Below, one piece after another: positions 1-64,000 of a stretch of 64,000 bases of DNA. The first letter of the stretch is position 1; every line of letters begins with the position of its first letter. Below the pieces are notes generated by a model that was not told where the DNA came from, ran no database searches, and saw only the letters and a program-made list of their open reading frames with translations. Source of the stretch: Slackia piriformis YIT 12062 (GTDB lineage: Bacteria; Actinomycetota; Coriobacteriia; Coriobacteriales; Eggerthellaceae); NCBI RefSeq assembly GCF_000296445.1, contig NZ_JH815198.1, positions 1,427,114-1,491,113 of the forward strand, read 5' to 3'. Position numbers and translations under genes: made by a program.

Positions 1-75
1 GCTCTTCAACCTCTTTTCTTCGAAACCACGCCGCGTCCTCGAGCGCATTCGCCCCGCAGCCAGTATTCGCGTCAT
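1..75 (-). CDS. Possible partial gene start after the kinase
   Basis: An ATG begins on the base directly after the stop codon of the kinase gene (TGA then ATG on the minus strand) and stays open for 25 codons to the window edge. The peptide starts MTRILAAGRMRSRTRRGFEE and is strongly basic. The immediate coupling suggests a third gene of the kinase operon, but with so few codons it could be chance. No function can be given. Confidence 0.3.
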   Translation of the reverse strand, partial: MTRILAAGRMRSRTRRGFEEKRLKS

Positions 76-1398
76 TCAGGACACGAACGGCTGAGCGATC
101 ACAGCATATGCGACAAAGCTGATCAGCATATACATCGCAACCCATTTCCCCAACCTGGGAAATGAAGGCCATGCCACGCGCGGAAACCGCGCTTTCATCT
201 TTCGTTTATCGATCAAAAGGACCGCCAAGGCTATGAAATTAGTAGCGCAGTAGCCCAGGTATTGAAACGCCAGAAACCCGAACGGATAGTTCGCATCGTG
301 CCCGTTTGGATGAAACGTAGCCTGGGAGCAGCCCACCAGCAGCAGAAAAAGGGCCGCTAAGACAACCACGTTCCAAACCGTGCCGAGCCACAGAGGAGTC
401 TTTTGCAAGACGAAGCCAACGTTCAAAGCGGCAGAACGAAACGCCGACTTGACAGCAACCTCCATCTGCTGAAGCTTTCCCGAATGAGGCATAGAATCAC
501 GCGTGAAAGAGGAAACGGACACGCATCCGCTCAAATCAGCGGGCGGAACGTCCTCGCGCTCGAACGGAGCCGAAAGGGACCCCGCAAACCCACAAGCACG
601 CACAGCTGAGCAAAACGCCCGCTTAAGTTCGCGAACGTTCTTGTAGCGAAGAGCAGGGTCGAATTCCGTCGCGCGCATAAGCACCGATCGTACGGGATCA
701 GGAATGCGGGGGTCGAAGAACCCCCGCTCTCGCACGACGGCATCAGGCGTCTGCTCCACAAGGCAGAAATACAGAATCATTCCCAGCGCGTAGACATCGC
801 TTCGCACCGTTGTCTGTCCAAACCCGAACTGTTCGGGCGGCGCATAGGCACGGGTACCGAAATGATGCGTATCGGTTGTTGCATCACCTTTATACTCGCG
901 AGCAATACCCAGGTCTATAAGCGAAAGACCGCCACATGAAACCATGATGTTAGACGGCTTCAAATCCCTATGGATAAGAGGAGCTCCAAACCCTTCGTGC
1001 AGCTCAAGAACGGCATCGCACAGACGCGGAAAAATATCCGCAGCAAGCTGCATGGAGGGATCGCATCGATACACGACGTCTTGAAGGGTTTCGCCCTGCA
1101 CATATTCCATGATTACCACGAGGTCTTCCCCAAGCGTGTAGCAATCGGCTATGCGAGGAATATAGAGGAAACGACGGCCCTGACGCTGCGCTTCGAACAC
1201 GCGCTCGTACGCCGAGCCCAATCCCGAATCGCGGGCAATGTATTTCCTAATGAACGGGCCTTGCTCGGCCCCATTCGCTCCGACGAACATGACGCGCTGC
1301 GTGGTTTCGAACTCGGATTCCTTCAATACCGACTCGACGCGATAGCATTCCTCGCGCTGAAGGGAGTTCAAATGTTCGGTCAATTCGTCAGTCTGCAT
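76..1398 (-). CDS. Membrane-anchored serine/threonine protein kinase
   Basis: This 440-residue protein has a Hanks-type kinase domain (about residues 20-265) followed by three C-terminal hydrophobic segments (about 335-357, 372-396 and 418-438). Visible motifs are the catalytic loop HRDLKPSN (143-150), a metal-binding loop that reads DLG instead of DFG (162-164), and an activation segment GTRAYAPPEQ (181-190) followed by SDVYALG. The candidate ATP-binding lysine is K52, but no normal GxGxxG loop precedes it. The kinase domain should face the cytoplasm and phosphorylate Ser/Thr of unknown targets. It lies 63 bases downstream of an HTH-protein gene on the same strand, so co-transcription is likely. 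No strong ribosome site precedes the ATG. The fold assignment is secure; the target is unknown. Confidence 0.85.
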   Translation of the reverse strand: MQTDELTEHLNSLQREECYRVESVLKESEFETTQRVMFVGANGAEQGPFIRKYIARDSGLGSAYERVFEAQRQGRRFLYIPRIADCYTLGEDLVVIMEYVQGETLQDVVYRCDPSMQLAADIFPRLCDAVLELHEGFGAPLIHRDLKPSNIMVSCGGLSLIDLGIAREYKGDATTDTHHFGTRAYAPPEQFGFGQTTVRSDVYALGMILYFCLVEQTPDAVVRERGFFDPRIPDPVRSVLMRATEFDPALRYKNVRELKRAFCSAVRACGFAGSLSAPFEREDVPPADLSGCVSVSSFTRDSMPHSGKLQQMEVAVKSAFRSAALNVGFVLQKTPLWLGTVWNVVVLAALFLLLVGCSQATFHPNGHDANYPFGFLAFQYLGYCATNFIALAVLLIDKRKMKARFPRVAWPSFPRLGKWVAMYMLISFVAYAVIAQPFVS

Positions 1399-1461
1399 AA
1401 TTTCATAGTACCAGATGGCCGGTCGAAAATGGCGCGCCCCTCGGCCAGAAAGGAGGGGCGC

Positions 1462-1929
1462 CTAGCAGATAGTTTCTTCGTCGAAGCGATACAGCTCTTC
1501 GTTCGTTTTCTGCAACCGATATCCCTTGTCCAGGCAGAAGATGATGATTGCATCACGGCGGTTCTTGCAGTACAAATCGCTTGCGCCCGCCGCCCGAAGT
1601 ATGCGGTTGGTTTCACGCAAGTTCAAGCGCATGGCGAAGGCAATTTGCAGAACCTTGTTGCGCGAAGGATTGCGCTGCCCCATGAAAATCTGGTATCCGA
1701 ACGTTTCGTTCAAAGCGGCCGCGCGAATGACGTCCGCTCTTGCCAACCCCTTTTCCTCAAGAAATGCATTGAGGAGCTCCGAGAGGGTTTGGTTGGCAAG
1801 ATGATGTTTCTTGACGAACTTCGTCGGACTTGGACTTGCAAGCAGCTCCTCGAGCAATTCTTCTGTCAACGGCTCTTTCACGCGACGTTTTCTTCTCCTT
1901 CGGGTGACGACGCCGGATTGTCCACCCAT
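1462..1929 (-). CDS. HTH (XRE-like) protein paired with the kinase
   Basis: A 155-residue basic protein with an arginine-rich N-terminus (RRRRKRR near residue 10) and a helical core. Residues about 60-115 resemble a lambda-repressor-like HTH, and the segment ends in RDAIIIFCLDKG, a signature I associate with small Firmicute/coriobacterial HTH proteins found beside Ser/Thr kinases. The order is HTH gene then kinase gene, both minus strand. A plausible role is as the kinase's regulatory partner or substrate; that is inference from position. The start is uncertain: no ribosome site precedes the first ATG, and an in-frame GTG further in lies 12-13 bases after AAGGAG. Confidence 0.6.
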   Translation of the reverse strand: MGGQSGVVTRRRRKRRVKEPLTEELLEELLASPSPTKFVKKHHLANQTLSELLNAFLEEKGLARADVIRAAALNETFGYQIFMGQRNPSRNKVLQIAFAMRLNLRETNRILRAAGASDLYCKNRRDAIIIFCLDKGYRLQKTNEELYRFDEETIC

Positions 1930-1971
1930 TAAAATATGCCTTACTACTCAAGATGAACGAAGTGGCTCGTA

Positions 1972-2478
1972 TTAAAGATTGGCCACGGCGTAATCGGCCT
2001 CTTCCTGAGTAAACTGCTCGCCATATTCAGACATAAGCTGATCGCGAATCGCTTCGGGCGACATGCTCATAGTGTCCTGATAGCTCTTCGCTTTCGCAAG
2101 TGCATTAGCGTTCCAATCGGCATTGACATTATCGACCGCATATTGCGCGGCCTCCGCAGAAAACTGCTCACCATACTCGGAAGTAAGCTGGTCGTACAAT
2201 CCGGCTTTTGACATATGCATTGTATCGCTATAGGACTGGGCTTTCTTGAGAGCAGACGTATATTCCGTCGGCACTTCAGGCTCTTCTTTAACCGCCGCCT
2301 CCTCAGTCGCGGAAGTAGAAGAAGCGGCCGAGGATGATGCGCTATCCGCAGGCGCAATGTCAGCCGTTTTCTCTTGCGTGCCACCTCCCCCTGCTGCGCC
2401 GCCCGCTATCGCCACCACCACAACGGCAATTACAATCCAGAACCATACGCGCTTATATACAGGTTTCTTTGCTTCCAT
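1972..2478 (-). CDS. Membrane-anchored protein with two Ltp-type repeats
   Basis: The chosen ATG has AAAGGAAAC just upstream, better placed than the in-frame ATGs further out, and gives 168 residues. One N-terminal membrane segment (about 11-26) is followed by a Gly run, a Ser/Ala/Glu-rich linker (34-75) and two homologous repeats of about 43 residues (76-118 and 126-168). Each repeat contains the pattern YGEQF followed by YAV. The pattern matches the Ltp family (PF07553), named for the Streptococcus phage TP-J34 superinfection-exclusion lipoprotein. No lipobox cysteine is present, so it should be held by the transmembrane helix with the repeats outside the cell. Family members also occur in non-phage genomes, so an anti-phage role is only a possibility. 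It lies directly upstream of the HTH-kinase pair on the same strand. Confidence 0.75.
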   Translation of the reverse strand: MEAKKPVYKRVWFWIVIAVVVVAIAGGAAGGGGTQEKTADIAPADSASSSAASSTSATEEAAVKEEPEVPTEYTSALKKAQSYSDTMHMSKAGLYDQLTSEYGEQFSAEAAQYAVDNVNADWNANALAKAKSYQDTMSMSPEAIRDQLMSEYGEQFTQEEADYAVANL

Positions 2479-2955
2479 CTTGTTTCCTTTCATACGCACA
2501 ACATATCTTTTGACACGCGTCAATCCTAGAGAAAACAGCGCAACAAAACATTAGCTGGCAGCTAAGAACGAACCGGGAGGCCTGAGGACCAGCGCCGCTC
2601 GCTTCGGCGGCGGCACAGGGGCGCGAACGATCTCTGTCATCAAATGGCTCGGCACGGTCGCCGTCGCAGGATGCCTGCTTTTAGCGGGATATGCGGGGTG
2701 AAATGGCGCAGCGCCAACGCGACTGCATGCAAATACTGGATTATCTACAGCGCTAACAAAGAAGCAGATACGCCATCGTGGAACGAACAATGCGCCAACA
2801 ATGCAATCTTGCGCCGCAGGTGTACTACGGAATCGACTTTCCCGAATGAGGCAATAAAGCCAACTCGCACATCAAAAAAGAGCTGCGAAACGAATTCGCA
2901 GCTCTTTTCTCATGTTGGACTTTATTCCGTTGGACAAGCGCTCGGCAAGAACACC
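2479..2955. other. Intergenic stretch with a possible gene remnant
   Basis: No convincing gene is seen between the Ltp-domain gene and gatB. On the plus strand, 2552-2701 is an open frame without a start that ends KWLGTVAVAGCLLLAGYAG then stop, which looks like a hydrophobic C-terminal tail and may be debris of a deleted membrane protein. The right part holds the gatB terminator (2874-2911). Confidence 0.35.
2874..2911 (-). terminator. Intrinsic terminator of gatCAB
   Basis: Arms AGAGCTGCGAA and TTCGCAGCTCT enclose a five-base loop, flanked by an A-run on one side and TTTTCT on the other, so it can work in both directions. It begins about 45 bases beyond the gatB stop. Confidence 0.85.
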
Positions 2956-4524
2956 CTAGCCCAGTTTCTTCGCAAGAATCTGGTTGATGACCTTCGGATT
3001 GCCCTGGCCGCGCATCTCTTTCATGCACTGGCCCACGAAGAATCCGATGAGCTTGGTATTGCCTTCTTTGTAGCGGGCGACCTCATCGGGATTCGCAGCA
3101 ATAACGCCGTCGACAACCGCCTCGATAGCACCGGTGTCGCTGACCTGCTTCATGCCGCGCTCTTCAACGATAGCCGCAGGATCTTTGTCCTCGTTGATAA
3201 CGGCGGCGAACACCTCTTTACCCTGCTTGGAGGAAATAACATCTTCAGCCGTCATTTTCACAAGCTCAACCGCACGAGCGGGCGTGAGCGGCGAAGCCTC
3301 CAGATCGAACGATTCGTCTGCGTTCATACGCGCCGTAATGTCGTTGATAACCAAGTTGGCAAGCGGTTTCGCAAGCTTCGCATCCGCAGCGGCTTTCATG
3401 CCTTCTTCGAAAAACGCCGACGTCACACGATGTTCCACCAGATGACGCGCATCATAGGCAGAAAGACCGAAATCGGCCTCGAAACGCTTGGCTTTCTGAT
3501 CGGGAAGCTCGGGAAGCTTGGCACGAACACCTTCGATAAACTCGTCGGAAAGATCGTACGGCGCCAAGTCGGGCTCGGGGAACAGACGGTAGTCATCCGC
3601 AGTTTCCTTCACGCGCATGACGATAGTACGCTTCGCAGAAGGATCCCAGTGGCGGGTTTCCTGATAGATGATGCCGCCCTCTTCAAGGACCTCGGCCTGA
3701 CGGCATATTTCGTATGCCAGGCCGTCATGCAGGTTCTTGAAGCTGTTCATGTTCTTCAGCTCGGTCTTGGTGCCGAACTTCGTCTCTCCGCGGCGGCGCA
3801 AGCTCACGTTGCCGTCGCAGCGCAGCGAACCCTCTTCCATGGAGCAGTCGGAAATGCCGATTGCCAAATAGATTTGACGCAGCTTCTGCATGAACAGACG
3901 CGCCTCTTCAGGCGTGCGCAGCTCGGGCTCGGTCACAAGCTCGATCAACGGCGTGCCTGCGCGGTTGTAATCCACCAGCGAGTGGGTTGCACCGGCTATT
4001 CGGCCTTCGCCGCCGCCGATGTGCACCATCTTGCCCGCATCCTCTTCCATATGAATACGCGTAATGCCCACATGCGCAACGTAGCCGTCTTCGGTGCGCG
4101 TCACGTTGCCGCGGCTTTCGCCGACTTCAAGACCTCCCAGGTCAATGCGCTCTTTAGCGCCGGGGCCGTCCACATCGAGGTCAAGATGACCACGCATACA
4201 AAACGCTACCGGGCCCTGCGTGGTCTGGAAGTTCTTCGACATATCGGGATACATGTAGTTCTTGCGATAGAACATGGAATGCTTCTCGATGTCGCAGTTG
4301 GTGGCAAGACCGGCAAGCACGATAGACTCGATGGCCGCCTTGTTGGGCACGGGCAACGCGCCCGGAAGCCCGAGGCACACCGGACAGGTACGAGTATTGG
4401 GTTCGGCGCCGAATTCAAGCTTGCAGCCGCAGAACATCTTGGTATTCAACGTGGTGAGCTCGGCATGGACCTCGAGTCCGATAACAGCCTCCCAGTCTTT
4501 CAGAACCTCTTCAAGAGTTTTCAT
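2956..4524 (-). CDS. gatB: Aspartyl/glutamyl-tRNA amidotransferase subunit B
   Basis: GatB transfers ammonia made by GatA to Glu-tRNA(Gln) or Asp-tRNA(Asn) after phosphorylating the mischarged acyl group, giving Gln-tRNA or Asn-tRNA in the cytoplasm. The 522-residue product begins with the family's VIGLEVHAEL block and has CPVCLGLPGALPVPN and YRKNYMYPDM in the kinase/transamidase cradle. It ends in the YqeY-like tail NPKVINQILAKKLG. It is slightly longer than the usual 475-500 residues. The ATG lies three bases after the gatA stop codon, and the gene is last in gatCAB, followed by an intrinsic terminator. Identity is certain. Confidence 0.98.
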   Translation of the reverse strand: MKTLEEVLKDWEAVIGLEVHAELTTLNTKMFCGCKLEFGAEPNTRTCPVCLGLPGALPVPNKAAIESIVLAGLATNCDIEKHSMFYRKNYMYPDMSKNFQTTQGPVAFCMRGHLDLDVDGPGAKERIDLGGLEVGESRGNVTRTEDGYVAHVGITRIHMEEDAGKMVHIGGGEGRIAGATHSLVDYNRAGTPLIELVTEPELRTPEEARLFMQKLRQIYLAIGISDCSMEEGSLRCDGNVSLRRRGETKFGTKTELKNMNSFKNLHDGLAYEICRQAEVLEEGGIIYQETRHWDPSAKRTIVMRVKETADDYRLFPEPDLAPYDLSDEFIEGVRAKLPELPDQKAKRFEADFGLSAYDARHLVEHRVTSAFFEEGMKAAADAKLAKPLANLVINDITARMNADESFDLEASPLTPARAVELVKMTAEDVISSKQGKEVFAAVINEDKDPAAIVEERGMKQVSDTGAIEAVVDGVIAANPDEVARYKEGNTKLIGFFVGQCMKEMRGQGNPKVINQILAKKLG

Positions 4525-4527
4525 GTG

Positions 4528-6009
4528 CTATTCACCTGCCTGAAACGCCGGGGCAATGGGAGCGACGCCGTACGCAGCCTCCAAAGCGGCGGCCGCACGG
4601 AACATGTTGACGTCTTTGAACTGCGGGCAGATAAGCTGCACGCCCACGGGCAGACCGGTATCTTTGCCCAGGCCGCACGGAACGTTCATGCCGCCGTTGC
4701 CGGCAATGTTGATGGAGACGGTGAAGATATCCGAGAGGTGCATTTCCACCGGATCGCCGATTTCACCGAACTTAAACGCCGTGCGCGGGCTGGTAGGAGC
4801 AAGAATGACGTCGCACTGCTCGTACGCGCGCTCGTAATCCTGCGTGATGAGCCTGCGCACCTGCTGCGCGGGATAATAGTATTTCTCGTACACGCCGGCG
4901 GAAAGGAGGTAGCTGCCCAACATGATGCGGCGCTTCGCCTCCATGCCGAAACCGTTCGCGCGGCTTTCCTCGTACTGAGAGCCCAGGTCTTTCAAGCCGG
5001 GTTCGCAGTAGCCGTAACGAACGGAGTCGAAGCGAGCCAGATTGGAAAACGCCTCGCACGGACCGAGCACGTAGTATGCGCTGATGGCCGCGTCCGCATG
5101 AGGAAGGTCGACCTCCACGATCTGCGCGCCTGCAGCCTCGAGCTTCGCAGCGGCCTCTGCGACCTTTTCCTTCACTTCGGGGGTCAGGCCGGGAGCGTTC
5201 ATGAATCCGGGTACCACGCCGATACGTATGCCTTCGACGCCCTGCTTCACTGCGTCCACGAAATCGGCCTCGATATGCTGCGACGTGCAGTCGAGCGGAT
5301 CGTAGCCGCACAATACCTGCATGGCGTACGCCGCATCTTCGACGCTGCGCGTGAACGGACCTACCTGGTCAAGCGAACTGCCGAAAGCAACCACGCCATA
5401 GCGGGAAACCATGCCGTACGTAGGCTTCACGCCTACGATGCCGCAGAACGAAGCAGGCTGGCGAATGGATCCGCCCGTATCGCTGCCGAGCGTCATGCAC
5501 GCCATGCCCGCAGCGACCGATGCGGCGCTGCCACCCGAAGAACCGCCGGGGACGCGCTCGAGATCCCACGGGTTTTTCGTAGACCCAAACGCGGAGGTTT
5601 CGGTGGAAGAACCGAACGCAAATTCGTCCATGTTCAGCTTGCCCAGTGGAATGCCGCCAGCCTCAATGCAGCGCGCAACGCATGTTGCGGTATAAGGGGA
5701 AACGTAGTTCTCCAGCATCTTGGAAGAACACGTCGTATGCGTGCCTTCCAAATTCATGTTGTCTTTGAAGGCAACGGGGACGCCCGCAAGCGGGCCCATG
5801 GAAGAAAACGTTCCGTCAGCGACCGCCGCATCAATCTTGTCCGCCGCTTCGTACGCCATATCTTCGGTGAGCTCGAGGTAGGCATGTACCGCCTCATCCG
5901 CCTTGGCGATATGCTCGAAGTTTGCTTGTGCGATTTCACGCGCGGAAAACTCCTGCGCTGCCAAGCCTTCGCGAATCTCGCGAACGCCCATGTTAAGGGA
6001 ATATGCCAT
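4528..6009 (-). CDS. gatA: Aspartyl/glutamyl-tRNA amidotransferase subunit A
   Basis: GatA is the amidase of the GatCAB complex and hydrolyses glutamine to supply ammonia to GatB. The 493-residue product carries the amidase signature GGSSGGSAASVAAG with the Ser/cis-Ser pair of the Ser-Ser-Lys triad, plus SDTGGSIRQPASFCG further on. The catalytic lysine is in VAFKDN. The start codon overlaps the gatC stop by one base (TAATG), a classic translational-coupling overlap. Length and motifs match the family. Confidence 0.98.
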   Translation of the reverse strand: MAYSLNMGVREIREGLAAQEFSAREIAQANFEHIAKADEAVHAYLELTEDMAYEAADKIDAAVADGTFSSMGPLAGVPVAFKDNMNLEGTHTTCSSKMLENYVSPYTATCVARCIEAGGIPLGKLNMDEFAFGSSTETSAFGSTKNPWDLERVPGGSSGGSAASVAAGMACMTLGSDTGGSIRQPASFCGIVGVKPTYGMVSRYGVVAFGSSLDQVGPFTRSVEDAAYAMQVLCGYDPLDCTSQHIEADFVDAVKQGVEGIRIGVVPGFMNAPGLTPEVKEKVAEAAAKLEAAGAQIVEVDLPHADAAISAYYVLGPCEAFSNLARFDSVRYGYCEPGLKDLGSQYEESRANGFGMEAKRRIMLGSYLLSAGVYEKYYYPAQQVRRLITQDYERAYEQCDVILAPTSPRTAFKFGEIGDPVEMHLSDIFTVSINIAGNGGMNVPCGLGKDTGLPVGVQLICPQFKDVNMFRAAAALEAAYGVAPIAPAFQAGE

Positions 6010-6317
6010 TACTGATCGCCTCCGCCAAGAATTGCAGGGATGAGGAAGGAGCCGTCTTGCTGCTTCGGCGCATTCTCCAGCGCCTTTTCCTGCGAGAAGG
6101 ACTCTTCGACAACGTCTTCGCGCATGACATTGGAAAGGCCTCCGATGGGGTGGAACGTGGGTTCGACGCCATCGAGTTCGTATTGGGTAATAGGCTCAAG
6201 CGTGTCGATGATGCTATTCAAATCGACGGTCATCTGGGCGAGCTCCTGCTCGTCAAGCCCAATGCGCGCATACGTTGCGATGTTGCGCACATCTTCTTCG
6301 GTCAGGTGTTCTGCCAT
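6009..6317 (-). CDS. gatC: Aspartyl/glutamyl-tRNA amidotransferase subunit C
   Basis: GatC is the small stabilising subunit that wraps around the GatA-GatB interface. The 102-residue product shows the family pattern LTEEDVRNIATYARIGLDEQ near the N-terminus and a conserved later segment with MREDVVEES. The ATG follows GGAGGATGCTGC, a good ribosome site. It is first in the operon, with gatA overlapping its stop codon by one base. Confidence 0.96.
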   Translation of the reverse strand: MAEHLTEEDVRNIATYARIGLDEQELAQMTVDLNSIIDTLEPITQYELDGVEPTFHPIGGLSNVMREDVVEESFSQEKALENAPKQQDGSFLIPAILGGGDQ

Positions 6318-6382
6318 GCAGCATCCTCCAACCTCTCGTGTATCCGTTGGTTTCGGTTAACTTGCCCATGATAGCAAAGCCC

Positions 6383-6411
6383 GCGACCCCAAGGGCCACG
6401 GGCAGTCATGT
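6383..6411 (-). terminator. Hairpin between the TetR gene and gatC
   Basis: On the minus strand GCCCG and CGGGC close a GC-rich stem that contains CCC/GGG, followed by TTTGC. It lies between the TetR stop (6479) and gatC, where a terminator for the former is expected. The T-run is short. Confidence 0.5.
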
Positions 6412-6478
6412 TTTCATGCGTTTCACGTACGGGACCGAGGAACCTTCCCAGTGTTGCGCCCGTCCCATCAGAGACGGC

Positions 6479-7129
6479 CTAATCTTCCTTCTCGCAACAA
6501 GGAAGCGGTCTCATGTCCAGACGAAAAGTCTGCTCGACAACCTTCATAAGCGCCTCGTCGCTGATAGAAGGGTCAACCTTCAAAAGGCCGACCAAGCCGA
6601 ATATCATGACGCACATGGTTTCATACACAAAATCTATCTTGATATCGTGATAACGCTCATATTCAGAAACAACCTTTTCGCAGATGAAATTCGCCGTCTC
6701 CCTCACCGCTCGAACGTCGAAGGCGTCTCTTACGCCAAGCTCCTCGAGCACTGCAATCATCGGGCGTGGACCATTAGCGTCATACAAGGTTCGTCGCAGC
6801 GTAGCGATGCATTCGCGCAGCGAGGCCGACGTATCGCCAAAATGACGCGTTTCGTTCCAAACCGCAACGCTTTCCACGATATCCGCCACGTAATCGTCCA
6901 AAACGGCGTCTATGACGTCGCGCTTTCCGGAATAGTAGTAATAGAAAAGCTCTCGGGTGATGCCGGCTTCCGAGGCAATGTCTTTCACCGTCGTCGGCCC
7001 AACGCCGCGATGCTCAAACAAGCCTCGGGCGGCCTGCATTATATCCCCCGCACGTCCTTCAATGCGGCGAATTTCCGCGCGGGCATCGCCATGTCTGCTC
7101 GACGTTGCGCCTGGTGAAACGAATCGCAT
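6479..7129 (-). CDS. TetR/AcrR-family transcriptional regulator
   Basis: The start at MRFVSPG was chosen because AAGGAGGGAGG precedes it at normal spacing; longer in-frame starts would overlap the promoter and operator. The 216-residue protein has an N-terminal HTH (about residues 25-75), with the recognition region TVKDIASEAGITRELFYYYY and the following SGKRDVIDAV, standard for TetR. The remainder is an all-helical ligand-binding domain of unknown specificity. The upstream region holds a strong palindrome overlapping a TATAAT box, so it probably represses itself. The gene upstream on the same strand encodes a DUF5692-like membrane protein, a possible target, though the operator is placed for the regulator's own promoter. 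Confidence 0.9.
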   Translation of the reverse strand: MRFVSPGATSSRHGDARAEIRRIEGRAGDIMQAARGLFEHRGVGPTTVKDIASEAGITRELFYYYYSGKRDVIDAVLDDYVADIVESVAVWNETRHFGDTSASLRECIATLRRTLYDANGPRPMIAVLEELGVRDAFDVRAVRETANFICEKVVSEYERYHDIKIDFVYETMCVMIFGLVGLLKVDPSISDEALMKVVEQTFRLDMRPLPCCEKED

Positions 7130-7438
7130 ATCGGCCTCCCTCCTTGCGGCATGACGGTATATCCGCATACCGCGCTTTAACGCACAAAACGCCCGGTGGA
7201 AACCGATCGAAGTTTGGTCCTGGGAAACCAAGACCAAATTATAAACGGGGTTTCTCACACGGGCGTTTTCCTCATTATAGGAAGATTGTCCAATTGCGCT
7301 GCGGTAAGCCATCAGGTACACAGAGTGGGCAGAGAGCCGTTACCATCCCGACACGAAAACGTTACCGACCAGCCTGAACGAGGCGTAATTATTTACGTTC
7401 GATGATTATCTGTGATTATGCCTCATCGCACATAATGT
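7130..7438. other. Regulatory intergenic region upstream of the TetR gene
   Basis: No gene is seen. It contains two TATAAT boxes on the minus strand (one at 7238-7243), a 26-base operator-like palindrome (7213-7238), and an outer inverted repeat AAAACGCCCG (7186-7195) / CGGGCGTTTT (7260-7269) that brackets both. The part near 7439 should hold the end of the DUF5692-like transcript, but no clear terminator with a T-run is visible. Confidence 0.6.
7213..7238. promoter_or_regulatory. TetR-type operator overlapping a -10 box
   Basis: Arms TTTGGTCCTGG and CCAAGACCAAA form an 11-base inverted repeat around four central bases, with one non-complementary position. A perfect TATAAT on the minus strand (7243-7238) abuts and overlaps it by one base. 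Position and size fit autorepression by the adjacent TetR protein. Confidence 0.65.
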
Positions 7439-8401
7439 CTAGATGTTCTCTTCGACAACCTTCTTGTACACAGATGTATCGGCGTACAACTCGTCTTTGA
7501 CGGGATTGAGCTTGTTCTTGCGAATCTTGTTGAACTGATACGCGGCCAGCGCCACGTTGCTTGCCAGCGCAATGAAGCTCACGACGAAAAATGCCGCCGG
7601 GTTGTGCGTCGTGGGAATGGGAGCCAGCACGTCAGCGAACTGCGGCACGGTCATGACGAACATAATCCAAAGCGCAAGCGTCTGTGCACGATGCTGCAAC
7701 CACGCGCCGCGCTTGATGAAAAACGTCGGAATGGTACACGAGAGCAACAGCGCCAGACCGCAGTAGGCAGAATGGTCGGAGATGCAGTTGTAGGTGTACG
7801 CGAAATTCCAGAAGTCGTACGCGATGATCCAAGCCCAAATCATATCGGGCCAAATCATGTCGCGCGTTTTGTCCTTCGAGATGATGATGCCGAACCATCC
7901 GCAGATGGTGACGATGTTCAGGATGCCGGCAATACCGTTCATCACATTCCATGGGCCAGACATAGTCCAGAGATTCTCTACGTAGCCGCCCTCCCACAGG
8001 CCCCAGCTGAACACCTGGAAATCGCGGATGACCGCCTCGGCGATGTTGATGGCCAGAATCAACGGCGGGAAGCACAGCGCCCATTTCTTCTCATAAAGGT
8101 AATGGGTTTTACCGTCAGCCCCTTTCCAATGGACGAACCGAAGCGCCATAAACCCTAGACAGCCCGCCAGCGCCGAATACGTCTTCACCCAGTTGAACCA
8201 CGTGCCCGTGCCGTATTCGTTGCCAGGCGCCGCAGTTGTCGGCCATACGAACACGGTCAAAACGATGGGGACGATCGCGAAAAGCGTGATTCCTCCCCAT
8301 TTGCTCGTGCGGCCGAATTCGTTGAAAGCCATGAGAGCGAACAGAACAAAGAGCCAAATGGCCCAATAGGACATGTCGCCCGCTTGATACAGGATTCCCA
8401 T
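7439..8401 (-). CDS. DUF5692-like polytopic membrane protein
   Basis: The start MGILYQAG has AAGGAGGG eight bases upstream; the longer reading lacks such a site. The 320-residue product has about eight to nine hydrophobic segments, many aromatic residues (W, F, Y) near membrane boundaries, and a charged C-terminal tail (RKNKLNPVKDE). I recall this as the uncharacterised DUF5692 family of gut anaerobes; no catalytic motif is obvious. The next gene downstream encodes a TetR regulator, so it may be a substrate-linked membrane protein controlled by it, which is inference only. Confidence 0.55.
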   Translation of the reverse strand: MGILYQAGDMSYWAIWLFVLFALMAFNEFGRTSKWGGITLFAIVPIVLTVFVWPTTAAPGNEYGTGTWFNWVKTYSALAGCLGFMALRFVHWKGADGKTHYLYEKKWALCFPPLILAINIAEAVIRDFQVFSWGLWEGGYVENLWTMSGPWNVMNGIAGILNIVTICGWFGIIISKDKTRDMIWPDMIWAWIIAYDFWNFAYTYNCISDHSAYCGLALLLSCTIPTFFIKRGAWLQHRAQTLALWIMFVMTVPQFADVLAPIPTTHNPAAFFVVSFIALASNVALAAYQFNKIRKNKLNPVKDELYADTSVYKKVVEENI

Positions 8402-8584
8402 ACAGACACCCTCCTTGCTTGCGAGGCGCATTTCCCCTCTGCGCCCCTGATTGACATCGCAAGTATATGAAGCTCTGAACTGGGAGTCTTTACATAATGG
8501 TATTGACTGTAAGCGTCTTTGCGGACGTATCGGAAGATAGCGGAAACTTCTCGAAAAAAGCGCGGCACCCGATGTTCGCCCTCC

Positions 8585-8614
8585 AGCGGAAGACCCGCAT
8601 GCGGGTCTTCCGCT
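8585..8614. repeat. Perfect 30-base palindrome at the recQ stop codon
   Basis: AGCGGAAGACCCGCA is followed immediately by its exact reverse complement, with no spacer. It shares two bases with the recQ stop codon. There is no T-run on either side, so if it ends transcription it does so without a classic U-tract. Confidence 0.85.
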
Positions 8615-10763
8615 ACCTTTCGGCTTTGAAAGCGGCTATTTCGGCAAGGAATTCTTCGCCATACCGTTCGAGCTTCTTCTCGCCCACACCACTGACCAAT
8701 AAAAACGCTTCCGGTGTTGCGGGCATGCGTGCGCACATATCGCGCAGCGCTTTATCGGAGAAAACGATGTAAGGAGCAATGCCGTTCGCATCGGCGATGT
8801 TCTTGCGCAAGACGCGCAGCCTTTCGAAGAGCTCCACTTCCCCACCGCCTGAAGCCCCGAACACGCCAGGCGTCGCATGTGCACCGCCTGCGCCAGAACC
8901 CCCGAATGAAGGAGCGCCATCGAAAGGCGAATGCGACGCCTTCTTGCGAGGCCGGCGAATCTTCTTCATAGAAAACGTGAAGCTTTCCTGTTCGGCCTCG
9001 AACGAACGCGCGCCCAAGCCCACGACGGGATACGTGCCGTCCGAGATATCGAGAATGCCCGCCGCGACAAGCAGCTCAATAACCTCTTTGACCTGTGCCG
9101 CCGAATCGGAAACCGTGTTATAGCTCTGCAGACGATCGAGCTCGCCTTCAATCACGCGCTGGCTGCGCGAGCCGCGCACAATATCGGCGATCATGCTCTT
9201 GCCGAAAGCACCCTGCACCTCTCGCACACACAGCACGCACTGCTTTGCCGTGTCGGTGACATCTATGGCATCGAAATCGCCCAGGCAGTTCGAACAGTTT
9301 CCGCACGACTCGGCAGACGAAGCGAACGCCGCGCCCTCTTCGTTGCGAGAATCTTCCCCGAAGTAATCGAGAATGTAGCGCCGGAGGCATCCCGTGGTGC
9401 GACAATACCCCACCATGCCATCGAGCATGCGGCGTTGAGCCGACTTGACACGCTGCACCTCTTCTTCGGAAAGTTCGTCATTGCCCCCGCCCTCTTCGAT
9501 GAAATAACGGCACGTGGCAATATCGCCATCGCTCCAAAGAAGCAAGCATTCCGACGGTTCGCCATCGCGGCCCGCGCGCCCAGCTTCCTGGTAATATGCC
9601 TCGATGCTTTTGGGCATGTTGTAGTGGATGACGTAGCGCACATTGGATTTGTCTATGCCCATGCCGAAGGCGTTCGTGGCAACCATGACCAAAGCGTCGT
9701 CGTCGATGAAGCGGCGCTGGCTTTCCTGGCGATGCGCCACCGGCATGCCCGCATGGTAACGTGTTGCGGAAATACCCTGCTGGCCAAGCCATTCCGTAAG
9801 AGCGTCGACATCCTTGCGTGTGGAGCAGTAGATAATACCGCTTTCCCGCAGATGCTCGGCAATATAGCCCGCAATGCGCGCCCGTTTCTGCTTGGGCTCA
9901 AGGCGTTCCACTCCGAAGCGAATATTGGGTCGGTCGAAACCCGTGACTATTTCCGCAGGGTCACGCAGGCCGAGAAGCGTGGTGATGTCGTTGCGCACGC
10001 GCTCAGTAGCAGTGGCAGTGAGCGCCACCACAATAGGTCGCTTTTCGAAAGACTCTATGAACTCACGAATGGCCAGATACGACGGGCGGAAATCCTGCCC
10101 CCATTGGGATACGCAATGGGCTTCGTCCACCGCAATCAAGGGCACTTCCACCTGCGAGACGAATTCCCGAAATACGGGGTCGGCAAGGCGTTCCGGCGCA
10201 ACGTACATGATTTTGTACGTTCCCTCTACGGCCCGCTTCATCACCGTGCGCTGCTGACCAGGAGTGAGCGTCGAATTAAGGTAGGATCCACGCACGCCCG
10301 CTTCAATAAGAGCGCGCACCTGATCGCCCATAAGCGACACGAGCGGAGAAACAACCAGGGCAAGGCCGGGCATGACGATGCCCGGAATCTGGTAGCACAT
10401 GGATTTGCCCGCACCCGTGGGCATGACTCCCAAGGCGTCGCGGCCTTGCAAGACGGACTCCACGATGAACTGCTGTCCGGCGCGAAAATCACGATACCCG
10501 AAATAACGCGTAAGCGCGGCGCGGGCATCGTCCAAAGACGCCGAAGGCACTCCAGCAAAGTTCGCCGCGGAAAGACCGGATACAACCGGTCTTGGTAACG
10601 AAGGGCGCGCCGACGCGGACCCGGCAGAACATGACGAAGCCGAAGGGTATGAAGCAGACGCAGCGCCGGCAACAAACGACGAAGCAGACGAAGGGTGCGC
10701 CCCTTCCACTTGCGTTGCGGAAGGGGCGCACCCAGAAGCGCTCATGGGATAATTTCGGTTCAT
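8613..10763 (-). CDS. recQ: ATP-dependent DNA helicase RecQ
   Basis: RecQ unwinds DNA 3'-to-5' during recombination and fork repair. Visible in order: a low-complexity Ala/Ser/Pro N-terminus of about 70 residues unlike normal RecQ, the Q-motif region FGYRDFRAGQ, Walker A MPTGAGKS, motif II DEAH, motif VI QEAGRAGRDG, the zinc-binding cysteine set (CRTTGCLRR, then CGNCSNC), an RQC region, and an HRDC domain at the C-terminus (DKALRDMCARMPATPEAFL). The chosen ATG (MNRNYP) has AGGA about ten bases upstream; other ATGs lie nine bases up and 18 bases down, and the true start could lie after the low-complexity stretch. A perfect palindrome overlaps the stop codon. It is probably co-transcribed with the upstream aldo/keto reductase. 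Confidence 0.95.
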   Translation of the reverse strand: MNRNYPMSASGCAPSATQVEGAHPSSASSFVAGAASASYPSASSCSAGSASARPSLPRPVVSGLSAANFAGVPSASLDDARAALTRYFGYRDFRAGQQFIVESVLQGRDALGVMPTGAGKSMCYQIPGIVMPGLALVVSPLVSLMGDQVRALIEAGVRGSYLNSTLTPGQQRTVMKRAVEGTYKIMYVAPERLADPVFREFVSQVEVPLIAVDEAHCVSQWGQDFRPSYLAIREFIESFEKRPIVVALTATATERVRNDITTLLGLRDPAEIVTGFDRPNIRFGVERLEPKQKRARIAGYIAEHLRESGIIYCSTRKDVDALTEWLGQQGISATRYHAGMPVAHRQESQRRFIDDDALVMVATNAFGMGIDKSNVRYVIHYNMPKSIEAYYQEAGRAGRDGEPSECLLLWSDGDIATCRYFIEEGGGNDELSEEEVQRVKSAQRRMLDGMVGYCRTTGCLRRYILDYFGEDSRNEEGAAFASSAESCGNCSNCLGDFDAIDVTDTAKQCVLCVREVQGAFGKSMIADIVRGSRSQRVIEGELDRLQSYNTVSDSAAQVKEVIELLVAAGILDISDGTYPVVGLGARSFEAEQESFTFSMKKIRRPRKKASHSPFDGAPSFGGSGAGGAHATPGVFGASGGGEVELFERLRVLRKNIADANGIAPYIVFSDKALRDMCARMPATPEAFLLVSGVGEKKLERYGEEFLAEIAAFKAER

Positions 10764-10766
10764 ACA

Positions 10767-10877
10767 GTTCATTTCCTACGATTCGAAGGCGCCCCGCTCT
10801 TTTTCCCATTCCTACGACCCAAAGAGCCCGCCGCCTGTTCGTTCATTTCCTACGATTCGAAGAGTTCCGTCGCTCGC
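10767..10877. repeat. Imperfect ~37-base tandem repeat, three copies
   Basis: The core TTCCTACGA recurs at 10773, 10809 and 10847 (spacing 36 and 38), each time followed by an AAG and a C/G-rich stretch. The outer copies share 22 identical bases (10767-10788 and 10841-10862). The third copy contains the stop codon of the aldo/keto reductase gene and the first abuts the recQ start region, so the gap between the two genes is made of copies of the upstream gene's 3' end. Confidence 0.75.
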
Positions 10878-11971
10878 TTAAGCTGGTTAATGATATCAAT
10901 ATGCTGAGGACAGAGAGATTCGCACGTGCCGCATTCAATGCACTTGGAGGCCTCATTGTTCGCATTCCAGACGTAGTTTTCCTTCGCGCGATGCATATCG
11001 CCGAACTTCGCCATGATATCGAGCGAATCCATGATGATGGGAATGTGGATGCCTTGCGGACAATCCTTCATGCAATAGCGGCAGTCCGTGCACGGAACCG
11101 TCGGAATGGAAGAAAGCATTATGCGGGCGCGGTCGATCGCGGCGGATTCTTCGTCGGTAAGGGGTTTCGCCGCCTTCATGGTGTGCAGGTTGTCTTGCAT
11201 CTGATCCATAGTGGTCATGCCGGAAAGCACTGCAATGACGCCCGGCAAGGAGGCGCAGAAGCGCAGCGCCCAGGAAGCCATGGATGCCTCGGGGTCTTGT
11301 GCGCGCAGGATTTCCTCGACTTGCGGCGGCAGCTGCACGAGCGAACCGCCCTTCACGGGCTCCATGACAACCACAGGCAAACCGTGGGCACGCGCCACTT
11401 CGTAGCATTTGCGCGACTCGATGATGTTGCTTTCCCAGTCTGCGTAGTTGATCTGCAGTTGGACGAAGTCCATGTTCGGATGCTCTTCAAGCAAGCGCTC
11501 GAGCACTTCGGCGCTATCGTGGAACGAAAAGCCGAGGTGCTTGATCAGGCCCTCTTCCTTTTTCTTCTGGGCGAAGTTCCACAGGTCGTAATCTTCGAAC
11601 AACGAGGCGAATTCGTCCGTGAGCTGATGAAGCAGATAGTAGTCGAAATAACCCGCACCCGTGCGTTCGAGCGAGCGATTGAAAAACGCCTGGGCTTCTT
11701 CGAGGCTTTTAGCCGCCCATGCGGGCATTTTGGTGGCAAGTTGGAAGCTTTCACGCGGATAACGGTCGACCAGGGCTTCCTTCGCCGCAATTTCCGACGT
11801 GCCGCCGTGATACGTGGGCGCCGTGTCGAAATACGTAAAGCCCGCGTCCATAAACGCATCTACCAACTTCTTGGTTTCCTCGATATCGTTGCCGCCTTCT
11901 TCGAGCTGAGGCAGACGCATCAAGCCGAAACCCAGCTGCGCGAAATCGTGATCGGTTCGAATATCCGACAT
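10850..11971 (-). CDS. Aldo/keto reductase with C-terminal 4Fe-4S domain
   Basis: A 373-residue protein with an NADPH-dependent aldo/keto reductase barrel (about 1-280): LGFGLMRLP at the N-terminus, the catalytic Asp region YFDTAPTYHGG, Lys in ATKMPAW, and His in YLLHQL. A ferredoxin-like tail has two cysteine sets, CTDCRYCMKDCP and CIECGTCESLCP, for two 4Fe-4S clusters. Fusion proteins of this type are common in anaerobes and are thought to link carbonyl reduction to ferredoxin-type electron carriers; the substrate is unknown. A paralogue lies at 57884-59011. Its 3' end is repeated in the gap before recQ, and an inverted repeat lies upstream (12053-12079). Confidence 0.93.
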   Translation of the reverse strand: MSDIRTDHDFAQLGFGLMRLPQLEEGGNDIEETKKLVDAFMDAGFTYFDTAPTYHGGTSEIAAKEALVDRYPRESFQLATKMPAWAAKSLEEAQAFFNRSLERTGAGYFDYYLLHQLTDEFASLFEDYDLWNFAQKKKEEGLIKHLGFSFHDSAEVLERLLEEHPNMDFVQLQINYADWESNIIESRKCYEVARAHGLPVVVMEPVKGGSLVQLPPQVEEILRAQDPEASMASWALRFCASLPGVIAVLSGMTTMDQMQDNLHTMKAAKPLTDEESAAIDRARIMLSSIPTVPCTDCRYCMKDCPQGIHIPIIMDSLDIMAKFGDMHRAKENYVWNANNEASKCIECGTCESLCPQHIDIINQLKRATELFES

Positions 11972-12888
11972 GGCTCCCCCTTACCCAAGTGCATTTGCGC
12001 CACTCCAAAACGAATGCATCGTCGCAATGGCTGCATTTACGATGCCCCACTTAGGTGCGCCCTATACCATGGTGCACCTGTATAAGGACACCGCGTTTCT
12101 ATTCGACAACCGAACGGCGCACCCAGACCGCATACGCGTCTAATTCGGCGACTGCCCGGCGCCTCGTGTTGCACACGCTATGTCGCAGGCGCCCATCCGA
12201 CGCTTCTTCAAAGAATAAACCTCGCCGCCGCCTTCGTCACTCACCTTATGCAAATAAAGCGGCATTTCCGGTTGGAGCGGCATTAGCATGGGAAAGTTTT
12301 GCCCAGCCCCGAATTGGTCCGCTTGCCGCGCAACGCGGCTGAAAACCTTGTTACAAAACGAAGCATGCCGACAAAACCGCTCCTTGAATCAGTTGCTATC
12401 TGCTGAGGTTCGCGGAGACGGCGCGGCGCCTGGTTTCGAGGCTGGGTTCTAGCCCCGATCCTTCCGTTGCAAGGATTGTTGGAGGCTTCGCCGCAAAAAC
12501 GCCATCACCCATGGTCAAAGAGCATCGATTGGGAGAACGTTTAAGGCGCTCTACCCTGCTCGCGGTCAAAAAGGACGAATATGGGGACAGTTGGCGGAAG
12601 GTCGATAAGAAGACTCAGAATTATCAAGCCTGTGACCTGGTGCTTTGCAAATCACGATTCGAACCGTTTTCAGTAGAACGAACGCTTCGTCGAATACGCG
12701 CCGTAAACGGTCGCTTTTGACGCGCGAACGGTGAGCAAAATTCCCCATAACGACCCTGTTTGACCACAGAACGACCGCAGCGCGGTATGGAGCCGGTTAA
12801 GACCGGGATAAACCCGGCCTTTCCTCCTATCGCATCGCCTTTGCCGCCTGACGCATGAGCTTTTCCGTCTGACGCGCGGCCCTTCCGC
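11972..12888. other. Gene-poor stretch before the restriction cassette
   Basis: About 900 bases with no open frame that looks coding on either strand. It holds an inverted repeat AGGTGC...GCACCT (12053-12079), a nested hairpin with arms GGCGCCT/AGGCGCC (12158-12193), a small hairpin ATCCTT/AAGGAT near 12457-12475, a CCGGG/CCCGG hairpin near 12803-12818, and the first units of a 20-21 base tandem repeat running into the end of the Res gene. The mix of fragments suggests decayed sequence at the edge of an acquired cassette. No tRNA or known RNA gene was recognised. Confidence 0.5.
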
Positions 12889-12896
12889 CTACTGCA
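12813..12896. repeat. Four imperfect 20-21 base tandem repeats at the res 3' end
   Basis: On the minus strand the units begin GCAGTAGGCGG, GCGTCAGACGG, GCGTCAGGCGG and GCGATAGGAGG, each followed by a purine-rich AAAGG-like segment, at spacings of 20, 21 and 21. The first unit contains the TAG stop codon of the Res gene. Same theme as the repeat at the recQ boundary: extra copies of a gene's 3' end downstream of it. Confidence 0.75.
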
Positions 12897-15800
12897 TCAC
12901 CTTGTCCATCAGCTCGTCGTAGGTGCTCACGAAGTCGTAACGAACCTCGCCTTCGCCAAGCTGCTCGAAAAGTTTACGTGCGCATTTGATCTTGGCGTCT
13001 TCAGCCCCCTTCAAGTTCAACGTTTGCATAGAGCCCTTCGTCTCGGCAACGAAATAAATATGCTTCACAACGCCTTCGTTGAATGCGATTGCCCAGTCGG
13101 GCGCGTATTCTCCCACAGGAGTAGGAATGGCAAACGAACGCGGCAAGTGCGCAAACACGCATACTTCGCTGGAGTCTTCCAGGTCTTGCGCGAACTTGCG
13201 TTCCGTGTCGCTGTCGAGCACCGTCCAATCTTGTACGCCCTTCTTCGACGTAGGCAGCACGCGACTCAAACTTTCAGGCATGTCTTCGGTGAAAATCTCC
13301 GCCGCGTCATACTCGCCCACCACGCGGTTATAGCAAATATGCTCTACGACCATGCGCGCTTTTTCATCCACGATAAGTGCAGCCGTTTTGGCAATGAACT
13401 CTTCCGGGTTCACGCGAAACATAGCGAAACGATCGGGCGCGATGTCGGACAAAATGGCGGCCGCGCTTCTGCGAGTGATGCAGGCTTTGCTTGCAACTTC
13501 GCCCACCAAATCATACGCAGCCACCGAAACCTCATCGCCTTTGACCTCGAGCGTCTTGGTTTCCGCAGCTTTGAAGCTTTCGAGGGCCTCAAGTTGCTCA
13601 CGCGTTGTTTCGTCGCGCTGCCCACCCCGCTTCAGGCGATACCTTGGCGTAGACACCGACAAGTTGTCATTGATGCTTTTTACGGCATTACGACGAAGCT
13701 CAGCGGAATCGAACTCCACGCTATACGCGCGCTTGTGGTTGATGCGCGCCCACAGCTCCTGAAATTCCTTTTTTCGGAAGTTGTCGTTGAGTCTGTTGCT
13801 CGGTACCTTGGTGCCGAAGCCGTTGTCGTAGCGAACCGCGACCCCGGAGTCTTCTACGCTGTTCGCAATGCGTGCAATGTCTTTCGCGAAGCCGTACAAA
13901 TGCTCAGGCATATCCGAGTCGGGAATGGCATAAAGAACTTGCTCCGTGATTTCGCCAACAGGCATACCGTCCGGACCGATGAGCCTGTTGGCTTGCAGCG
14001 CATAGACGATTTGCTCGGCGTCCGCCTTCGTGAGCGTGTACTCGTTCACGCCATCTTGCACCAACGCATTGGCAAACAGGCTGACGTCCACCTTTTTCGG
14101 ACGCGTACGAAGCTCGTCTTTGGTCTCGCTCTGAAGCGACTTCACGAAACTGTCGTAGCCCTCGGACGCAATAACGGTCAGCAAGTTCACAGCATGGACG
14201 CCGTCACGTCCAAGGAACGCCTCGTCCTGGCGCGTACCATCCTGGTTCACGCACAGGCGCAAACCGCGGCCCACCTCTTGGCGTTTGCTGATATCGGAAT
14301 CGCCTGAACTTTTAAGCGTGCAAATCTGGAATACGTTAGGGTTGTCCCAACCTTCGCGCAGTGCCGAATGCGAGAAGATGAAACGGCACGGCTCCTCGAA
14401 AGACAACAGGCGTTCTTTATCTTTCAAAATAAGGTCGTAGGCACTCACGTCCTCGGAGAATTCGCTGCCGCGCTTTACTTCGCTATCCACCGAGCGCTTC
14501 GTTTTCTTATCAATCGAGAAATAGCCCTCGTGGACTTTCCGGTTAAGCGAGTCGCGCAGATAGTCCATATAGCCAGAATCGCACGCATCGGCAAGTTTCA
14601 ACTCCGCCAAACGTTCCTCAGCTGCACGCTCGTATTCTTCTTCGAAGATTCGTCCGTACTCGCCCACGCCCTCGGACCCGTCTTCCTCGTAGACACGGTA
14701 TTTGGCCACTTCGTCGATGAAGAAAAGGCTCAGGCACTTGATACCCTGGCGATACAGCACTTCTTCCTTCTGAAGATGCGAGAGAATGGTTTCGCGAATC
14801 TGGATGCGACGAAGGTCCTCTTCTGAAGAATCATTGGCAACCTGACCGCGATACAGCTTGTTATGGTTGTCGAATTCGACGTATCCCGCCTGCCCATTCT
14901 GATCGGGCACGATGCGCAGAATCTTGAACCCGTTTGCATACGCCTCAAGCTCGCCGGATGCCTGATAGATGTTATCAAGCTCGTCGAAAGTGCGAACCAC
15001 ACGCCCAAGCTTTCCGCTTTTCAGCTGGCGCGTGAACTCAATTATGGCGCGCGGCGGCTTGCTGGGACTCACCTTGATATCTTGCAGATACACATAGCCG
15101 TCAGTGCCGCGCATGCCCACCATCTCGATGCCCTTCACTTCAATGCGCTTGACCAGGCGTTCGTTATAAGCATCGAGCGGGTCAAGTTCGTACACGGCAT
15201 TGTGCCGATCTTTATGCGTGGCGGAATAGTTGAGCGAGAACAACGGCTTGAAGCGCTGCATGGCCTTGCGCGTGGCGCTACCCTTCTTGCCCATCTTCTG
15301 CGGTTCATCGATGATGAGAATGGGGTTCGTGGCCGAAATCACGTCGATAGGGCGGCGGCTACCGAATTCATCGCGCTCGGAAAACATAATGAGCGCCTCT
15401 TTGCTCTTGCCGCCCTCTTTCAACGACTTGTTAAACGCCTGCATGTTGATGACCATGACGGAAATATCCGCACGGCTGGCAAACGAGTCTATTTCGGTCA
15501 AACGGCTTGAATCGTACACGAACGGCCACAAGCTTTTGCCGTACTGTTCGTGAAAATGCTTCTTCGTGATTTCGAGAGATTTCGCAACGCCTTCGCGAAT
15601 GGCGACGCTCGGCACCACGATGATGAACTTCGACCATCCGTAGCGTGCATTGAGCTCGAACATGGTCTTGGTATACACGTACGTTTTGCCCGTGCCTGTT
15701 TCCATTTCCACGTCAAGTTCCACTGCGCCCAGATCACGATGCAGCTCCTTCGAAAGGAGCACTCCGTTCTTTCGCTGCATCTTCTTCACGTTGGCAAGAA

Positions 15801-16035
15801 GCTCTTCGGAGCCCAGGCGCAGCGGCGCGTTACGAAAGCCCGTGCCATCGTCCGTCGCAATCCCGTCATTCGCCTCGATAGCGCCCATGGTGGTCTGGCC
15901 GTGTTTATTCACGTTGCCCGTGTCTATGTCGCGCACATACGACAACGCATCGATTTTAGGCTGTCCGTCGAACACCTTCACCACAGCATCAGCCGCACGC
16001 GTTTGGTAATCGAGAACGGTAAATTTGAATTCCAT
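12889..16035 (-). CDS. Type III restriction enzyme, Res subunit
   Basis: Res cuts DNA together with the Mod methylase after ATP-driven communication between two unmethylated sites. The 1048-residue product has, in order: Walker A METGTGKT (111-118), motif II DEPQ (243-246) in place of DEAD, a helicase C-terminal region with QEVGRGLRLC, and a PD-(D/E)xK nuclease near the end, with PD at 979-980 and ETK at 998-1000. All needed motifs are intact, so it should be active. It is the last gene of the cassette; its ATG lies three bases after the AbiJ-like gene's stop. Its 3' end is repeated in tandem. The family call is secure; the recognition site is set by Mod. Confidence 0.95.
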   Translation of the reverse strand: MEFKFTVLDYQTRAADAVVKVFDGQPKIDALSYVRDIDTGNVNKHGQTTMGAIEANDGIATDDGTGFRNAPLRLGSEELLANVKKMQRKNGVLLSKELHRDLGAVELDVEMETGTGKTYVYTKTMFELNARYGWSKFIIVVPSVAIREGVAKSLEITKKHFHEQYGKSLWPFVYDSSRLTEIDSFASRADISVMVINMQAFNKSLKEGGKSKEALIMFSERDEFGSRRPIDVISATNPILIIDEPQKMGKKGSATRKAMQRFKPLFSLNYSATHKDRHNAVYELDPLDAYNERLVKRIEVKGIEMVGMRGTDGYVYLQDIKVSPSKPPRAIIEFTRQLKSGKLGRVVRTFDELDNIYQASGELEAYANGFKILRIVPDQNGQAGYVEFDNHNKLYRGQVANDSSEEDLRRIQIRETILSHLQKEEVLYRQGIKCLSLFFIDEVAKYRVYEEDGSEGVGEYGRIFEEEYERAAEERLAELKLADACDSGYMDYLRDSLNRKVHEGYFSIDKKTKRSVDSEVKRGSEFSEDVSAYDLILKDKERLLSFEEPCRFIFSHSALREGWDNPNVFQICTLKSSGDSDISKRQEVGRGLRLCVNQDGTRQDEAFLGRDGVHAVNLLTVIASEGYDSFVKSLQSETKDELRTRPKKVDVSLFANALVQDGVNEYTLTKADAEQIVYALQANRLIGPDGMPVGEITEQVLYAIPDSDMPEHLYGFAKDIARIANSVEDSGVAVRYDNGFGTKVPSNRLNDNFRKKEFQELWARINHKRAYSVEFDSAELRRNAVKSINDNLSVSTPRYRLKRGGQRDETTREQLEALESFKAAETKTLEVKGDEVSVAAYDLVGEVASKACITRRSAAAILSDIAPDRFAMFRVNPEEFIAKTAALIVDEKARMVVEHICYNRVVGEYDAAEIFTEDMPESLSRVLPTSKKGVQDWTVLDSDTERKFAQDLEDSSEVCVFAHLPRSFAIPTPVGEYAPDWAIAFNEGVVKHIYFVAETKGSMQTLNLKGAEDAKIKCARKLFEQLGEGEVRYDFVSTYDELMDKVMQ

Positions 16036-16038
16036 GAC

Positions 16039-16899
16039 CTACCCCTCCAAAGCCTCAGCATCGAATTGGACGAGGTAATTAACGAAAGCAGAGCAGGTCA
16101 CGAGCATGTATTTTGCCATCTTGAAGTCTACCGCGCTGAATTCACCACTCAAAGCATGACGAATCCCATCCTCGTCACTAGTAAATCCGTACATTCCCTT
16201 CCATGCTTTAGCGAGGGCGGGATGAACCCTACCTTGCTTTTCGAGTAGGTTAATTAGTTCTCCGAAACAAGTCTTGCCGCTATACGGAACAAGCACGGAC
16301 ACCACAGACTCAACTGCAGAAATGGCCTCTTTGACAACATTGCGGTAGTCTGGATTATCTCGGTCGGAAAATAGTTCGACTGCTCTTTGAATATGCTTTC
16401 GAGCTCCAGAATACTTGTCCTCAACCCTTAACGATTCAGACAGAGACGATAGCTCCTCTTCGCCGGAAATCTGGACGAGAACCCCGCCCGCAAATCTGAA
16501 CCCCGAAAGCTCATCTTCAAGAATGTCGTTGAAATCGCTCTCTACATTAGACAGGATATCTATATCTTCTTGGACAATGCATTCCATCAAATCGTAAACC
16601 GAAGCCCAGCTCCCTTTGAGAATTTCACGTTTAAGAAAATCCAGGAACAACGAAGAGTGGTACGGAAACTCATCGATTGGTTTACAGTAGAATTCGCACC
16701 AGACCGTTCGGGCGAGTGACTCCCCTATGCCAACTTGACCACCGTACTCGTTTTCACAATTCCACAACGCGACGAACAGCTCATGAACATAGTTGAATAT
16801 CGCAACCCGAAGCCGCAAGTCCATCCCGCTGATTTGAATTGATTCCCTCGCGGGCGTAATCCCCATTCGTTCGGAGAAAGTAAGAGGCCTAGGACCCAT
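16039..16899 (-). CDS. AbiJ-like abortive-infection protein
   Basis: A 286-residue protein placed between the mod and res genes with gaps of only two and three bases. The N-terminus (FSERMGITPARESIQ) matches what I know of the AbiJ N-terminal domain 4 family (PF18863). The C-terminal half (about 165-286) is helical with the block YGFTSDEDGIRHALSG, typical of the HEPN-like C-terminal part of these proteins, in which Arg and His are adjacent rather than in the classic RX4-6H spacing. Such proteins are linked to abortive infection, where the cell stops growth when phage overcomes other defences. Base composition is visibly more AT-rich than the flanking Res gene. The domain call is from memory; toxicity is inferred. 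Confidence 0.75.
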   Translation of the reverse strand: MGPRPLTFSERMGITPARESIQISGMDLRLRVAIFNYVHELFVALWNCENEYGGQVGIGESLARTVWCEFYCKPIDEFPYHSSLFLDFLKREILKGSWASVYDLMECIVQEDIDILSNVESDFNDILEDELSGFRFAGGVLVQISGEEELSSLSESLRVEDKYSGARKHIQRAVELFSDRDNPDYRNVVKEAISAVESVVSVLVPYSGKTCFGELINLLEKQGRVHPALAKAWKGMYGFTSDEDGIRHALSGEFSAVDFKMAKYMLVTCSAFVNYLVQFDAEALEG

Positions 16900-16901
16900 A
16901 A

Positions 16902-18887
16902 CTACACCACCTTGGTTTCGGTTTCGGGGCTGAGCGTTTTGAAGATTTCCTCAAAGTTGGCAAGGGCGTCGTCGCCGACGAAAGACGCATCGCGCAGCAC
17001 GGCACGCGAAGGTTCGCGCTCGGCCATGGCGCGAATGACATCTTCGGAAACTTCGCGGTCAAAGCACGCAAGCAATGCGTCGCCATCGACGGAATAAACC
17101 GTTTTGCCGCAGATATCGAGCTTCTCAACGCTTGCGGTGTAAGGAATTTGAAACTGCGGGAATAGCTGGAACAAGATATCCTCCGCCGTACGATTGGGCT
17201 TGAGGTTATCCGCCAGGCCAGAAAGCTGGTCCTGTTGGATGGCATCGGGCGTACGTTTCACGTCTTCAAAATTGGACGAGTCAATCTTGAGCACGCGGAA
17301 GCCGATGTCGGGAACCTTCTTGGGCTCTTCGCCAGGTTTGAGTTGCGCGTTGGATCCCTCCACTTCGGCCGCAATCTTGGCGCCCGCACGACGAATTCGC
17401 TCTTTGCCGATTTCGCAGATATTCTTGTAGCCGGCTTTGGCAGCCTCGCTCCCTTCCTTTGACGCCTCAGGCAGCTGCACCATGATGAATTTACGGTTAC
17501 CACCATCCTTGACATTAAGCTGCATGACGGCATGAGCGGTTGTGGCGGAGCCAGAGAAGAAATCGAGAACGATGGCATCGTTGACCACAACACTGGCAAT
17601 TCGCTCAACGAACGCCATTTGTTTAGGGTTGTCAAATGGCGTTGAAAAACCTTTCAGCATGTTTACGTCGGGACGCTGATCATCCGACATGATCGATTTG
17701 GGCCGCTGGGTCATGTTTTCCGCCAGATATCTCTTCAGCCGAGGAAGACTGCCATCAGTATGAAAATGAATCCTCCCTTCATCTGCGAGAGCCTCCATCT
17801 TCTGCCGGCTAAAACGAAAACCACCCGGAGGGACTGGGTCGGGTCTGCCTGTGATTCTATTGACCACGGGCTCCCTATTTCCGTTGGGAACTCCACCCAA
17901 ATCCGCCTTTTGATAAAGCCCTTTTTCGTCAAAATACCAATAGTTGGTAAAATCGATAAATCGAGGATACTTCGTTAAGACTTTGAGCTCCTCTGTAATC
18001 TCATCGGCAGACAGCCCCTCCTTCTGAAGCTGCTTAACTTTCGCCATGTATTCTCGAACGTTGTTCTTCTCAACGCCCCACTTTTCTTCCCCCATTGACG
18101 CCTTTAGAAGAGCAAGATCTTTTGCAGCAACAATGCAGTATTCGTGACTGACAGAAATAAACTGACTTTGATTTTTCGAGCTATTGGTATTTCTGACTAT
18201 TGTCGCAATTAGATTTATTGATCCAAAGACATTGCAAACCAATGTATACAGACGAGTGTATTCGCAGTCATCAATCGATATGAAAATAACCCCATCCTCG
18301 CTCAATAAATCCCTCGCAAGCACGAGCCGGGGATACATCATCGAGCACCAGTCGGAGTGGAACCTGCCGTTGGATTCCTTGTTTTCGTTATACGCAGTAT
18401 CAAGAACGTTGCCCTCCTCGTCGAAGGCGCCGTTCTCGGCACGCTCCTCTTCGGCAGTGCGCGCAAAGCTGTCGTTGTACACGAAGTCATGACCCGTGTT
18501 ATACGGCGGGTCGATGTAAATCATCTTGATTTTGCCGGCATACGTTTCACGCAGAATCTTGAGTGCATCAAGATTATCGCCCTCGATGTAGAGGTTCTCG
18601 GTGGTATCCCAGTTCACGCTCTCTTCGGGCGCGGGGCGCATGGTCTTGTCGATTTGGCGAATAGCCTCGGCGCGGGCACGCTGCTTGCCAGGCCAGGTGA
18701 ACTGATAGCGCTCGCGTTTATCCTCGGCGATATCGCCCACATGGGCCTTGAGCGCCTCGACGTCGATGCTGTGGCGAACGTTGCCGTCTTCATCCAGTAC
18801 TTCGGTCACAATGTCGGGAAACAACTCCGCCAACTTGGCGGCGTTTTCTGCAGCGATATCCGCCGTAGCAAGATCGACTTTTTCCAT
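16902..18887 (-). CDS. Type III DNA methyltransferase, Mod subunit
   Basis: Mod recognises the target site and methylates adenine with S-adenosylmethionine; it also directs Res. The 661-residue product has the beta-class order: catalytic motif IV DPPYNTG (126-132) first and the AdoMet-binding motif I FFSGSATT (443-450) later, with the target-recognition domain between. That middle part (about 225-420, bases 17630-18215) is distinctly more AT-rich than the two ends, which suggests exchange of the specificity region. The C-terminal part continues for about 200 residues, probably for Res contact. The start follows the DUF4391 gene's stop by two bases. Confidence 0.95.
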   Translation of the reverse strand: MEKVDLATADIAAENAAKLAELFPDIVTEVLDEDGNVRHSIDVEALKAHVGDIAEDKRERYQFTWPGKQRARAEAIRQIDKTMRPAPEESVNWDTTENLYIEGDNLDALKILRETYAGKIKMIYIDPPYNTGHDFVYNDSFARTAEEERAENGAFDEEGNVLDTAYNENKESNGRFHSDWCSMMYPRLVLARDLLSEDGVIFISIDDCEYTRLYTLVCNVFGSINLIATIVRNTNSSKNQSQFISVSHEYCIVAAKDLALLKASMGEEKWGVEKNNVREYMAKVKQLQKEGLSADEITEELKVLTKYPRFIDFTNYWYFDEKGLYQKADLGGVPNGNREPVVNRITGRPDPVPPGGFRFSRQKMEALADEGRIHFHTDGSLPRLKRYLAENMTQRPKSIMSDDQRPDVNMLKGFSTPFDNPKQMAFVERIASVVVNDAIVLDFFSGSATTAHAVMQLNVKDGGNRKFIMVQLPEASKEGSEAAKAGYKNICEIGKERIRRAGAKIAAEVEGSNAQLKPGEEPKKVPDIGFRVLKIDSSNFEDVKRTPDAIQQDQLSGLADNLKPNRTAEDILFQLFPQFQIPYTASVEKLDICGKTVYSVDGDALLACFDREVSEDVIRAMAEREPSRAVLRDASFVGDDALANFEEIFKTLSPETETKVV

Positions 18888-18889
18888 AG

Positions 18890-19504
18890 CTATTCCCCTT
18901 TCAGAGCGCGAAGCTCGGCCAAGGCCTGCTTGTACGTTCTGAAAGCGGCGTTGCGCTTGGCAGGCTGGACCTCCTTCGCATATTTCCGCTTGAGCTTGAT
19001 AACCTCGGCCTCAAGCTCGGCAATTCGTTCTTCTTGAGCCATACGCGCATCGACGTCTTCGACTTCCACATCGTCGAACAGCACCTGTGCGCACAGGCCA
19101 TCCCACACCTCGGCAAGCGAGGCGCCTCTCAACTCAATATTCATTTGTTCTTCGGCGATCCATCGCTCGCTGGCACGCAGCCCGTCGCGCACCACGGCAA
19201 GACACGCGCGACCCTCGTGGCAGCACGCCATAAGCATCTTGCGCGGCACCGCCGATGCAATGGCGTCGAGAGCTTTGCGAGGCAGTTCGTCCGTCTTGAG
19301 CACAATGCGCAGAACCGAGATTTCCTCTATGCTTCCACTGGTAGGAATGCCGCATGTCGCCTCCTTGATAGAAGCAACCACGCGCAGCTCTTCAATACCG
19401 TGAACGAATTCGTCCTTCACTGGTGCAGCAAGCGATAACCGCTGATAGAAAGCGTTTTTCGGCAGCGTCTGATCGACCGTTACCGTACTGGGCAGACCGT
19501 ACAT
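18890..19504 (-). CDS. DUF4391-type protein of the type III R-M cassette
   Basis: A 204-residue protein whose first part (MYGLPSTVTVDQTLPKNAFY) and later segment IDRKMLMACC-like core (here RKMLMACCHEGRACLAVV) match, from memory, the DUF4391 family that sits between SNF2-like helicase and mod genes in many bacteria. The C-terminal third is a charged coiled coil (about residues 155-200). The function is unknown; a bridge between the helicase and the methylase is possible but unproven. The start codon directly follows the helicase stop codon with no spacer. Confidence 0.75.
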   Translation of the reverse strand: MYGLPSTVTVDQTLPKNAFYQRLSLAAPVKDEFVHGIEELRVVASIKEATCGIPTSGSIEEISVLRIVLKTDELPRKALDAIASAVPRKMLMACCHEGRACLAVVRDGLRASERWIAEEQMNIELRGASLAEVWDGLCAQVLFDDVEVEDVDARMAQEERIAELEAEVIKLKRKYAKEVQPAKRNAAFRTYKQALAELRALKGE

Positions 19505-22500
19505 CTACCTCACCACCAAAAAGCACACGAGCTCGAAATCGTCGAGCCCCGCCACGTCGTTTTCCAAGAAACTCGTAGTGCCCGCACTGAAGAAGCTATC
19601 GACATCGGCTTCACGCTTTTCGCTCACCATAGACAGCACGGCCGCTTCGAGCAGCTTCGATGCATGGCTCATGTCGCGTCCGTCTTTGGTAGCGCGGTTG
19701 TATGCACGACAGAGTTTGGCATCGGGCTCGAACTTGCCGCGGCATAAACGACGCATGGCATCGAGGGTTTCCTTGGGGTCGAGATAGCCGTGCAGCGTCT
19801 CGCCATCATCTTTCACATACACCAGATAAAACGGATGCACAGGATTGCGCATCGCGGCGTCGAGTTCTTGATTGACGTTGCGCAGCACGAAGACGATGCC
19901 CGGCTCGTCGCCCGCCACCACGGCATTGATGCCTGCAGGCACGCGTTCAATGCTCGGATTCGCCTCGTAATACGCCACGAGGTCCATACGGAAATCGTTC
20001 AAGCCCAAATCAGTGATGGAAACGCCGCCCGCAACGTCCTCGAGGTCCACCACCTCGCTTTGCATCTGCTCGAGCTGCGCACGACGGTATTCAAGATCGC
20101 CCTTTTCGCCCTCGTTGATATAGTCGTCATCGCCCGTGGAAGCCATAACCGTGGCATGCATGCGGTTTTCGACGCGTTCCTTCAAATTGATGTACCTATC
20201 CAACGCGACATTGGGCCAGTAGTTCACCAGCTGAATAACATCGTTTTTCGACCCGATGCGGTCCACGCGCCCGAAGCGCTGAACCACGCGCACCGGGTTC
20301 CAGTGGATATCGTAATTCACCAAGAAATCGCCGTCTTGCAGGTTCTGGCCTTCGGAAATGCAATCCGTAGCAATAAGCAGGTCGATATCTTTGCCCGCCA
20401 GGCGCGCATACGCTTTATCGCGCTCCTTCGACACGGGGCTGAAACACGTTAACACTTCGGACAAATCGCCGCGCACGCCCGCAACCGTGGTTTTGCAGCC
20501 GCTTGTTCCCGTAACCTCGGCCATGCCCAGCCCGAGCTCGGCCGCCAAGGGTTTCAGCTGTTCGTACAGGTAATCGGCCGTGTCGGCAAACGCCGTGAAC
20601 ACGATGATTTTCTTATTTCCCTCATTAAGCGGATGGACAACCTTGTCGGAAATGACGCGCTTGAGGTCGACCAGTTTGGCATCACGGCCTGCATCGATAT
20701 CCTCGATCAAGCCCAGCAGCTCGGTTACGATCGCCACGTCGGATGCAATGTCGCGCTCCCACGACACCCAGTCCATATCGCGCAGGTCATACGGCGCCTT
20801 TTTGCTGCCTACCATGAACTCGATTGCATCGGCGTCGTCGAAGTCGAAATCGTAATCCGAACTTTGCAACTCTGGCACGCTTCGGCCCTTCGCAGCATTC
20901 GCCTTAAACGCGGCAATGGCATCGAGAGTACTATTCATGCCCGCCAGAACGCGCTCGAGCGTCAAGCGAAACGACGCGACGGAACTTTCGAGGCGCTTGA
21001 GCAAATTGGCGGCCATCAGACGCTGCACGCCGCGTTCGCGCCCCTCGACCGAAAGGTTGCCGCCTTGCTGGACATATTTATGGCGCTTGCTCGGCTGCAC
21101 ATATTTGATCGGAACGTAAATGGAAAGCTCCAACGCATACAGACGGTCGGCAATGCGGTCATACGTCGCCGCCCCCTCCTGCACGGAGAGGTCGGGGCGA
21201 CGTGAAACGGGCCTGTTGCGGCGCGGGAACGGCCCTATCGCGCTCGCATCGTAGTAACGCTGGATATGGCTGCGCGAACGCGCCACTGTCACCTGGTCGA
21301 GCACGCGGAAGAAATCCATGTCGAGACTGGCGGTAAGCGCCTCGGTTGTTCGCTTGTCGGCATCGAGCTCCTGCCATTCGTTGAACGCTTTCTGCGCATG
21401 ACGAAAGACGTTTTCGATATTGGTATCAAGCCCAAGGCGTTCGGACCACGCGCTCGAGTCGCCCTGGTACGCCAGCGCCAACTGATTGCGCAGGTCGCGA
21501 AAACGATTGTTCACCGGCGTGGCGGAAAGCATGAGCACCTTGGTGGGTACGCCGTCGCGCACCACTCTGTTGAGCAGGCGCTGATAGCGGTTCTCTTTGA
21601 TTTCCTCGCCGTCTTTGGGCGCTTTGGCGGAATCGTCGCCATTGCGGAAATTATGGCTCTCATCGATGACAACCAGGTCGTATGCGCCCCAGTTGATGGT
21701 TTCAAGGTCGAGGCCTGTTGCCGATGTGCCACGTTCGCGCGAAAGGTCGGTATGGTAAAGCACGTCGTAGCGCAGGCGGTCTTCGGCTATGGGGTTGTTA
21801 CGTTGATTGTTGCGATACATCAGCCAGTTGTCGCCGAGCTTCTTGGGACACAACACCAAGACGTTGCGGTTTAGGCTTTCGTAGTATTTCACCACGGCCA
21901 ACGCCGTGAAGGTTTTGCCCAGACCAACCGAATCGGCCAGAATGCAGCCGTTGTAGGTTTGCAACTTGTTGACAATGGCAAGCACGGCATCGCGCTGGAA
22001 ATCGTAGAGCAAATTCCAAATCTTGCTCTCGCGAAAGCCGACGCCTTCCTTAGGGAGCTCATCCGCTGTGATGTCGTCCAAGAACTCGTGGAAGATGCGG
22101 TAAAGCGCCGCATAATACACGAGCTCGGGTGGGTTTTTGCGATACATCTGCGCGATGTTGTCCACCACGGCATCGGTGACATCGTCGAGGTCCTCGGAGT
22201 TCCATGCCTGCTCGAACGTCTTCAGCAGCTGGCAAGACGGCGAGGTTTCCTGGCGCACGATGGCGCTGTACGAATCGGCGGAGCGCTCCACTCCAAGATC
22301 GACGGTCGTGAACCCATTGATGGGAAGGTACGACACCGTATCGGCCACGCCGCAAGAATCCGTCACTTCCGCAGTAAGCGCAGGCGGCAACGATGCAACA
22401 TTGCGAAACGACCTGAAGCGAGCCTTCCTTCTTATCCAGTTAGCACATTCGGTTGCCACGGCCTTCTGCGTAAGTTCATTGCGCAGACGAATTTCCAGGT

Positions 22501-22762
22501 CAGTGCCGCCAACGCTACGTTCGCGATTGAGCCGTGGAATATAGAATTCGCGCTGTTCTTTGGCGTGGCGTTCTTTAAGAAACGCAGGCGAAGTGAAAAT
22601 AAACCTGAACTCGTCGATGCTTTCCAGCTGCTCACGAAGTTCGCGATATGCGTACATGGAAAACACCGACGAAGCGATGGAAACACTGCCGCCTTCTTTC
22701 AAGACGGCAACAAGGTCATCTTTAAGGATATGCGTGCGATTATCGAAGAATCCGGACTGCAT
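19505..22762 (-). CDS. SNF2-type helicase with N-terminal PLD-like domain
   Basis: A 1085-residue protein. Residues about 1-190 resemble the phospholipase D-like nuclease module seen in this helicase class, including NGFTTVDLG at 149-157, but no HxK catalytic pair is visible. A superfamily 2 motor follows: Walker A DSVGLGKT (277-284), motif II DESHNFRN (367-374), SATPVNNR, and the C-terminal motif VI QRFGRVDRIGS. It probably moves along duplex DNA. It is the first large gene of the cassette, three bases after a 60-residue ORF and directly abutting the DUF4391 gene. Relatives occur beside type III Mod/Res genes, suggesting a role in making or supplementing restriction. Confidence 0.88.
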   Translation of the reverse strand: MQSGFFDNRTHILKDDLVAVLKEGGSVSIASSVFSMYAYRELREQLESIDEFRFIFTSPAFLKERHAKEQREFYIPRLNRERSVGGTDLEIRLRNELTQKAVATECANWIRRKARFRSFRNVASLPPALTAEVTDSCGVADTVSYLPINGFTTVDLGVERSADSYSAIVRQETSPSCQLLKTFEQAWNSEDLDDVTDAVVDNIAQMYRKNPPELVYYAALYRIFHEFLDDITADELPKEGVGFRESKIWNLLYDFQRDAVLAIVNKLQTYNGCILADSVGLGKTFTALAVVKYYESLNRNVLVLCPKKLGDNWLMYRNNQRNNPIAEDRLRYDVLYHTDLSRERGTSATGLDLETINWGAYDLVVIDESHNFRNGDDSAKAPKDGEEIKENRYQRLLNRVVRDGVPTKVLMLSATPVNNRFRDLRNQLALAYQGDSSAWSERLGLDTNIENVFRHAQKAFNEWQELDADKRTTEALTASLDMDFFRVLDQVTVARSRSHIQRYYDASAIGPFPRRNRPVSRRPDLSVQEGAATYDRIADRLYALELSIYVPIKYVQPSKRHKYVQQGGNLSVEGRERGVQRLMAANLLKRLESSVASFRLTLERVLAGMNSTLDAIAAFKANAAKGRSVPELQSSDYDFDFDDADAIEFMVGSKKAPYDLRDMDWVSWERDIASDVAIVTELLGLIEDIDAGRDAKLVDLKRVISDKVVHPLNEGNKKIIVFTAFADTADYLYEQLKPLAAELGLGMAEVTGTSGCKTTVAGVRGDLSEVLTCFSPVSKERDKAYARLAGKDIDLLIATDCISEGQNLQDGDFLVNYDIHWNPVRVVQRFGRVDRIGSKNDVIQLVNYWPNVALDRYINLKERVENRMHATVMASTGDDDYINEGEKGDLEYRRAQLEQMQSEVVDLEDVAGGVSITDLGLNDFRMDLVAYYEANPSIERVPAGINAVVAGDEPGIVFVLRNVNQELDAAMRNPVHPFYLVYVKDDGETLHGYLDPKETLDAMRRLCRGKFEPDAKLCRAYNRATKDGRDMSHASKLLEAAVLSMVSEKREADVDSFFSAGTTSFLENDVAGLDDFELVCFLVVR

Positions 22763-22765
22763 GAG

Positions 22766-22948
22766 CTATACACCAGCCCGAATCGCAGACGTGCGCAGGT
22801 TCTCAACGACATTTTCTTGCAAGCATCGGCGAGCATGCACGAAAAGCTCGTGTGCGCATTCGTCAATCGCTACATCGCATATGTCATGCTTCTGGGAGAA
22901 GCGCCCCGCGTTGAACCCCCCCCCGGAATATACTCCGAGGTCCAGCAT
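22766..22948 (-). CDS. Small 60-residue leader ORF of the restriction cassette
   Basis: The ATG is preceded by AAGGAG at seven bases (AAGGAGTTATAAATG), one of the best ribosome sites in the region, and the stop lies three bases before the helicase ATG. The peptide starts MLDLGVYSGGGFN and contains DICDVAIDECAHELF, predicted helical and acidic; I do not recognise it. It may be a real small protein (regulator, inhibitor or anti-restriction safety factor) or a leader whose translation opens the helicase start. The helicase seems complete without it, so it is not an obvious broken N-terminus. Confidence 0.6.
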   Translation of the reverse strand: MLDLGVYSGGGFNAGRFSQKHDICDVAIDECAHELFVHARRCLQENVVENLRTSAIRAGV

Positions 22949-22968
22949 TTATAACTCCTTGGTAATCG

Positions 22969-23013
22969 CCCCGATAGCCGCGCGAATTATCGCATGTGGC
23001 CATCGGGGGTCAT
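22969..23013 (-). promoter_or_regulatory. Inverted repeat enclosing a putative cassette promoter
   Basis: Arms CCCCGATAGCC (22969-22979) and GGCCATCGGGG (22998-23008) pair over 11 positions with one G-T. The 18-base centre contains GATAAT on the minus strand (22991-22986), with ATGACC 16 bases upstream (23013-23008) as a possible -35. The site could be an operator for the cassette, a terminator for ychF, or both. Confidence 0.5.
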
Positions 23014-23038
23014 GCATGAATCGAGAGCCGATCCAGTT

Positions 23039-24103
23039 TTACACGTTGAACTTGAAGTGCATGACATCACCGTCTTGCACCACGTATTCCTTGCCTTCCT
23101 GGCGCAGCTTGCCCGCTTCGCGGCAGCCCTTTTCGCCATTGAGGGCAACATAGTCTTCGAAGCTTGCGGTTTCGGCTTTGATGAAACCGCGCTCAAAATC
23201 GGAATGGATGACGCCTGCAGCCTGCGGCGCCTTCGCGCCAATGGGAATGGTCCAGGCGCGCGTCTCGGTTTCGCCGCTAGTGAAATAGCTCTGAAGACCC
23301 AGCAGCTTGTATGCTTCGCGAATCAAGCGTGCAAGGCCGCTTTCGGAAAGGCCCAGCTCCTCCATGAACATCTTGGCGTCTTCGGCGTCAAGCTCGGCCA
23401 GGTCAGCCTCAGTCTTTGCGCAGATGGGCACGGGAATCTGGCCGTCAATCTCAGGCAGTTCAGCATCGAGCTGGTCTTCGTCCACATTGGCAATATAGAG
23501 CATGGGCTTGCAGGTGAGCAGGCACAGGTCCTTGACCGCCGCGAGCTCTTCGTCGGAAAGACCCAGCGTCAACACGCGATGGCCTTCGTTGAGTCCCTCG
23601 AGCACCTTCTTGGCGGTTTCGAACTTGAACACGGCGGTTTTGTCGCGCTTGGATTCTTTCTCCAAACGAGGCAAAGCCTTCTCAACCGTGGCAATATCAG
23701 CCAGCACAAGCTCGGTCTTGATAGTTTCCACGTCAGACTGAGGATCAACCTTCTTAGACACGTGCTCAACGTTGGGGTCGCTGAAGAAACGTACAACTTC
23801 GCAGATAGCATCGGTCTCGCGAATATTGGCGAGGAACTTATTGCCCAGGCCCTCGCCTTGGCTAGCGCCTGCAACCAGACCTGCGATATCGACGAATTCC
23901 ACCGTGGCCGGCACAATCTTGGCCGGATTGTCGATCTTCGCCAGCGCGTCCAGACGATCGTCGGGCACTGGAACCAGACCCACATTAGGCTCAATCGTGG
24001 CAAAGGGATAATTGGCGGCAAAACCGCTCTTTTTCGTAAGCGCGGTAAACAGCGAAGACTTGCCGACGTTAGGCAGGCCCACAATACCGATGGAAAGCGA
24101 CAT
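23039..24103 (-). CDS. ychF: Redox-regulated ATPase/GTPase YchF
   Basis: YchF (OLA1 family) is a ribosome-associated ATPase of the Obg-related P-loop group. The chosen start MSLSIGIVG has AAGGAG eight bases upstream and gives 354 residues, close to the usual 363; upstream in-frame residues do not resemble the family. Visible motifs are the P-loop [19 protein letters not shown] as switch region, DIAGLV (G3) and the C-terminal TGS domain with [10 protein letters not shown] and [10 protein letters not shown] at the end. It is transcribed alone, downstream of the NSS transporter. Confidence 0.97.
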
Positions 24104-24175
24104 CTGATGTACTCCTTGAAGCAGCATAAGCGACGAATAAACGTAACGCCCATCATACCAAACGATGCAACAGCA

Positions 24176-24212
24176 AACAAAAAGCCCGCACCCCAAAACA
24201 GGATGCGGGCAT
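24176..24212 (-). terminator. Intrinsic terminator after the NSS transporter gene
   Basis: On the minus strand GCCCGCATCC and GGGTGCGGGC form the stem, followed by TTTTTGTT. It lies 160 bases beyond the transporter stop and upstream of ychF. The intervening bases (24211-24371) hold no gene. Confidence 0.85.
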
Positions 24213-24371
24213 AAGCAAAGCCCAAGCGAGCAGAGTCGCAGTCGGAATCGCTCGCCCAAAGGACCAGGCGAACAGAAACCCGCCGTGCGCAGTTCCACAC
24301 GAGCCGAACAACACTGGATGCGCCGTTCGTACGAGGCAGAGCTGCGTGAGCACGGCATACCCCTGCAAGCG

Positions 24372-25754
24372 CTACATGGAGAACAATCCCAGCGTCTGTG
24401 CAACGTAGGCAACAAGAATCACAACCAGGACCACCGGCGCGATGTATTTCACCATGACGGTCCACACACCCGCCAGCTTGAACTTGGCGGATTCGCGAAC
24501 TTCATCGATAACCACCTTGGGCCCGATAATCCAGCCTACGAAGATGCACGTCAGAAGCGCCGCGATAGGCATCATCACCGAGTTGGAAATGAAGTCGAGG
24601 AAGTCGAGAATCGAAGAGCCTTCGCCCATAGGCTGAATGAACGAAAGCGAGCTGTAGCCCATGTTCACAATGATGCCCATGACTGTGATGAACGCGATCA
24701 CGATCACCAAGGCACGACGACGCGTGCACTTCGTTCCGTCGGCAATGATGGACGTGCAGGTTTCAACCAAAGAGATCGAGCTGGTCAGAGCTGCAAAAAG
24801 CACCAGAACGAAGAAGACGAAGCCCAGCACGGTTGCCATGCCGCCCATGTTCTCAAACACCTGAGGCAGAATGATGAACATCAGCGACGGGCCGGAATTC
24901 TCAGCAACGGCCTCGCCCGAACCCAGGGCGGCAAAGGTTGCAGGGATAATCATGAGACCCGCAAGCAGGGAAACGCCAAACGTGGTACCCGCTATCTGCG
25001 TGACGCTGGAAGTGAGCTTGGTGGACTTCTTCAGATACGAACCGTACGTCACCATGATGCCCATGGCCAGCGACAGTGTGAAGAACGTCTGGCCGAGCGC
25101 CGCGATGATCAGCTCGGGAGAAAGAGCGCTCAAATCCGGCAGCAGGTAGAACGCCAGACCGTCCATGGCGCCGGGCAGCGTGAGCGCGTAGATGGCAACC
25201 GCAGCGGCCATGACGATAAGCAGCGGCATCATGACGAGGTTCGCCTTCTCAATACCCTTGTTCACGCCCAAGGCGACAACCAAATAAGTCAGCGCCATGA
25301 AGACCAGCATGAACGCCATGCTCTCCGAGCCGCTGGAGATAAACGCGCTGAAGAAATCTCCGCCATCGGCCAAAGCCGCAGGGCCTTCGACCGCATAGCC
25401 CACCATGTACTTGGTGACCCAACCGCCAATGACGCAGTAATACGGCACGATGATAAACGGAACCGCCGACATCAACACGCCAATGAAGGAGTACTTCTTA
25501 CCGAAAGCCTTAAAGGCGCCGATGGAGCTCTGACCGGTCTTGCGGCCAAGGGCCGTCTCAAGCAGCAGCAGCGCCAAGCCGATCGTGAACACGAAGACGA
25601 GGTACACGAACAAAAAGGTACCGCCGCCATATTTTGCCGCCAAGTACGGGAAGCGCCACATGCTGCCCAAGCCCACCGCCGAAGCGGCTGCAGCCAGGAC
25701 GAATGCGAGCTTGCCAGACCACGACGCACGAGCCGGAGTAGTGGAATCCGCCAT
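24372..25754 (-). CDS. NSS-family sodium-dependent amino-acid transporter
   Basis: A 460-residue inner-membrane protein of the neurotransmitter:sodium symporter family, which imports amino acids or related amines with Na+. The N-terminus carries the conserved SAVGLGSMWRFPYL, whose unwound TM1 region binds Na+ and substrate, followed by GGGTFLFVYL. About 11 transmembrane segments can be counted, as in bacterial Tyr/Trp-type members. The start is preceded by GAAAGGAAAGG. The 5' leader of about 130 bases contains strong secondary structure, a possible attenuator. Substrate specificity cannot be read from the sequence. Confidence 0.92.
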   Translation of the reverse strand: MADSTTPARASWSGKLAFVLAAAASAVGLGSMWRFPYLAAKYGGGTFLFVYLVFVFTIGLALLLLETALGRKTGQSSIGAFKAFGKKYSFIGVLMSAVPFIIVPYYCVIGGWVTKYMVGYAVEGPAALADGGDFFSAFISSGSESMAFMLVFMALTYLVVALGVNKGIEKANLVMMPLLIVMAAAVAIYALTLPGAMDGLAFYLLPDLSALSPELIIAALGQTFFTLSLAMGIMVTYGSYLKKSTKLTSSVTQIAGTTFGVSLLAGLMIIPATFAALGSGEAVAENSGPSLMFIILPQVFENMGGMATVLGFVFFVLVLFAALTSSISLVETCTSIIADGTKCTRRRALVIVIAFITVMGIIVNMGYSSLSFIQPMGEGSSILDFLDFISNSVMMPIAALLTCIFVGWIIGPKVVIDEVRESAKFKLAGVWTVMVKYIAPVVLVVILVAYVAQTLGLFSM

Positions 25755-26057
25755 AGCCCTTTCCTTTCAATACAGGCGGGCGCATGCCCGCAACCGATAC
25801 AAAAAACGGGCTGATAGCAAAATGGCTCGCACATTCTTGCTGTTGGATGTGCGAACCTTTTAACGAAACAACCCGTTTCATGGATATAGCGCTCTATTGT
25901 ACCGTAGTGACTCGGTTTCGATAAGGAGAAATCCGCTCAGGAAAGTGAGTGGTAACCAGGCGGAAACAGAAATCTATAGACTCGAAGAAGCCCACGGCTG
26001 CAAGGGAGCACGCCTTGTGCAGCCATTCCGCTTCGGCGCCTCTTCACTCCCTGCGCG
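25755..26057. other. Promoter and structured leader of the NSS gene
   Basis: No gene. On the minus strand TACAAT (25904-25899) with TTATCG 17 bases upstream forms a candidate promoter. The transcript would begin near 25890 and carry a 12-13 base-pair hairpin (arms at about 25824-25836 and 25845-25857), a GCGGGC/GCCCGC hairpin near 25783-25798, and an AGCCCGTTTTTTG segment that can pair with an upstream ACGGGTT. The rest (25930-26057) is the truA 3' flank without visible signals. Confidence 0.5.
25799..25882 (-). promoter_or_regulatory. Possible transcription attenuator in the NSS leader
   Basis: The minus-strand leader has an outer pair ACGGGTT...AGCCCGT, whose 3' arm runs into six Ts, and an inner stem built on GGTTCGCACATCC. 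Together they form a nested terminator-like structure between the putative start site and the transporter ATG. No T-box signature or Trp/Tyr-rich leader peptide was seen. Confidence 0.4.
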
Positions 26058-26870
26058 TTAGCGCCGTTCGTCTTCGACGTACGGCTCATACCCCACGCGC
26101 CAGAACGTCAGGCCTGCGGCAGGGGCGTTCTGGCCCGCTGCTGAACGATTGCGAGCCTGGAGCACTTCGTCGATCCAGGCGACGGAACGTTTGCCTCTGC
26201 CCACTTCAACGAGCGTGCCCACCATCGTACGAACCATGGAATGCAAAAACGCGTTGCCTACTACGCGCACCGTGATCACCGGCGTGCCCGCAAGCACTTC
26301 TTCGTAAACGCCGCACGTCATGACATTGCGGCACGTAGAACGCCCATCCGCTTCGATGATATGGGCGGACGCCGCCATGCAGAAACTCTTGAAGTCATGC
26401 TCGCCCACAAAGCGTGCCGCCGCTTGGTTCATGGCATCAACATCAAGCGAAAGACCGCCCAGATGCCACACAAGAGGCATGATCAAGACCGGCCGCGCGC
26501 TCTGCGTGCAGATATGGTAGTGGTATTCGCGCCACTGGGCATCGAAGCGCGCGCTGAACCCCTCCGCTTTCTCCTCTGCGGCGGAAATGGAAATAGCCTC
26601 GTCAACCAATGCGTTCATCGAGCGCTGCAGCGACCGCAACGGCTTTGCCTGCAGTTCTTCTTCGGAGATATCGAAGCTGACAACCTGCCCGAGCGCATGT
26701 ACGCCCGCATCCGTGCGACCGGCGCAGACCGTCTTTACCTCACGATGGTACAACAGCGATAATGCCTGCTCAAGCTCTCCCTGCACGGTTTTCACATGGT
26801 CTTCTGCCTGGCGGGCGAACCCCGCGAAGGGTTCGCCGTTGTACGCCACGGCAAGGGCAATCGTAGGCAT
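26058..26870 (-). CDS. truA: tRNA pseudouridine(38-40) synthase
   Basis: TruA isomerises uridines 38-40 in the anticodon arm of many tRNAs. The 270-residue product has the catalytic Asp in CAGRTDAGVHALGQ, and the segments SMNALVDEA and FHSM-like (here NAFLHSMVRTMVGTLVEVG) typical of the family. The start MPTIALAVAYNG gives the family N-terminus and sits four bases after the dnaE stop, so the two genes are co-transcribed. Its own ribosome site is weak, consistent with coupling. Confidence 0.96.
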   Translation of the reverse strand: MPTIALAVAYNGEPFAGFARQAEDHVKTVQGELEQALSLLYHREVKTVCAGRTDAGVHALGQVVSFDISEEELQAKPLRSLQRSMNALVDEAISISAAEEKAEGFSARFDAQWREYHYHICTQSARPVLIMPLVWHLGGLSLDVDAMNQAAARFVGEHDFKSFCMAASAHIIEADGRSTCRNVMTCGVYEEVLAGTPVITVRVVGNAFLHSMVRTMVGTLVEVGRGKRSVAWIDEVLQARNRSAAGQNAPAAGLTFWRVGYEPYVEDERR

Positions 26871-26874
26871 TGCT

Positions 26875-29800
26875 CTAGCTCGCTTTCCAAACAGGACGGC
26901 CAAACAGGTCGAGAATCTCCGAATACAGAAGATTGTTCGTCACATCAACCGTGAAAGGAAGCTCGGCACGGAACTTCCTACCGTCCGCCTGCTGGACCTT
27001 CAACACCACGGCATCGCGACCAGGGTGGCTGCGAAGAATCTGCTGCAGCTGCGCAGACGTGGCCGCATTGAAGTCGGAGGAATTCAGCTTGATCTCAAGA
27101 TGGCTCGGACCGGCATTGGCCTCGTCAAGCTCCAGACGCTCCACCTCGAACGCCATGATCTGATCGCCGCGCTCCGAGTGCTCGAACTTGCCCTTGATCT
27201 TCACGATGGCGTCTTCCTGCAGCGCATCCTGGAAGTCGTCGTACTTGAAGCACACGCCTTCAACATGCCCCGTCGTGTCTTCGAGCACGAAGTTGGCCAT
27301 CTTCTTGCCCTTCTTCGTAAGCTTCACGCCCACGCTGGTGATCAGACCAGCGAAAATAGCACTGGGGATATCGCCCTTGTGCTCCGCCAAATCTCCCAGA
27401 TGGAACTTGGTTATGCGACGCAGCGCACCCTCGAACGGACGAAGCGGATGGTCCGAAACGTAGATCTTCAGAATCTCCTTCTCGTAGGCAAGCAGCGTAC
27501 GCTTGTCCCATTCGACGCCGTCCGCAGGAGGAATATCCTCCTCAAAGCCGCTGTCTTCCACATCGGCAAACATGTCGAACATGCTCACCTGACCGGCATC
27601 GCGATCGCGCTGACGCTTGGACGCGCTCTCAAGAAGCGGCGTTTCCTCAATGAAGTACATGAGCTGCTTGCGCGTATAACCCGTGCTATCGAACGCGCCC
27701 GCTTTGATAAGCGCCTCGAGCGTTTTACGGTTGTAGCACTTCGTATCCAGACGATTCACGAAATCGTGCAGGCTGGTATAAGGACCGTTCGCATTGCGCT
27801 CGGCGATGATGGCCTCGGCCACTGCGCCGCCAACACCGCGCACGCCCGCCAGACCGAAGCGGATTCCTTCGTCAAGCGGCGTGAACTCAAGGTTGGACGA
27901 ATTGATGTCGGGCGGCAAAACAGGAATATTGCTATGCGTGCAGCTAGCGATGTATTTAATCAGCTTGTCCGCATTGCCCATATAGCTGGAAAGCACCGCA
28001 GCCATGTATTCATGCGGATAGTATGCCTTCAAATACGCCGTGCGCATAACCAGAATGGCATATGCCGCAGAGTGCGATTTGTTGAACGCATACTTCGCGA
28101 ACTTCTCCGCGTCTTCCCAGATTTTCTCGGCGATTTCCAGCGAATAGCCGTTTTCCACCGCGCCGTTGCACCAGTCGTCCTTAAGCTTCATCATGACGTC
28201 GAGCTTTTTCTTGCCCATTGCCTTACGAAGCTTGTCGGCCTTACCGGCCGAAAAACCGCTCATGACCATGGAAATCTGCATGATCTGCTCTTGGTAGACC
28301 ATGGTGCCGTACGTTTCCTCGAGAAGAGGACGCAGGCGATCGTCATAGTAATGAACAGGCGTCTTGCCGCTTGCAACCTTGATGTAGTCCTCGACCATGC
28401 CGGACTCCAACGGGCCCGGACGGTTCAAAGCAATTGACGCCACGACGTCGGAGAAGCGCTTGGGTGGGAGACGTGCGAACAGGCCCACGTAGAGCGAACC
28501 CTCTACCTGGAACAAGCCGTCCATGTTGCCGGACTGCATGAGCTCAAACGCCTTTTCGTCCTCCGTAGGAATTTCCTCGGGGATGATTTCTACGCCGAAA
28601 CGATCTTTGATGTTACGACATGCACGAGAAAGCACACCCAGCGTACGCAGGCCCAAGAAGTCCATCTTGAGCAGGCCCAAATCGGGCGTGTAGTGACCGT
28701 CGTACTGGGTGATGATGCCGCCGCCCTTGGTGTCGCGCTTCATGGGGACGTGATCGGCCATGGGGTCGCGGCAGATGATCGTGGCGCATGCATGCACGCC
28801 CTCGCCGCGGACGTTGCCCTCGATGGAACGCGCCGCGTCAATGACCTCACGCGATTCGGGTTCGGTATCGTAGGCCTTCTTGAAATCGGGATTGGTGGCA
28901 AGCGCCTTGTCGATGGTGATGCCCAGCTCTTCGCCGACCATCTTGCACAGGCGGTCGCCCACGCCGTAAGGGTGCCCCAGCACGCGCGCGGCATCGCGGA
29001 TGGCGTTTTTCGCCTGCAGCTTGCCGAACGTGATAACGCCGGAAACGTGGTCTTCGCCGTAGACGTCTTTGATGTGCTCAATGACTTCCTGGCGACGCTC
29101 GTCCTCGAAGTCGACGTCGATATCGGGCATCTCAACACGCTCGGGCGACAGGAATCGCTCGAACAGCAGGCCGTTGGAAAGCGGATCGAGGTCGGTAATG
29201 CCCATGGCATACGCCACGATGGCGCCTGCCGCAGAACCACGGCCCGGTCCTACGCCGATTCCCTGGCTTCGCGCCCATTCAATATACTCCTGCACGATAA
29301 GGAAGTATGCAGGAAAGCCCTGCTGGATGATGATGCCCATCTCGTAGTCGGCACGCTCCTGCACCTCGGAAGGCACGGGCGTTCCGTAGCGCTTTTCAAG
29401 ACCTTCGTTTACACGCTTGCGAAACCAGCTTTCCTCGGTTTCGCCTTCGGGCAAGGGAAAGCGCGGAAGAATGGAGTCGCGTTCCAGCTCAACGTTGCAC
29501 TTTTCCGCCAACTCAACGGTGTTGTCGCACGCCTCGGGGAAATCGCGCATGACCTCGCGCATCTCCTCCTCGGTCTTCATATAGAACTCGTCGTTTTCGA
29601 AGCGCATGCGGTTTTCGTCGTCCATGTTGGAGCCGGTGCCGATGCACAGCATGATGTCCTGCGCGCGGGCGTCTTCGCGCGTCAGGTAATGGAAATCGTT
29701 GGTGGCGATGGTCTTCAAGCCCAGTTCGTTGGCGATTTTCACCAATTCGACGTTCATCTCGTGCTGAGTCATACCGCCGTTAGTGGTGATGCCATGGTCT

Positions 29801-30336
29801 TGCAGCTCGAGGTAGAAATCGCCGGGAGCATACAAATCGGCGAATTTGCACGCCCACTCGCGCGCACCCTCATAATCGCGCGCGTCAATGTAGCGCGGAA
29901 TAATGCCCGCAATGCACGCCGAGGCGGCGATAACACCTTCCGAGTAACGCTGCAACATGTCGAACGTGGTGCGCGGCTTGTAGTAGAAGTTATCCACATG
30001 CGATTCGGACACCAGGTGCACAAGATTGTGGTAGCCCACATTGTTTTTCGCCAGCAGCAGCATATGGTACAGGCGCGATTTGTTCTTCGTGCCCACCTCG
30101 GGGTCTTCGGTGAAATAAATCTCGCAGCCGTAAATAGGCTTGACGCGCTTGCCAGTCTCTTTTTCCACCGCATCGCATGCATCGCACAGCTCAGGAACGC
30201 CGCACATGACGCCGTGGTCGGTGATGGCGACAGCGGGCATGTCAAGATCGGCGGCGCGACGAACCATGTCCTTGATCTTGGTGGCTCCGTCGAGCATGGA
30301 ATATTCGGTGTGATTGTGAAGATGAACGAATGCCAT
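26875..30336 (-). CDS. dnaE: DNA polymerase III alpha subunit
   Basis: The replicative DNA polymerase catalytic subunit. The 1153-residue product starts with a PHP domain (HLHNHTEYSMLDGA, then ITDHG), the polymerase core with the catalytic acidic motif PDIDVDFEDERR, the fingers segment KKKLDVMMKLK-like (GKKKLDVM), and C-terminal HhH and OB-fold regions (IFAGLITSV). Length matches the DnaE1 class. AAGGAG lies ten bases upstream of the ATG. An extended -10 promoter is present about 90 bases upstream. It is followed after four bases by truA. Confidence 0.98.
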   Translation of the reverse strand: MAFVHLHNHTEYSMLDGATKIKDMVRRAADLDMPAVAITDHGVMCGVPELCDACDAVEKETGKRVKPIYGCEIYFTEDPEVGTKNKSRLYHMLLLAKNNVGYHNLVHLVSESHVDNFYYKPRTTFDMLQRYSEGVIAASACIAGIIPRYIDARDYEGAREWACKFADLYAPGDFYLELQDHGITTNGGMTQHEMNVELVKIANELGLKTIATNDFHYLTREDARAQDIMLCIGTGSNMDDENRMRFENDEFYMKTEEEMREVMRDFPEACDNTVELAEKCNVELERDSILPRFPLPEGETEESWFRKRVNEGLEKRYGTPVPSEVQERADYEMGIIIQQGFPAYFLIVQEYIEWARSQGIGVGPGRGSAAGAIVAYAMGITDLDPLSNGLLFERFLSPERVEMPDIDVDFEDERRQEVIEHIKDVYGEDHVSGVITFGKLQAKNAIRDAARVLGHPYGVGDRLCKMVGEELGITIDKALATNPDFKKAYDTEPESREVIDAARSIEGNVRGEGVHACATIICRDPMADHVPMKRDTKGGGIITQYDGHYTPDLGLLKMDFLGLRTLGVLSRACRNIKDRFGVEIIPEEIPTEDEKAFELMQSGNMDGLFQVEGSLYVGLFARLPPKRFSDVVASIALNRPGPLESGMVEDYIKVASGKTPVHYYDDRLRPLLEETYGTMVYQEQIMQISMVMSGFSAGKADKLRKAMGKKKLDVMMKLKDDWCNGAVENGYSLEIAEKIWEDAEKFAKYAFNKSHSAAYAILVMRTAYLKAYYPHEYMAAVLSSYMGNADKLIKYIASCTHSNIPVLPPDINSSNLEFTPLDEGIRFGLAGVRGVGGAVAEAIIAERNANGPYTSLHDFVNRLDTKCYNRKTLEALIKAGAFDSTGYTRKQLMYFIEETPLLESASKRQRDRDAGQVSMFDMFADVEDSGFEEDIPPADGVEWDKRTLLAYEKEILKIYVSDHPLRPFEGALRRITKFHLGDLAEHKGDIPSAIFAGLITSVGVKLTKKGKKMANFVLEDTTGHVEGVCFKYDDFQDALQEDAIVKIKGKFEHSERGDQIMAFEVERLELDEANAGPSHLEIKLNSSDFNAATSAQLQQILRSHPGRDAVVLKVQQADGRKFRAELPFTVDVTNNLLYSEILDLFGRPVWKAS

Positions 30337-30423
30337 TGCGCGCTTGCTCCTTGCTGCCTATGCCGTGTGTTCCTGTGAATTGCATTCTTATCGAGAAACG
30401 TAACGAGTCGTGTTCCGCATGCC

Positions 30424-30447
30424 ATCATACCAGGCGAACAAACTTTC
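30424..30447 (-). promoter_or_regulatory. Extended -10 promoter candidate for dnaE
   Basis: On the minus strand TGG TATGAT (TATGAT at 30429-30424) forms an extended -10; the -35 region is weak (TGTTCG 17 bases upstream). It would start transcription near 30417, giving a leader of about 80 bases. Confidence 0.45.
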
Positions 30448-30560
30448 GAACATCGAACAGAATATGGAGTTTTTCGCACAACTTTTCTTGCCCGAATCCA
30501 TCTTTTTTCTTTCGAGGTTCTTGCCGCCGGCGGATCGCGCCGCTTGACCTCTGCGCGCCC

Positions 30561-31061
30561 CTATCCTAGCGGCCACAGCAGCACGCCAAGGCCGCAAACA
30601 ATGCCAACGACAGCGCCCGCCACAACATCTTTGGGGAAATGAACGCCGCCTATCACGCGTACGGCGGCCATGAATGCATCGGCCACAAGCAGCACGCATC
30701 CAACCAAGGGACACCAGGCAAGCCAGCACATGGCAATAATCGTCGCCGAGAACACGTGACGGCTCGGAAACGACCGCCCCGACGTATCTTTCTTGATCAA
30801 AGGGTCGATAGAAAGCAGCTCGTACGGACGCGGTGCATTGAACCGTGCGCGAAACGCACTCAAGCAGACGAAGCCTGCGGCGGGAACGCACATGCAAGGA
30901 ACAAGCAGCGCGCTTTGCGTAAAGAAAAGCATTACCAGCAAAACGGGATAGAGCACATAAAACGCGGCAGTGAGCACCTTGTTTGCCGCCAACAGTGCAC
31001 GCGCAAGCGAAGGACGGGCGCGAAACGGCGCAGAAATCTTTTCATACTGCAATGCGTTCAC
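30561..31061 (-). CDS. PAP2-family membrane phosphatase
   Basis: A 166-residue protein when read from the GTG preceded by AAGGGGG; the longer ATG reading would overlap the divergent gene at 31134. Four to five membrane segments are visible, with the phosphatase signatures FNAPRPYE (motif 1), SFPSRHVFSAT (motif 2, PSRH) and RVIGGVHFPKDVVAG (motif 3, with the catalytic His and Asp). Such enzymes dephosphorylate lipid phosphates, for example undecaprenyl-pyrophosphate or phosphatidic acid, on the outer face of the membrane; the exact substrate is open. It lies downstream of and divergent from its neighbours, with no operon partner visible. Confidence 0.87.
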   Translation of the reverse strand: MNALQYEKISAPFRARPSLARALLAANKVLTAAFYVLYPVLLVMLFFTQSALLVPCMCVPAAGFVCLSAFRARFNAPRPYELLSIDPLIKKDTSGRSFPSRHVFSATIIAMCWLAWCPLVGCVLLVADAFMAAVRVIGGVHFPKDVVAGAVVGIVCGLGVLLWPLG

Positions 31062-31133
31062 CCGCAACCCCCTTGCTTTCCTTCTCGCGCGATTGTAGCG
31101 TAATCGCAGCCAATCGCACGCGAAAGGACAAGC

Positions 31134-31853
31134 ATGCAATTCACCGTAGAAGAATCGTTTTGGGAACTCTTCCCCGACGCCGCCATTGGCGTCATTGCGG
31201 CAAAGGAGCTCACGGCTCCCGAGAACATCCCCTCGCCGCAGCTCGATGCCCTATCGCGCCTGCTCGCCGCTGCCAACGGCATGGCGCAGCTGCATCTGCC
31301 CGATAGCAATATCGCGGAAAACGACGTCGTCAAGGTCTGGCGCGATGCATACCGCCTCTTCGAGACGAAAAGAGGCGCACGAAGCACCATCGAAGTTCTT
31401 CTGAAGCACGTGTTGAAACACGATCCCGTCAAAAGCGTCAACCCGCTCGCAGACATCTGCAACATCGTCTCGCTCAAGCACGCCCTTCCCGTCAGCGCAG
31501 AGGACTACGATGCGATCGTCGGGAACTTAAGGCTGTGCGTGACCGCCGGCGGAAATGACTTCCAGCCTCTCGACTCCTGGACGAAAGACCCTGCACTTGC
31601 TGGCGAAGTGTGCTATCTGGACGACGAAGGCGCCGTTCGCCGCTGCTGGAACTGGTGCAGCGGAGAACGAACCGTCTACCGCGCGAGCTCCAAGAGCGCG
31701 CTCGTCATCGTGGAAAGCGTCGATCCCGCTCGCCGAGAAGAACTCGAAGCGGCCCTCGCCGAGCTTTCTGCCCTCCTGCAGCACAACCTGGGCGCAACCG
31801 TTGAAACCAGCGCCGTCGTGACTAAGGAAAGCCCGAGCATCGCGATCGGGTAA
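31134..31853 (+). CDS. B3/4 tRNA-binding-domain protein
   Basis: A 239-residue soluble protein resembling the B3/4 domain of phenylalanyl-tRNA synthetase beta chain (PF03483) as a stand-alone protein. Seen in the sequence are WRDAYRLFETKRGARSTIE, NPLADICNIVSLKHALPV, and LVIVESVDP near the end. Free-standing B3/4 proteins may edit or bind aminoacyl-tRNAs or amino acids, but the function is not settled. It is convergent with the LuxR regulator gene; a perfect hairpin lies between the two ends. AAAGGA lies about seven bases upstream of the ATG. Confidence 0.8.
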   Translation: MQFTVEESFWELFPDAAIGVIAAKELTAPENIPSPQLDALSRLLAAANGMAQLHLPDSNIAENDVVKVWRDAYRLFETKRGARSTIEVLLKHVLKHDPVKSVNPLADICNIVSLKHALPVSAEDYDAIVGNLRLCVTAGGNDFQPLDSWTKDPALAGEVCYLDDEGAVRRCWNWCSGERTVYRASSKSALVIVESVDPARREELEAALAELSALLQHNLGATVETSAVVTKESPSIAIG

Positions 31854-31862
31854 GCAAGCAAT

Positions 31863-32834
31863 CTAGGATCTCATGCGGAAATCGCGCATGAGATCCTGAC
31901 GGTTCGACTGCCCTGTCTTATGCAGGATGTTGTGCACGTGCACCTTGACCGTGGAAAGCGCCAGGCTCATATCGTTGGCAATATGCTGGTTGTCCTTGCC
32001 CAGCAAAACCTCCCGAAGCACCTCGACCTCGCGTGCGGAAAGACCGTAGCGATCCTGATAAGACGCCAGGCCGTTATCGATGAACGCGACCGATTTGTCG
32101 CCGTTGTCCGCAGGCGGCGTTTTGAAATGCAGGGAAAACAGCTTCCAGCAATCCACGCACACGAATCCCGCAAACCACATCATAAGAATATTCTCCGCGA
32201 AATTGCGCTCAGGGAAAAACGGCACCGACCCCGTGGAGACCAGCGCAGGGTCAATCACGAACATGAGCACACCGTTTTCCGCCACGATGGCGAACACGAG
32301 CGCCCACGCTCCGACATAGAACCAACGATAACGCCACAGCCGTTCGCGCACGGCGCCGTCGGAGGACTGCATGTAGCAAACGCCCACGAAGGCCAGAACC
32401 CACACCATGAAAAGCGAACGCATGCCGTAGAAGACGAACAAGCCCACCGGACCGCTGTCCGTCAAGAAAAACACGACAAGGCTGCCCACGACGAACGCGA
32501 TGCCGGGAACGACGATAAGCGGCTTGCTTTTCACTTCGAAAAAATCGCATATACAAAGCCAGAACGCCATCAGAATGCCGAGGCCTGTAACGATAGACGG
32601 CAGCTGGGAGCCGACGAAATAGACCGAGTCGGGAGCGACCGACGTCACGCCACGCAATAGAAAATCATCCTGGAAAACCAGCGCCACGTCGAGGAAATAG
32701 GCGATGAAACCGACACATGCATATGCGAACAGTCGTCGATGAGATATCAGGTATCCGGACAGGCAGAACGCAGCCGCGGTGATGCTGACCAGAAGAATAA
32801 ACAGCGTGTAATAGAACAAAACGATCGTGGTCAT
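31863..32834 (-). CDS. Membrane LuxR-type regulator divergent from yfcC-like gene
   Basis: A 323-residue protein with about seven transmembrane segments in residues 1-245 and a LuxR-type HTH at about 255-320 (GLSAREVEVLREVLLGKDNQ, then TVKVHVHNILHKTGQSNRQ). The layout is that of a membrane-embedded one-component sensor, a class abundant in Eggerthellaceae. It is divergent from a YfcC-type transporter over a 364-base gap that contains a 7+7 palindrome, so it most likely senses the transported compound and controls that gene. The 3' end of the coding sequence is a perfect 13-base hairpin. Confidence 0.9.
   Translation of the reverse strand: MTTIVLFYYTLFILLVSITAAAFCLSGYLISHRRLFAYACVGFIAYFLDVALVFQDDFLLRGVTSVAPDSVYFVGSQLPSIVTGLGILMAFWLCICDFFEVKSKPLIVVPGIAFVVGSLVVFFLTDSGPVGLFVFYGMRSLFMVWVLAFVGVCYMQSSDGAVRERLWRYRWFYVGAWALVFAIVAENGVLMFVIDPALVSTGSVPFFPERNFAENILMMWFAGFVCVDCWKLFSLHFKTPPADNGDKSVAFIDNGLASYQDRYGLSAREVEVLREVLLGKDNQHIANDMSLALSTVKVHVHNILHKTGQSNRQDLMRDFRMRS
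31865..31897. terminator. Perfect hairpin in the LuxR gene 3' end (convergent)
   Basis: AGGATCTCATGCG and CGCATGAGATCCT form 13 perfect pairs with a seven-base loop. The structure lies inside the last codons of the LuxR gene, starts 11 bases after the convergent B3/4 gene's stop, and shares one base with the LuxR stop codon. There is no T-run. It probably serves as a two-way end signal. Confidence 0.6.
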
Positions 32835-33198
32835 GAATGAAGCCCCGTTTGTCGAAATACCCCGGCATTAACCGGTGCGGTAAACGACACCGGAACAAAA
32901 TCGCACGTGAAAACGTACGTTTATCATTCTACACCCAAATTAGACCCGTCCCCATACCATGTTAAATATCGCTTTATGTATGTCTAGGGCATACATTCTT
33001 TACAGAAACGTAACGCCGCACCAAGCCGGCGAACACGAGCTCCTAAACCTTCATCAAACCCGCAGCATACACGCACGAGATACGTCTCGCGCGCAAAAAG
33101 CGTGTCTACATAAGCCGATGGGAAGGAACGGCTTACTGATAGAAGAGAGGAAGCCGCCCGAGCAAGCACGGCGGCGCAAACACCACAAGGAGGAATTC
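32835..33198. other. Divergent control region, LuxR gene / YfcC gene
   Basis: No gene is seen. It contains the palindrome at 32976-32996 and AT-rich patches (32920-32975) suited for promoters on both strands. The last 200 bases form a long leader for the transporter, ending in the ribosome site AAGGAGGAATTC. A longer open frame runs through the leader in frame with the transporter but lacks a ribosome site. Confidence 0.6.
32976..32996. promoter_or_regulatory. Palindromic operator candidate ATGTATG-N7-CATACAT
   Basis: Two perfect seven-base arms separated by seven bases, in the gap between a LuxR-type regulator and the transporter gene. Size and symmetry fit a LuxR-family dimer site. Confidence 0.55.
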
Positions 33199-34782
33199 AT
33201 GTCAGCAGAAGCGACGGCCGCAACAGCGACCGCGACGGTCGAGGCACCGCCGAAGAAGAAAAAGAAATTCAGCGTACCTACCGCGTTCACCATTCTGTTC
33301 GTAATCACCATTCTGGCGGTTATCGCCACGTGGTTCATTCCCGCAGGCGCCTACTCGAAGCTGGCATACCTGCCCGAATCCTCGGAGTTCCAGATCACCG
33401 AGCCCAGCGGGGATGTTCGCACCATACCGGCAACCGAAGAGGCATTCCGCGCCGACCCCGAACTTGCCGACATGAAAGTCGACGTGAACAAGTTCCTCGA
33501 CGGCTCCATCACCAAGCCTGTTTCTGTCCCTGGCACCTACGAGGAGCTGCCGCAGCAGCCTAAGGGCTTGTTCGACGTTACGAAAGCCATGGTCAACGGC
33601 ACCATCAACGGCGTCGACATCATGGTCTTCATCCTTGTCTTGGGTGGTTTAATCGGCGTCGTCAACGCATCGGGCGCGTTCGAATCGGGCCTTGTCGCAT
33701 TGACGAAGAAGACAAAAGGTCGCGAATTCGCCTTGGTGTTCCTCGTCAGCATCCTGATGGTTCTCGGCGGTACGACTTGCGGCCTCGAAGAGGAAGCGGT
33801 CGCGTTCTATCCGATTCTCGTGCCTATATTCCTCGCCCTGGGCTATGACTCCATCGTCTGCGTCGGCGCTATCTTCCTCGCCAGCTCCATGGGTACCACG
33901 TTCTCCACGATCAACCCGTTCTCCGTCGTTATCGCCTCCAATGCTGCGGGCGTAGCCTGGACCGAAGGTATCGAATGGCGTGTCGTCGGCTGCGTCGTGG
34001 GCGCTATCGTAGTCGTGAGCTACCTGTTCTGGTACTGCAAGAAGATTAAGAAGAACCCCGAGGCCTCTTATACCTACGAGGATCGCGAGCACTTCGCAAA
34101 GCTCTTCAGCGTGCATGATTCCAACTCTTCCACCATCCCCGCTTTCGACTGGCGTCGTAAGCTCATCCTGGTGCTGTTCGTTTCCGCCTTCATCATCATG
34201 ATCTACGGCGTCGTGAACCTGCACTGGTGGTTCCCGCAGATGGCTGCATCCTTCCTGTTCATTGCCATCATCTGCATCTTCCTGACCGGCCTTGACGAGA
34301 AGACCGTCGTCGACTCCTTCATCAACGGCGCATCCAGCCTCGTCGGCGTGTCCTTGATTATCGGCTTGGCACGCGGCGTCAACCTAATCATGGAGGAAGG
34401 CTTCATCTCCGACACGCTGCTGTACTGGGCTTCCAATGCGGTTCAGGGCATGGATGGCGCCATCTTCATCATCATGATGATGGTCATCTTCTTCCTGCTC
34501 GGCTTCATCGTGCCGTCCTCTTCGGGCCTGGCAGTACTCGCTATGCCTATTCTGGCACCGCTGGCCGACACCGTTGGCATCGACCGCTCCATCATCGTTT
34601 CCGCTTACAACTGGGGTCAGTACGCAATGCTCTACCTCGCACCGACCGGCCTGGTCATGGCAACATTGACGATGTTGGACATGAAGTACACACATTGGTT
34701 GAAGTTCGTACTTCCGATGGTAGGCTTCCTGTTCGTCTTCGGCGGAGCACTCTTGGTCATCCAAGTCATGGTTGGAGCGTAG
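33199..34782 (+). CDS. YfcC-family transporter
   Basis: The start was set at MSAEATAA because AAGGAGGAATTC directly precedes it. The 527-residue product has a Thr/Ala-rich cytoplasmic N-terminus with PPKKKKK, then about 12 membrane segments. Features of the YfcC family seen are VPTAFTILFVITILAVIATW, a large loop after TM1 (about 60-125), GGTTCGLEEEAVAFYPILVP, and FIVPSSSGLAVLAMPILAPL near the end. Relatives are annotated as carriers for basic amino acids or other C4-type acids; the substrate here is unknown. It is divergent from a membrane LuxR regulator that is its likely controller, and followed by an intrinsic terminator. Confidence 0.9.
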   Translation: MSAEATAATATATVEAPPKKKKKFSVPTAFTILFVITILAVIATWFIPAGAYSKLAYLPESSEFQITEPSGDVRTIPATEEAFRADPELADMKVDVNKFLDGSITKPVSVPGTYEELPQQPKGLFDVTKAMVNGTINGVDIMVFILVLGGLIGVVNASGAFESGLVALTKKTKGREFALVFLVSILMVLGGTTCGLEEEAVAFYPILVPIFLALGYDSIVCVGAIFLASSMGTTFSTINPFSVVIASNAAGVAWTEGIEWRVVGCVVGAIVVVSYLFWYCKKIKKNPEASYTYEDREHFAKLFSVHDSNSSTIPAFDWRRKLILVLFVSAFIIMIYGVVNLHWWFPQMAASFLFIAIICIFLTGLDEKTVVDSFINGASSLVGVSLIIGLARGVNLIMEEGFISDTLLYWASNAVQGMDGAIFIIMMMVIFFLLGFIVPSSSGLAVLAMPILAPLADTVGIDRSIIVSAYNWGQYAMLYLAPTGLVMATLTMLDMKYTHWLKFVLPMVGFLFVFGGALLVIQVMVGA

Positions 34783-34888
34783 TTTCAAGCAAGACCGCGG
34801 CTTTTTACAAGCTGCACCGCATGAACCTCGGGGCTTTGTCTCGAATGAAGATTCGCTGCCCTTAGCGGCGGTCGCCATACCCCTTTAA

Positions 34889-34934
34889 GAAACGAGTCGC
34901 CCCTCTCCTTAGGGCGGCTCGTTTCGTTTTGCAG
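34889..34934 (+). terminator. Intrinsic terminator after the YfcC gene
   Basis: AAACGAGTCGCCC pairs with GGGCGGCTCGTTT around a nine-base loop and is followed by CGTTTTG. It lies about 110 bases after the stop. Confidence 0.8.
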
Positions 34935-35560
34935 TCGAAACGTCCCAAGACGGTCGAATTCGCGAGCAAACGCTCATGGCAGCAATTGAGACTTGCGACA
35001 GACGACTGCGACGTCAAGCACCATCAGACACCATAAACAATCCCTTTTCGCAATACCGTGCTAGCGAACGGGACTCTCTAAGACTTCGCGCCAACAAACA
35101 AACTACGCCCTTACCCCCGTAGCAGGCGCTCAGGACATCGATCGTTAACGCCACCGAACTCGTTCCAAGGCGGCAAAATTCATGTTGCTTCGGCCTTTTC
35201 GAGACGGCAAAACAATGTTCCCGCAAATAGCACGAGTCTTCCGCCTTTACCCAAGAATGCCTTTGATGGCCTGAAGAAAATCCCCATTTAAGACGGATAG
35301 CATCGAAAGCCTCTCGAACCGCTGATTGATCTGCATTATCTTCGAGATGCACGTATTTTCGATCACGAAACGCAGAAAGGGCATAGTTCGTTCTCTGCAT
35401 AGAAAACCGCATGAATATGGCGCAGATCTTTCCAATGCTGAAAGCCGTCACGAAACACCGCGGTTCCTCCTCTGCGCGGAAAGACCCCGCAAAGGCACTC
35501 ACCACTACCCCCTGCGTGATAGAAACGCCCGACTCATCTCCTGTAGAAGAAGTCCCTAAA
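34935..35560. other. Orphan stretch without a supported gene
   Basis: About 630 bases, lower in GC than the flanks. An open frame of 200 codons exists on the minus strand (35014-35616), but it has no ribosome site at any ATG, no recognisable domain, and overlaps the atp terminator. It could be a decayed gene. No RNA gene was recognised. Confidence 0.35.
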
Positions 35561-35625
35561 ATGCAGAAGAGCGACCCCGAAGGACCGCTCTTCTTTGCAT
35601 TTGAATGCCCCGGCATTCAAATGTC
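35561..35625 (-). terminator. Double hairpin ending the ATP synthase operon
   Basis: On the minus strand a GAATGCC/GGCATTC hairpin is followed by a longer one built on AGAAGAGCG / CGCTCTTCT with GCATTTT after it. Both lie just past the atpC stop. Confidence 0.75.
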
Positions 35626-35643
35626 ATTAAACCATACGAACGC

Positions 35644-35907
35644 TTAACGCAGTTCGGCTTTGTCCGCGAGGACGATGACCTTCGTGCCACTAACCTGCAC
35701 GTAGCCACCTTCGACGGCAAACTCCTTGAACGGACCGCCCTCGTTTTCCTGCACGCGAACGACACCGTCGCTCAACGTGGAAACCAGAGGTATGTGGCCG
35801 CTCAAAAAGCCCATCTCACCTTCGGTGCCGGGAACAACGACGAAGTGAGCTTCGCCGGTGTAGCACTTCGCTTCAGGCGTCACGATGTCGCAGGTGAACT
35901 TAGCCAT
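35644..35907 (-). CDS. atpC: ATP synthase epsilon subunit, short form
   Basis: Epsilon links the gamma stalk to the c-ring of F1Fo. The 87-residue product contains the complete N-terminal beta-sandwich (FTCDIVTPEAKCYTGEA, then MGFLSGHIPLVSTL) but lacks the C-terminal two-helix domain present in the usual 130-140 residue protein. The next 40 bases contain no frame that could restore it before the terminator hairpins, so the short form looks natural. The absent part is the region that inhibits ATP hydrolysis in other bacteria. It follows atpD with a one-base gap. Confidence 0.96.
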   Translation of the reverse strand: MAKFTCDIVTPEAKCYTGEAHFVVVPGTEGEMGFLSGHIPLVSTLSDGVVRVQENEGGPFKEFAVEGGYVQVSGTKVIVLADKAELR

Positions 35908-35908
35908 C

Positions 35909-37366
<1,458 letters not shown>

Positions 37367-38266
37367 TTAATCCTCCAAAGCTGCAGCGCCACCAACGATC
37401 TCGGAGATCTCAGTGGTGATGGCACCTTGACGTACACGGTTATACAACCTGGATAGCGTTTCCACCATCTCGTTCGCATTCTCGGTTGCCGAATGCATGG
37501 CAGTGCGTCGCGCAGACTGCTCGCCTGCCGCAGAGTCGATCAATGCATGGTAGATCGACGTGCGCAGATATGCGGGCAGAAGACGGGCCAACACGTCAGC
37601 CGGCTCGGGCTCGAACTCGACGCTCGCGGGAATGGACTCGGTTGCGGCTTCCGCCGGTTCGGCAGAAGCGGTCATAACAGCTTGCGTATCGACGGGCAGG
37701 ATAACTTCCTCGCGCAGAACCTGCTCAGCAGCGTTCTTCGAGTGGTTGTACACCAAAACAACCTCGTCGACACGGCCTTCTTCATACGCCGCGACGGCGT
37801 AATCGGCGATGGCATTCGCCTCTTCAAGCGTAGGGTCGGCAGAAAGATCTTTGAAATCAAGCACCGGCTCGATCTTGCGATACTTGAAAAATCCAATAGC
37901 CTTCTTGCCGCAGGCGATAACTTCGACCTCGACACCCTGCGCCTTTTTCGCGCGAATCAGCTTCTCTACCGTACGCAGAACGTTGGAGTTGAAGCCGCCG
38001 GCAAGGCCGCGGTCGGAAACCACGGCCACCACCAGCATACGCTTAACGTCCGCACGCTTTTCCAGCAAAGGGTTTTCGCTGGCCTGCACGCGCTCCGCAA
38101 CGCCCTGAAGCATTTCGGTCATGGATTCGGCATACGGCGTGGCGGTGATGATGCGCTCGGAAGCGTGCTTCACCTTCGCGCCTGCAACCATTTCCATGGT
38201 GCGCGTAATCTGCATAGTCGAAGAAACCGACTTGATGCGCTTTTCAATGTCGTGCAGGTTAGGCAT
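37367..38266 (-). CDS. atpG: ATP synthase gamma subunit
   Basis: The central rotor shaft of F1. The 299-residue product begins PNLHDIEKRIKSVSSTMQIT and ends LYNRVRQGAITTEISEIVGGA, the paired N- and C-terminal helices of the coiled coil; the ligand VVSDRGLAGGFN is present. An insert of about 20 residues rich in Ala/Glu/Pro (near residues 200-225) lies in the globular part. It is 14 bases downstream of atpA and directly abuts atpD. Confidence 0.98.
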   Translation of the reverse strand: MPNLHDIEKRIKSVSSTMQITRTMEMVAGAKVKHASERIITATPYAESMTEMLQGVAERVQASENPLLEKRADVKRMLVVAVVSDRGLAGGFNSNVLRTVEKLIRAKKAQGVEVEVIACGKKAIGFFKYRKIEPVLDFKDLSADPTLEEANAIADYAVAAYEEGRVDEVVLVYNHSKNAAEQVLREEVILPVDTQAVMTASAEPAEAATESIPASVEFEPEPADVLARLLPAYLRTSIYHALIDSAAGEQSARRTAMHSATENANEMVETLSRLYNRVRQGAITTEISEIVGGAAALED

Positions 38267-38280
38267 GTTCTAGCCTTCCT

Positions 38281-39839
<1,559 letters not shown>

Positions 39840-39846
<7 letters not shown>

Positions 39847-40418
39847 TCACCTCCATCGTTAGATTCCGTAAGCACGTTGCGAGTATGCTCCAGCTGAGAA
39901 GCAATGCTCGCGTCGATGCGTTTTCCATGGGTACTCATGATAATGCCGCCCAGGATGGACGTGTCAATGTGCTCGCGCAACACGACCTTCTTGCCCAAAT
40001 CCTTGGAAAGCTTCTCGGTGATAACCGAGCGCAGCTCGTCATCAAGCGCGACGACCGTAGTCACGTCGACGACGCAAACGCCGAGCTTTTCCTCGGAAGT
40101 CTCGTAGAATGCAGAGACAACCTGCAAAAGCTCGCCGAGATTGTTACGCTCCGCCATAACGGTGATCACACTGTTGACCAAGGGGTCTATTCCCTCGAAC
40201 ACGTTGGCGGCCAAACGTCCACGTTGTTCAGGAGAATACGCCGGATCAGTCAGCGCTTCGCGCAGATCGGTATTGCCGCGATACAGCGAAAGCACGGTTT
40301 CCAGCTGGTCGCGAACGTCCAGCACACGCTCCTGACCGCCTTCGGAAAAGGCCGCATCAAGAAGCATGCCGGCATACGTTGCGATTTCTTCTTTAACAAG
40401 CAGACGATTAGTTGGCAT
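39840..40418 (-). CDS. atpH: ATP synthase delta subunit
   Basis: Delta joins the peripheral stalk to the top of F1. The 192-residue product shows the helical N-terminal domain ([15 protein letters not shown]) and the conserved C-terminal hairpin [25 protein letters not shown]-type region (VDTSILGG class). Its ATG lies inside the end of atpF with an 11-base overlap, so the two are translationally coupled. Confidence 0.97.
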
Positions 40419-41052
40419 TGAAACTACCCGCCTCTTCGACGTAGCGCTTGATCATAGCGCGATGCTGTTCGTCGGACAGGTCGTTGCCGATAAGCTTGCC
40501 GGCTACTGCGACCGAAAGGTCGGCGACGGAAGCCTGCAGCTCAGAAACAGCAGCCTTCTTCTCAGCCTCGATGGCTGCATGCGCCTTCTCGATCATGTCG
40601 GCGGCTTCCTGCTGCGCCTTCGCCGTAATGTCGGCCTTCACGTCTTCGCCGGTCTTCTTCGCATCGGAAACGATGCGGGAAGCTTCAGCCTTAGCCTCGG
40701 CGAGCTGCTGCTTGTACTCTTCGAGCAGACGTTCGCTTTCCTGGCGGGCCTCTTCGGCGTTTTTGAGGTCATCGCGAATGGTGTTGGCGCGCTTCTCGAG
40801 CATACGGTCGAAAACCGGCCAACCGAACTTCGCAAGAATGACCCACAAAATGATGAAGGCGACGAGCATGGGGATGAATTCATTCATCTTGGGCAGAATG
40901 GCTTCGACGCCACCGCCCTCAGAAGCGAATGCATACGCGGGGCTGCAAAGAGCGACGGTTGCTGCAGATGCAACAATGGCGCCGACTTTGCCTGCCTTGG
41001 TTGTGTACGCTTTCAACTCGCTTGCCTCCTGTTCTTTCTTCGTAAAAACCAT
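40408..41052 (-). CDS. atpF: ATP synthase b subunit with signal-like N-terminus
   Basis: The peripheral-stalk subunit. The 214-residue product is longer than the usual ~160. Residues 1-45 contain a basic start, a hydrophobic run (VGAIVASAATVALCS) and SPAYAFA, which look like a signal peptide with an AxA cleavage site. The canonical membrane helix follows (about 58-78, MLVAFIILWVILAKFGWPVF), then a long charged coiled coil. It may be processed or may carry an extra membrane helix. It lies 17 bases downstream of atpE and overlaps atpH. Confidence 0.96.
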   Translation of the reverse strand: MVFTKKEQEASELKAYTTKAGKVGAIVASAATVALCSPAYAFASEGGGVEAILPKMNEFIPMLVAFIILWVILAKFGWPVFDRMLEKRANTIRDDLKNAEEARQESERLLEEYKQQLAEAKAEASRIVSDAKKTGEDVKADITAKAQQEAADMIEKAHAAIEAEKKAAVSELQASVADLSVAVAGKLIGNDLSDEQHRAMIKRYVEEAGSFNAN

Positions 41053-41069
41053 GCAGTGAATCGAATGGA

Positions 41070-41288
41070 TTAACCGATGAAGAACAGAACCAAGCCGAGC
41101 AGTGCCAATGCCTCAGACATTGCAGCACCGATGAAGAAGTAGCCCATGAGCTGACCCTTCATCTCAGGCTGGCGAGCAGCAGCGACGCACAGACCGTAGG
41201 TAGCGATACCAATGCCGATGCCAGGGCCGATAGCGGCGAGGCCGTAGCCGACGACCTTCAGTGCGGCAAGTGCGACAGTGATTTCCAC
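41070..41288 (-). CDS. atpE: ATP synthase c subunit (proton type)
   Basis: The rotor-ring proteolipid, 72 residues, two membrane helices joined by the polar loop ARQPEMKGQ. The ion-binding carboxylate is Glu in AMSEALALLG. The first helix reads GPGIGIGIA where sodium-type rings have Gln (GxGVGQG), and no Ser follows the Glu, so proton coupling is expected. The start codon is GTG, preceded by AAGGAGGAAACT, a very strong ribosome site that suits the need for many copies. The 130-base gap to atpB contains several small hairpins. Confidence 0.98.
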   Translation of the reverse strand: MEITVALAALKVVGYGLAAIGPGIGIGIATYGLCVAAARQPEMKGQLMGYFFIGAAMSEALALLGLVLFFIG

Positions 41289-41418
41289 AGTTTCCTCCTT
41301 TGTCGAACCCCATGCCTTTTCTTCGGGGTTTCTTACCTATATTTGCCAGCTGAGGGGTGCAGCTGAAACACCGTAATCAGACCGCATACGTTGCGGCGGA
41401 CGTGTGCGCTTTATGCGC
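41289..41418 (-). promoter_or_regulatory. Structured atpB-atpE intercistronic region
   Basis: Three small stems can form on the minus strand: GCGC-ATAAA-GCGC, CCGC-N7-GCGG and CAGCTG-N7-CAGCTG. Such a spacer ahead of the c-subunit gene could stabilise its message and raise its dose; this is inference. Confidence 0.35.
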
Positions 41419-42213
41419 TTAGTGCGCGTGGGTCGCCGTATTGACGTAAGACGCGGAAAGGATGGCGAAAACGAACGCCTGGATGAATGCGACCAAGCAC
41501 TCCATGGCATACATAAGCACCAAAAGCACGAACCATGCGATGGAAGGCAAGCCGGCGATGAGGTCCATAGATCCGGCAAACAGAGCCTGCTGAATGAAAC
41601 AGGTGGTTGCGATGCCGAAGATGGCGAGCATCATATGGCCGGCGAGCATGTTGCCGTAAAGTCGGACTGCAAGCGTAAGCACGCGAATAATCATGGAGAA
41701 GAGCTCGAGGAACCAGATGACCGGAACCATGGGCTTCGGAACGCCGCTCGGGCAAAGATTCTTGAAGTAGCCCAGAAGGCCGAACTTCTTCAAGCCGTAG
41801 TAGTTGAAGTAGACAAACGAGATTGCAGCAAGAGCCCAGGTACAAGAGATAGCGCCCGTTGCGGTTTTAAAGCCGGGAATAAGACCAAGGATGTTGCAGA
41901 TCAGAATGAAGAAGAACATCGTGGCCAAGAAGGGCACATGCTGCTTGAAGCCGCTGCCGATAACGTCTTCGGCAATGCTCTTGTTCACGAACTCATAGCC
42001 GTATTCCACCGTATTGAAGAACTTGTTGGTAGGAATGAGCTGGAGCTTCTTCGCGGAGATAAGCACGACCGCGAAGGTAACGGCGAGCGCGATGAACAGC
42101 CAGATGACGTATTGGGTGACTTCCCAACCGCCGATGCTGAACACCGTGTGGGGATCGAAGTGCGCCGCGAGACCCTGCGCTTCCGCGACGAACTGATTGA
42201 GAGCTTCGCCCAT
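41419..42213 (-). CDS. atpB: ATP synthase a subunit
   Basis: The stator membrane subunit that forms the proton half-channels beside the c-ring. The 264-residue product has about six membrane segments. The essential arginine is visible in LTLAVRLYGNMLAGHMML, and GLIPGFKTATG and AFVFAILSASYV match the family. It lies 25 bases after the AtpI-like gene and upstream of atpE. Confidence 0.97.
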   Translation of the reverse strand: MGEALNQFVAEAQGLAAHFDPHTVFSIGGWEVTQYVIWLFIALAVTFAVVLISAKKLQLIPTNKFFNTVEYGYEFVNKSIAEDVIGSGFKQHVPFLATMFFFILICNILGLIPGFKTATGAISCTWALAAISFVYFNYYGLKKFGLLGYFKNLCPSGVPKPMVPVIWFLELFSMIIRVLTLAVRLYGNMLAGHMMLAIFGIATTCFIQQALFAGSMDLIAGLPSIAWFVLLVLMYAMECLVAFIQAFVFAILSASYVNTATHAH

Positions 42214-42238
42214 GAGATTCCTTCCTTACTTGCAATCA

Positions 42239-42529
42239 TTACCTGCGCTTGCGTTTTGCAAGCACATTTTTATAAAGGACAAACGCGATCGTGGATACCA
42301 AAAATGTGAGTATTTCCGCTATAACATAAGAAATAAGACCCTCACGAGCCAACAATCCGCATGCAACAAGGCCGACGATCAGAACAACCAGAGAAACGGC
42401 AGAGCCTGCAAGGCCGTACAGCCCTATGGTGAGAGCTTGGGTGGAAGTAGAACGGCGCGATAACCTCAACGCAATAAACATGGGCAGAAACCCGAGAAAT
42501 CCGGTCAAAACCCCTAGGGCGATGAACAT
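42239..42529 (-). CDS. AtpI-like small membrane protein
   Basis: A 96-residue protein with three membrane segments (about 1-22, 32-57 and 66-87) and a basic tail (LAKRKRR). Its place as first gene of the atp operon is that of atpI, whose product helps c-ring assembly in other bacteria, but sequence similarity is too weak to name it. AAGGAG is 14 bases from the ATG, an unusually long spacing. Confidence 0.65.
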   Translation of the reverse strand: MFIALGVLTGFLGFLPMFIALRLSRRSTSTQALTIGLYGLAGSAVSLVVLIVGLVACGLLAREGLISYVIAEILTFLVSTIAFVLYKNVLAKRKRR

Positions 42530-42602
42530 ATCGAGCTGTTCACTCTCCTTATTATCCGATCGAACTTTTCACCGACATATGTCGAAAACTTCACTCACTC
42601 TA

Positions 42603-42634
42603 GCAAAAAATGTATATCAATTTCGCATGAAGAT
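42603..42634 (-). promoter_or_regulatory. Promoter candidate for the atp operon
   Basis: On the minus strand TTTACC and TATACA are spaced 18 bases in an AT-rich segment about 75 bases upstream of the first gene. The boxes are imperfect. Confidence 0.4.
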
Positions 42635-42682
42635 GGTAAAAGAAGAAAAAAACACGCAAACGGGGTGAATTTTATACGATTT

Positions 42683-43150
42683 TTATACGGATTCATCGAC
42701 ACTACGAATAAGAATGTCCGTTTCCGAAAGCAATTCCTCTGATAATGCATCAGGATACGGGGTTGCAAAAACGATTTCCTTAATGCCGGCATTAATGAGC
42801 ATCTTGGCGCATACCGAGCAAGGTTGCGTTGTTATATAGATAGACGAGCCCTCTATATCTATGCCGTAGCGCGCCGCCTGGATAATGGCGTTCTGCTCCG
42901 CATGAAGGCCGCGACAGATTTCGTGACGCTGCCCCGAAGGAACGCCGAGCTGTTCGCGCAGGCAACCCGTTTCTTCGCAATGGCGCAGACCCGAAGGAAC
43001 GCCGTTGTAACCTGTGGCGAGAATTCGACGGTCCTTCACGATGATAGCCCCCACCGCGCGACGAAGACAGGTCGAACGCTTCGCGACCTCGAATGCGAGA
43101 TGGATGAAATACTCGTCCCACGAAGGACGCTCGATATGCCTTTGCGCCAT
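42683..43150 (-). CDS. dCMP deaminase family protein
   Basis: A zinc-dependent cytidine/deoxycytidylate deaminase that makes dUMP for thymidylate synthesis. The start [15 protein letters not shown] follows GGGAGG at five bases and gives 155 residues, the family length. The zinc and proton-shuttle motif [11 protein letters not shown] and the second zinc motif PCSVCAK are intact. The N-terminal [22 protein letters not shown] block matches ComEB/dCMP deaminases. It is downstream of upp with a hairpin between them. Confidence 0.95.
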
Positions 43151-43169
43151 GCTAGCCTCCCTATACAAT

Positions 43170-43208
43170 GAAACGGCTTGCTGCGCAGGCGCGCACAGCA
43201 AGCCGTTC
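43170..43208 (-). terminator. Hairpin between upp and the dCMP deaminase gene
   Basis: AACGGCTTGCTG and CAGCAAGCCGTT pair perfectly, with GCG/CGC-type extension toward the loop, followed by only TTTCATT. It may end upp transcripts or only reduce read-through. Confidence 0.65.
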
Positions 43209-43222
43209 GTGGTTTCACCGAT

Positions 43223-43867
43223 TTATTTGGTTCCGAAAATGCGATCGCCCGCATCCCCGAGACCAGGAACGATATAAGCGGCATCGTTGAGGCCGTCGTC
43301 AATCGCGCACGTATACACCGTCACATCGGGGTCTGCATCGAGCACGGCGCGAATTCCCTCCGGCGCCGCGACCAAAACCATGAGCTTAAGGCTTTTGACC
43401 CCGCATTCGCGAAGATACTCGATGGCGGCAAGGGAGCTTCCTCCCGTTGCCAGCATAGGATCGACGATAAGCACATCCCTATCGGCGATGTCTTTCGGCA
43501 TCTTGGCGTAATACTCGCGCGGGCGATGAGTCTGCTCGTCTCGCTCCATGCCCAGATGACCGACGCATGCGGCGGGCACGAGGTCGAGCACGCCTTCCAC
43601 CATGCCAAGGCCTGCGCGAAGAATGGGGACAATCGCCATTTTGCGGCCTTTGACTATCTTGCACTTCGCTTCCGCGACCGGTGTTTCGACGAACACTTCT
43701 TCGAGGGGAAGATCGCGCGTGACCTCGAACGTTTCGAACATGGCGAGTTCGCGGACAAGCTCGCGGAATTGCTTGGAAGGGGTGGTCTTATCCCTCAGGA
43801 TCGCAAGCTTATGCTGCACCATGGGATGGTCGACGAGCACAACCCGTTCTTCGTTTTCAAAAGCCAT
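43223..43867 (-). CDS. upp: Uracil phosphoribosyltransferase
   Basis: Upp salvages uracil with PRPP to give UMP. The 214-residue product from [10 protein letters not shown] (AAGGAGGACGAA upstream) has [18 protein letters not shown] at the N-terminus, the PRPP loop [10 protein letters not shown] and the uracil-binding C-terminus [14 protein letters not shown]. It lies after glyA on the same strand with a hairpin in the gap. Confidence 0.98.
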
Positions 43868-43891
43868 TTCGTCCTCCTTGGCGCACAAGAC

Positions 43892-43920
43892 CGCTCGACG
43901 AATAAGAATCGCCGAGCGGC
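43892..43920 (-). terminator. Hairpin after glyA
   Basis: CCGCTCGGCGA and TCGTCGAGCGG pair with one G-T around a seven-base loop. It is followed by TCTTG rather than a T-run. Confidence 0.55.
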
Positions 43921-43942
43921 TTGAATCAAGCGATAGCCTTGT

Positions 43943-45193
43943 TTAGAAATCGTATTCGGGATACAGCGGATGCGCATCCAGGATGGTGCGGACCTGCGCG
44001 GCTATAGCGGCAAGCTTCTCTTCGTCGCCGGCTGCGAAAACCGTAGCGGCAATCAGCTCGCCCACGCGGTGGAAGTCGTTCTCATCAAGGCCGCGCGTGG
44101 TAGCGGCGGCGGACCCGACACGAATGCCGCTGGTCACGAAGGGAGAACGCGGCTCGTTGGGAATGGAGTTCTTGTTCACGGTGATACCAACGCTCTCAAG
44201 AAGCTTCTCGGCGTCTTTACCCGTGACATCGGCAGGGGTCAGATCCACGAGGCACAGATGATTGTCCGTACCGCCAGAAACCAGGCGAAGCCCGCCGGCG
44301 GTAAGGCCTTCCGCCATGGCGGCGCAGTTCGCGACCACGTTGTCGATGTAGGTTTTGAATTCAGGCTGCAGCGCTTCGCCGAAAGCAACCGCCTTGCCTG
44401 CAATCACATGCATGAGCGGACCGCCCTGGCTTCCCGGAAACACCGCTTTGTCGATCTTTTTGGCGATCTCCTCGTCATTGCACAGAATAAGGCCGCCGCG
44501 TGGACCGCGAAGGGTCTTGTGCGTGGTAGTGGTGGTGACGTCCGCATACGGAACAGGGCTAGGATGGGCGCCCGTAGCGACAAGACCCGCAATATGAGCC
44601 ATGTCCACCATGAAATATGCGCCGTGGCGATGGGCGATGTCGGCCATGCGCTCGAAATCGATCACGCGAGGGTACGCAGAAGCGCCGCCGACGATCAATT
44701 TGGGCTTGAGTTCAGCGGCCATGCGCTCAATGGCCTCGTAATCGATGGTTTCATCATCCGTCAGGCCATAGCCGTGGAAATCATACAGCTTGCCGCTAAA
44801 GTTGACCGGCGAACCGTGCGTGAGATGACCGCCGTTATCCAAGCTCATACCCAGCACAGTATCGCCCGGCTGAATGAGTGCGAAATACGCGGCAAGATTC
44901 GCATTCGCGCCGCTATGAGGCTGCACATTGGCGAACTTTGCGCCGAAAAGCTCCTTCGCACGCTCGCGGGCAAGCTCTTCTACCAAGTCAACCTTTTCGC
45001 AGCCGCCGTAATAGCGCTTCCCAGGGTAGCCTTCGGCGTATTTATTGGTAAGGACGCTGCCCATGGCCTCCATAACTGCCGGACTCGTGAAGTTCTCTGA
45101 CGCGATCAGCTCGATTGAATCGCGCTGGCGCGAAAGCTCTGCGGAGACGGCGGCAGCCACCTGAGGATCTTTGTCCAGATAGGAAAAAGGCAT
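43943..45193 (-). CDS. glyA: Serine hydroxymethyltransferase
   Basis: A PLP enzyme that interconverts serine and glycine with tetrahydrofolate, feeding one-carbon units. The start MPFSYLDKD has AAAGGA eight bases upstream; the product is 416 residues, normal for the family. Visible are [25 protein letters not shown], the PLP-lysine segment [14 protein letters not shown] and [17 protein letters not shown]. It is downstream of rpiB and separated from it by a strong terminator. Confidence 0.98.
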
Positions 45194-45328
45194 GGATACA
45201 TCCTTTCTTTCACTCGCTGCGGCCACTCAAAGCCGCAAGCACAACGAATCCGCCTATTTTACCACCGCTTCAGACGGGGCTTACGGAGAAGCATATCGAC
45301 GGCGCACTTCCACACACATATCGTTCAA

Positions 45329-45366
45329 ATGTAAAATCGACCGCCGAAGCGACCGATTTTCAACTT
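45329..45366 (-). terminator. Intrinsic terminator after rpiB
   Basis: A 12-pair stem (AAAATCG... / ...CGATTTT with a CGC/GCG upper part) closes a TTCG tetraloop and is followed by TTTTACATTT on the minus strand. It begins about 13 bases after the rpiB stop. Confidence 0.85.
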
Positions 45367-45372
45367 GCCTAT

Positions 45373-45855
45373 TTATGCGCGACGCACATTGCCATCGGCG
45401 CCGATCGTAGCTCCGCCTTCGGCGTCGAGCTTCATGATCTTTGCCACACGCATGGCATGGCGGCCACCCTCGAACTTCGTGGTGAGGAACGCATCCACGA
45501 TCTTCTTGTTTTCCTCCAGCTCGACGAAACGGCCCGAAAGCGTGACGACGTTGGCGTCATTGTGCTGACGGCACAGCTCTGCGAACTGCACGTTGATAAC
45601 ATTGGCGGCACGGACACCGACCACTTTATCGGCGGCCAGAGCCATGCCGATACCGGTGCCGCACACGAGCACGCCTCGATCAGCGGTTCCGCCAGACACA
45701 TCGTGAGCTACGGCGGCCGCGTAATCGGGATAGTCGACACGGTCGTCGCTGTCGGGACCGCGGTCGATCACATCGTAGCCCTGACCCGTCAGGTAATCGA
45801 CCAGCTTCTGCTTCTGATCGAAACCCGCATGATCGCTTGCGATGGAGATAATCAT
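45373..45855 (-). CDS. rpiB: Ribose 5-phosphate isomerase B
   Basis: RpiB interconverts ribose 5-phosphate and ribulose 5-phosphate. The 160-residue product from MIISIASDHAGFD (AAAGGAAC upstream) has the family N-terminus, the active-site VCGTGIGMALAADKV with the catalytic Cys, and GGRHAMRVAKI near the end. The C-terminus has about ten extra residues. It ends a minus-strand run that begins with glpK upstream. Confidence 0.96.
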   Translation of the reverse strand: MIISIASDHAGFDQKQKLVDYLTGQGYDVIDRGPDSDDRVDYPDYAAAVAHDVSGGTADRGVLVCGTGIGMALAADKVVGVRAANVINVQFAELCRQHNDANVVTLSGRFVELEENKKIVDAFLTTKFEGGRHAMRVAKIMKLDAEGGATIGADGNVRRA

Positions 45856-45984
45856 TCCTTGTTCCTTTCTTCGCGCATAAGCGCTTTTTTCATACCGATT
45901 CATCATAGCAAGAACGCAAACCTCACGGCCCCATTCTTCCGCCAAACACCCAAGAGCACCACGAAAAGCGCAGCGTGCGGCGCC

Positions 45985-47490
45985 CTATTCGTCCGAAGCA
46001 GACAACGTGCGCCTTACGGCATCATGCCACCCGGCCATGCATTGCTTGCGCGCCAATGAATCCATGCGGGGAAGGAAATGGTCGTCATGAGCGCGGATGG
46101 AACGTATCTCGTCAAGATCTTCCCAAAACCCCGTGTTCAATCCCGCCAGAAACGCCGCGCCGAGGCCGGTGCTTTCAATAACAGCAGGGCGATTAAGCTG
46201 AGCACCGAGGATGTCGGCCTGAATCTGCATGAGCAGGTTGTTGTCCGAGGCGCCGCCATCGACGTTCAGCTCGTCAATTCTCATGCCTGAATCCTGCTCC
46301 ATGGTACGTGCCACGTCGGCCACCTGATACGCAAGGGACTCAAGCGCCGCGCGGACAATGTGCGCACGCGTGGCGCCACGCGTCAAGCCGTATATAGCGC
46401 CGCGTGCATCGGCATCCCAGTAGGGAGCGCCAAGCCCCGTAAATGCAGGCACGATGTAGACCCCTGCCGAATCCTCAACTGTCAAGGCAAGAGCCTCGCT
46501 TTCCTGGGCGCTTTTGATGATACCCAGCTCGTCGCGCAACCACTGAATAAGAGCCCCGGCCACGAACACGCTTCCCTCGAGGGCGTATTCAAGGCGCGAA
46601 GTGCCAGGCGCACTCGCCGCAATCGTGCTCACCAGACCGTGGGAAGATTCAACCGCTATGTTGCCTGTGTGCATGAGCATGAAGCAGCCCGTGCCGTAGG
46701 TATTTTTGGCACGCCCCGATTCAAAACAACATTGCCCGAACAAAGCCGCCTGCTGATCGCCTGCAACACCGCGAATCGGAATGCCCTCAGGAAGGCCCGG
46801 ATACGATGTAACGCCGTAATCGGCAGAAGAGGGTCGCACTTCGGGAAGCATAGAGCAGGGAATGCCGAACAGATCGAGCAGTTCGTTGTCCCATTTGCCC
46901 GTATGGATGTTGAACAACATGGTACGGCTTGCGTTGGTGACATCGGTCGCATGCACCGATCCGCTGGTTAGACACCAAATAAGCCATGAATCAACCGTGC
47001 CGAACGCAAGATGGCCCTCTTCGGCAAGGTTTTGCGCCCCCTCTACGTGATCGAGAATCCATCTGATTTTGCTCGCCGAGAAATAGGCGTCGGGGATAAG
47101 CCCTGTCTTTTTTCTGACCATGGCGGCCACCGAGCGATCGCCGCATAGCGCCTCCACAAGAGGAGCCGTGCGGCGACACTGCCAGACGATGGCGTTGCAA
47201 ATCGGCTTGCCGGTGCGCCTGTCCCACACAATGGTGGTCTCGCGCTGATTGGTGATGCCGATAGAATCTATTTCATCAGGCGAAACGCTGCTCGAAACCA
47301 TCGCCTCCACCATGACGCCGAGCTGAGACGATGCTATTTCACGCGGATCGTGCTCAACCCATCCTGGCTGGGGATATATCTGGCGAAAAGGATGTTGCGC
47401 CGAACCATGGATACGGCCTTGCCTGTCGAAGACAAGCGCCCGCGAAGACGTGGTGCCCTGGTCGAGCGCCAAGATGTATTTCTTCTCCAT
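45985..47490 (-). CDS. glpK: Glycerol kinase
   Basis: Phosphorylates glycerol with ATP, the first step of its use. The 501-residue product starts with the FGGY-family phosphate loop [15 protein letters not shown], has [22 protein letters not shown], the [13 protein letters not shown] adenosine region and [12 protein letters not shown] near the end. No glycerol facilitator or glycerol-3-phosphate dehydrogenase gene lies nearby. The ribosome site is weak (GGTG). Confidence 0.97.
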
Positions 47491-47693
47491 GACGATTCAC
47501 CATCCGTACGAATCGGGCCGTCGCATCCCGCTTGCGTTGCTTCATACGGCGGCGATCTAGAACCTCCGCTCGATTATACACGGGCGCAACCGCGCGCTTG
47601 CGCAACGAAGTTCGACGAGCAACCAAAGGAAAAAGCGCGACCGAACGCCGAAAGGCCTGGCGACCGCCTTCGCTAAACATGGCATGCGCGCAA

Positions 47694-50585
47694 TTACGAA
47701 ACAAATCCGACAGACCTCCGAGCTGTATCGCTCGCGCATCCCGACCGTTCGAAATCACATGGCTCGAGCGTCGAAAGACGCTCGTCAGCAACATCGAACG
47801 TCTCGTCCATTCCTCCAAATCCGACAAGGCGCGCCGCCTGTGCGACCATAGCGTCCTCAAGAAACGTGCGCACGCTGCGCGCGTTGCCGAAATCATTGCG
47901 CTGCATGGCCTTTGCCATCTTTCTGTCAAATACGGAACGAACCCCGTCGCCCAGATTCATCCCCCATTCATCCGCCATCAGCTCGAGGATGCTCCACAGC
48001 TCGTCTTTCGAATAATTGGGAAACGAAATCCGAACCTTAACGCGCGAGGCAAGGCCTGGATTCAGGGATATTAAGTCGCCCATCTCCTTGGTATAACCGG
48101 CAAAAATGACGACCACTTCATCCCGCAGCTTTTCCATGCAGTCGACAATGGCGGTAATAGCCTCGTCGCCAACGCCACCTTTTACCCCGTCGATAAGAGA
48201 GTATGCCTCATCAATGAAGATCACCGAGCCGCGCGCACGCTTGAACAAGCTGTATACCTTGGCCGAAGTCTCCCCCACGATGCAGGAAGTCAAATCCTTT
48301 CGACTGCACTCGTACAGATCGCCCACCGACAGCACGCCCTCTTCTTTCAGGATACGAGCAACCAATCGCGCCACCTCGGTTTTGCCCGTACCAGGATTGC
48401 CCAGAAACGCCATATGGATCGGAATGAACTCCGAGCTCACGCCCAGATCGCGCCTAATTTTCTGAACACGCGCATACGAAAGACGATCGAGCACCGCCCG
48501 CTTGACATCGGCAAGCCCAATAAGCCTTTCAAGGCGTTCGCGCGACGCGAGGGTCGCAGACGCACTCTTCGCATCGCTCGCATCCTGCCTCCAAGCACAG
48601 CGCGAAACGACATCCGAAGCCTTAATCGTTCGCAGGTCATCCTTGACAAGCGCCTCTATCCCTTCCTCATTCGCAATTTTGGAAAGGCGCATCTGCTGCG
48701 CGCCAAGCACATCCTCATATAGCCTGCGCACGAAGCGTGCATTGCCTTGGTCGTCCCTTCGCCCGCCCTTCGAAACCTCATCGCGCACCGCCTCGATTAC
48801 CCCGTCTTCAAGACGCAAGCCAGCCCTTTTCGCCATGAGCTCGAAGATTTCGCACAGCTGCTCTCGCGTATAGTCATCGAATTCCACCGTGAACCCAATG
48901 CGAGATCGAAAGCCCGGATTGCTTTCTATCAGTTTTTCCATGCGATCAGAATAGCCCGCAAGGATGACGACCGTATCTTCGCGATGAGACTCCATCAAGG
49001 CGATCAATTCGGCCAATCCGACAGACGAGGTTATGGAGTAGGCTTCGTCGATAAAAAGAATCGAACCTTTTGCGCGTGCAAAGGTTCTCTCAAAACCAGG
49101 GGCAACATCCGAGCCGGAAATGACCATCAGACGCCCCTCTGGCAAGACGCCCTCTATACGAAGAATTTCTCCGTACAGTCGCGCAACCTCGGTCTTTCCT
49201 GTGCCTGGCGAGCCCGAGAAAATCATATGCATCGAAAACGGACGAACAGGAAGGGAATGCTGAGCGAGGAGCTTGTTCATGCGGAGCCTGCCGACGATTT
49301 CGCGGACAAGCCTCTTGGGCTTCTCAAGACCCACCAGGCTGTCCAGGCGGGAGTAGGCATCGTCGGCCGCGTTCGAGGACTGATAGAACCTTTCAAAGCT
49401 CGATGCATACACGGGAAAATTCTGACGCGCCCGTTCGAGAGCCATCCAGTCGGAAAACACGTCTTCGATAGGTTTTTCAACTCGATTGCACCGATAGCGC
49501 TCAAGCAACGATTCCAACGACGGATTCGTCTCAACGTCCGAAGCTCGAGCCAATTCGACTAACCTCTCGGAAGCATCGCACTGACGCCAGGCTGCCGTCC
49601 CCTTCGATCGGGCGATTGTAACAAGCGGAGCCATAAACGCACGGCGGATGCGCTCTTGGAGAAAATCGCTTCCGAAGGGAAGAAGAAATACAACCTGCAC
49701 GGAATCGAGAGAATTATTCAACATCTCAATGGTATGCATGAACATACGGTAGAGATCGAAGTCGAAATCAGCGTCGTTTGCGCCCTCGCCATATTCGATG
49801 ACCAATACGTTGTCGGAGAGCGCATCGATGAGATTTTCGTTGAGCCATTCGAAAGCCGTTCCGTGACGAAACGCGGCATGGGATTCTTTCATCAAAGGAG
49901 AGAACCGCAAACGGTATACATGCGAAGAAGGAAGCCTTCCCGCCTCGTTCAAAGCGTCCATCAGAAGATCAAAGGGAACCTCGCAACGCGGCGAGTCAAG
50001 CCCTTCCATGATGTAATGGACGGGAGTACGTCGGCCGCCGTCGGCATCGACTGGGCCACAGGCGTGGATGCGCTCGAGCTCGGCCTCAAGATCAGGCCCG
50101 TACTCCGTCATGCGGGCCCGCCTTATTCTTTCATCGCGCGAATTCCCCTTCACCACCATGGATTCCAGCAAAAAGGAATTGCTCGATATCGTGCGACACG
50201 CAGCCAGATATAACTCGAAAGCGTGGCATTCGCTCAAAGATGACGAAGCCATAACACCACTTTGCTGCCCCGCCTCGTCAAGCGCTTCCTTCGCCGTGGC
50301 CTCCCTGACCTTGAGGTGCTCCTTGAGATGGTCGTCGTATGAAAATTCCCAGATGCGACATGCACGGGCAACGCAGCATTTCACGTACTCCGTATTATCA
50401 ACGAACGGCCTGTTGAACACGATGACGGCAAACAAAGGAACGCGCAGCATGCGCTCCATCGGACAGCACGAAATGTAGCATCGCTTGTCCATCTCGCGAT
50501 AAAGGGGCTTCCGGGAACTCATAAAACCGCCCGATACCTCCCTTTCGGCGTATGACGAAGAAATCTCAACCACGTAAATCCGCAT
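47694..50585 (-). CDS. Tandem AAA+ (CbxX/SpoVK-type) ATPase with unknown N-domain
   Basis: A 963-residue protein from MRIYVVEISS (AGAGGGG four bases upstream). Residues 1 to about 420 are an unrecognised domain with several cysteines in the first 80. Two CbxX/CfxQ-type AAA modules follow: Walker A GSPGTGKT (458-465) with Walker B ILFIDEAY (509-516), and GNPGTGKT (729-736) with VIFIDEAY (788-795). Each has a downstream NPGF/LxSR arginine region. The first module is shorter between Walker A and B and lacks the VGETSAKV pore-loop segment seen in the second. Relatives include SpoVK and EccA of type VII secretion, but no such genes are near. It stands alone; the role is unknown, probably protein or complex remodelling. 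Confidence 0.85.
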   Translation of the reverse strand: MRIYVVEISSSYAEREVSGGFMSSRKPLYREMDKRCYISCCPMERMLRVPLFAVIVFNRPFVDNTEYVKCCVARACRIWEFSYDDHLKEHLKVREATAKEALDEAGQQSGVMASSSLSECHAFELYLAACRTISSNSFLLESMVVKGNSRDERIRRARMTEYGPDLEAELERIHACGPVDADGGRRTPVHYIMEGLDSPRCEVPFDLLMDALNEAGRLPSSHVYRLRFSPLMKESHAAFRHGTAFEWLNENLIDALSDNVLVIEYGEGANDADFDFDLYRMFMHTIEMLNNSLDSVQVVFLLPFGSDFLQERIRRAFMAPLVTIARSKGTAAWRQCDASERLVELARASDVETNPSLESLLERYRCNRVEKPIEDVFSDWMALERARQNFPVYASSFERFYQSSNAADDAYSRLDSLVGLEKPKRLVREIVGRLRMNKLLAQHSLPVRPFSMHMIFSGSPGTGKTEVARLYGEILRIEGVLPEGRLMVISGSDVAPGFERTFARAKGSILFIDEAYSITSSVGLAELIALMESHREDTVVILAGYSDRMEKLIESNPGFRSRIGFTVEFDDYTREQLCEIFELMAKRAGLRLEDGVIEAVRDEVSKGGRRDDQGNARFVRRLYEDVLGAQQMRLSKIANEEGIEALVKDDLRTIKASDVVSRCAWRQDASDAKSASATLASRERLERLIGLADVKRAVLDRLSYARVQKIRRDLGVSSEFIPIHMAFLGNPGTGKTEVARLVARILKEEGVLSVGDLYECSRKDLTSCIVGETSAKVYSLFKRARGSVIFIDEAYSLIDGVKGGVGDEAITAIVDCMEKLRDEVVVIFAGYTKEMGDLISLNPGLASRVKVRISFPNYSKDELWSILELMADEWGMNLGDGVRSVFDRKMAKAMQRNDFGNARSVRTFLEDAMVAQAARLVGFGGMDETFDVADERLSTLEPCDFERSGCASDTARRSVGFVS

Positions 50586-50774
50586 AAAGCCCCTCTCGAA
50601 CGCGACCATTCGCTAAGGGGCGCAGACAACGTCAAGGCGCCAAGCATATAGCCGTTTTCTCCAACCCCTCATGTATGTAAGCAAGGTTTTTGAAAACTGG
50701 ACCATAAGCCGGAAAACAACAAGGCATCTTAGGCGACATCGGAAATCCGCAACCAAGACAAGCGAGGTTGCGCC

Positions 50775-51032
50775 TTATTCAATTCCGTAGATATCGAACA
50801 TGCCGATGGTGGTCTTAAGGGCCACCTTCTGCGCAATAAGCTGATTGCCCGTGGAGGCGTTCAGCGTACCTGCCGCTTTTCGCTCAGCAACAGTCTCCTC
50901 AAGATCGGCGAGCCTAGCCTCGAGGTCATCATGCATGTCTTCGTATGCAGCCAGACGGCGAATGGCCTCATCAACCATAGAGGGATCGACTGAAGCCGTG
51001 CCGTCGGCAGCGCGGGAAGTCAGACGCTTCAT
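50775..51032 (-). CDS. Small coiled-coil protein with phage-like motif
   Basis: An 85-residue protein preceded by GAAAGGAAC about seven bases from the ATG. It starts MKRLTSRAADGTASVD and has AIRRLAAYEDMHDDLEARLA, resembling the RLAAYEDTG segment frequent in small phage and prophage proteins, followed by a coiled coil (about 25-55). No function can be assigned. The two flanking genes are unrelated, so it may be a stray mobile-element survivor. Confidence 0.65.
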   Translation of the reverse strand: MKRLTSRAADGTASVDPSMVDEAIRRLAAYEDMHDDLEARLADLEETVAERKAAGTLNASTGNQLIAQKVALKTTIGMFDIYGIE

Positions 51033-51179
51033 AAACGTTCCTTTCAGTAACTATACGCAGTCTAGCTTTGTATTGTAGCGTTCGATACGGACAGGCATTG
51101 AGCAAAGGCTCCGCCGGGGCTAGACGCCTTCCGCCAAAACACCTCCGATTGAAAAACGCCATGCTTCGATTGCGATGCC

Positions 51180-52814
51180 CTATCGCCCGAACGCCTCGTC
51201 TTCGAAAAGGTTCATGAGGTCATCTTTGCCCGACACCTTCGTTTTGGCGTACACGTTCTTCGTGTGCGTCCATACGGTGTTTTCCGAAATGAAAAGCTCT
51301 TCGGCAATACGCTTTGCGGAACGGCCGCGCACAAGATACGAGCATATTTCCGTTTCGCGCTTCGTGAGCCCGTAGTGTTCGGCAAACGAATGCAAGGCCG
51401 CCTCCCAATCGGGCTCGACCGGAAAGACCTCGCTTCGCTCTTCGGGAATCGACGCTGCCGCATCAAGAGAGTCGGAGGCAGTATCGACCGCGCCTTCGTC
51501 TCCGCGCGAGCCATCTTCGTGCGCCTGCTCATGCCGTCCCAGCGCTCCGTTGGAAGAAGGGTTCGCGTCCTGTGCGAGGCACTGCGCCTGAGCCTGCCCC
51601 CCAAGATTGCTCCCATCTGCAGCTGGCCGCACGCCCTGCATGCTGCGACGCATGACCATGACGAACGCAATGCCCAGAGGATACATGGCAACAAAAGCGA
51701 GCAGCGTCATGAGAGAGATATCGTAATCGCCGCTCAGATAGTTGACGAGCAGCCCTATGCCAAGACCCAATGCCAGAAAACCGTTCGAGCCGCCCATGTA
51801 CACGCTCGAAAGCAGATAACTTTGCTGACGATGCCCATGCGCCGCGTCCACGATGAAGAAGAGAAACAGCATGCCGCATACGTCGTAGCAAGCGATCATA
51901 GCCCCGCCCGCAAGCGATCCAAGGTAATCGCCCACGAACGGAAGCAGCGTGAGCAACGCCAGCATGACGGGCAGTACAGCCTTATACACCGACGTGGGAT
52001 CCGGCAGACGCAACGCCGCCAGGCCGGCAACCGCCGTGACAGCCGTGGCAAAGGCAAGAGGGATCCACATAGACACCCCACCGACGATATGTTCAAACGA
52101 TGACCCCAGAACCGACGTATGCAAGATGCCCACAACGCCCACCAGCACGAAAAGGCAAGCAAACGCGGTGCCGAACTTCGCAACGAATGCACGTGCCGTC
52201 ACGGGCTCGAAAACCTCGCACGCGGAAGAGAGCTCGCCATGCGCGCTCTCGCCTAAAACGCCCGTCTTACGCATGACGATATCGAAATGACACAGCACGG
52301 AAATAAACGCGGACGCCATAGCGACGAAAGTCAGCGCAAGCCCGGGAAGCATTGACACCACAACGACGAGAACCGTTTGAATGCAGAGTCCCGCCACCAT
52401 GCTCTTATGGGAATCCGACGGATCTTGATAGGCAAATTCTTCCATCCACGTTATGCAGAACAGAAAAGACGCAACTCCGTATATACAGCCGAGCAGCGCC
52501 GCAGAATATGGCTCAGGTACAGGCGCGAGCACACCCGATGCGCTCAGGAGGAATCCTGCGAAAAACACCAGCAACGCTTGCCACTGGGGAATAGAGCGCG
52601 GACGAAGGTGGCCACGAGCGGCCAAAGAAGCCACCACAATGGCAAGAACAAGCGAGACCGCTTCGCTTGCAAGCATGAACCATAGTTCGGTCACAAAACC
52701 CACATTCCGCGTAACGGACCCCATCGCCGACAGGTATCCGATAGATGTTGCCGCCTTCGACAGTCCGAAACCGCACGCAGACACCGCTGCGATCCTCGAA
52801 GCGAAATCGCGCAT
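51180..52814 (-). CDS. 12-TM LuxR-type regulator divergent from the flavin reductase
   Basis: A 544-residue membrane-bound transcription factor. Residues 1-385 hold about 12 hydrophobic segments resembling a transporter fold, residues 390-460 are a polar Ala/Asp/Glu-rich linker, and residues about 475-540 are a LuxR HTH (GLTKRETEICSYLVRGRSAK, then ISENTVWTHTKNVYAKTKVS). It follows a strong GGGGGGAGGGG ribosome site. It is divergent from the Tat-exported FMN/FAD reductase gene, an arrangement repeated in Eggerthellaceae, so it probably senses the reductase substrate and controls that gene. Confidence 0.92.
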   Translation of the reverse strand: MRDFASRIAAVSACGFGLSKAATSIGYLSAMGSVTRNVGFVTELWFMLASEAVSLVLAIVVASLAARGHLRPRSIPQWQALLVFFAGFLLSASGVLAPVPEPYSAALLGCIYGVASFLFCITWMEEFAYQDPSDSHKSMVAGLCIQTVLVVVVSMLPGLALTFVAMASAFISVLCHFDIVMRKTGVLGESAHGELSSACEVFEPVTARAFVAKFGTAFACLFVLVGVVGILHTSVLGSSFEHIVGGVSMWIPLAFATAVTAVAGLAALRLPDPTSVYKAVLPVMLALLTLLPFVGDYLGSLAGGAMIACYDVCGMLFLFFIVDAAHGHRQQSYLLSSVYMGGSNGFLALGLGIGLLVNYLSGDYDISLMTLLAFVAMYPLGIAFVMVMRRSMQGVRPAADGSNLGGQAQAQCLAQDANPSSNGALGRHEQAHEDGSRGDEGAVDTASDSLDAAASIPEERSEVFPVEPDWEAALHSFAEHYGLTKRETEICSYLVRGRSAKRIAEELFISENTVWTHTKNVYAKTKVSGKDDLMNLFEDEAFGR

Positions 52815-53081
52815 AACCCCTCCCCCCGTACAATTCGTGCCATTGTATCGCGCTCAATCGCCGAACGGCGCGCCATTTCTCACCCTTCAGAAAGACACGG
52901 TCTGACACCTCACGAACAATACCTACACCACACATGCCTGTCAAAGACGTGACCAGGCATTTTAATAAATTCACCGATACTCGGTGAGGACAGAGCGAGG
53001 TAATAGGCCTATGGTCGAAGCATCTTCGAAGCGACTTTTCACACGCTTCGAAAAGGGAGGAACACAAGGAGGAGAATGACC
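52815..53081. promoter_or_regulatory. Divergent control region, LuxR gene / reductase gene
   Basis: Two inverted repeats lie side by side. At 52934-52960, ATGCCTG and CAGGCAT with inner TCA/TGA pairs form a 10-pair stem with one bulge, followed by TTTTAATAAA. At 52971-52987, TCACCGA-TAC-TCGGTGA is a perfect palindrome with a three-base centre. The second suits a dimeric regulator; the first could be an operator or a hairpin. Confidence 0.6.
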
Positions 53082-54986
53082 ATGGATTTGAATCGTCGCG
53101 ACTTTTTGAAGGGTGCAGGCGTTGTCGGCGCATTGGGCGCCGTTGCAACAATGGGAGTCGGATGCGCCCCGTCCCCGTCCGGCAAAGACAAATCGTCCGA
53201 TGCAGCAAGCACCGCGAAAACCCCCAATGAAACCGCATACAAGAAGATGAGCGAGGCCACCGACGGCAAATACGTAGCCAAGGCCATGGGCCACGAGAAC
53301 TACGTCTTCGTCGAAACCGTGGTCAAAGACGGCGCGATTGCCAGCCTGCAGGTTCTCAACCACGACGAAACCCCGGGTATCGGCAGCCTGGCCGCCACCA
53401 TGTGGCCCGCGAAGGTGCTCGAAACCCAGAACCTCGATGTTGACGCCATCTCCGGCGCAACCACCACCTGCAACGCCATCAAGAATGCCGCGCTCGAATG
53501 CCTCGGCAATGCGGGCATCGACGCAAGCGAATTCCAGAAGGGCCCCGAAGAGCTGACCGGCGGCACCGAGCAGGCCATCGACACCGACGTCATCATCATG
53601 GGCGCCGGCACCGCAGGCCTTGTGGCAGCCACCCGCCTGCTGGAAAAGGGCGTGAAGGTCACCCTGTTCGAGAAGCAGGACATCCCCGGCGGTTCCATGT
53701 CCATGACCTACTCCGGCGTGGCGAGCGCGGGCAGCAAGCTGCAGGAGAACTACTCCCAGGGCCGCTTCGACGACAACCCGAACTACAACAAAGACGCCAT
53801 GATGGCCGTTCTTTCCAAGTACGTGAACCCCGAGTTCGACCGCTTCGACGGCGCCATGCCCTACGACCATGCGATGTATGACACCTCGGGCGCTTTGGTG
53901 GACTGGCTGCACGAGATCGGCGTCGGTTTCTACAGCATGGGCGTGAACAAGGCATACGGCATCACCCCGTATCTGGCTCCCGGCTGCTACGAAGGCGGTT
54001 GCGGCCAGGCCATGCAGTACCTCGCCGACCGCGTGGGCGCTTTGGGCGGCACCATCGTCTACGGCGCGAAGGTGACCGACATCACCATGGACGGCGACCG
54101 CGCGACCGGCCTTGTGGCCGAGGGTAAAGACGGCTCGGTCTACACCGCCACCGCCAAGGCCGTGCTGCTGGCATCCGGCGGCTTCGGTGCCAACCAGGAA
54201 ATGGTCGACCAGTATTACCCGCAGTATGCCGGCCGCTCCTTCAACTGCTGCCCCGCCTCCACCGGCGACGGCATCGTGCTCGGCCAGAAGGTGGGCGCGG
54301 GCATCGAATGCATGGGCCGCGAGCTGGGCGCCTACATGTCCACCACCTCGCAGGCAGGTTCGCGCATGGAAATCGCCTTCATGTATCAGACCACCCCGGG
54401 CATCATGGTGAACGCCCACGGCGACCAGTTCGGCAACGTCATGAAGGCGAACCACTTCGTCATCGGACAGGCCCTGTGCGACGAAGAGGCCAACGGCGGC
54501 AAGTTCTACTGGATCACCGACGAGTCGGGCGCGGTTACCACGATGAATAACCTCACCTGGGGCTTCGACACCTACAAGGCCGTCTTCGAGCGCGGCGACA
54601 TGGTGCATTACAACACCGTGGAAGAAGCCGCCGAGGCAACCGGCTGCACCAACCTGGCCGCCACCCTCGAAAAGCACAACGGCCATGCGCTGGCAGGCGA
54701 GGAAGACGAGTGGAAGCGCTCCAAGCTCCCCTATCTGGACACCCATGACGGCATCTGGGTCTGCGGCATCGAGCCGACCTTCTACCTGACCACGGGCGGT
54801 CTGATGATCGATACCTCCTGCCATGTGACCAAGGAAGACGGCACCGTGATCCCCGGCCTGTACGCCGCAGGCGACGTGTGCGGCTCGATCGAGGAGAAAG
54901 ACGGCAAACAGTACGGCATGGGCTTCGACGCCGCCATGAACTACGGCTACATCATGGCCGAGACGGTCGCGTCCGAAATCGCCTAG
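53082..54986 (+). CDS. Tat-exported FMN/FAD-dependent reductase
   Basis: A 634-residue flavoprotein. The N-terminus has a twin-arginine signal (NRRDFLKGAGVVGALG) ending in MGVGC, a lipobox-like cysteine. Next is an FMN-binding domain (about 45-125) with DAISGATTT, the site where ApbE attaches FMN to threonine, then a fumarate-reductase-type FAD domain beginning DVIIMGAGTAGLVAATRLLEKG and ending GLYAAGDVCGS. No heme CxxCH motif is present. The His and Arg residues used by fumarate reductases are not seen: FYLTTGGL replaces HHTMGG, and GDQFGNV lacks the usual Arg. The substrate is therefore probably not fumarate. AAGGAGG is nine bases upstream; an ATG six bases earlier is possible. Codon use is markedly GC-rich, fitting high expression. 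Confidence 0.92.
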   Translation: MDLNRRDFLKGAGVVGALGAVATMGVGCAPSPSGKDKSSDAASTAKTPNETAYKKMSEATDGKYVAKAMGHENYVFVETVVKDGAIASLQVLNHDETPGIGSLAATMWPAKVLETQNLDVDAISGATTTCNAIKNAALECLGNAGIDASEFQKGPEELTGGTEQAIDTDVIIMGAGTAGLVAATRLLEKGVKVTLFEKQDIPGGSMSMTYSGVASAGSKLQENYSQGRFDDNPNYNKDAMMAVLSKYVNPEFDRFDGAMPYDHAMYDTSGALVDWLHEIGVGFYSMGVNKAYGITPYLAPGCYEGGCGQAMQYLADRVGALGGTIVYGAKVTDITMDGDRATGLVAEGKDGSVYTATAKAVLLASGGFGANQEMVDQYYPQYAGRSFNCCPASTGDGIVLGQKVGAGIECMGRELGAYMSTTSQAGSRMEIAFMYQTTPGIMVNAHGDQFGNVMKANHFVIGQALCDEEANGGKFYWITDESGAVTTMNNLTWGFDTYKAVFERGDMVHYNTVEEAAEATGCTNLAATLEKHNGHALAGEEDEWKRSKLPYLDTHDGIWVCGIEPTFYLTTGGLMIDTSCHVTKEDGTVIPGLYAAGDVCGSIEEKDGKQYGMGFDAAMNYGYIMAETVASEIA

Positions 54987-55423
54987 CCCGTCCTCGATGC
55001 GGCGGCGGGCCCGATGTCACCCAGCTCGCCGCCATCCCAAAGCCAGGACGCCGCCTCCGTTCGCGCTTCCCCTCCCTTTCGCGCCGAACGGTTCAACTAG
55101 CGGCGCCCGGCACCGCAGACCGAGGCATAGAGCGCAAGACCCCCGAGGATTTTCGGGGGCCTTGCGCTATGAAGGGCATCTTCCCGCCGAACGCACACAC
55201 ATGCCGCAATCGGCCGGCGGCAAGACGGTCCGGTCGCATGACGGCAATGTCGGATATGCCCGATAATCGCGCGCTTCTGCGCCGCGCAACCGGCGAAATT
55301 GCGAAAACGCAACCGGAACATGGTGGACGCAACCATTCGAAGCGAAGAAACTGACGGTAAGTTCGAACACTCAGACGCACGCGGCGTGCGACGGAATTCG
55401 CCCATCCGGCAGAGGAGGACACC
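54987..55423. other. Intergenic region after the reductase gene
   Basis: No supported gene. It contains one long hairpin (55131-55168) and otherwise GC-rich sequence. A ribosome site (AGAGGAGGACACC) for the XRE gene lies at its right end. Confidence 0.6.
55131..55168. terminator. Long hairpin after the reductase gene
   Basis: AGCGCAAG-A-CCCCCGA pairs with TCGGGGG-C-CTTGCGCT over 15 positions with one mismatch and a six-base loop. There is no T-run, so it may act as a factor-assisted end or as a message-stabilising structure. Confidence 0.6.
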
Positions 55424-56584
55424 ATGAGCTTCAGCGCAAACCTTCAGCATCTTCGCGCAACGCGGTCGATGACCCAGGAGCAGCTTGCCATGCTGCTCGG
55501 CGTAAGCAGGCAGGCCGTCTCCAAATGGGAATCGGATGCCGCCTACCCCGAAATGGACAAGCTCTTATGCCTGTGCGACATCTTCGAATGCTCGCTCGAC
55601 GAACTCGCCCGTGGAGACCTGACGCATCGGACCCGCGAGCACGCCCTTGCCGTCTCCCCGGGCCCCGCTACCGACATCTGCGACTACGACCGCCGCATGC
55701 GCCTGCGGGCCACCCTTACGGCCTCGGGCGTGGCCTGCATATTCCTCGGCATCGCGGGGTTTTGCGGCACCGGAGGCATCGCGGCCTCGGCTGCCGATGC
55801 GTATCGCATCGCGTGCCAGTATGCGTTCTTTGCCGGCACGCTTCTCGCCTGCGTGCTGTTCGGCTTCGCCTGTAACGTGCAGCGCACGTTCACGCGTCGC
55901 CATCCCTTCGTCGAAGATTTCTACACCGAAGCGGATAAGGCGCGCGCACGAAAACGCAGGAATGCCTCTTGGGCGGCAGCGGCCGTCATCACGGTCGTCG
56001 GCGTTGCTATCTGCTGGTTCCAAACGGTTTTCTTCCAGCATCTTTACGGCGGACTCGCTTCTTTGAACATCGCGCTTGCAGGTGCATCGTGGCTTGTCGT
56101 TCACGCTTCGATGGGCGTATCGCGCACCGACATCGCCGCCTACAACCGACGCTATGAAGAAAAAGCCGCACGGAAAAACTCCGAAGCGCGCCGCCTTTCT
56201 CTGATCGCAGGCCGCGACGTTGCCGCGCGCGATGCATACGAAGGCTTCGAGAACCATGCCGCAGCCGACGCTTGCCCGCAGGTGGGATGCGCCCCGTCCG
56301 AATCGGCGCTCGCCCCGAGCGCCGCCGCGATGCCGCACGGCGCGCAAAGCGATGCCGGGGCGTGCCCGTCCGACACGCAATCCCTTGACGCGAACATGCT
56401 CCACCAGCGCGTCCGAGAGCAGAGAAAGGCCGCAGCGGGCATCATCATGACGCTTTCCGCGATCGTCGTGCTCGTCATGCTCTTCGTTCTGCACAGCCCT
56501 CATTGGCCGCTTGCTCTGATCATCGGCGCGCTTGCCTGCGTCATCGCATGGATTGCCATTCCCTTCCGCAGCGTGACGCGATAA
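55424..56584 (+). CDS. XRE-family regulator with membrane segments
   Basis: A 386-residue protein with a classic XRE HTH at residues 1-63 (LRATRSMTQEQLAMLLGVSR, then QAVSKWESDAAYPEMDKL). It continues into four to five hydrophobic segments (about 98-122, 128-150, 178-200, 208-226 and 340-375), with an Ala/Ser-rich linker between the fourth and the last. Membrane-tethered XRE proteins of this kind are common in Firmicutes and coriobacteria; ligand and targets are unknown. AGAGGAGG lies seven bases upstream. The next gene is convergent. Confidence 0.88.
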   Translation: MSFSANLQHLRATRSMTQEQLAMLLGVSRQAVSKWESDAAYPEMDKLLCLCDIFECSLDELARGDLTHRTREHALAVSPGPATDICDYDRRMRLRATLTASGVACIFLGIAGFCGTGGIAASAADAYRIACQYAFFAGTLLACVLFGFACNVQRTFTRRHPFVEDFYTEADKARARKRRNASWAAAAVITVVGVAICWFQTVFFQHLYGGLASLNIALAGASWLVVHASMGVSRTDIAAYNRRYEEKAARKNSEARRLSLIAGRDVAARDAYEGFENHAAADACPQVGCAPSESALAPSAAAMPHGAQSDAGACPSDTQSLDANMLHQRVREQRKAAAGIIMTLSAIVVLVMLFVLHSPHWPLALIIGALACVIAWIAIPFRSVTR

Positions 56585-56749
56585 GCCGGCCGTCGCGAAA
56601 ACCCCAGGTGCAACATCCCAATTGTCCGAAAGTCCGGCCGAGCTCGTGTTCGATCGGGCGCAGAATTGAGCATTCGAGAGAACCGAAGCCGGGAAAACCG
56701 CAGCCAAGAGCTCGGGGGCCAGGAATCCAGAAGTCGTACCGATCACCCC

Positions 56750-56784
56750 GCCGATGGAGCGCGAGAGCCAAGCGCCCCATCGGC
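56750..56784. terminator. Convergent hairpin between XRE and hydrolase genes
   Basis: GCCGATGG-A-GCGC pairs with GCGC-C-CCATCGGC around a nine-base loop. It lies between two genes that end toward each other. No T-run follows on either strand. Confidence 0.6.
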
Positions 56785-56804
56785 GCATATCACCTGCGAC
56801 CGTT

Positions 56805-57749
56805 CTATATGCCTTTGCTGCGCAGCCAGCGATCCACGTCGTTGAAGACTTCCTCTTTCACCGGCTCGTTAAGAATCTCGTGACGCATACCGTCGTACAG
56901 CTTCATATCAACGCACAGGACGCCTGCTGCCCGGTACTGCTCGGCAGCGCGCTCGACGCCCTTGCCGCAATTGCCGACGGGGTCTTCGCCTCCCGCAATG
57001 AAAAGCAGCGGCAGGTCTTTCGGAATAAGACGCGCCCGCTTCGGGTCGGTTGCCTCAAGCGTCAAAGCTGTGAGAGATGCGTACGCTCCCAACGTGAACA
57101 TCTGCCCGCACGCGGGATCGGCGCGATACGCGTCCACCACTTCCGGATCCGTCGAAATCCAATCCACCTCGGTGCGTGCGCCGGAAATGGCTTTCGAAAA
57201 CGCACCTGCGCCGAGCGAATCTACGAATGCGCTGCAGTACCTCTCCCCCTTGAAGGCGGCAAGAATACGACAAACCGCGTTTCCGGCTCTCGAAAGCGCA
57301 CGGGGCTGTTGGCCTGTGCCGCATAGCACCGCTGCCGCAAGACCTTTCGCATACCTGGTCAGATAACATCGTGTCACAAAGCTTCCCATAGAATGGCCGA
57401 ACATGACGAAGGGAACTTCCTCCCCGTAGCGCCCTTGCATCATCTTTCGCAATTCGTGAACGTCTTCTATAAGAACCTCCGCCCCGTTGCGAAGGGGCAT
57501 ATGGCCGAGCGATTCCTTATCCGAAGCGCTCTTCCCATGGCCAACGTGGTCGTTTGCACAGACGACGAAACCCTTTGAAACCAGGAACGACGCGAAAGGA
57601 GCGTAGCGCTCCACGTGTTCGGACATGCCGTGCACGATCTGCACGATGCCGCGCGGCGCTTCGCAAGAAACGGCGTCCCGTTGCCACAGAAGCGCCCGAA
57701 TCTCCGAGACGCCATCATGGCTTTCGTACTGCAATTCAATCGCTTCCAT
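56805..57749 (-). CDS. Alpha/beta hydrolase, lysophospholipase-like
   Basis: A 314-residue serine hydrolase of the monoglyceride lipase type. The start MEAIELQYESHD has GGGGGAAGAGG upstream. Visible are the oxyanion region IVQIVHGMSEHVERYAPFA, DHVGHGKS, the nucleophile elbow FGHSMGS, the acid in AGGEDPVG and the catalytic His in DGMRHEILNE. It should cleave lysophospholipids or monoacylglycerols; the actual ester is unknown. It is divergent from the second aldo/keto reductase gene. Confidence 0.92.
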   Translation of the reverse strand: MEAIELQYESHDGVSEIRALLWQRDAVSCEAPRGIVQIVHGMSEHVERYAPFASFLVSKGFVVCANDHVGHGKSASDKESLGHMPLRNGAEVLIEDVHELRKMMQGRYGEEVPFVMFGHSMGSFVTRCYLTRYAKGLAAAVLCGTGQQPRALSRAGNAVCRILAAFKGERYCSAFVDSLGAGAFSKAISGARTEVDWISTDPEVVDAYRADPACGQMFTLGAYASLTALTLEATDPKRARLIPKDLPLLFIAGGEDPVGNCGKGVERAAEQYRAAGVLCVDMKLYDGMRHEILNEPVKEEVFNDVDRWLRSKGI

Positions 57750-57826
57750 GCCTCTTCCCCCTCTGTATTGCACACAGCGCGCGTTTGCGAAACGTCCGTG
57801 GCAGCCCATATCCCAAAAAAAAATGC

Positions 57827-57857
57827 TTGACTTGAACCATGCTCTAAGCAGTAGGTT
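57827..57857 (+). promoter_or_regulatory. MerR-type promoter of the aldo/keto reductase gene
   Basis: TTGACT (57827-57832) and TAGGTT (57852-57857) are spaced by 19 bases, the stretched spacing used by MerR-family activators. The spacer contains a dyad: AACC near its start pairs with GGTT in the -10, and TGCT-CTA-AGCA is at the centre. No merR gene is within this window. Confidence 0.55.
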
Positions 57858-57883
57858 AGCATTCGCACGAAAGAAAGGAAGCC

Positions 57884-59011
57884 ATGAAGGAATCTCTCTT
57901 GAACACCCCAAAACTCGGATTCGGCTGCATGCGACTGCCGCTTCTTGATGAAAAGGATCCCACAAGCATCGATATCGAGCATTTCAAAACAATGGTCGAC
58001 GCTTTCATCGAGGGAGGCGGAACGTATTTCGACACTGCGTTCGTCTACCACAACGGCACCTCGGAAACGGCCTTGCGCGAGGCGCTCGTGAAACGCTATC
58101 CGCGCGACGCCTATACCGTCGCCACGAAATGCCTCGCTTGGGCAGCGCCCGATGCGGCCACCGCGCAATCGAATCTGCAGACCTCCCTCGACCGGCTTGG
58201 GCTCGATTACGTAGATTTCTACCTGCTGCACAACGTCGGCGGGCCCCGCACGACAAAATTCGACGAATACGGCATGTGGGATTTCGTCCGCGAAATGAAA
58301 GACCAGGGCAAAATCCGCAATGTGGGCTTTTCCATCCACGATGGAGCCGAAACACTCGACGATATACTGACTGAGCACCCCGACATGGACTTCGTCCAAC
58401 TGCAGGTGAACTATCTGGACTGGGAAGATCCCGTGGTCCAGTCGCGTCGTTGCATGGAAGTAGCCCAGAAACACGGTGTGCCTGTAATCGTTATGGAACC
58501 AGCACGTGGCGGCCGCCTCATAGACCTTCCCGCACGCGTGAGCGACGTGTTCAAAAAAGCAGCACCGGACAGAAGCATTGCATCGTGGGCGTATCGTTTC
58601 TGCTACAACCTCCCCAACGTCATCACCGTGCTTTCGGGCATGTCCAGCATCGAGCACGTGCGCGAGAACGTGGACGATTACCGCTCCTTCGGCTCTAAGC
58701 CCTTCTCGCCCGAAGAGCAGCTGGCATTCGACGAAGCGGTAACAGCGCTTCATGCCGTGGACACCATTGCGTGCACGAACTGCCGCTATTGCATGAAAGA
58801 CTGCCCGCAGGGAATCGCCATTCCCAACATCCTTGGCCTGCTGAATTTGGAGGCCTACACCGAAAACAGGGAGTTCGCAAAGGGGCAGTATGCCTGGCAG
58901 GCGAAAGCGCCCGCAAGCGAATGCATAGAATGCGGTGCGTGCGAAGACATGTGCCCGCAGAAGATCGATATCATCAACCAGCTGAAACGCGCCGCCGAGC
59001 ATTTCGAATAA
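57884..59011 (+). CDS. Aldo/keto reductase with C-terminal 4Fe-4S domain (paralogue)
   Basis: A 375-residue paralogue of the protein at 10850-11971, with the same layout: barrel start LGFGCMRLPLLDEKD, Asp in YFDTAFVYHNG, Lys in ATKCLAW, His in YLLHNVGG, and a ferredoxin-like tail with CTNCRYCMKDCP and CIECGACEDMCP. It should reduce an aldehyde or ketone using NAD(P)H, possibly with electron exchange through the clusters. AAAGGAAG precedes the ATG. The promoter has MerR-type geometry, which suggests induction by a stress or electrophile signal. Confidence 0.94.
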   Translation: MKESLLNTPKLGFGCMRLPLLDEKDPTSIDIEHFKTMVDAFIEGGGTYFDTAFVYHNGTSETALREALVKRYPRDAYTVATKCLAWAAPDAATAQSNLQTSLDRLGLDYVDFYLLHNVGGPRTTKFDEYGMWDFVREMKDQGKIRNVGFSIHDGAETLDDILTEHPDMDFVQLQVNYLDWEDPVVQSRRCMEVAQKHGVPVIVMEPARGGRLIDLPARVSDVFKKAAPDRSIASWAYRFCYNLPNVITVLSGMSSIEHVRENVDDYRSFGSKPFSPEEQLAFDEAVTALHAVDTIACTNCRYCMKDCPQGIAIPNILGLLNLEAYTENREFAKGQYAWQAKAPASECIECGACEDMCPQKIDIINQLKRAAEHFE

Positions 59012-59044
59012 CGGGTCAAGGTTGGGAGCTGTCCCAGCAGCAGG

Positions 59045-59650
59045 TTAAGCCATAGGCGCCACTCCTTCGGCGCATGAAAGAACAGCGAATACCGCACAGA
59101 CGGCAACGGTGACAAAAGGTGCGAAAGGAAACATGCCGTCGTCGGAGGAGCCGCCATGAAACCCGACCGGAATAGAACGGCCCTTTCGCGACGGATGCCT
59201 TCTAAGGAAACCATCGCGACATGCACGAACAAACGCCGCCGCGAGCAACAAAACGCAAGCAAGCACGAGAACAACCGCGCCCCAGAACGCACCCGAAAAA
59301 AGACCCACGACGAATAGCAGTTTCACATCGCCGGCCCCGAACGTTTCGCGGCCGGCGAACACATCCGCCACGCATGACGTCGCAAACGACCCCGCCCCTA
59401 ATGCGAACGCCCCCGCAACGCCTGCCGCAGCCGCCCGAAACGCCGAGCCTTCCGAACCGAAAGCGGCCGTGCACGCTATGAGTATGCACCAGATTGCCAC
59501 AGCCCCCAAAAGCGCTCCATGGGGAATGATGCGCTCCTGAACGTCGGCGATGCTTATCCACGCCAAAACGCATGCCAGACCCGCGCAGGCAAGGGCGATA
59601 CAGGTTCGTTCGCAGACAAAGAGCGGGCATATGTAGAGAAAAGAATCCAT
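59045..59650 (-). CDS. Type IV prepilin peptidase (A24 family)
   Basis: A 201-residue polytopic protease when read from MDSFLYICPLF; the upstream in-frame sequence is not membrane-like. The two catalytic aspartates are in SIADVQERIIP and FGAGDVKLLFVVGLF, the latter the hallmark GxGD motif. About six membrane segments are visible. It lacks the N-terminal methylase domain of large PilD enzymes. It would process prepilins or pseudopilins, but no pilus or secretion genes lie nearby. The ribosome site is poor (GGAG two bases from ATG). Confidence 0.87.
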   Translation of the reverse strand: MDSFLYICPLFVCERTCIALACAGLACVLAWISIADVQERIIPHGALLGAVAIWCILIACTAAFGSEGSAFRAAAAGVAGAFALGAGSFATSCVADVFAGRETFGAGDVKLLFVVGLFSGAFWGAVVLVLACVLLLAAAFVRACRDGFLRRHPSRKGRSIPVGFHGGSSDDGMFPFAPFVTVAVCAVFAVLSCAEGVAPMA

Positions 59651-59759
59651 GGCTCCATCATGAAGGAGCCTTCTTCCCTCCACCGTGCCATTCACCGTGG
59701 AACACCTTTCGAATTCCTCCACGACTTCTTCCGAAAAACGCACAGCCTTTTCAGCGGCG

Positions 59760-60728
59760 TCAGGACACCTCTCCCCAAGACCCCTTTTCAAAAAGAACGG
59801 CCCCCGCCTCCCCGCAACGCCGAATTGTGTATGCGCGCGGATCCTCCCGCCCCGTCTTGCCGCACCAGGCAAGCGTAAGCTCGGCAAGACGGCGCATAGC
59901 CTCTTGAAAAGCAACCGTATCACGCACGGACGCGTCCCCGAGCGCCGCCGTCATAAGAGCCTCTGTTTCGGGATTTGCCCCGACCAATTCATCAAGCGCG
60001 AGGGAAAACGGGTCTTTGAAAAGGCAGGAAGACGGAATCGCCGCCCCCTGCACAGGAGAAAACATGAAGGCCGATGCCGACACTTTGGATTCTGCCCCCG
60101 AGCGATCGATGCTTCCGACGAAGCCTTCGTAGTCTTTCCTCTCCCAAATAAACGGAGCATCGCATGAGGGAGTAGATGCGCAAACGGCCCTACGTTGGTG
60201 AAAAAGAAAGGAAGCAAAGTTCAAACAGCACACAATACCGCCGCACGCATCGAAGTCATGGCACGAAGACCCAAGAAACGCTTGTTCAACAGCTGAAAAA
60301 TCCGCAGCTTTCTCTCCTGCGTCGTTCACCCAGGCACGAGACGTTGCGCCAATGGCCTCGGCCGAAGCGTCGTAAAGCGCCTCTTGAACAATATGCCCGA
60401 TACAGCCGCAAGAGGCGCATTCGCAGCTCGACGCGATGCTATATGCCGCAGGCTCAAGCTCGCGCCCAATGCGCCACAACGACCCACCCGGAGAAAATCG
60501 AGCCTCGAAAAACGACGAGAGCCGCTCAACCGCATCGTCGAACGGATGCTTAGGCCATACGCCATGCAGAAGCATGTGCGGAGATGCAACGCTTCTGCGC
60601 GCGAATTCCTCCATGAACAGCGAAGCCGCCTCCATGGCCACAACGTCGTTCATGGAGCGCGTCATGGAACCGCGTACCGCACGAATGCATACGGAGCAGT
60701 ACCGTCCCTTGCGGTCGAGGGCCTCCAT
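59760..60728 (-). CDS. Cysteine-rich protein of unknown function
   Basis: A 322-residue protein from MEALDRKGRYCSVC, whose ATG lies seven bases after the tsaC-like stop. More than a dozen cysteines occur in several clusters: YCSVC near the N-terminus, SCECASCGCIGH in the middle, and DACGGIVCCLNF later. These could bind zinc or an Fe-S cluster. No membrane segment or known motif is recognised. It sits between a tRNA-modification gene and a prepilin peptidase gene on the same strand. I do not recognise the family; codon use looks like that of its neighbours, so it is probably a genuine gene. Confidence 0.7.
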   Translation of the reverse strand: MEALDRKGRYCSVCIRAVRGSMTRSMNDVVAMEAASLFMEEFARRSVASPHMLLHGVWPKHPFDDAVERLSSFFEARFSPGGSLWRIGRELEPAAYSIASSCECASCGCIGHIVQEALYDASAEAIGATSRAWVNDAGEKAADFSAVEQAFLGSSCHDFDACGGIVCCLNFASFLFHQRRAVCASTPSCDAPFIWERKDYEGFVGSIDRSGAESKVSASAFMFSPVQGAAIPSSCLFKDPFSLALDELVGANPETEALMTAALGDASVRDTVAFQEAMRRLAELTLAWCGKTGREDPRAYTIRRCGEAGAVLFEKGSWGEVS

Positions 60729-60735
60729 GGCAAAA

Positions 60736-61335
60736 TTACGCAAATCGGGCGATGTCGTCAGGTGTAATAGCGCCGACGCGTATGACACGAGGCACATCCC
60801 CCGTGCAATCGACCACCGTCGAAGAAATGCCGCTACGCGGGCTGCCGTCGCCGAGCGCGGCGGGAACCTTGGCAAGCAACTCGGGATTCAGCTCGTCAAA
60901 TGTATGCGCCGGCGGCTCCCCTTGGAAATTAGCGCTTGACGTAGCCAAGGGAAAGCCCACCTTCTCAATAAGGGCAAGTGCAACCGCATCGTCCGGCATG
61001 CGCAGCGCAATCGTATCGTCCACCGCGCGAAACGCCTGGGGAACGTTGTTCGCCGCCTTCACAATAAGCGTCAACGGACCAGGCCAGAATTCGTCTGCCA
61101 AAGCCAATGCGTAATCCGGAACATCGCACCCATAGAACTGCAGCGCGCTCTTGCTGCCTACAAGCCACGGAATGGCTTTTTCGGCATCGCGGCGTTTAAT
61201 ATCGAAGAGCGATTGAGGAGACTCGGAAAGCCCGACGGCCACCCCTACCCCGTACACGGTATCGGTCGGAAACACGACTGGTTTGCCGGCGAAAAGCGAC
61301 GCCGCAGTCTTTTGGATGCTGTCAGTTTGCCTCAT
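60736..61335 (-). CDS. L-threonylcarbamoyladenylate synthase (YrdC/Sua5 family)
   Basis: Makes the threonylcarbamoyl-AMP used for the t6A37 modification of ANN-decoding tRNAs. The start MRQTDSIQKTA is preceded by GAGG at five bases and gives 199 residues, the TsaC length. Seen are PVVFPTDTVYGVG, FDIKRRDAEKAIPWLV, FWPGPLTLIVKA, ALRMPD and PLATSSANFQGEP. Longer in-frame starts add sequence without family resemblance. Confidence 0.95.
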   Translation of the reverse strand: MRQTDSIQKTAASLFAGKPVVFPTDTVYGVGVAVGLSESPQSLFDIKRRDAEKAIPWLVGSKSALQFYGCDVPDYALALADEFWPGPLTLIVKAANNVPQAFRAVDDTIALRMPDDAVALALIEKVGFPLATSSANFQGEPPAHTFDELNPELLAKVPAALGDGSPRSGISSTVVDCTGDVPRVIRVGAITPDDIARFA

Positions 61336-61415
61336 GGCAACCTCGCTTTCACGTAAATCCATCAAGCGCACCATAGCGCATCGAGGCTTGCGAATGAACC
61401 GTCGTAAGCGGATGT

Positions 61416-61757
61416 TTACTTCTTGCAGCGCGTTGAAATGTAGTAGTTGCTCGCGATAAGCACGCCGATGATGGCAATGATCATAAACCAGGTATAGGGC
61501 GTAAGCACACCTGCGGAAAGCCCCTCCACAAGCACCGCGTACTTCAAGGCAATAAACACCAGCACGAGCACGCCGGCAGCCAGGGCAAACACGCCCGTTG
61601 CGCGGCATGCGCGCTTCACGTCATAGTTCGCTTCGCGCTCTGCTGGGTCCATACGGTTCAGCGAGGCAACCATGAAAACGCCGTGCCCTGAAAAAAGCAC
61701 GAGCGCCGAGATAAGACATGCCACGGATACCAGCAGCCCTATAGCGATTTCCGTCAT
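61416..61757 (-). CDS. Small membrane protein, DUF3784-like
   Basis: A 113-residue protein with three hydrophobic segments (about 4-26, 50-72 and 84-107), preceded by AAGGGAAG. The pattern SGHGVFMVASLNRMDPAERE followed by YDVKRACRATG resembles the DUF3784 family of small membrane proteins, from memory. Function unknown. It lies 22 bases downstream of the PanE-like gene stop codon. Confidence 0.65.
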   Translation of the reverse strand: MTEIAIGLLVSVACLISALVLFSGHGVFMVASLNRMDPAEREANYDVKRACRATGVFALAAGVLVLVFIALKYAVLVEGLSAGVLTPYTWFMIIAIIGVLIASNYYISTRCKK

Positions 61758-61779
61758 GAAACTTCCCTTCTTCGTAACG

Positions 61780-62694
61780 CTATTCGTAACAGGATTCGAT
61801 CTCTTGTACACGACGATAGAGATATCGGTTCTGAGGCACGAGAATGCCGTGCTTTTCGGCGCGGCCTATGATGGCGCCGGCAAATTCTTCCACCTCGCTC
61901 GGCCGTTTGTTGATTCGGTCCTGGGCCATGGACGGCATGCCGTTCGGATCGAGGGATTCCGTAAGCGCCACCATCTGGGAAAGGTCGGCCTCGGTCAGCT
62001 CCACGCCCTCTGCGCGGGCAACCGCCATGGTCTCGCGCATGGCGGCGACGAGGCTGCGATTCTGCTCCCCCTCGGCGGTAACCGTGCCGTAAGTCCCTTC
62101 ATACACCATGCAGGTCTGGTTCAGTCCCACGTTCATCATGAGCTTCGTCCACATACGGTGGCGAATGTCGTCCTCAACGACGAAATCGATACCCGCCCTC
62201 GCAAAGAAGTCGGCGATTTCGTCCACGACCCCTTCGTCGGTATGAGGAGCTGCGCCGAACCTGATCTGACCAGGATGCGTGTACGTATGCTCCGTGCCGA
62301 TATACACCGCGTCCATCCCCTGGGCAACACTGAGCACGAGATTGCCCCAACCGAACACCTCGGCGATGCGCTCTTCACTTGTGATGCCGTTCAAAAGCGA
62401 AATGATTCGAGTTTCCGGACCGACGCAGGATTTCATGGTTCGCAACGCGGTTTCCATGCCGGTGGCCTTGATGGCGAGTATCAAAAGATCGACAGGCTGC
62501 GCTTCGGAAGCGGGGACGGTCCTGATCTCGCACGGATCGCCGTTGATGCGGATTTTGTCGTCAGAATGCCGCCTAAAACGTTGGTCGTCCATGACGAACT
62601 CGACCGCGTCGGGTCCGATATTGCTCGCGATAAGGCTTCCGTACAAAAGGCCGACGGCGCCTTTGCCGATGATGGCCGCTTTCTCTATCCGCAC
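61780..62694 (-). CDS. Ketopantoate reductase family protein (PanE/ApbA)
   Basis: A 304-residue NAD(P)H-dependent reductase read from a GTG start (VRIEKAAIIGKG). The nucleotide fold starts IIGKGAVGLLYG, followed by LLILAIKATG; the catalytic lysine is in RMWTKLMMNVGLNQ, and an Asn/Ser-containing C-terminal domain (RPSEVEEFAGAIIGRAEKHG) matches the family. It may make pantoate for CoA or reduce another 2-oxo acid. The start is uncertain: TTG six bases upstream and an ATG 39 bases upstream are alternatives. Confidence 0.88.
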   Translation of the reverse strand: MRIEKAAIIGKGAVGLLYGSLIASNIGPDAVEFVMDDQRFRRHSDDKIRINGDPCEIRTVPASEAQPVDLLILAIKATGMETALRTMKSCVGPETRIISLLNGITSEERIAEVFGWGNLVLSVAQGMDAVYIGTEHTYTHPGQIRFGAAPHTDEGVVDEIADFFARAGIDFVVEDDIRHRMWTKLMMNVGLNQTCMVYEGTYGTVTAEGEQNRSLVAAMRETMAVARAEGVELTEADLSQMVALTESLDPNGMPSMAQDRINKRPSEVEEFAGAIIGRAEKHGILVPQNRYLYRRVQEIESCYE

Positions 62695-62764
62695 CGACAA
62701 ACCTGCCTTTCCCGTTCTGAACACACCGCGCACGTGCGCGCAACCGACTCTAATGCAAGAACGC

Positions 62765-64000
62765 CTACGCCTCCTGCGGCGAAACCAGTGTCGCAGACGA
62801 CGCCCCGTCTATGCGAATGTCCGTTTCGAAAAACGCCTCCAGCGCCCGGCGCGCATAAAGCGCATCGAGCACGCCCGCCGTCTCGTACGAGGAATGCATA
62901 GCGATCTGCGGGCAGCCTATGTCCACAGCGTGCATGCTCGCTTGAATGTTCGAGAGATTGCCGAGCGTGGAACCGCCCGCCATATTGCTTTTGTTCGCAA
63001 AGCGCTGCACGGGCACGCCCGCATCGGCGCAAATCCCCGTGAAGACCGCTCGGCTGAAAGCATCCGTGCAATATGCCTGGTTGGCGGCCTCTTTGACCAC
63101 GATGCCGCCGTTGAGAAAGCACCTGTTGCCTTCGTCGGCTTTTTCGGGATGGTTGGGATGCACCGCATGGGCGTTGTCGCAACTTGCCATCATGCTCGCC
63201 GCAAGAGCGCGGCGCAGGTCTTGCCAACTGAAGCCGAGAGCGTCGTTTATGCGTTCAAGGACGTCGCGCAGCATGGTTGACATGGCCCCCTGTTTGGTGT
63301 TCGACCCCACCTCTTCGTTGTCGAAGCAGCAATACACCGAAACGCAACCGTTCTGCTTTGCGGAAAGGAACGCCTCGAGCGAAGCGTGCGCACACATGAG
63401 GTCGTCGAGCCGCGGCGCCGAGACGAATTCGTCCGCCGCTCCCCAAATACGCGCGGCTTCCAAGCTCACCAGGAAAACATCGCGACCGACGATCTGCGCG
63501 GGATCAACGCCGAGTTCGCCCGCAAGAAACGCGTCGAACGAACCCGCCCCAAGCGCTCCGGCGGAAAAAAGCGGGCAGGCATCCACCTGCCTATCAGGCG
63601 CAAACCCTTTATTGACCTCGCGGTTCATATGGATGGCGACGCTTGGTATAAGAGCGACGGGGCGATCGATAAACAACAGGCGGCTTTCGATACGAGAGTC
63701 GTCACGCACCATAACGCGCCCCGCAAGGCCGAGAGGACGGTCGAACCAGGTGTAGTCGATCATGCCCCCATACGCTTCCACATTGAGACGAAGCGCATTT
63801 CCCGGAGCCGAAAGCTCGGCGGCGTCTTTGACCTTGAACGCCGGGGAGTCGCTATGCGATGCGGCAATTTGGAAGTGATAGCCGTCTTCGGGCATATTGT
63901 CGCCAATGCGCCATGTAATAACGCTCGAGGCATTACGCGTGGTGAAATAGCAGCCGCCCGGCTCCATGCTCCACGCGGCGTTTTCAGGAAGATAGCGAAA
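62765..64000 (-). CDS. M18-family aminopeptidase (N-terminus beyond window)
   Basis: A dinuclear-zinc aminopeptidase removing N-terminal residues from peptides. The frame is open to the window edge; the first visible residues (FRYLPENAAWSMEPGGCYF) match the family's N-terminal region, so only some 20-30 residues are missing. Seen are the first zinc ligand in AASHSDSPAFKVKD, the central DNEEVGSNTKQGA with metal and catalytic acids, and the last zinc His in IAMHSSYETAG. A set of cysteines and the HPNHPEK segment also fit. It is followed by the PanE-like gene. Confidence 0.95.
   Translation of the reverse strand, partial: FRYLPENAAWSMEPGGCYFTTRNASSVITWRIGDNMPEDGYHFQIAASHSDSPAFKVKDAAELSAPGNALRLNVEAYGGMIDYTWFDRPLGLAGRVMVRDDSRIESRLLFIDRPVALIPSVAIHMNREVNKGFAPDRQVDACPLFSAGALGAGSFDAFLAGELGVDPAQIVGRDVFLVSLEAARIWGAADEFVSAPRLDDLMCAHASLEAFLSAKQNGCVSVYCCFDNEEVGSNTKQGAMSTMLRDVLERINDALGFSWQDLRRALAASMMASCDNAHAVHPNHPEKADEGNRCFLNGGIVVKEAANQAYCTDAFSRAVFTGICADAGVPVQRFANKSNMAGGSTLGNLSNIQASMHAVDIGCPQIAMHSSYETAGVLDALYARRALEAFFETDIRIDGASSATLVSPQEA

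Follow-up and report, generated by a model that had tools for sequence, protein, structure and literature searches.

What is a reading frame of only 60 codons doing at the head of a six-gene defence cassette, and do the genes behind it constitute one fixed system? We addressed this question in a stretch of 64,000 nucleotides (hereafter, the window) from the genome of Slackia piriformis YIT 12062, which amounts to 2.12 Mb. The six tightly spaced minus-strand genes reported by a first-pass annotation are all present, spanning positions 22948 to 12889 with successive gaps of 3, 0, 2, 2 and 3 nt, and the proposal that they form a single operon with a type III core is supported as well. The features are the following:

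22766..22948, minus strand: leader ORF (60 codons, 60 residues), in the open (predicted ON) phase as sequenced, its TAG 3 nt before the helicase ATG
22916..22924, minus strand: G9 tract within the leader, starting 24 nt after the A of its ATG
22986..23013, minus strand: weak promoter-like site 5' of the leader (9/12 matches; 0.4 expected in shuffles)
22749..22784 (ends approximate), minus strand: predicted RNA hairpin covering the ribosome site and start codon of the helicase, not beyond shuffles
19505..22762, minus strand: SNF2-type helicase (PADLOC 'HKD+Snf2' C3a139; Walker A GLGKT and DESH; HKD absent)
18890..19504, minus strand: DUF4391 protein (profile match), the constant partner of helicase and Mod
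16902..18887, minus strand: type III Mod (DPPY at 126, FSGS at 444)
16039..16899, minus strand: AbiJ_NTD4 / PDC-S32 protein (profile matches), cargo between Mod and Res
12889..16035, minus strand: type III Res (Walker A GTGKT, DEPQ, PD...ETK nuclease motif at 979)

The identity of the parts is mostly straightforward. Res matches the PADLOC model REase_III (2.8e-271) and Mod matches MTase_III (6.3e-195); a Mod with DPPY and FxGx motifs is adjacent to a Res with helicase and nuclease domains, as in type III systems. The DUF4391 protein is recognised by the profile of that name (2.4e-31) and has no significant relative among solved structures, while the AbiJ-like protein matches PDC-S32 (1.3e-89) and AbiJ_NTD4 (1.2e-19) over most of its length. 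The helicase has 'HKD+Snf2' C3a139 as its best PADLOC model (1.9e-113, residues 179-1084). Among the helicases compared, three frames proved unreliable and were left out of account. Profiles therefore uphold the names first given to Mod, Res, the DUF4391 protein, the SNF2 helicase and the AbiJ-like protein, with one exception: the helicase had also been called PLD-like or nuclease-like, and none of the 43 helicases scanned, that of the window included, has an HxKx4D motif within its first 250 residues. The nuclease-like label should accordingly go, 'PLD-like' is a name only, and we have dropped an HKD nuclease role. Membership in DISARM was rejected too: DrmD and the window's helicase both have an SNF2-type core, the DrmD score is 121 bits against a cut-off of 610, and the cassette holds no other DISARM gene. 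We read the cassette as a type III restriction operon (helicase-DUF4391-Mod-Res) plus an optional AbiJ-like cargo gene, the activities being those predicted from sequence.

This helicase-DUF4391-Mod-Res core is ordinary and widespread. Counting the window's own genome each time, helicase relatives occur in 26 of the 138 genomes of the family (E up to 1e-60) and in 61 of the 396 genomes of the class (E up to 1e-200), and DUF4391 relatives in 13 of the 138 family genomes; the closest named match of the window's DUF4391 protein (77%) is on contig L002 of a Slackia MAG. The gene order recurs among the loci that we compared (43, the window included) and on plasmids, in agreement with the first-pass statement that such clusters exist elsewhere. 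A helicase relative is present in 101 plasmid records, and the three examined for gene order (E. coli pLAO18, Mycolicibacterium and Enterococcus p116-3) have the core order, but with a 'hypothetical' at the DUF4391 position in p116-3. Unlike the window, these three plasmid operons have no AbiJ-type gene in their listed annotation.

The leader is a different matter. Its peptide has no family match in profile searches, and we abandoned the possibility of a known small protein on that ground. The window contains a single G/C run of nine or more, situated in the leader, and a scan of G/C runs found none of this size inside the mod ORF. The first-pass annotation overlooked this G9 tract, which gives the leader its meaning.

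A tract of this kind lies upstream of the helicase in 15 of the 41 loci whose helicase start is visible (window included, across three families) and is absent from the other 26. These 15 loci, which are related and seven of which are near copies, share one layout in every case: a ribosome site, an ATG or GTG 24-32 nt before the tract, G9-G12, and a late stop codon upstream of the helicase ATG at a distance of 0, 1 or 3 nt. Of the three tract phases, one and only one attains this late stop at each of the 15 loci, the other two ending 29-133 nt earlier. With the sequence behind the tract shuffled, the share of permutations that have a phase ending within 10 nt is 5-56%, depending on the locus; multiplied over eight chosen representatives this gives 2.7e-7, a guide only, the representatives being related. 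The leaders themselves range from 28 to 61 codons, and their peptides share almost nothing between subgroups. Finally, G/C runs of nine or more number 21 in 42 loci, and 16 of them are located in the 300 bp that precede the helicase or what is left of it as a stub (Fisher odds ratio 185, p 9.6e-25). As judged from these comparisons, the one-open-phase leader is well supported as a conserved design.

As sequenced, nine loci are open (the window, G107, G019, G204, G295, G190, G355, G212 and G366) and six are closed (G106, G017, G217, G290, G314 and G401), calls that carry the caveat that homopolymer length is prone to mis-assembly. Two pairs of loci differ by a single G in nearly identical surroundings: G295 and G290 (70/70 bases identical before the tract and 68/70 after it; G10 versus G9), and G190 and G401 (69/70 and 67/70; G9 versus G10). 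Both pairs come from different species and thus document change between lineages, not switching within a strain; with one genome per species all our comparisons are between species, and no variation within a species was seen.

When the 43 helicases are placed in a tree, the tract-free G030 groups with all 15 tract loci in a single clade (support 0.78), which suggests one origin of the tract and one loss; G030 has retained its operon without the leader. The expectation that homologous cassettes keep the leader gene thus holds for 15 of the 16 helicases of this clade and fails outside it, and none of 16 further loci from another family search, mostly on a distant helicase branch, has a tract. 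In G017 and G019 the leader and the helicase are in different frames, so that readthrough of the stop codon into a fusion protein is not the general purpose of the arrangement. Collinsella sp. AK_207A (L003) provides a natural contrast, though a single one, to the loci with an intact helicase: its helicase is reduced to a stub of 42 residues, the G10 tract persists, and no phase attains the stub.

We think it quite probable, from this layout, that a phase-variable leader heads the type III operon and that slippage in this translationally coupled leader switches the whole operon. Replication slippage would add or remove one G in the tract. In the ON phase, which would be that of the window genome, ribosomes would read the leader to its stop 0-3 nt before the helicase ATG, clearing the structure over the ribosome site, and after terminating there would re-initiate at the helicase; Mod and Res would then restrict foreign DNA, assisted by the helicase and the DUF4391 protein. 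In the two other phases (OFF), ribosomes would stop 29-133 nt earlier and the helicase site would stay folded or, alternatively, the untranslated RNA would be lost to polarity, Rho polarity working in the same direction. The operon, the tract, the one-open-phase design, the one-G differences between species and the difference in RNA structure between groups of loci can be read directly; what we infer from them is that the tract slips within a strain, that leader and helicase are coupled, that expression goes ON and OFF, and what each protein does.

The structural difference is that the helicase ribosome site has a pairing probability of 0.65 in tract loci versus 0.49 in 25 tract-free relatives (p 1.4e-4), and a folding z of -1.78 versus -0.59 (p 0.012), differences to which base composition and relatedness may contribute. 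In the window itself the hairpin does not exceed shuffles (z -0.76); G212 has a 14-bp hairpin at the helicase ribosome site (z -2.41), the structure being weaker or located elsewhere in others. In a subgroup of seven loci the ten innermost pairs are kept in 7/7, with one-sided changes only, and one outer pair has a two-sided change in one sequence, so covariation is slight. The SD match is stronger at the helicase than at the leader in seven loci (-14.5 to -14.9), which makes some independent starting possible and counts against strict dependence on the leader. Transcription attenuation was tried and rejected, there being no terminator-like site in the three leader regions scanned.

Could the tract instead be an RNA or promoter element, acting through promoter spacing, as a small RNA target or as a G-rich structure, the frame pattern being incidental? 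Homopolymers 5' of genes can act on transcription, and there are precedents in H. pylori: the available part of PMC12003011 describes T tracts that precede type IV restriction genes by 46-47 bp, and that of PMC8295292 a G repeat in an mRNA leader that is the target of a small RNA. We nevertheless consider this unlikely, because one phase attains the helicase start in 15/15 loci in spite of non-homologous leaders of 28 to 61 codons, because the tract is always found behind a ribosome site and a start codon, and because no promoter-like site was found in the window region other than the one 5' of the leader. The leader regions of L128 and L101 contain no promoter-like site.

A second alternative starts from the other end of the operon. 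In the first-pass annotation, the cassette was a layered six-gene system in which the AbiJ-like protein serves as an abortive arm, firing if restriction fails. The idea of such an arm is not new: as far as the available text of PMC3710099 goes, HEPN proteins in restriction-modification operons are proposed to act once restriction is neutralised, AbiJ is named among the families occurring with restriction-modification genes, and Rx4-6H is called the active site of HEPN proteins. Some support for a backup arm comes from the relatives of the AbiJ-like gene, present in 6 of 396 class genomes, that of the window included (the PDC-S32 model gives 3 matches in 396 phylum genomes, again with the window's own). 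Two of the five others, L119 and L120, have the order hsdM-hsdS-AbiJ-hsdR, and a third, L118, immediately follows an HsdS gene on a short contig. The last two, L116 and L117, are identical to each other and solitary, and for the two plasmid relatives, of Leptospira and Aquicella, the annotation lists no restriction gene up to 7 kb away. Seven other AbiJ-type genes thus had visible surroundings, and four of them are without an adjoining restriction gene. The canonical Rx4-6H motif is moreover absent from the window's protein and has no shared position in its relatives, although the five AbiJ-type proteins aligned all have an R immediately followed by an H (247-248). Taken together, the missing motif and the missing restriction neighbours make a suicide RNase a candidate at most. 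AbiJ_NTD4 is the sole profile match in a search that also found no ABC ATPase domain, and there is no significant relative of known structure.

It also tells against a fixed system that the AbiJ-like gene is optional cargo and not a constant part: no AbiJ match exists in any of the 34 other loci having both Mod and Res visible, contrary to the expectation that homologous cassettes would retain it. Other genes fill such slots among DUF4391, Mod and Res elsewhere, namely an Old/Gabija-like ATPase gene (L024), SIR2 and HerA genes (L122), a Fic gene (L107, L126), PDC-S02 and PDC-S05 genes (L026), and genes for proteins with weak Argonaute-associated matches only (L106, L113); the cargo names for L106 (SIR2, HerA) and L109 rest on likeness to scanned proteins. 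Despite the tight gene spacing, we therefore regard a fixed six-gene system with an integral suicide arm as decidedly unlikely. In the prr locus, the guard gene lies between the modification/specificity and the restriction genes. The available portions of PMC12707154 and PMC3710099 place PrrC within the EcoprrI restriction-modification operon; the type I placement in L119 and L120 matches that of PrrC, and the window's gene is, like prrC, a candidate HEPN-type gene embedded between modification and restriction genes. It differs from the guard in having no ABC ATPase match and no Rx4-6H, and in belonging to a type III rather than a type IC operon. By analogy, a PrrC-like guard function is probable for the AbiJ-like protein.

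To return to the leader, it might encode a working small protein, a regulator or an antitoxin, with the G tract as happenstance. This is suggested by the tract-free relatives: with helicase starts picked by frame, 18 of 25 have an ORF of 65-127 residues, preceded by a ribosome-site-like match, whose end is no more than 10 nt from the helicase start; the majority of those read resemble ribbon-helix-helix regulators. Among six such upstream ORFs scanned, five had sub-threshold matches to DUF6290, CopG, NikA, Arc or HicB models and the sixth had none; we take these models to be of the ribbon-helix-helix kind. In the tract loci, however, the peptides are nearly unrelated between subgroups, differ in length and match no family, and the tract would render such a protein switchable regardless, so that we hold this alternative to be very improbable. 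The slippery leader may rather stand in for the regulator gene. As for an ordinary operon whose homopolymer arose by chance or misassembly, runs of such size are not rare in 64 kb (29 of 100 shuffles of the window gave as many G8 matches), but the recurrence at the same position in 15 assemblies, with the odds ratio given above and just seven separate G9+ tracts genome-wide (the leader's being one), makes this explanation hardly credible.

The mechanism closest to that proposed for the leader is known from pilus operons. According to the available text of PMC3894217, the pil1 and pil3 operons of S. gallolyticus are gated as a whole by a phase-variable leader peptide, with its own ribosome site, in which GCAGA repeats move the stop relative to a hairpin that is a transcription terminator before the pilus genes. 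A leader ORF with a ribosome site and a repeat-dependent stop is likewise found in all 15 tract loci, and not in L003; the differences are that here the repeat is a G tract, the stop lies 0-3 nt from the first gene, the operon is one of restriction, and the three regions scanned contain no pil1-type terminator. In function, the closest systems are phase-variable type III mod genes, or phasevarions, where simple repeats switch type III restriction; in those covered by the available parts of PMC12003011 and PMC11868660 the repeat lies within mod or res or next to one of them, whereas here a separate leader would switch the first gene and those behind it. Among the matches listed in the open-access literature, none concerned a restriction or defence operon headed by a phase-variable leader. 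For a type III system of H. pylori, phase variation at the level of transcription was reportedly described by de Vries in 2002, as cited in PMC12003011. The operon and its parts are ordinary, and what appears new, from sequence, is the predicted phase-variable leader on a restriction operon.

We lean towards the more general view that a G-tract leader without a conserved peptide, at the position where a small regulator-like gene is found in most tract-free relatives, gates an entire multi-gene restriction operon, cargo included. If this is true, some Coriobacteriia-type bacteria switch a whole restriction operon, together with an abortive-infection candidate, via an element that annotation ignores. 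Within every population, cells possessing the complete set would then coexist with cells lacking it, hedging safety from phages against DNA uptake or self-damage; this could explain differing phage resistance among close relatives with the same genes and would offer a test case for bet-hedging in defence. Such switches would be missed by surveys seeking repeats inside mod or hsd genes, so that leaders need inspection too. It would also pose the puzzle of how cells that switch ON escape damage by their own Res while the chromosome still lacks the Mod mark.

Three minor searches were negative: the leader pattern of 21 bases had no match in viral contigs, and neither PDC-S32 nor phase variation combined with Collinsella and homopolymeric had a match in the open-access literature. 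DUF4391, for its part, is mentioned there in one paper. Two of the other G9+ tracts of the window's genome are in phase near a gene start, one in a gene for a TetR-like regulator and one in a gene for a membrane protein (labels given by reading), and G-tract switching may be general in this species.

The helicase-DUF4391-Mod-Res operon resembles, as it were, a docking frame for defence-type genes, and in relatives other genes of this kind are found inside it:

L122:5828-8556, SIR2 and HerA
L024:10484-12178, Old/Gabija-like ATPase
L026:6463-8676, PDC-S02 and PDC-S05
L107:6401-7441, Fic
L126:5943-6962, Fic

The Mod-AbiJ-Res order of the window is paralleled by the placement of AbiJ-type genes in three type I operons of the class:

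L119:6483-13579, between hsdS and hsdR
L120:6561-13604, between hsdS and hsdR
L118:2768-5147, directly behind hsdS

An opposite-strand ORF of 88 residues lies between Mod and Res in one locus (L002:12550-12816), and in genome G399 two Mod-like genes in tandem precede one Res (L125:5810-9709).

Besides the leader tract, a scan of the Slackia piriformis genome (contigs C1 and C2) revealed six further G9 or G10 tracts, and all seven were reported on the minus strand:

C1:198656 (L058), minus, in phase close to the start of a gene read as TetR-like
C1:1000658 (L060), minus
C1:1007961 (L061), minus, in phase close to the start of a gene read as encoding a membrane protein
C1:1395626 (L063), minus, preceding a repeat-rich surface protein
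C1:1669895 (L065), minus, within a LuxR-like region
C2:656 (L067), minus

Among relatives, a Collinsella locus (L003:9787-10007) carries a G10 leader followed by a helicase shrunk to a 42-residue stub, and genome G017 has an additional G12 tract (L019:8375-8386) about 140 bases upstream of its leader tract.
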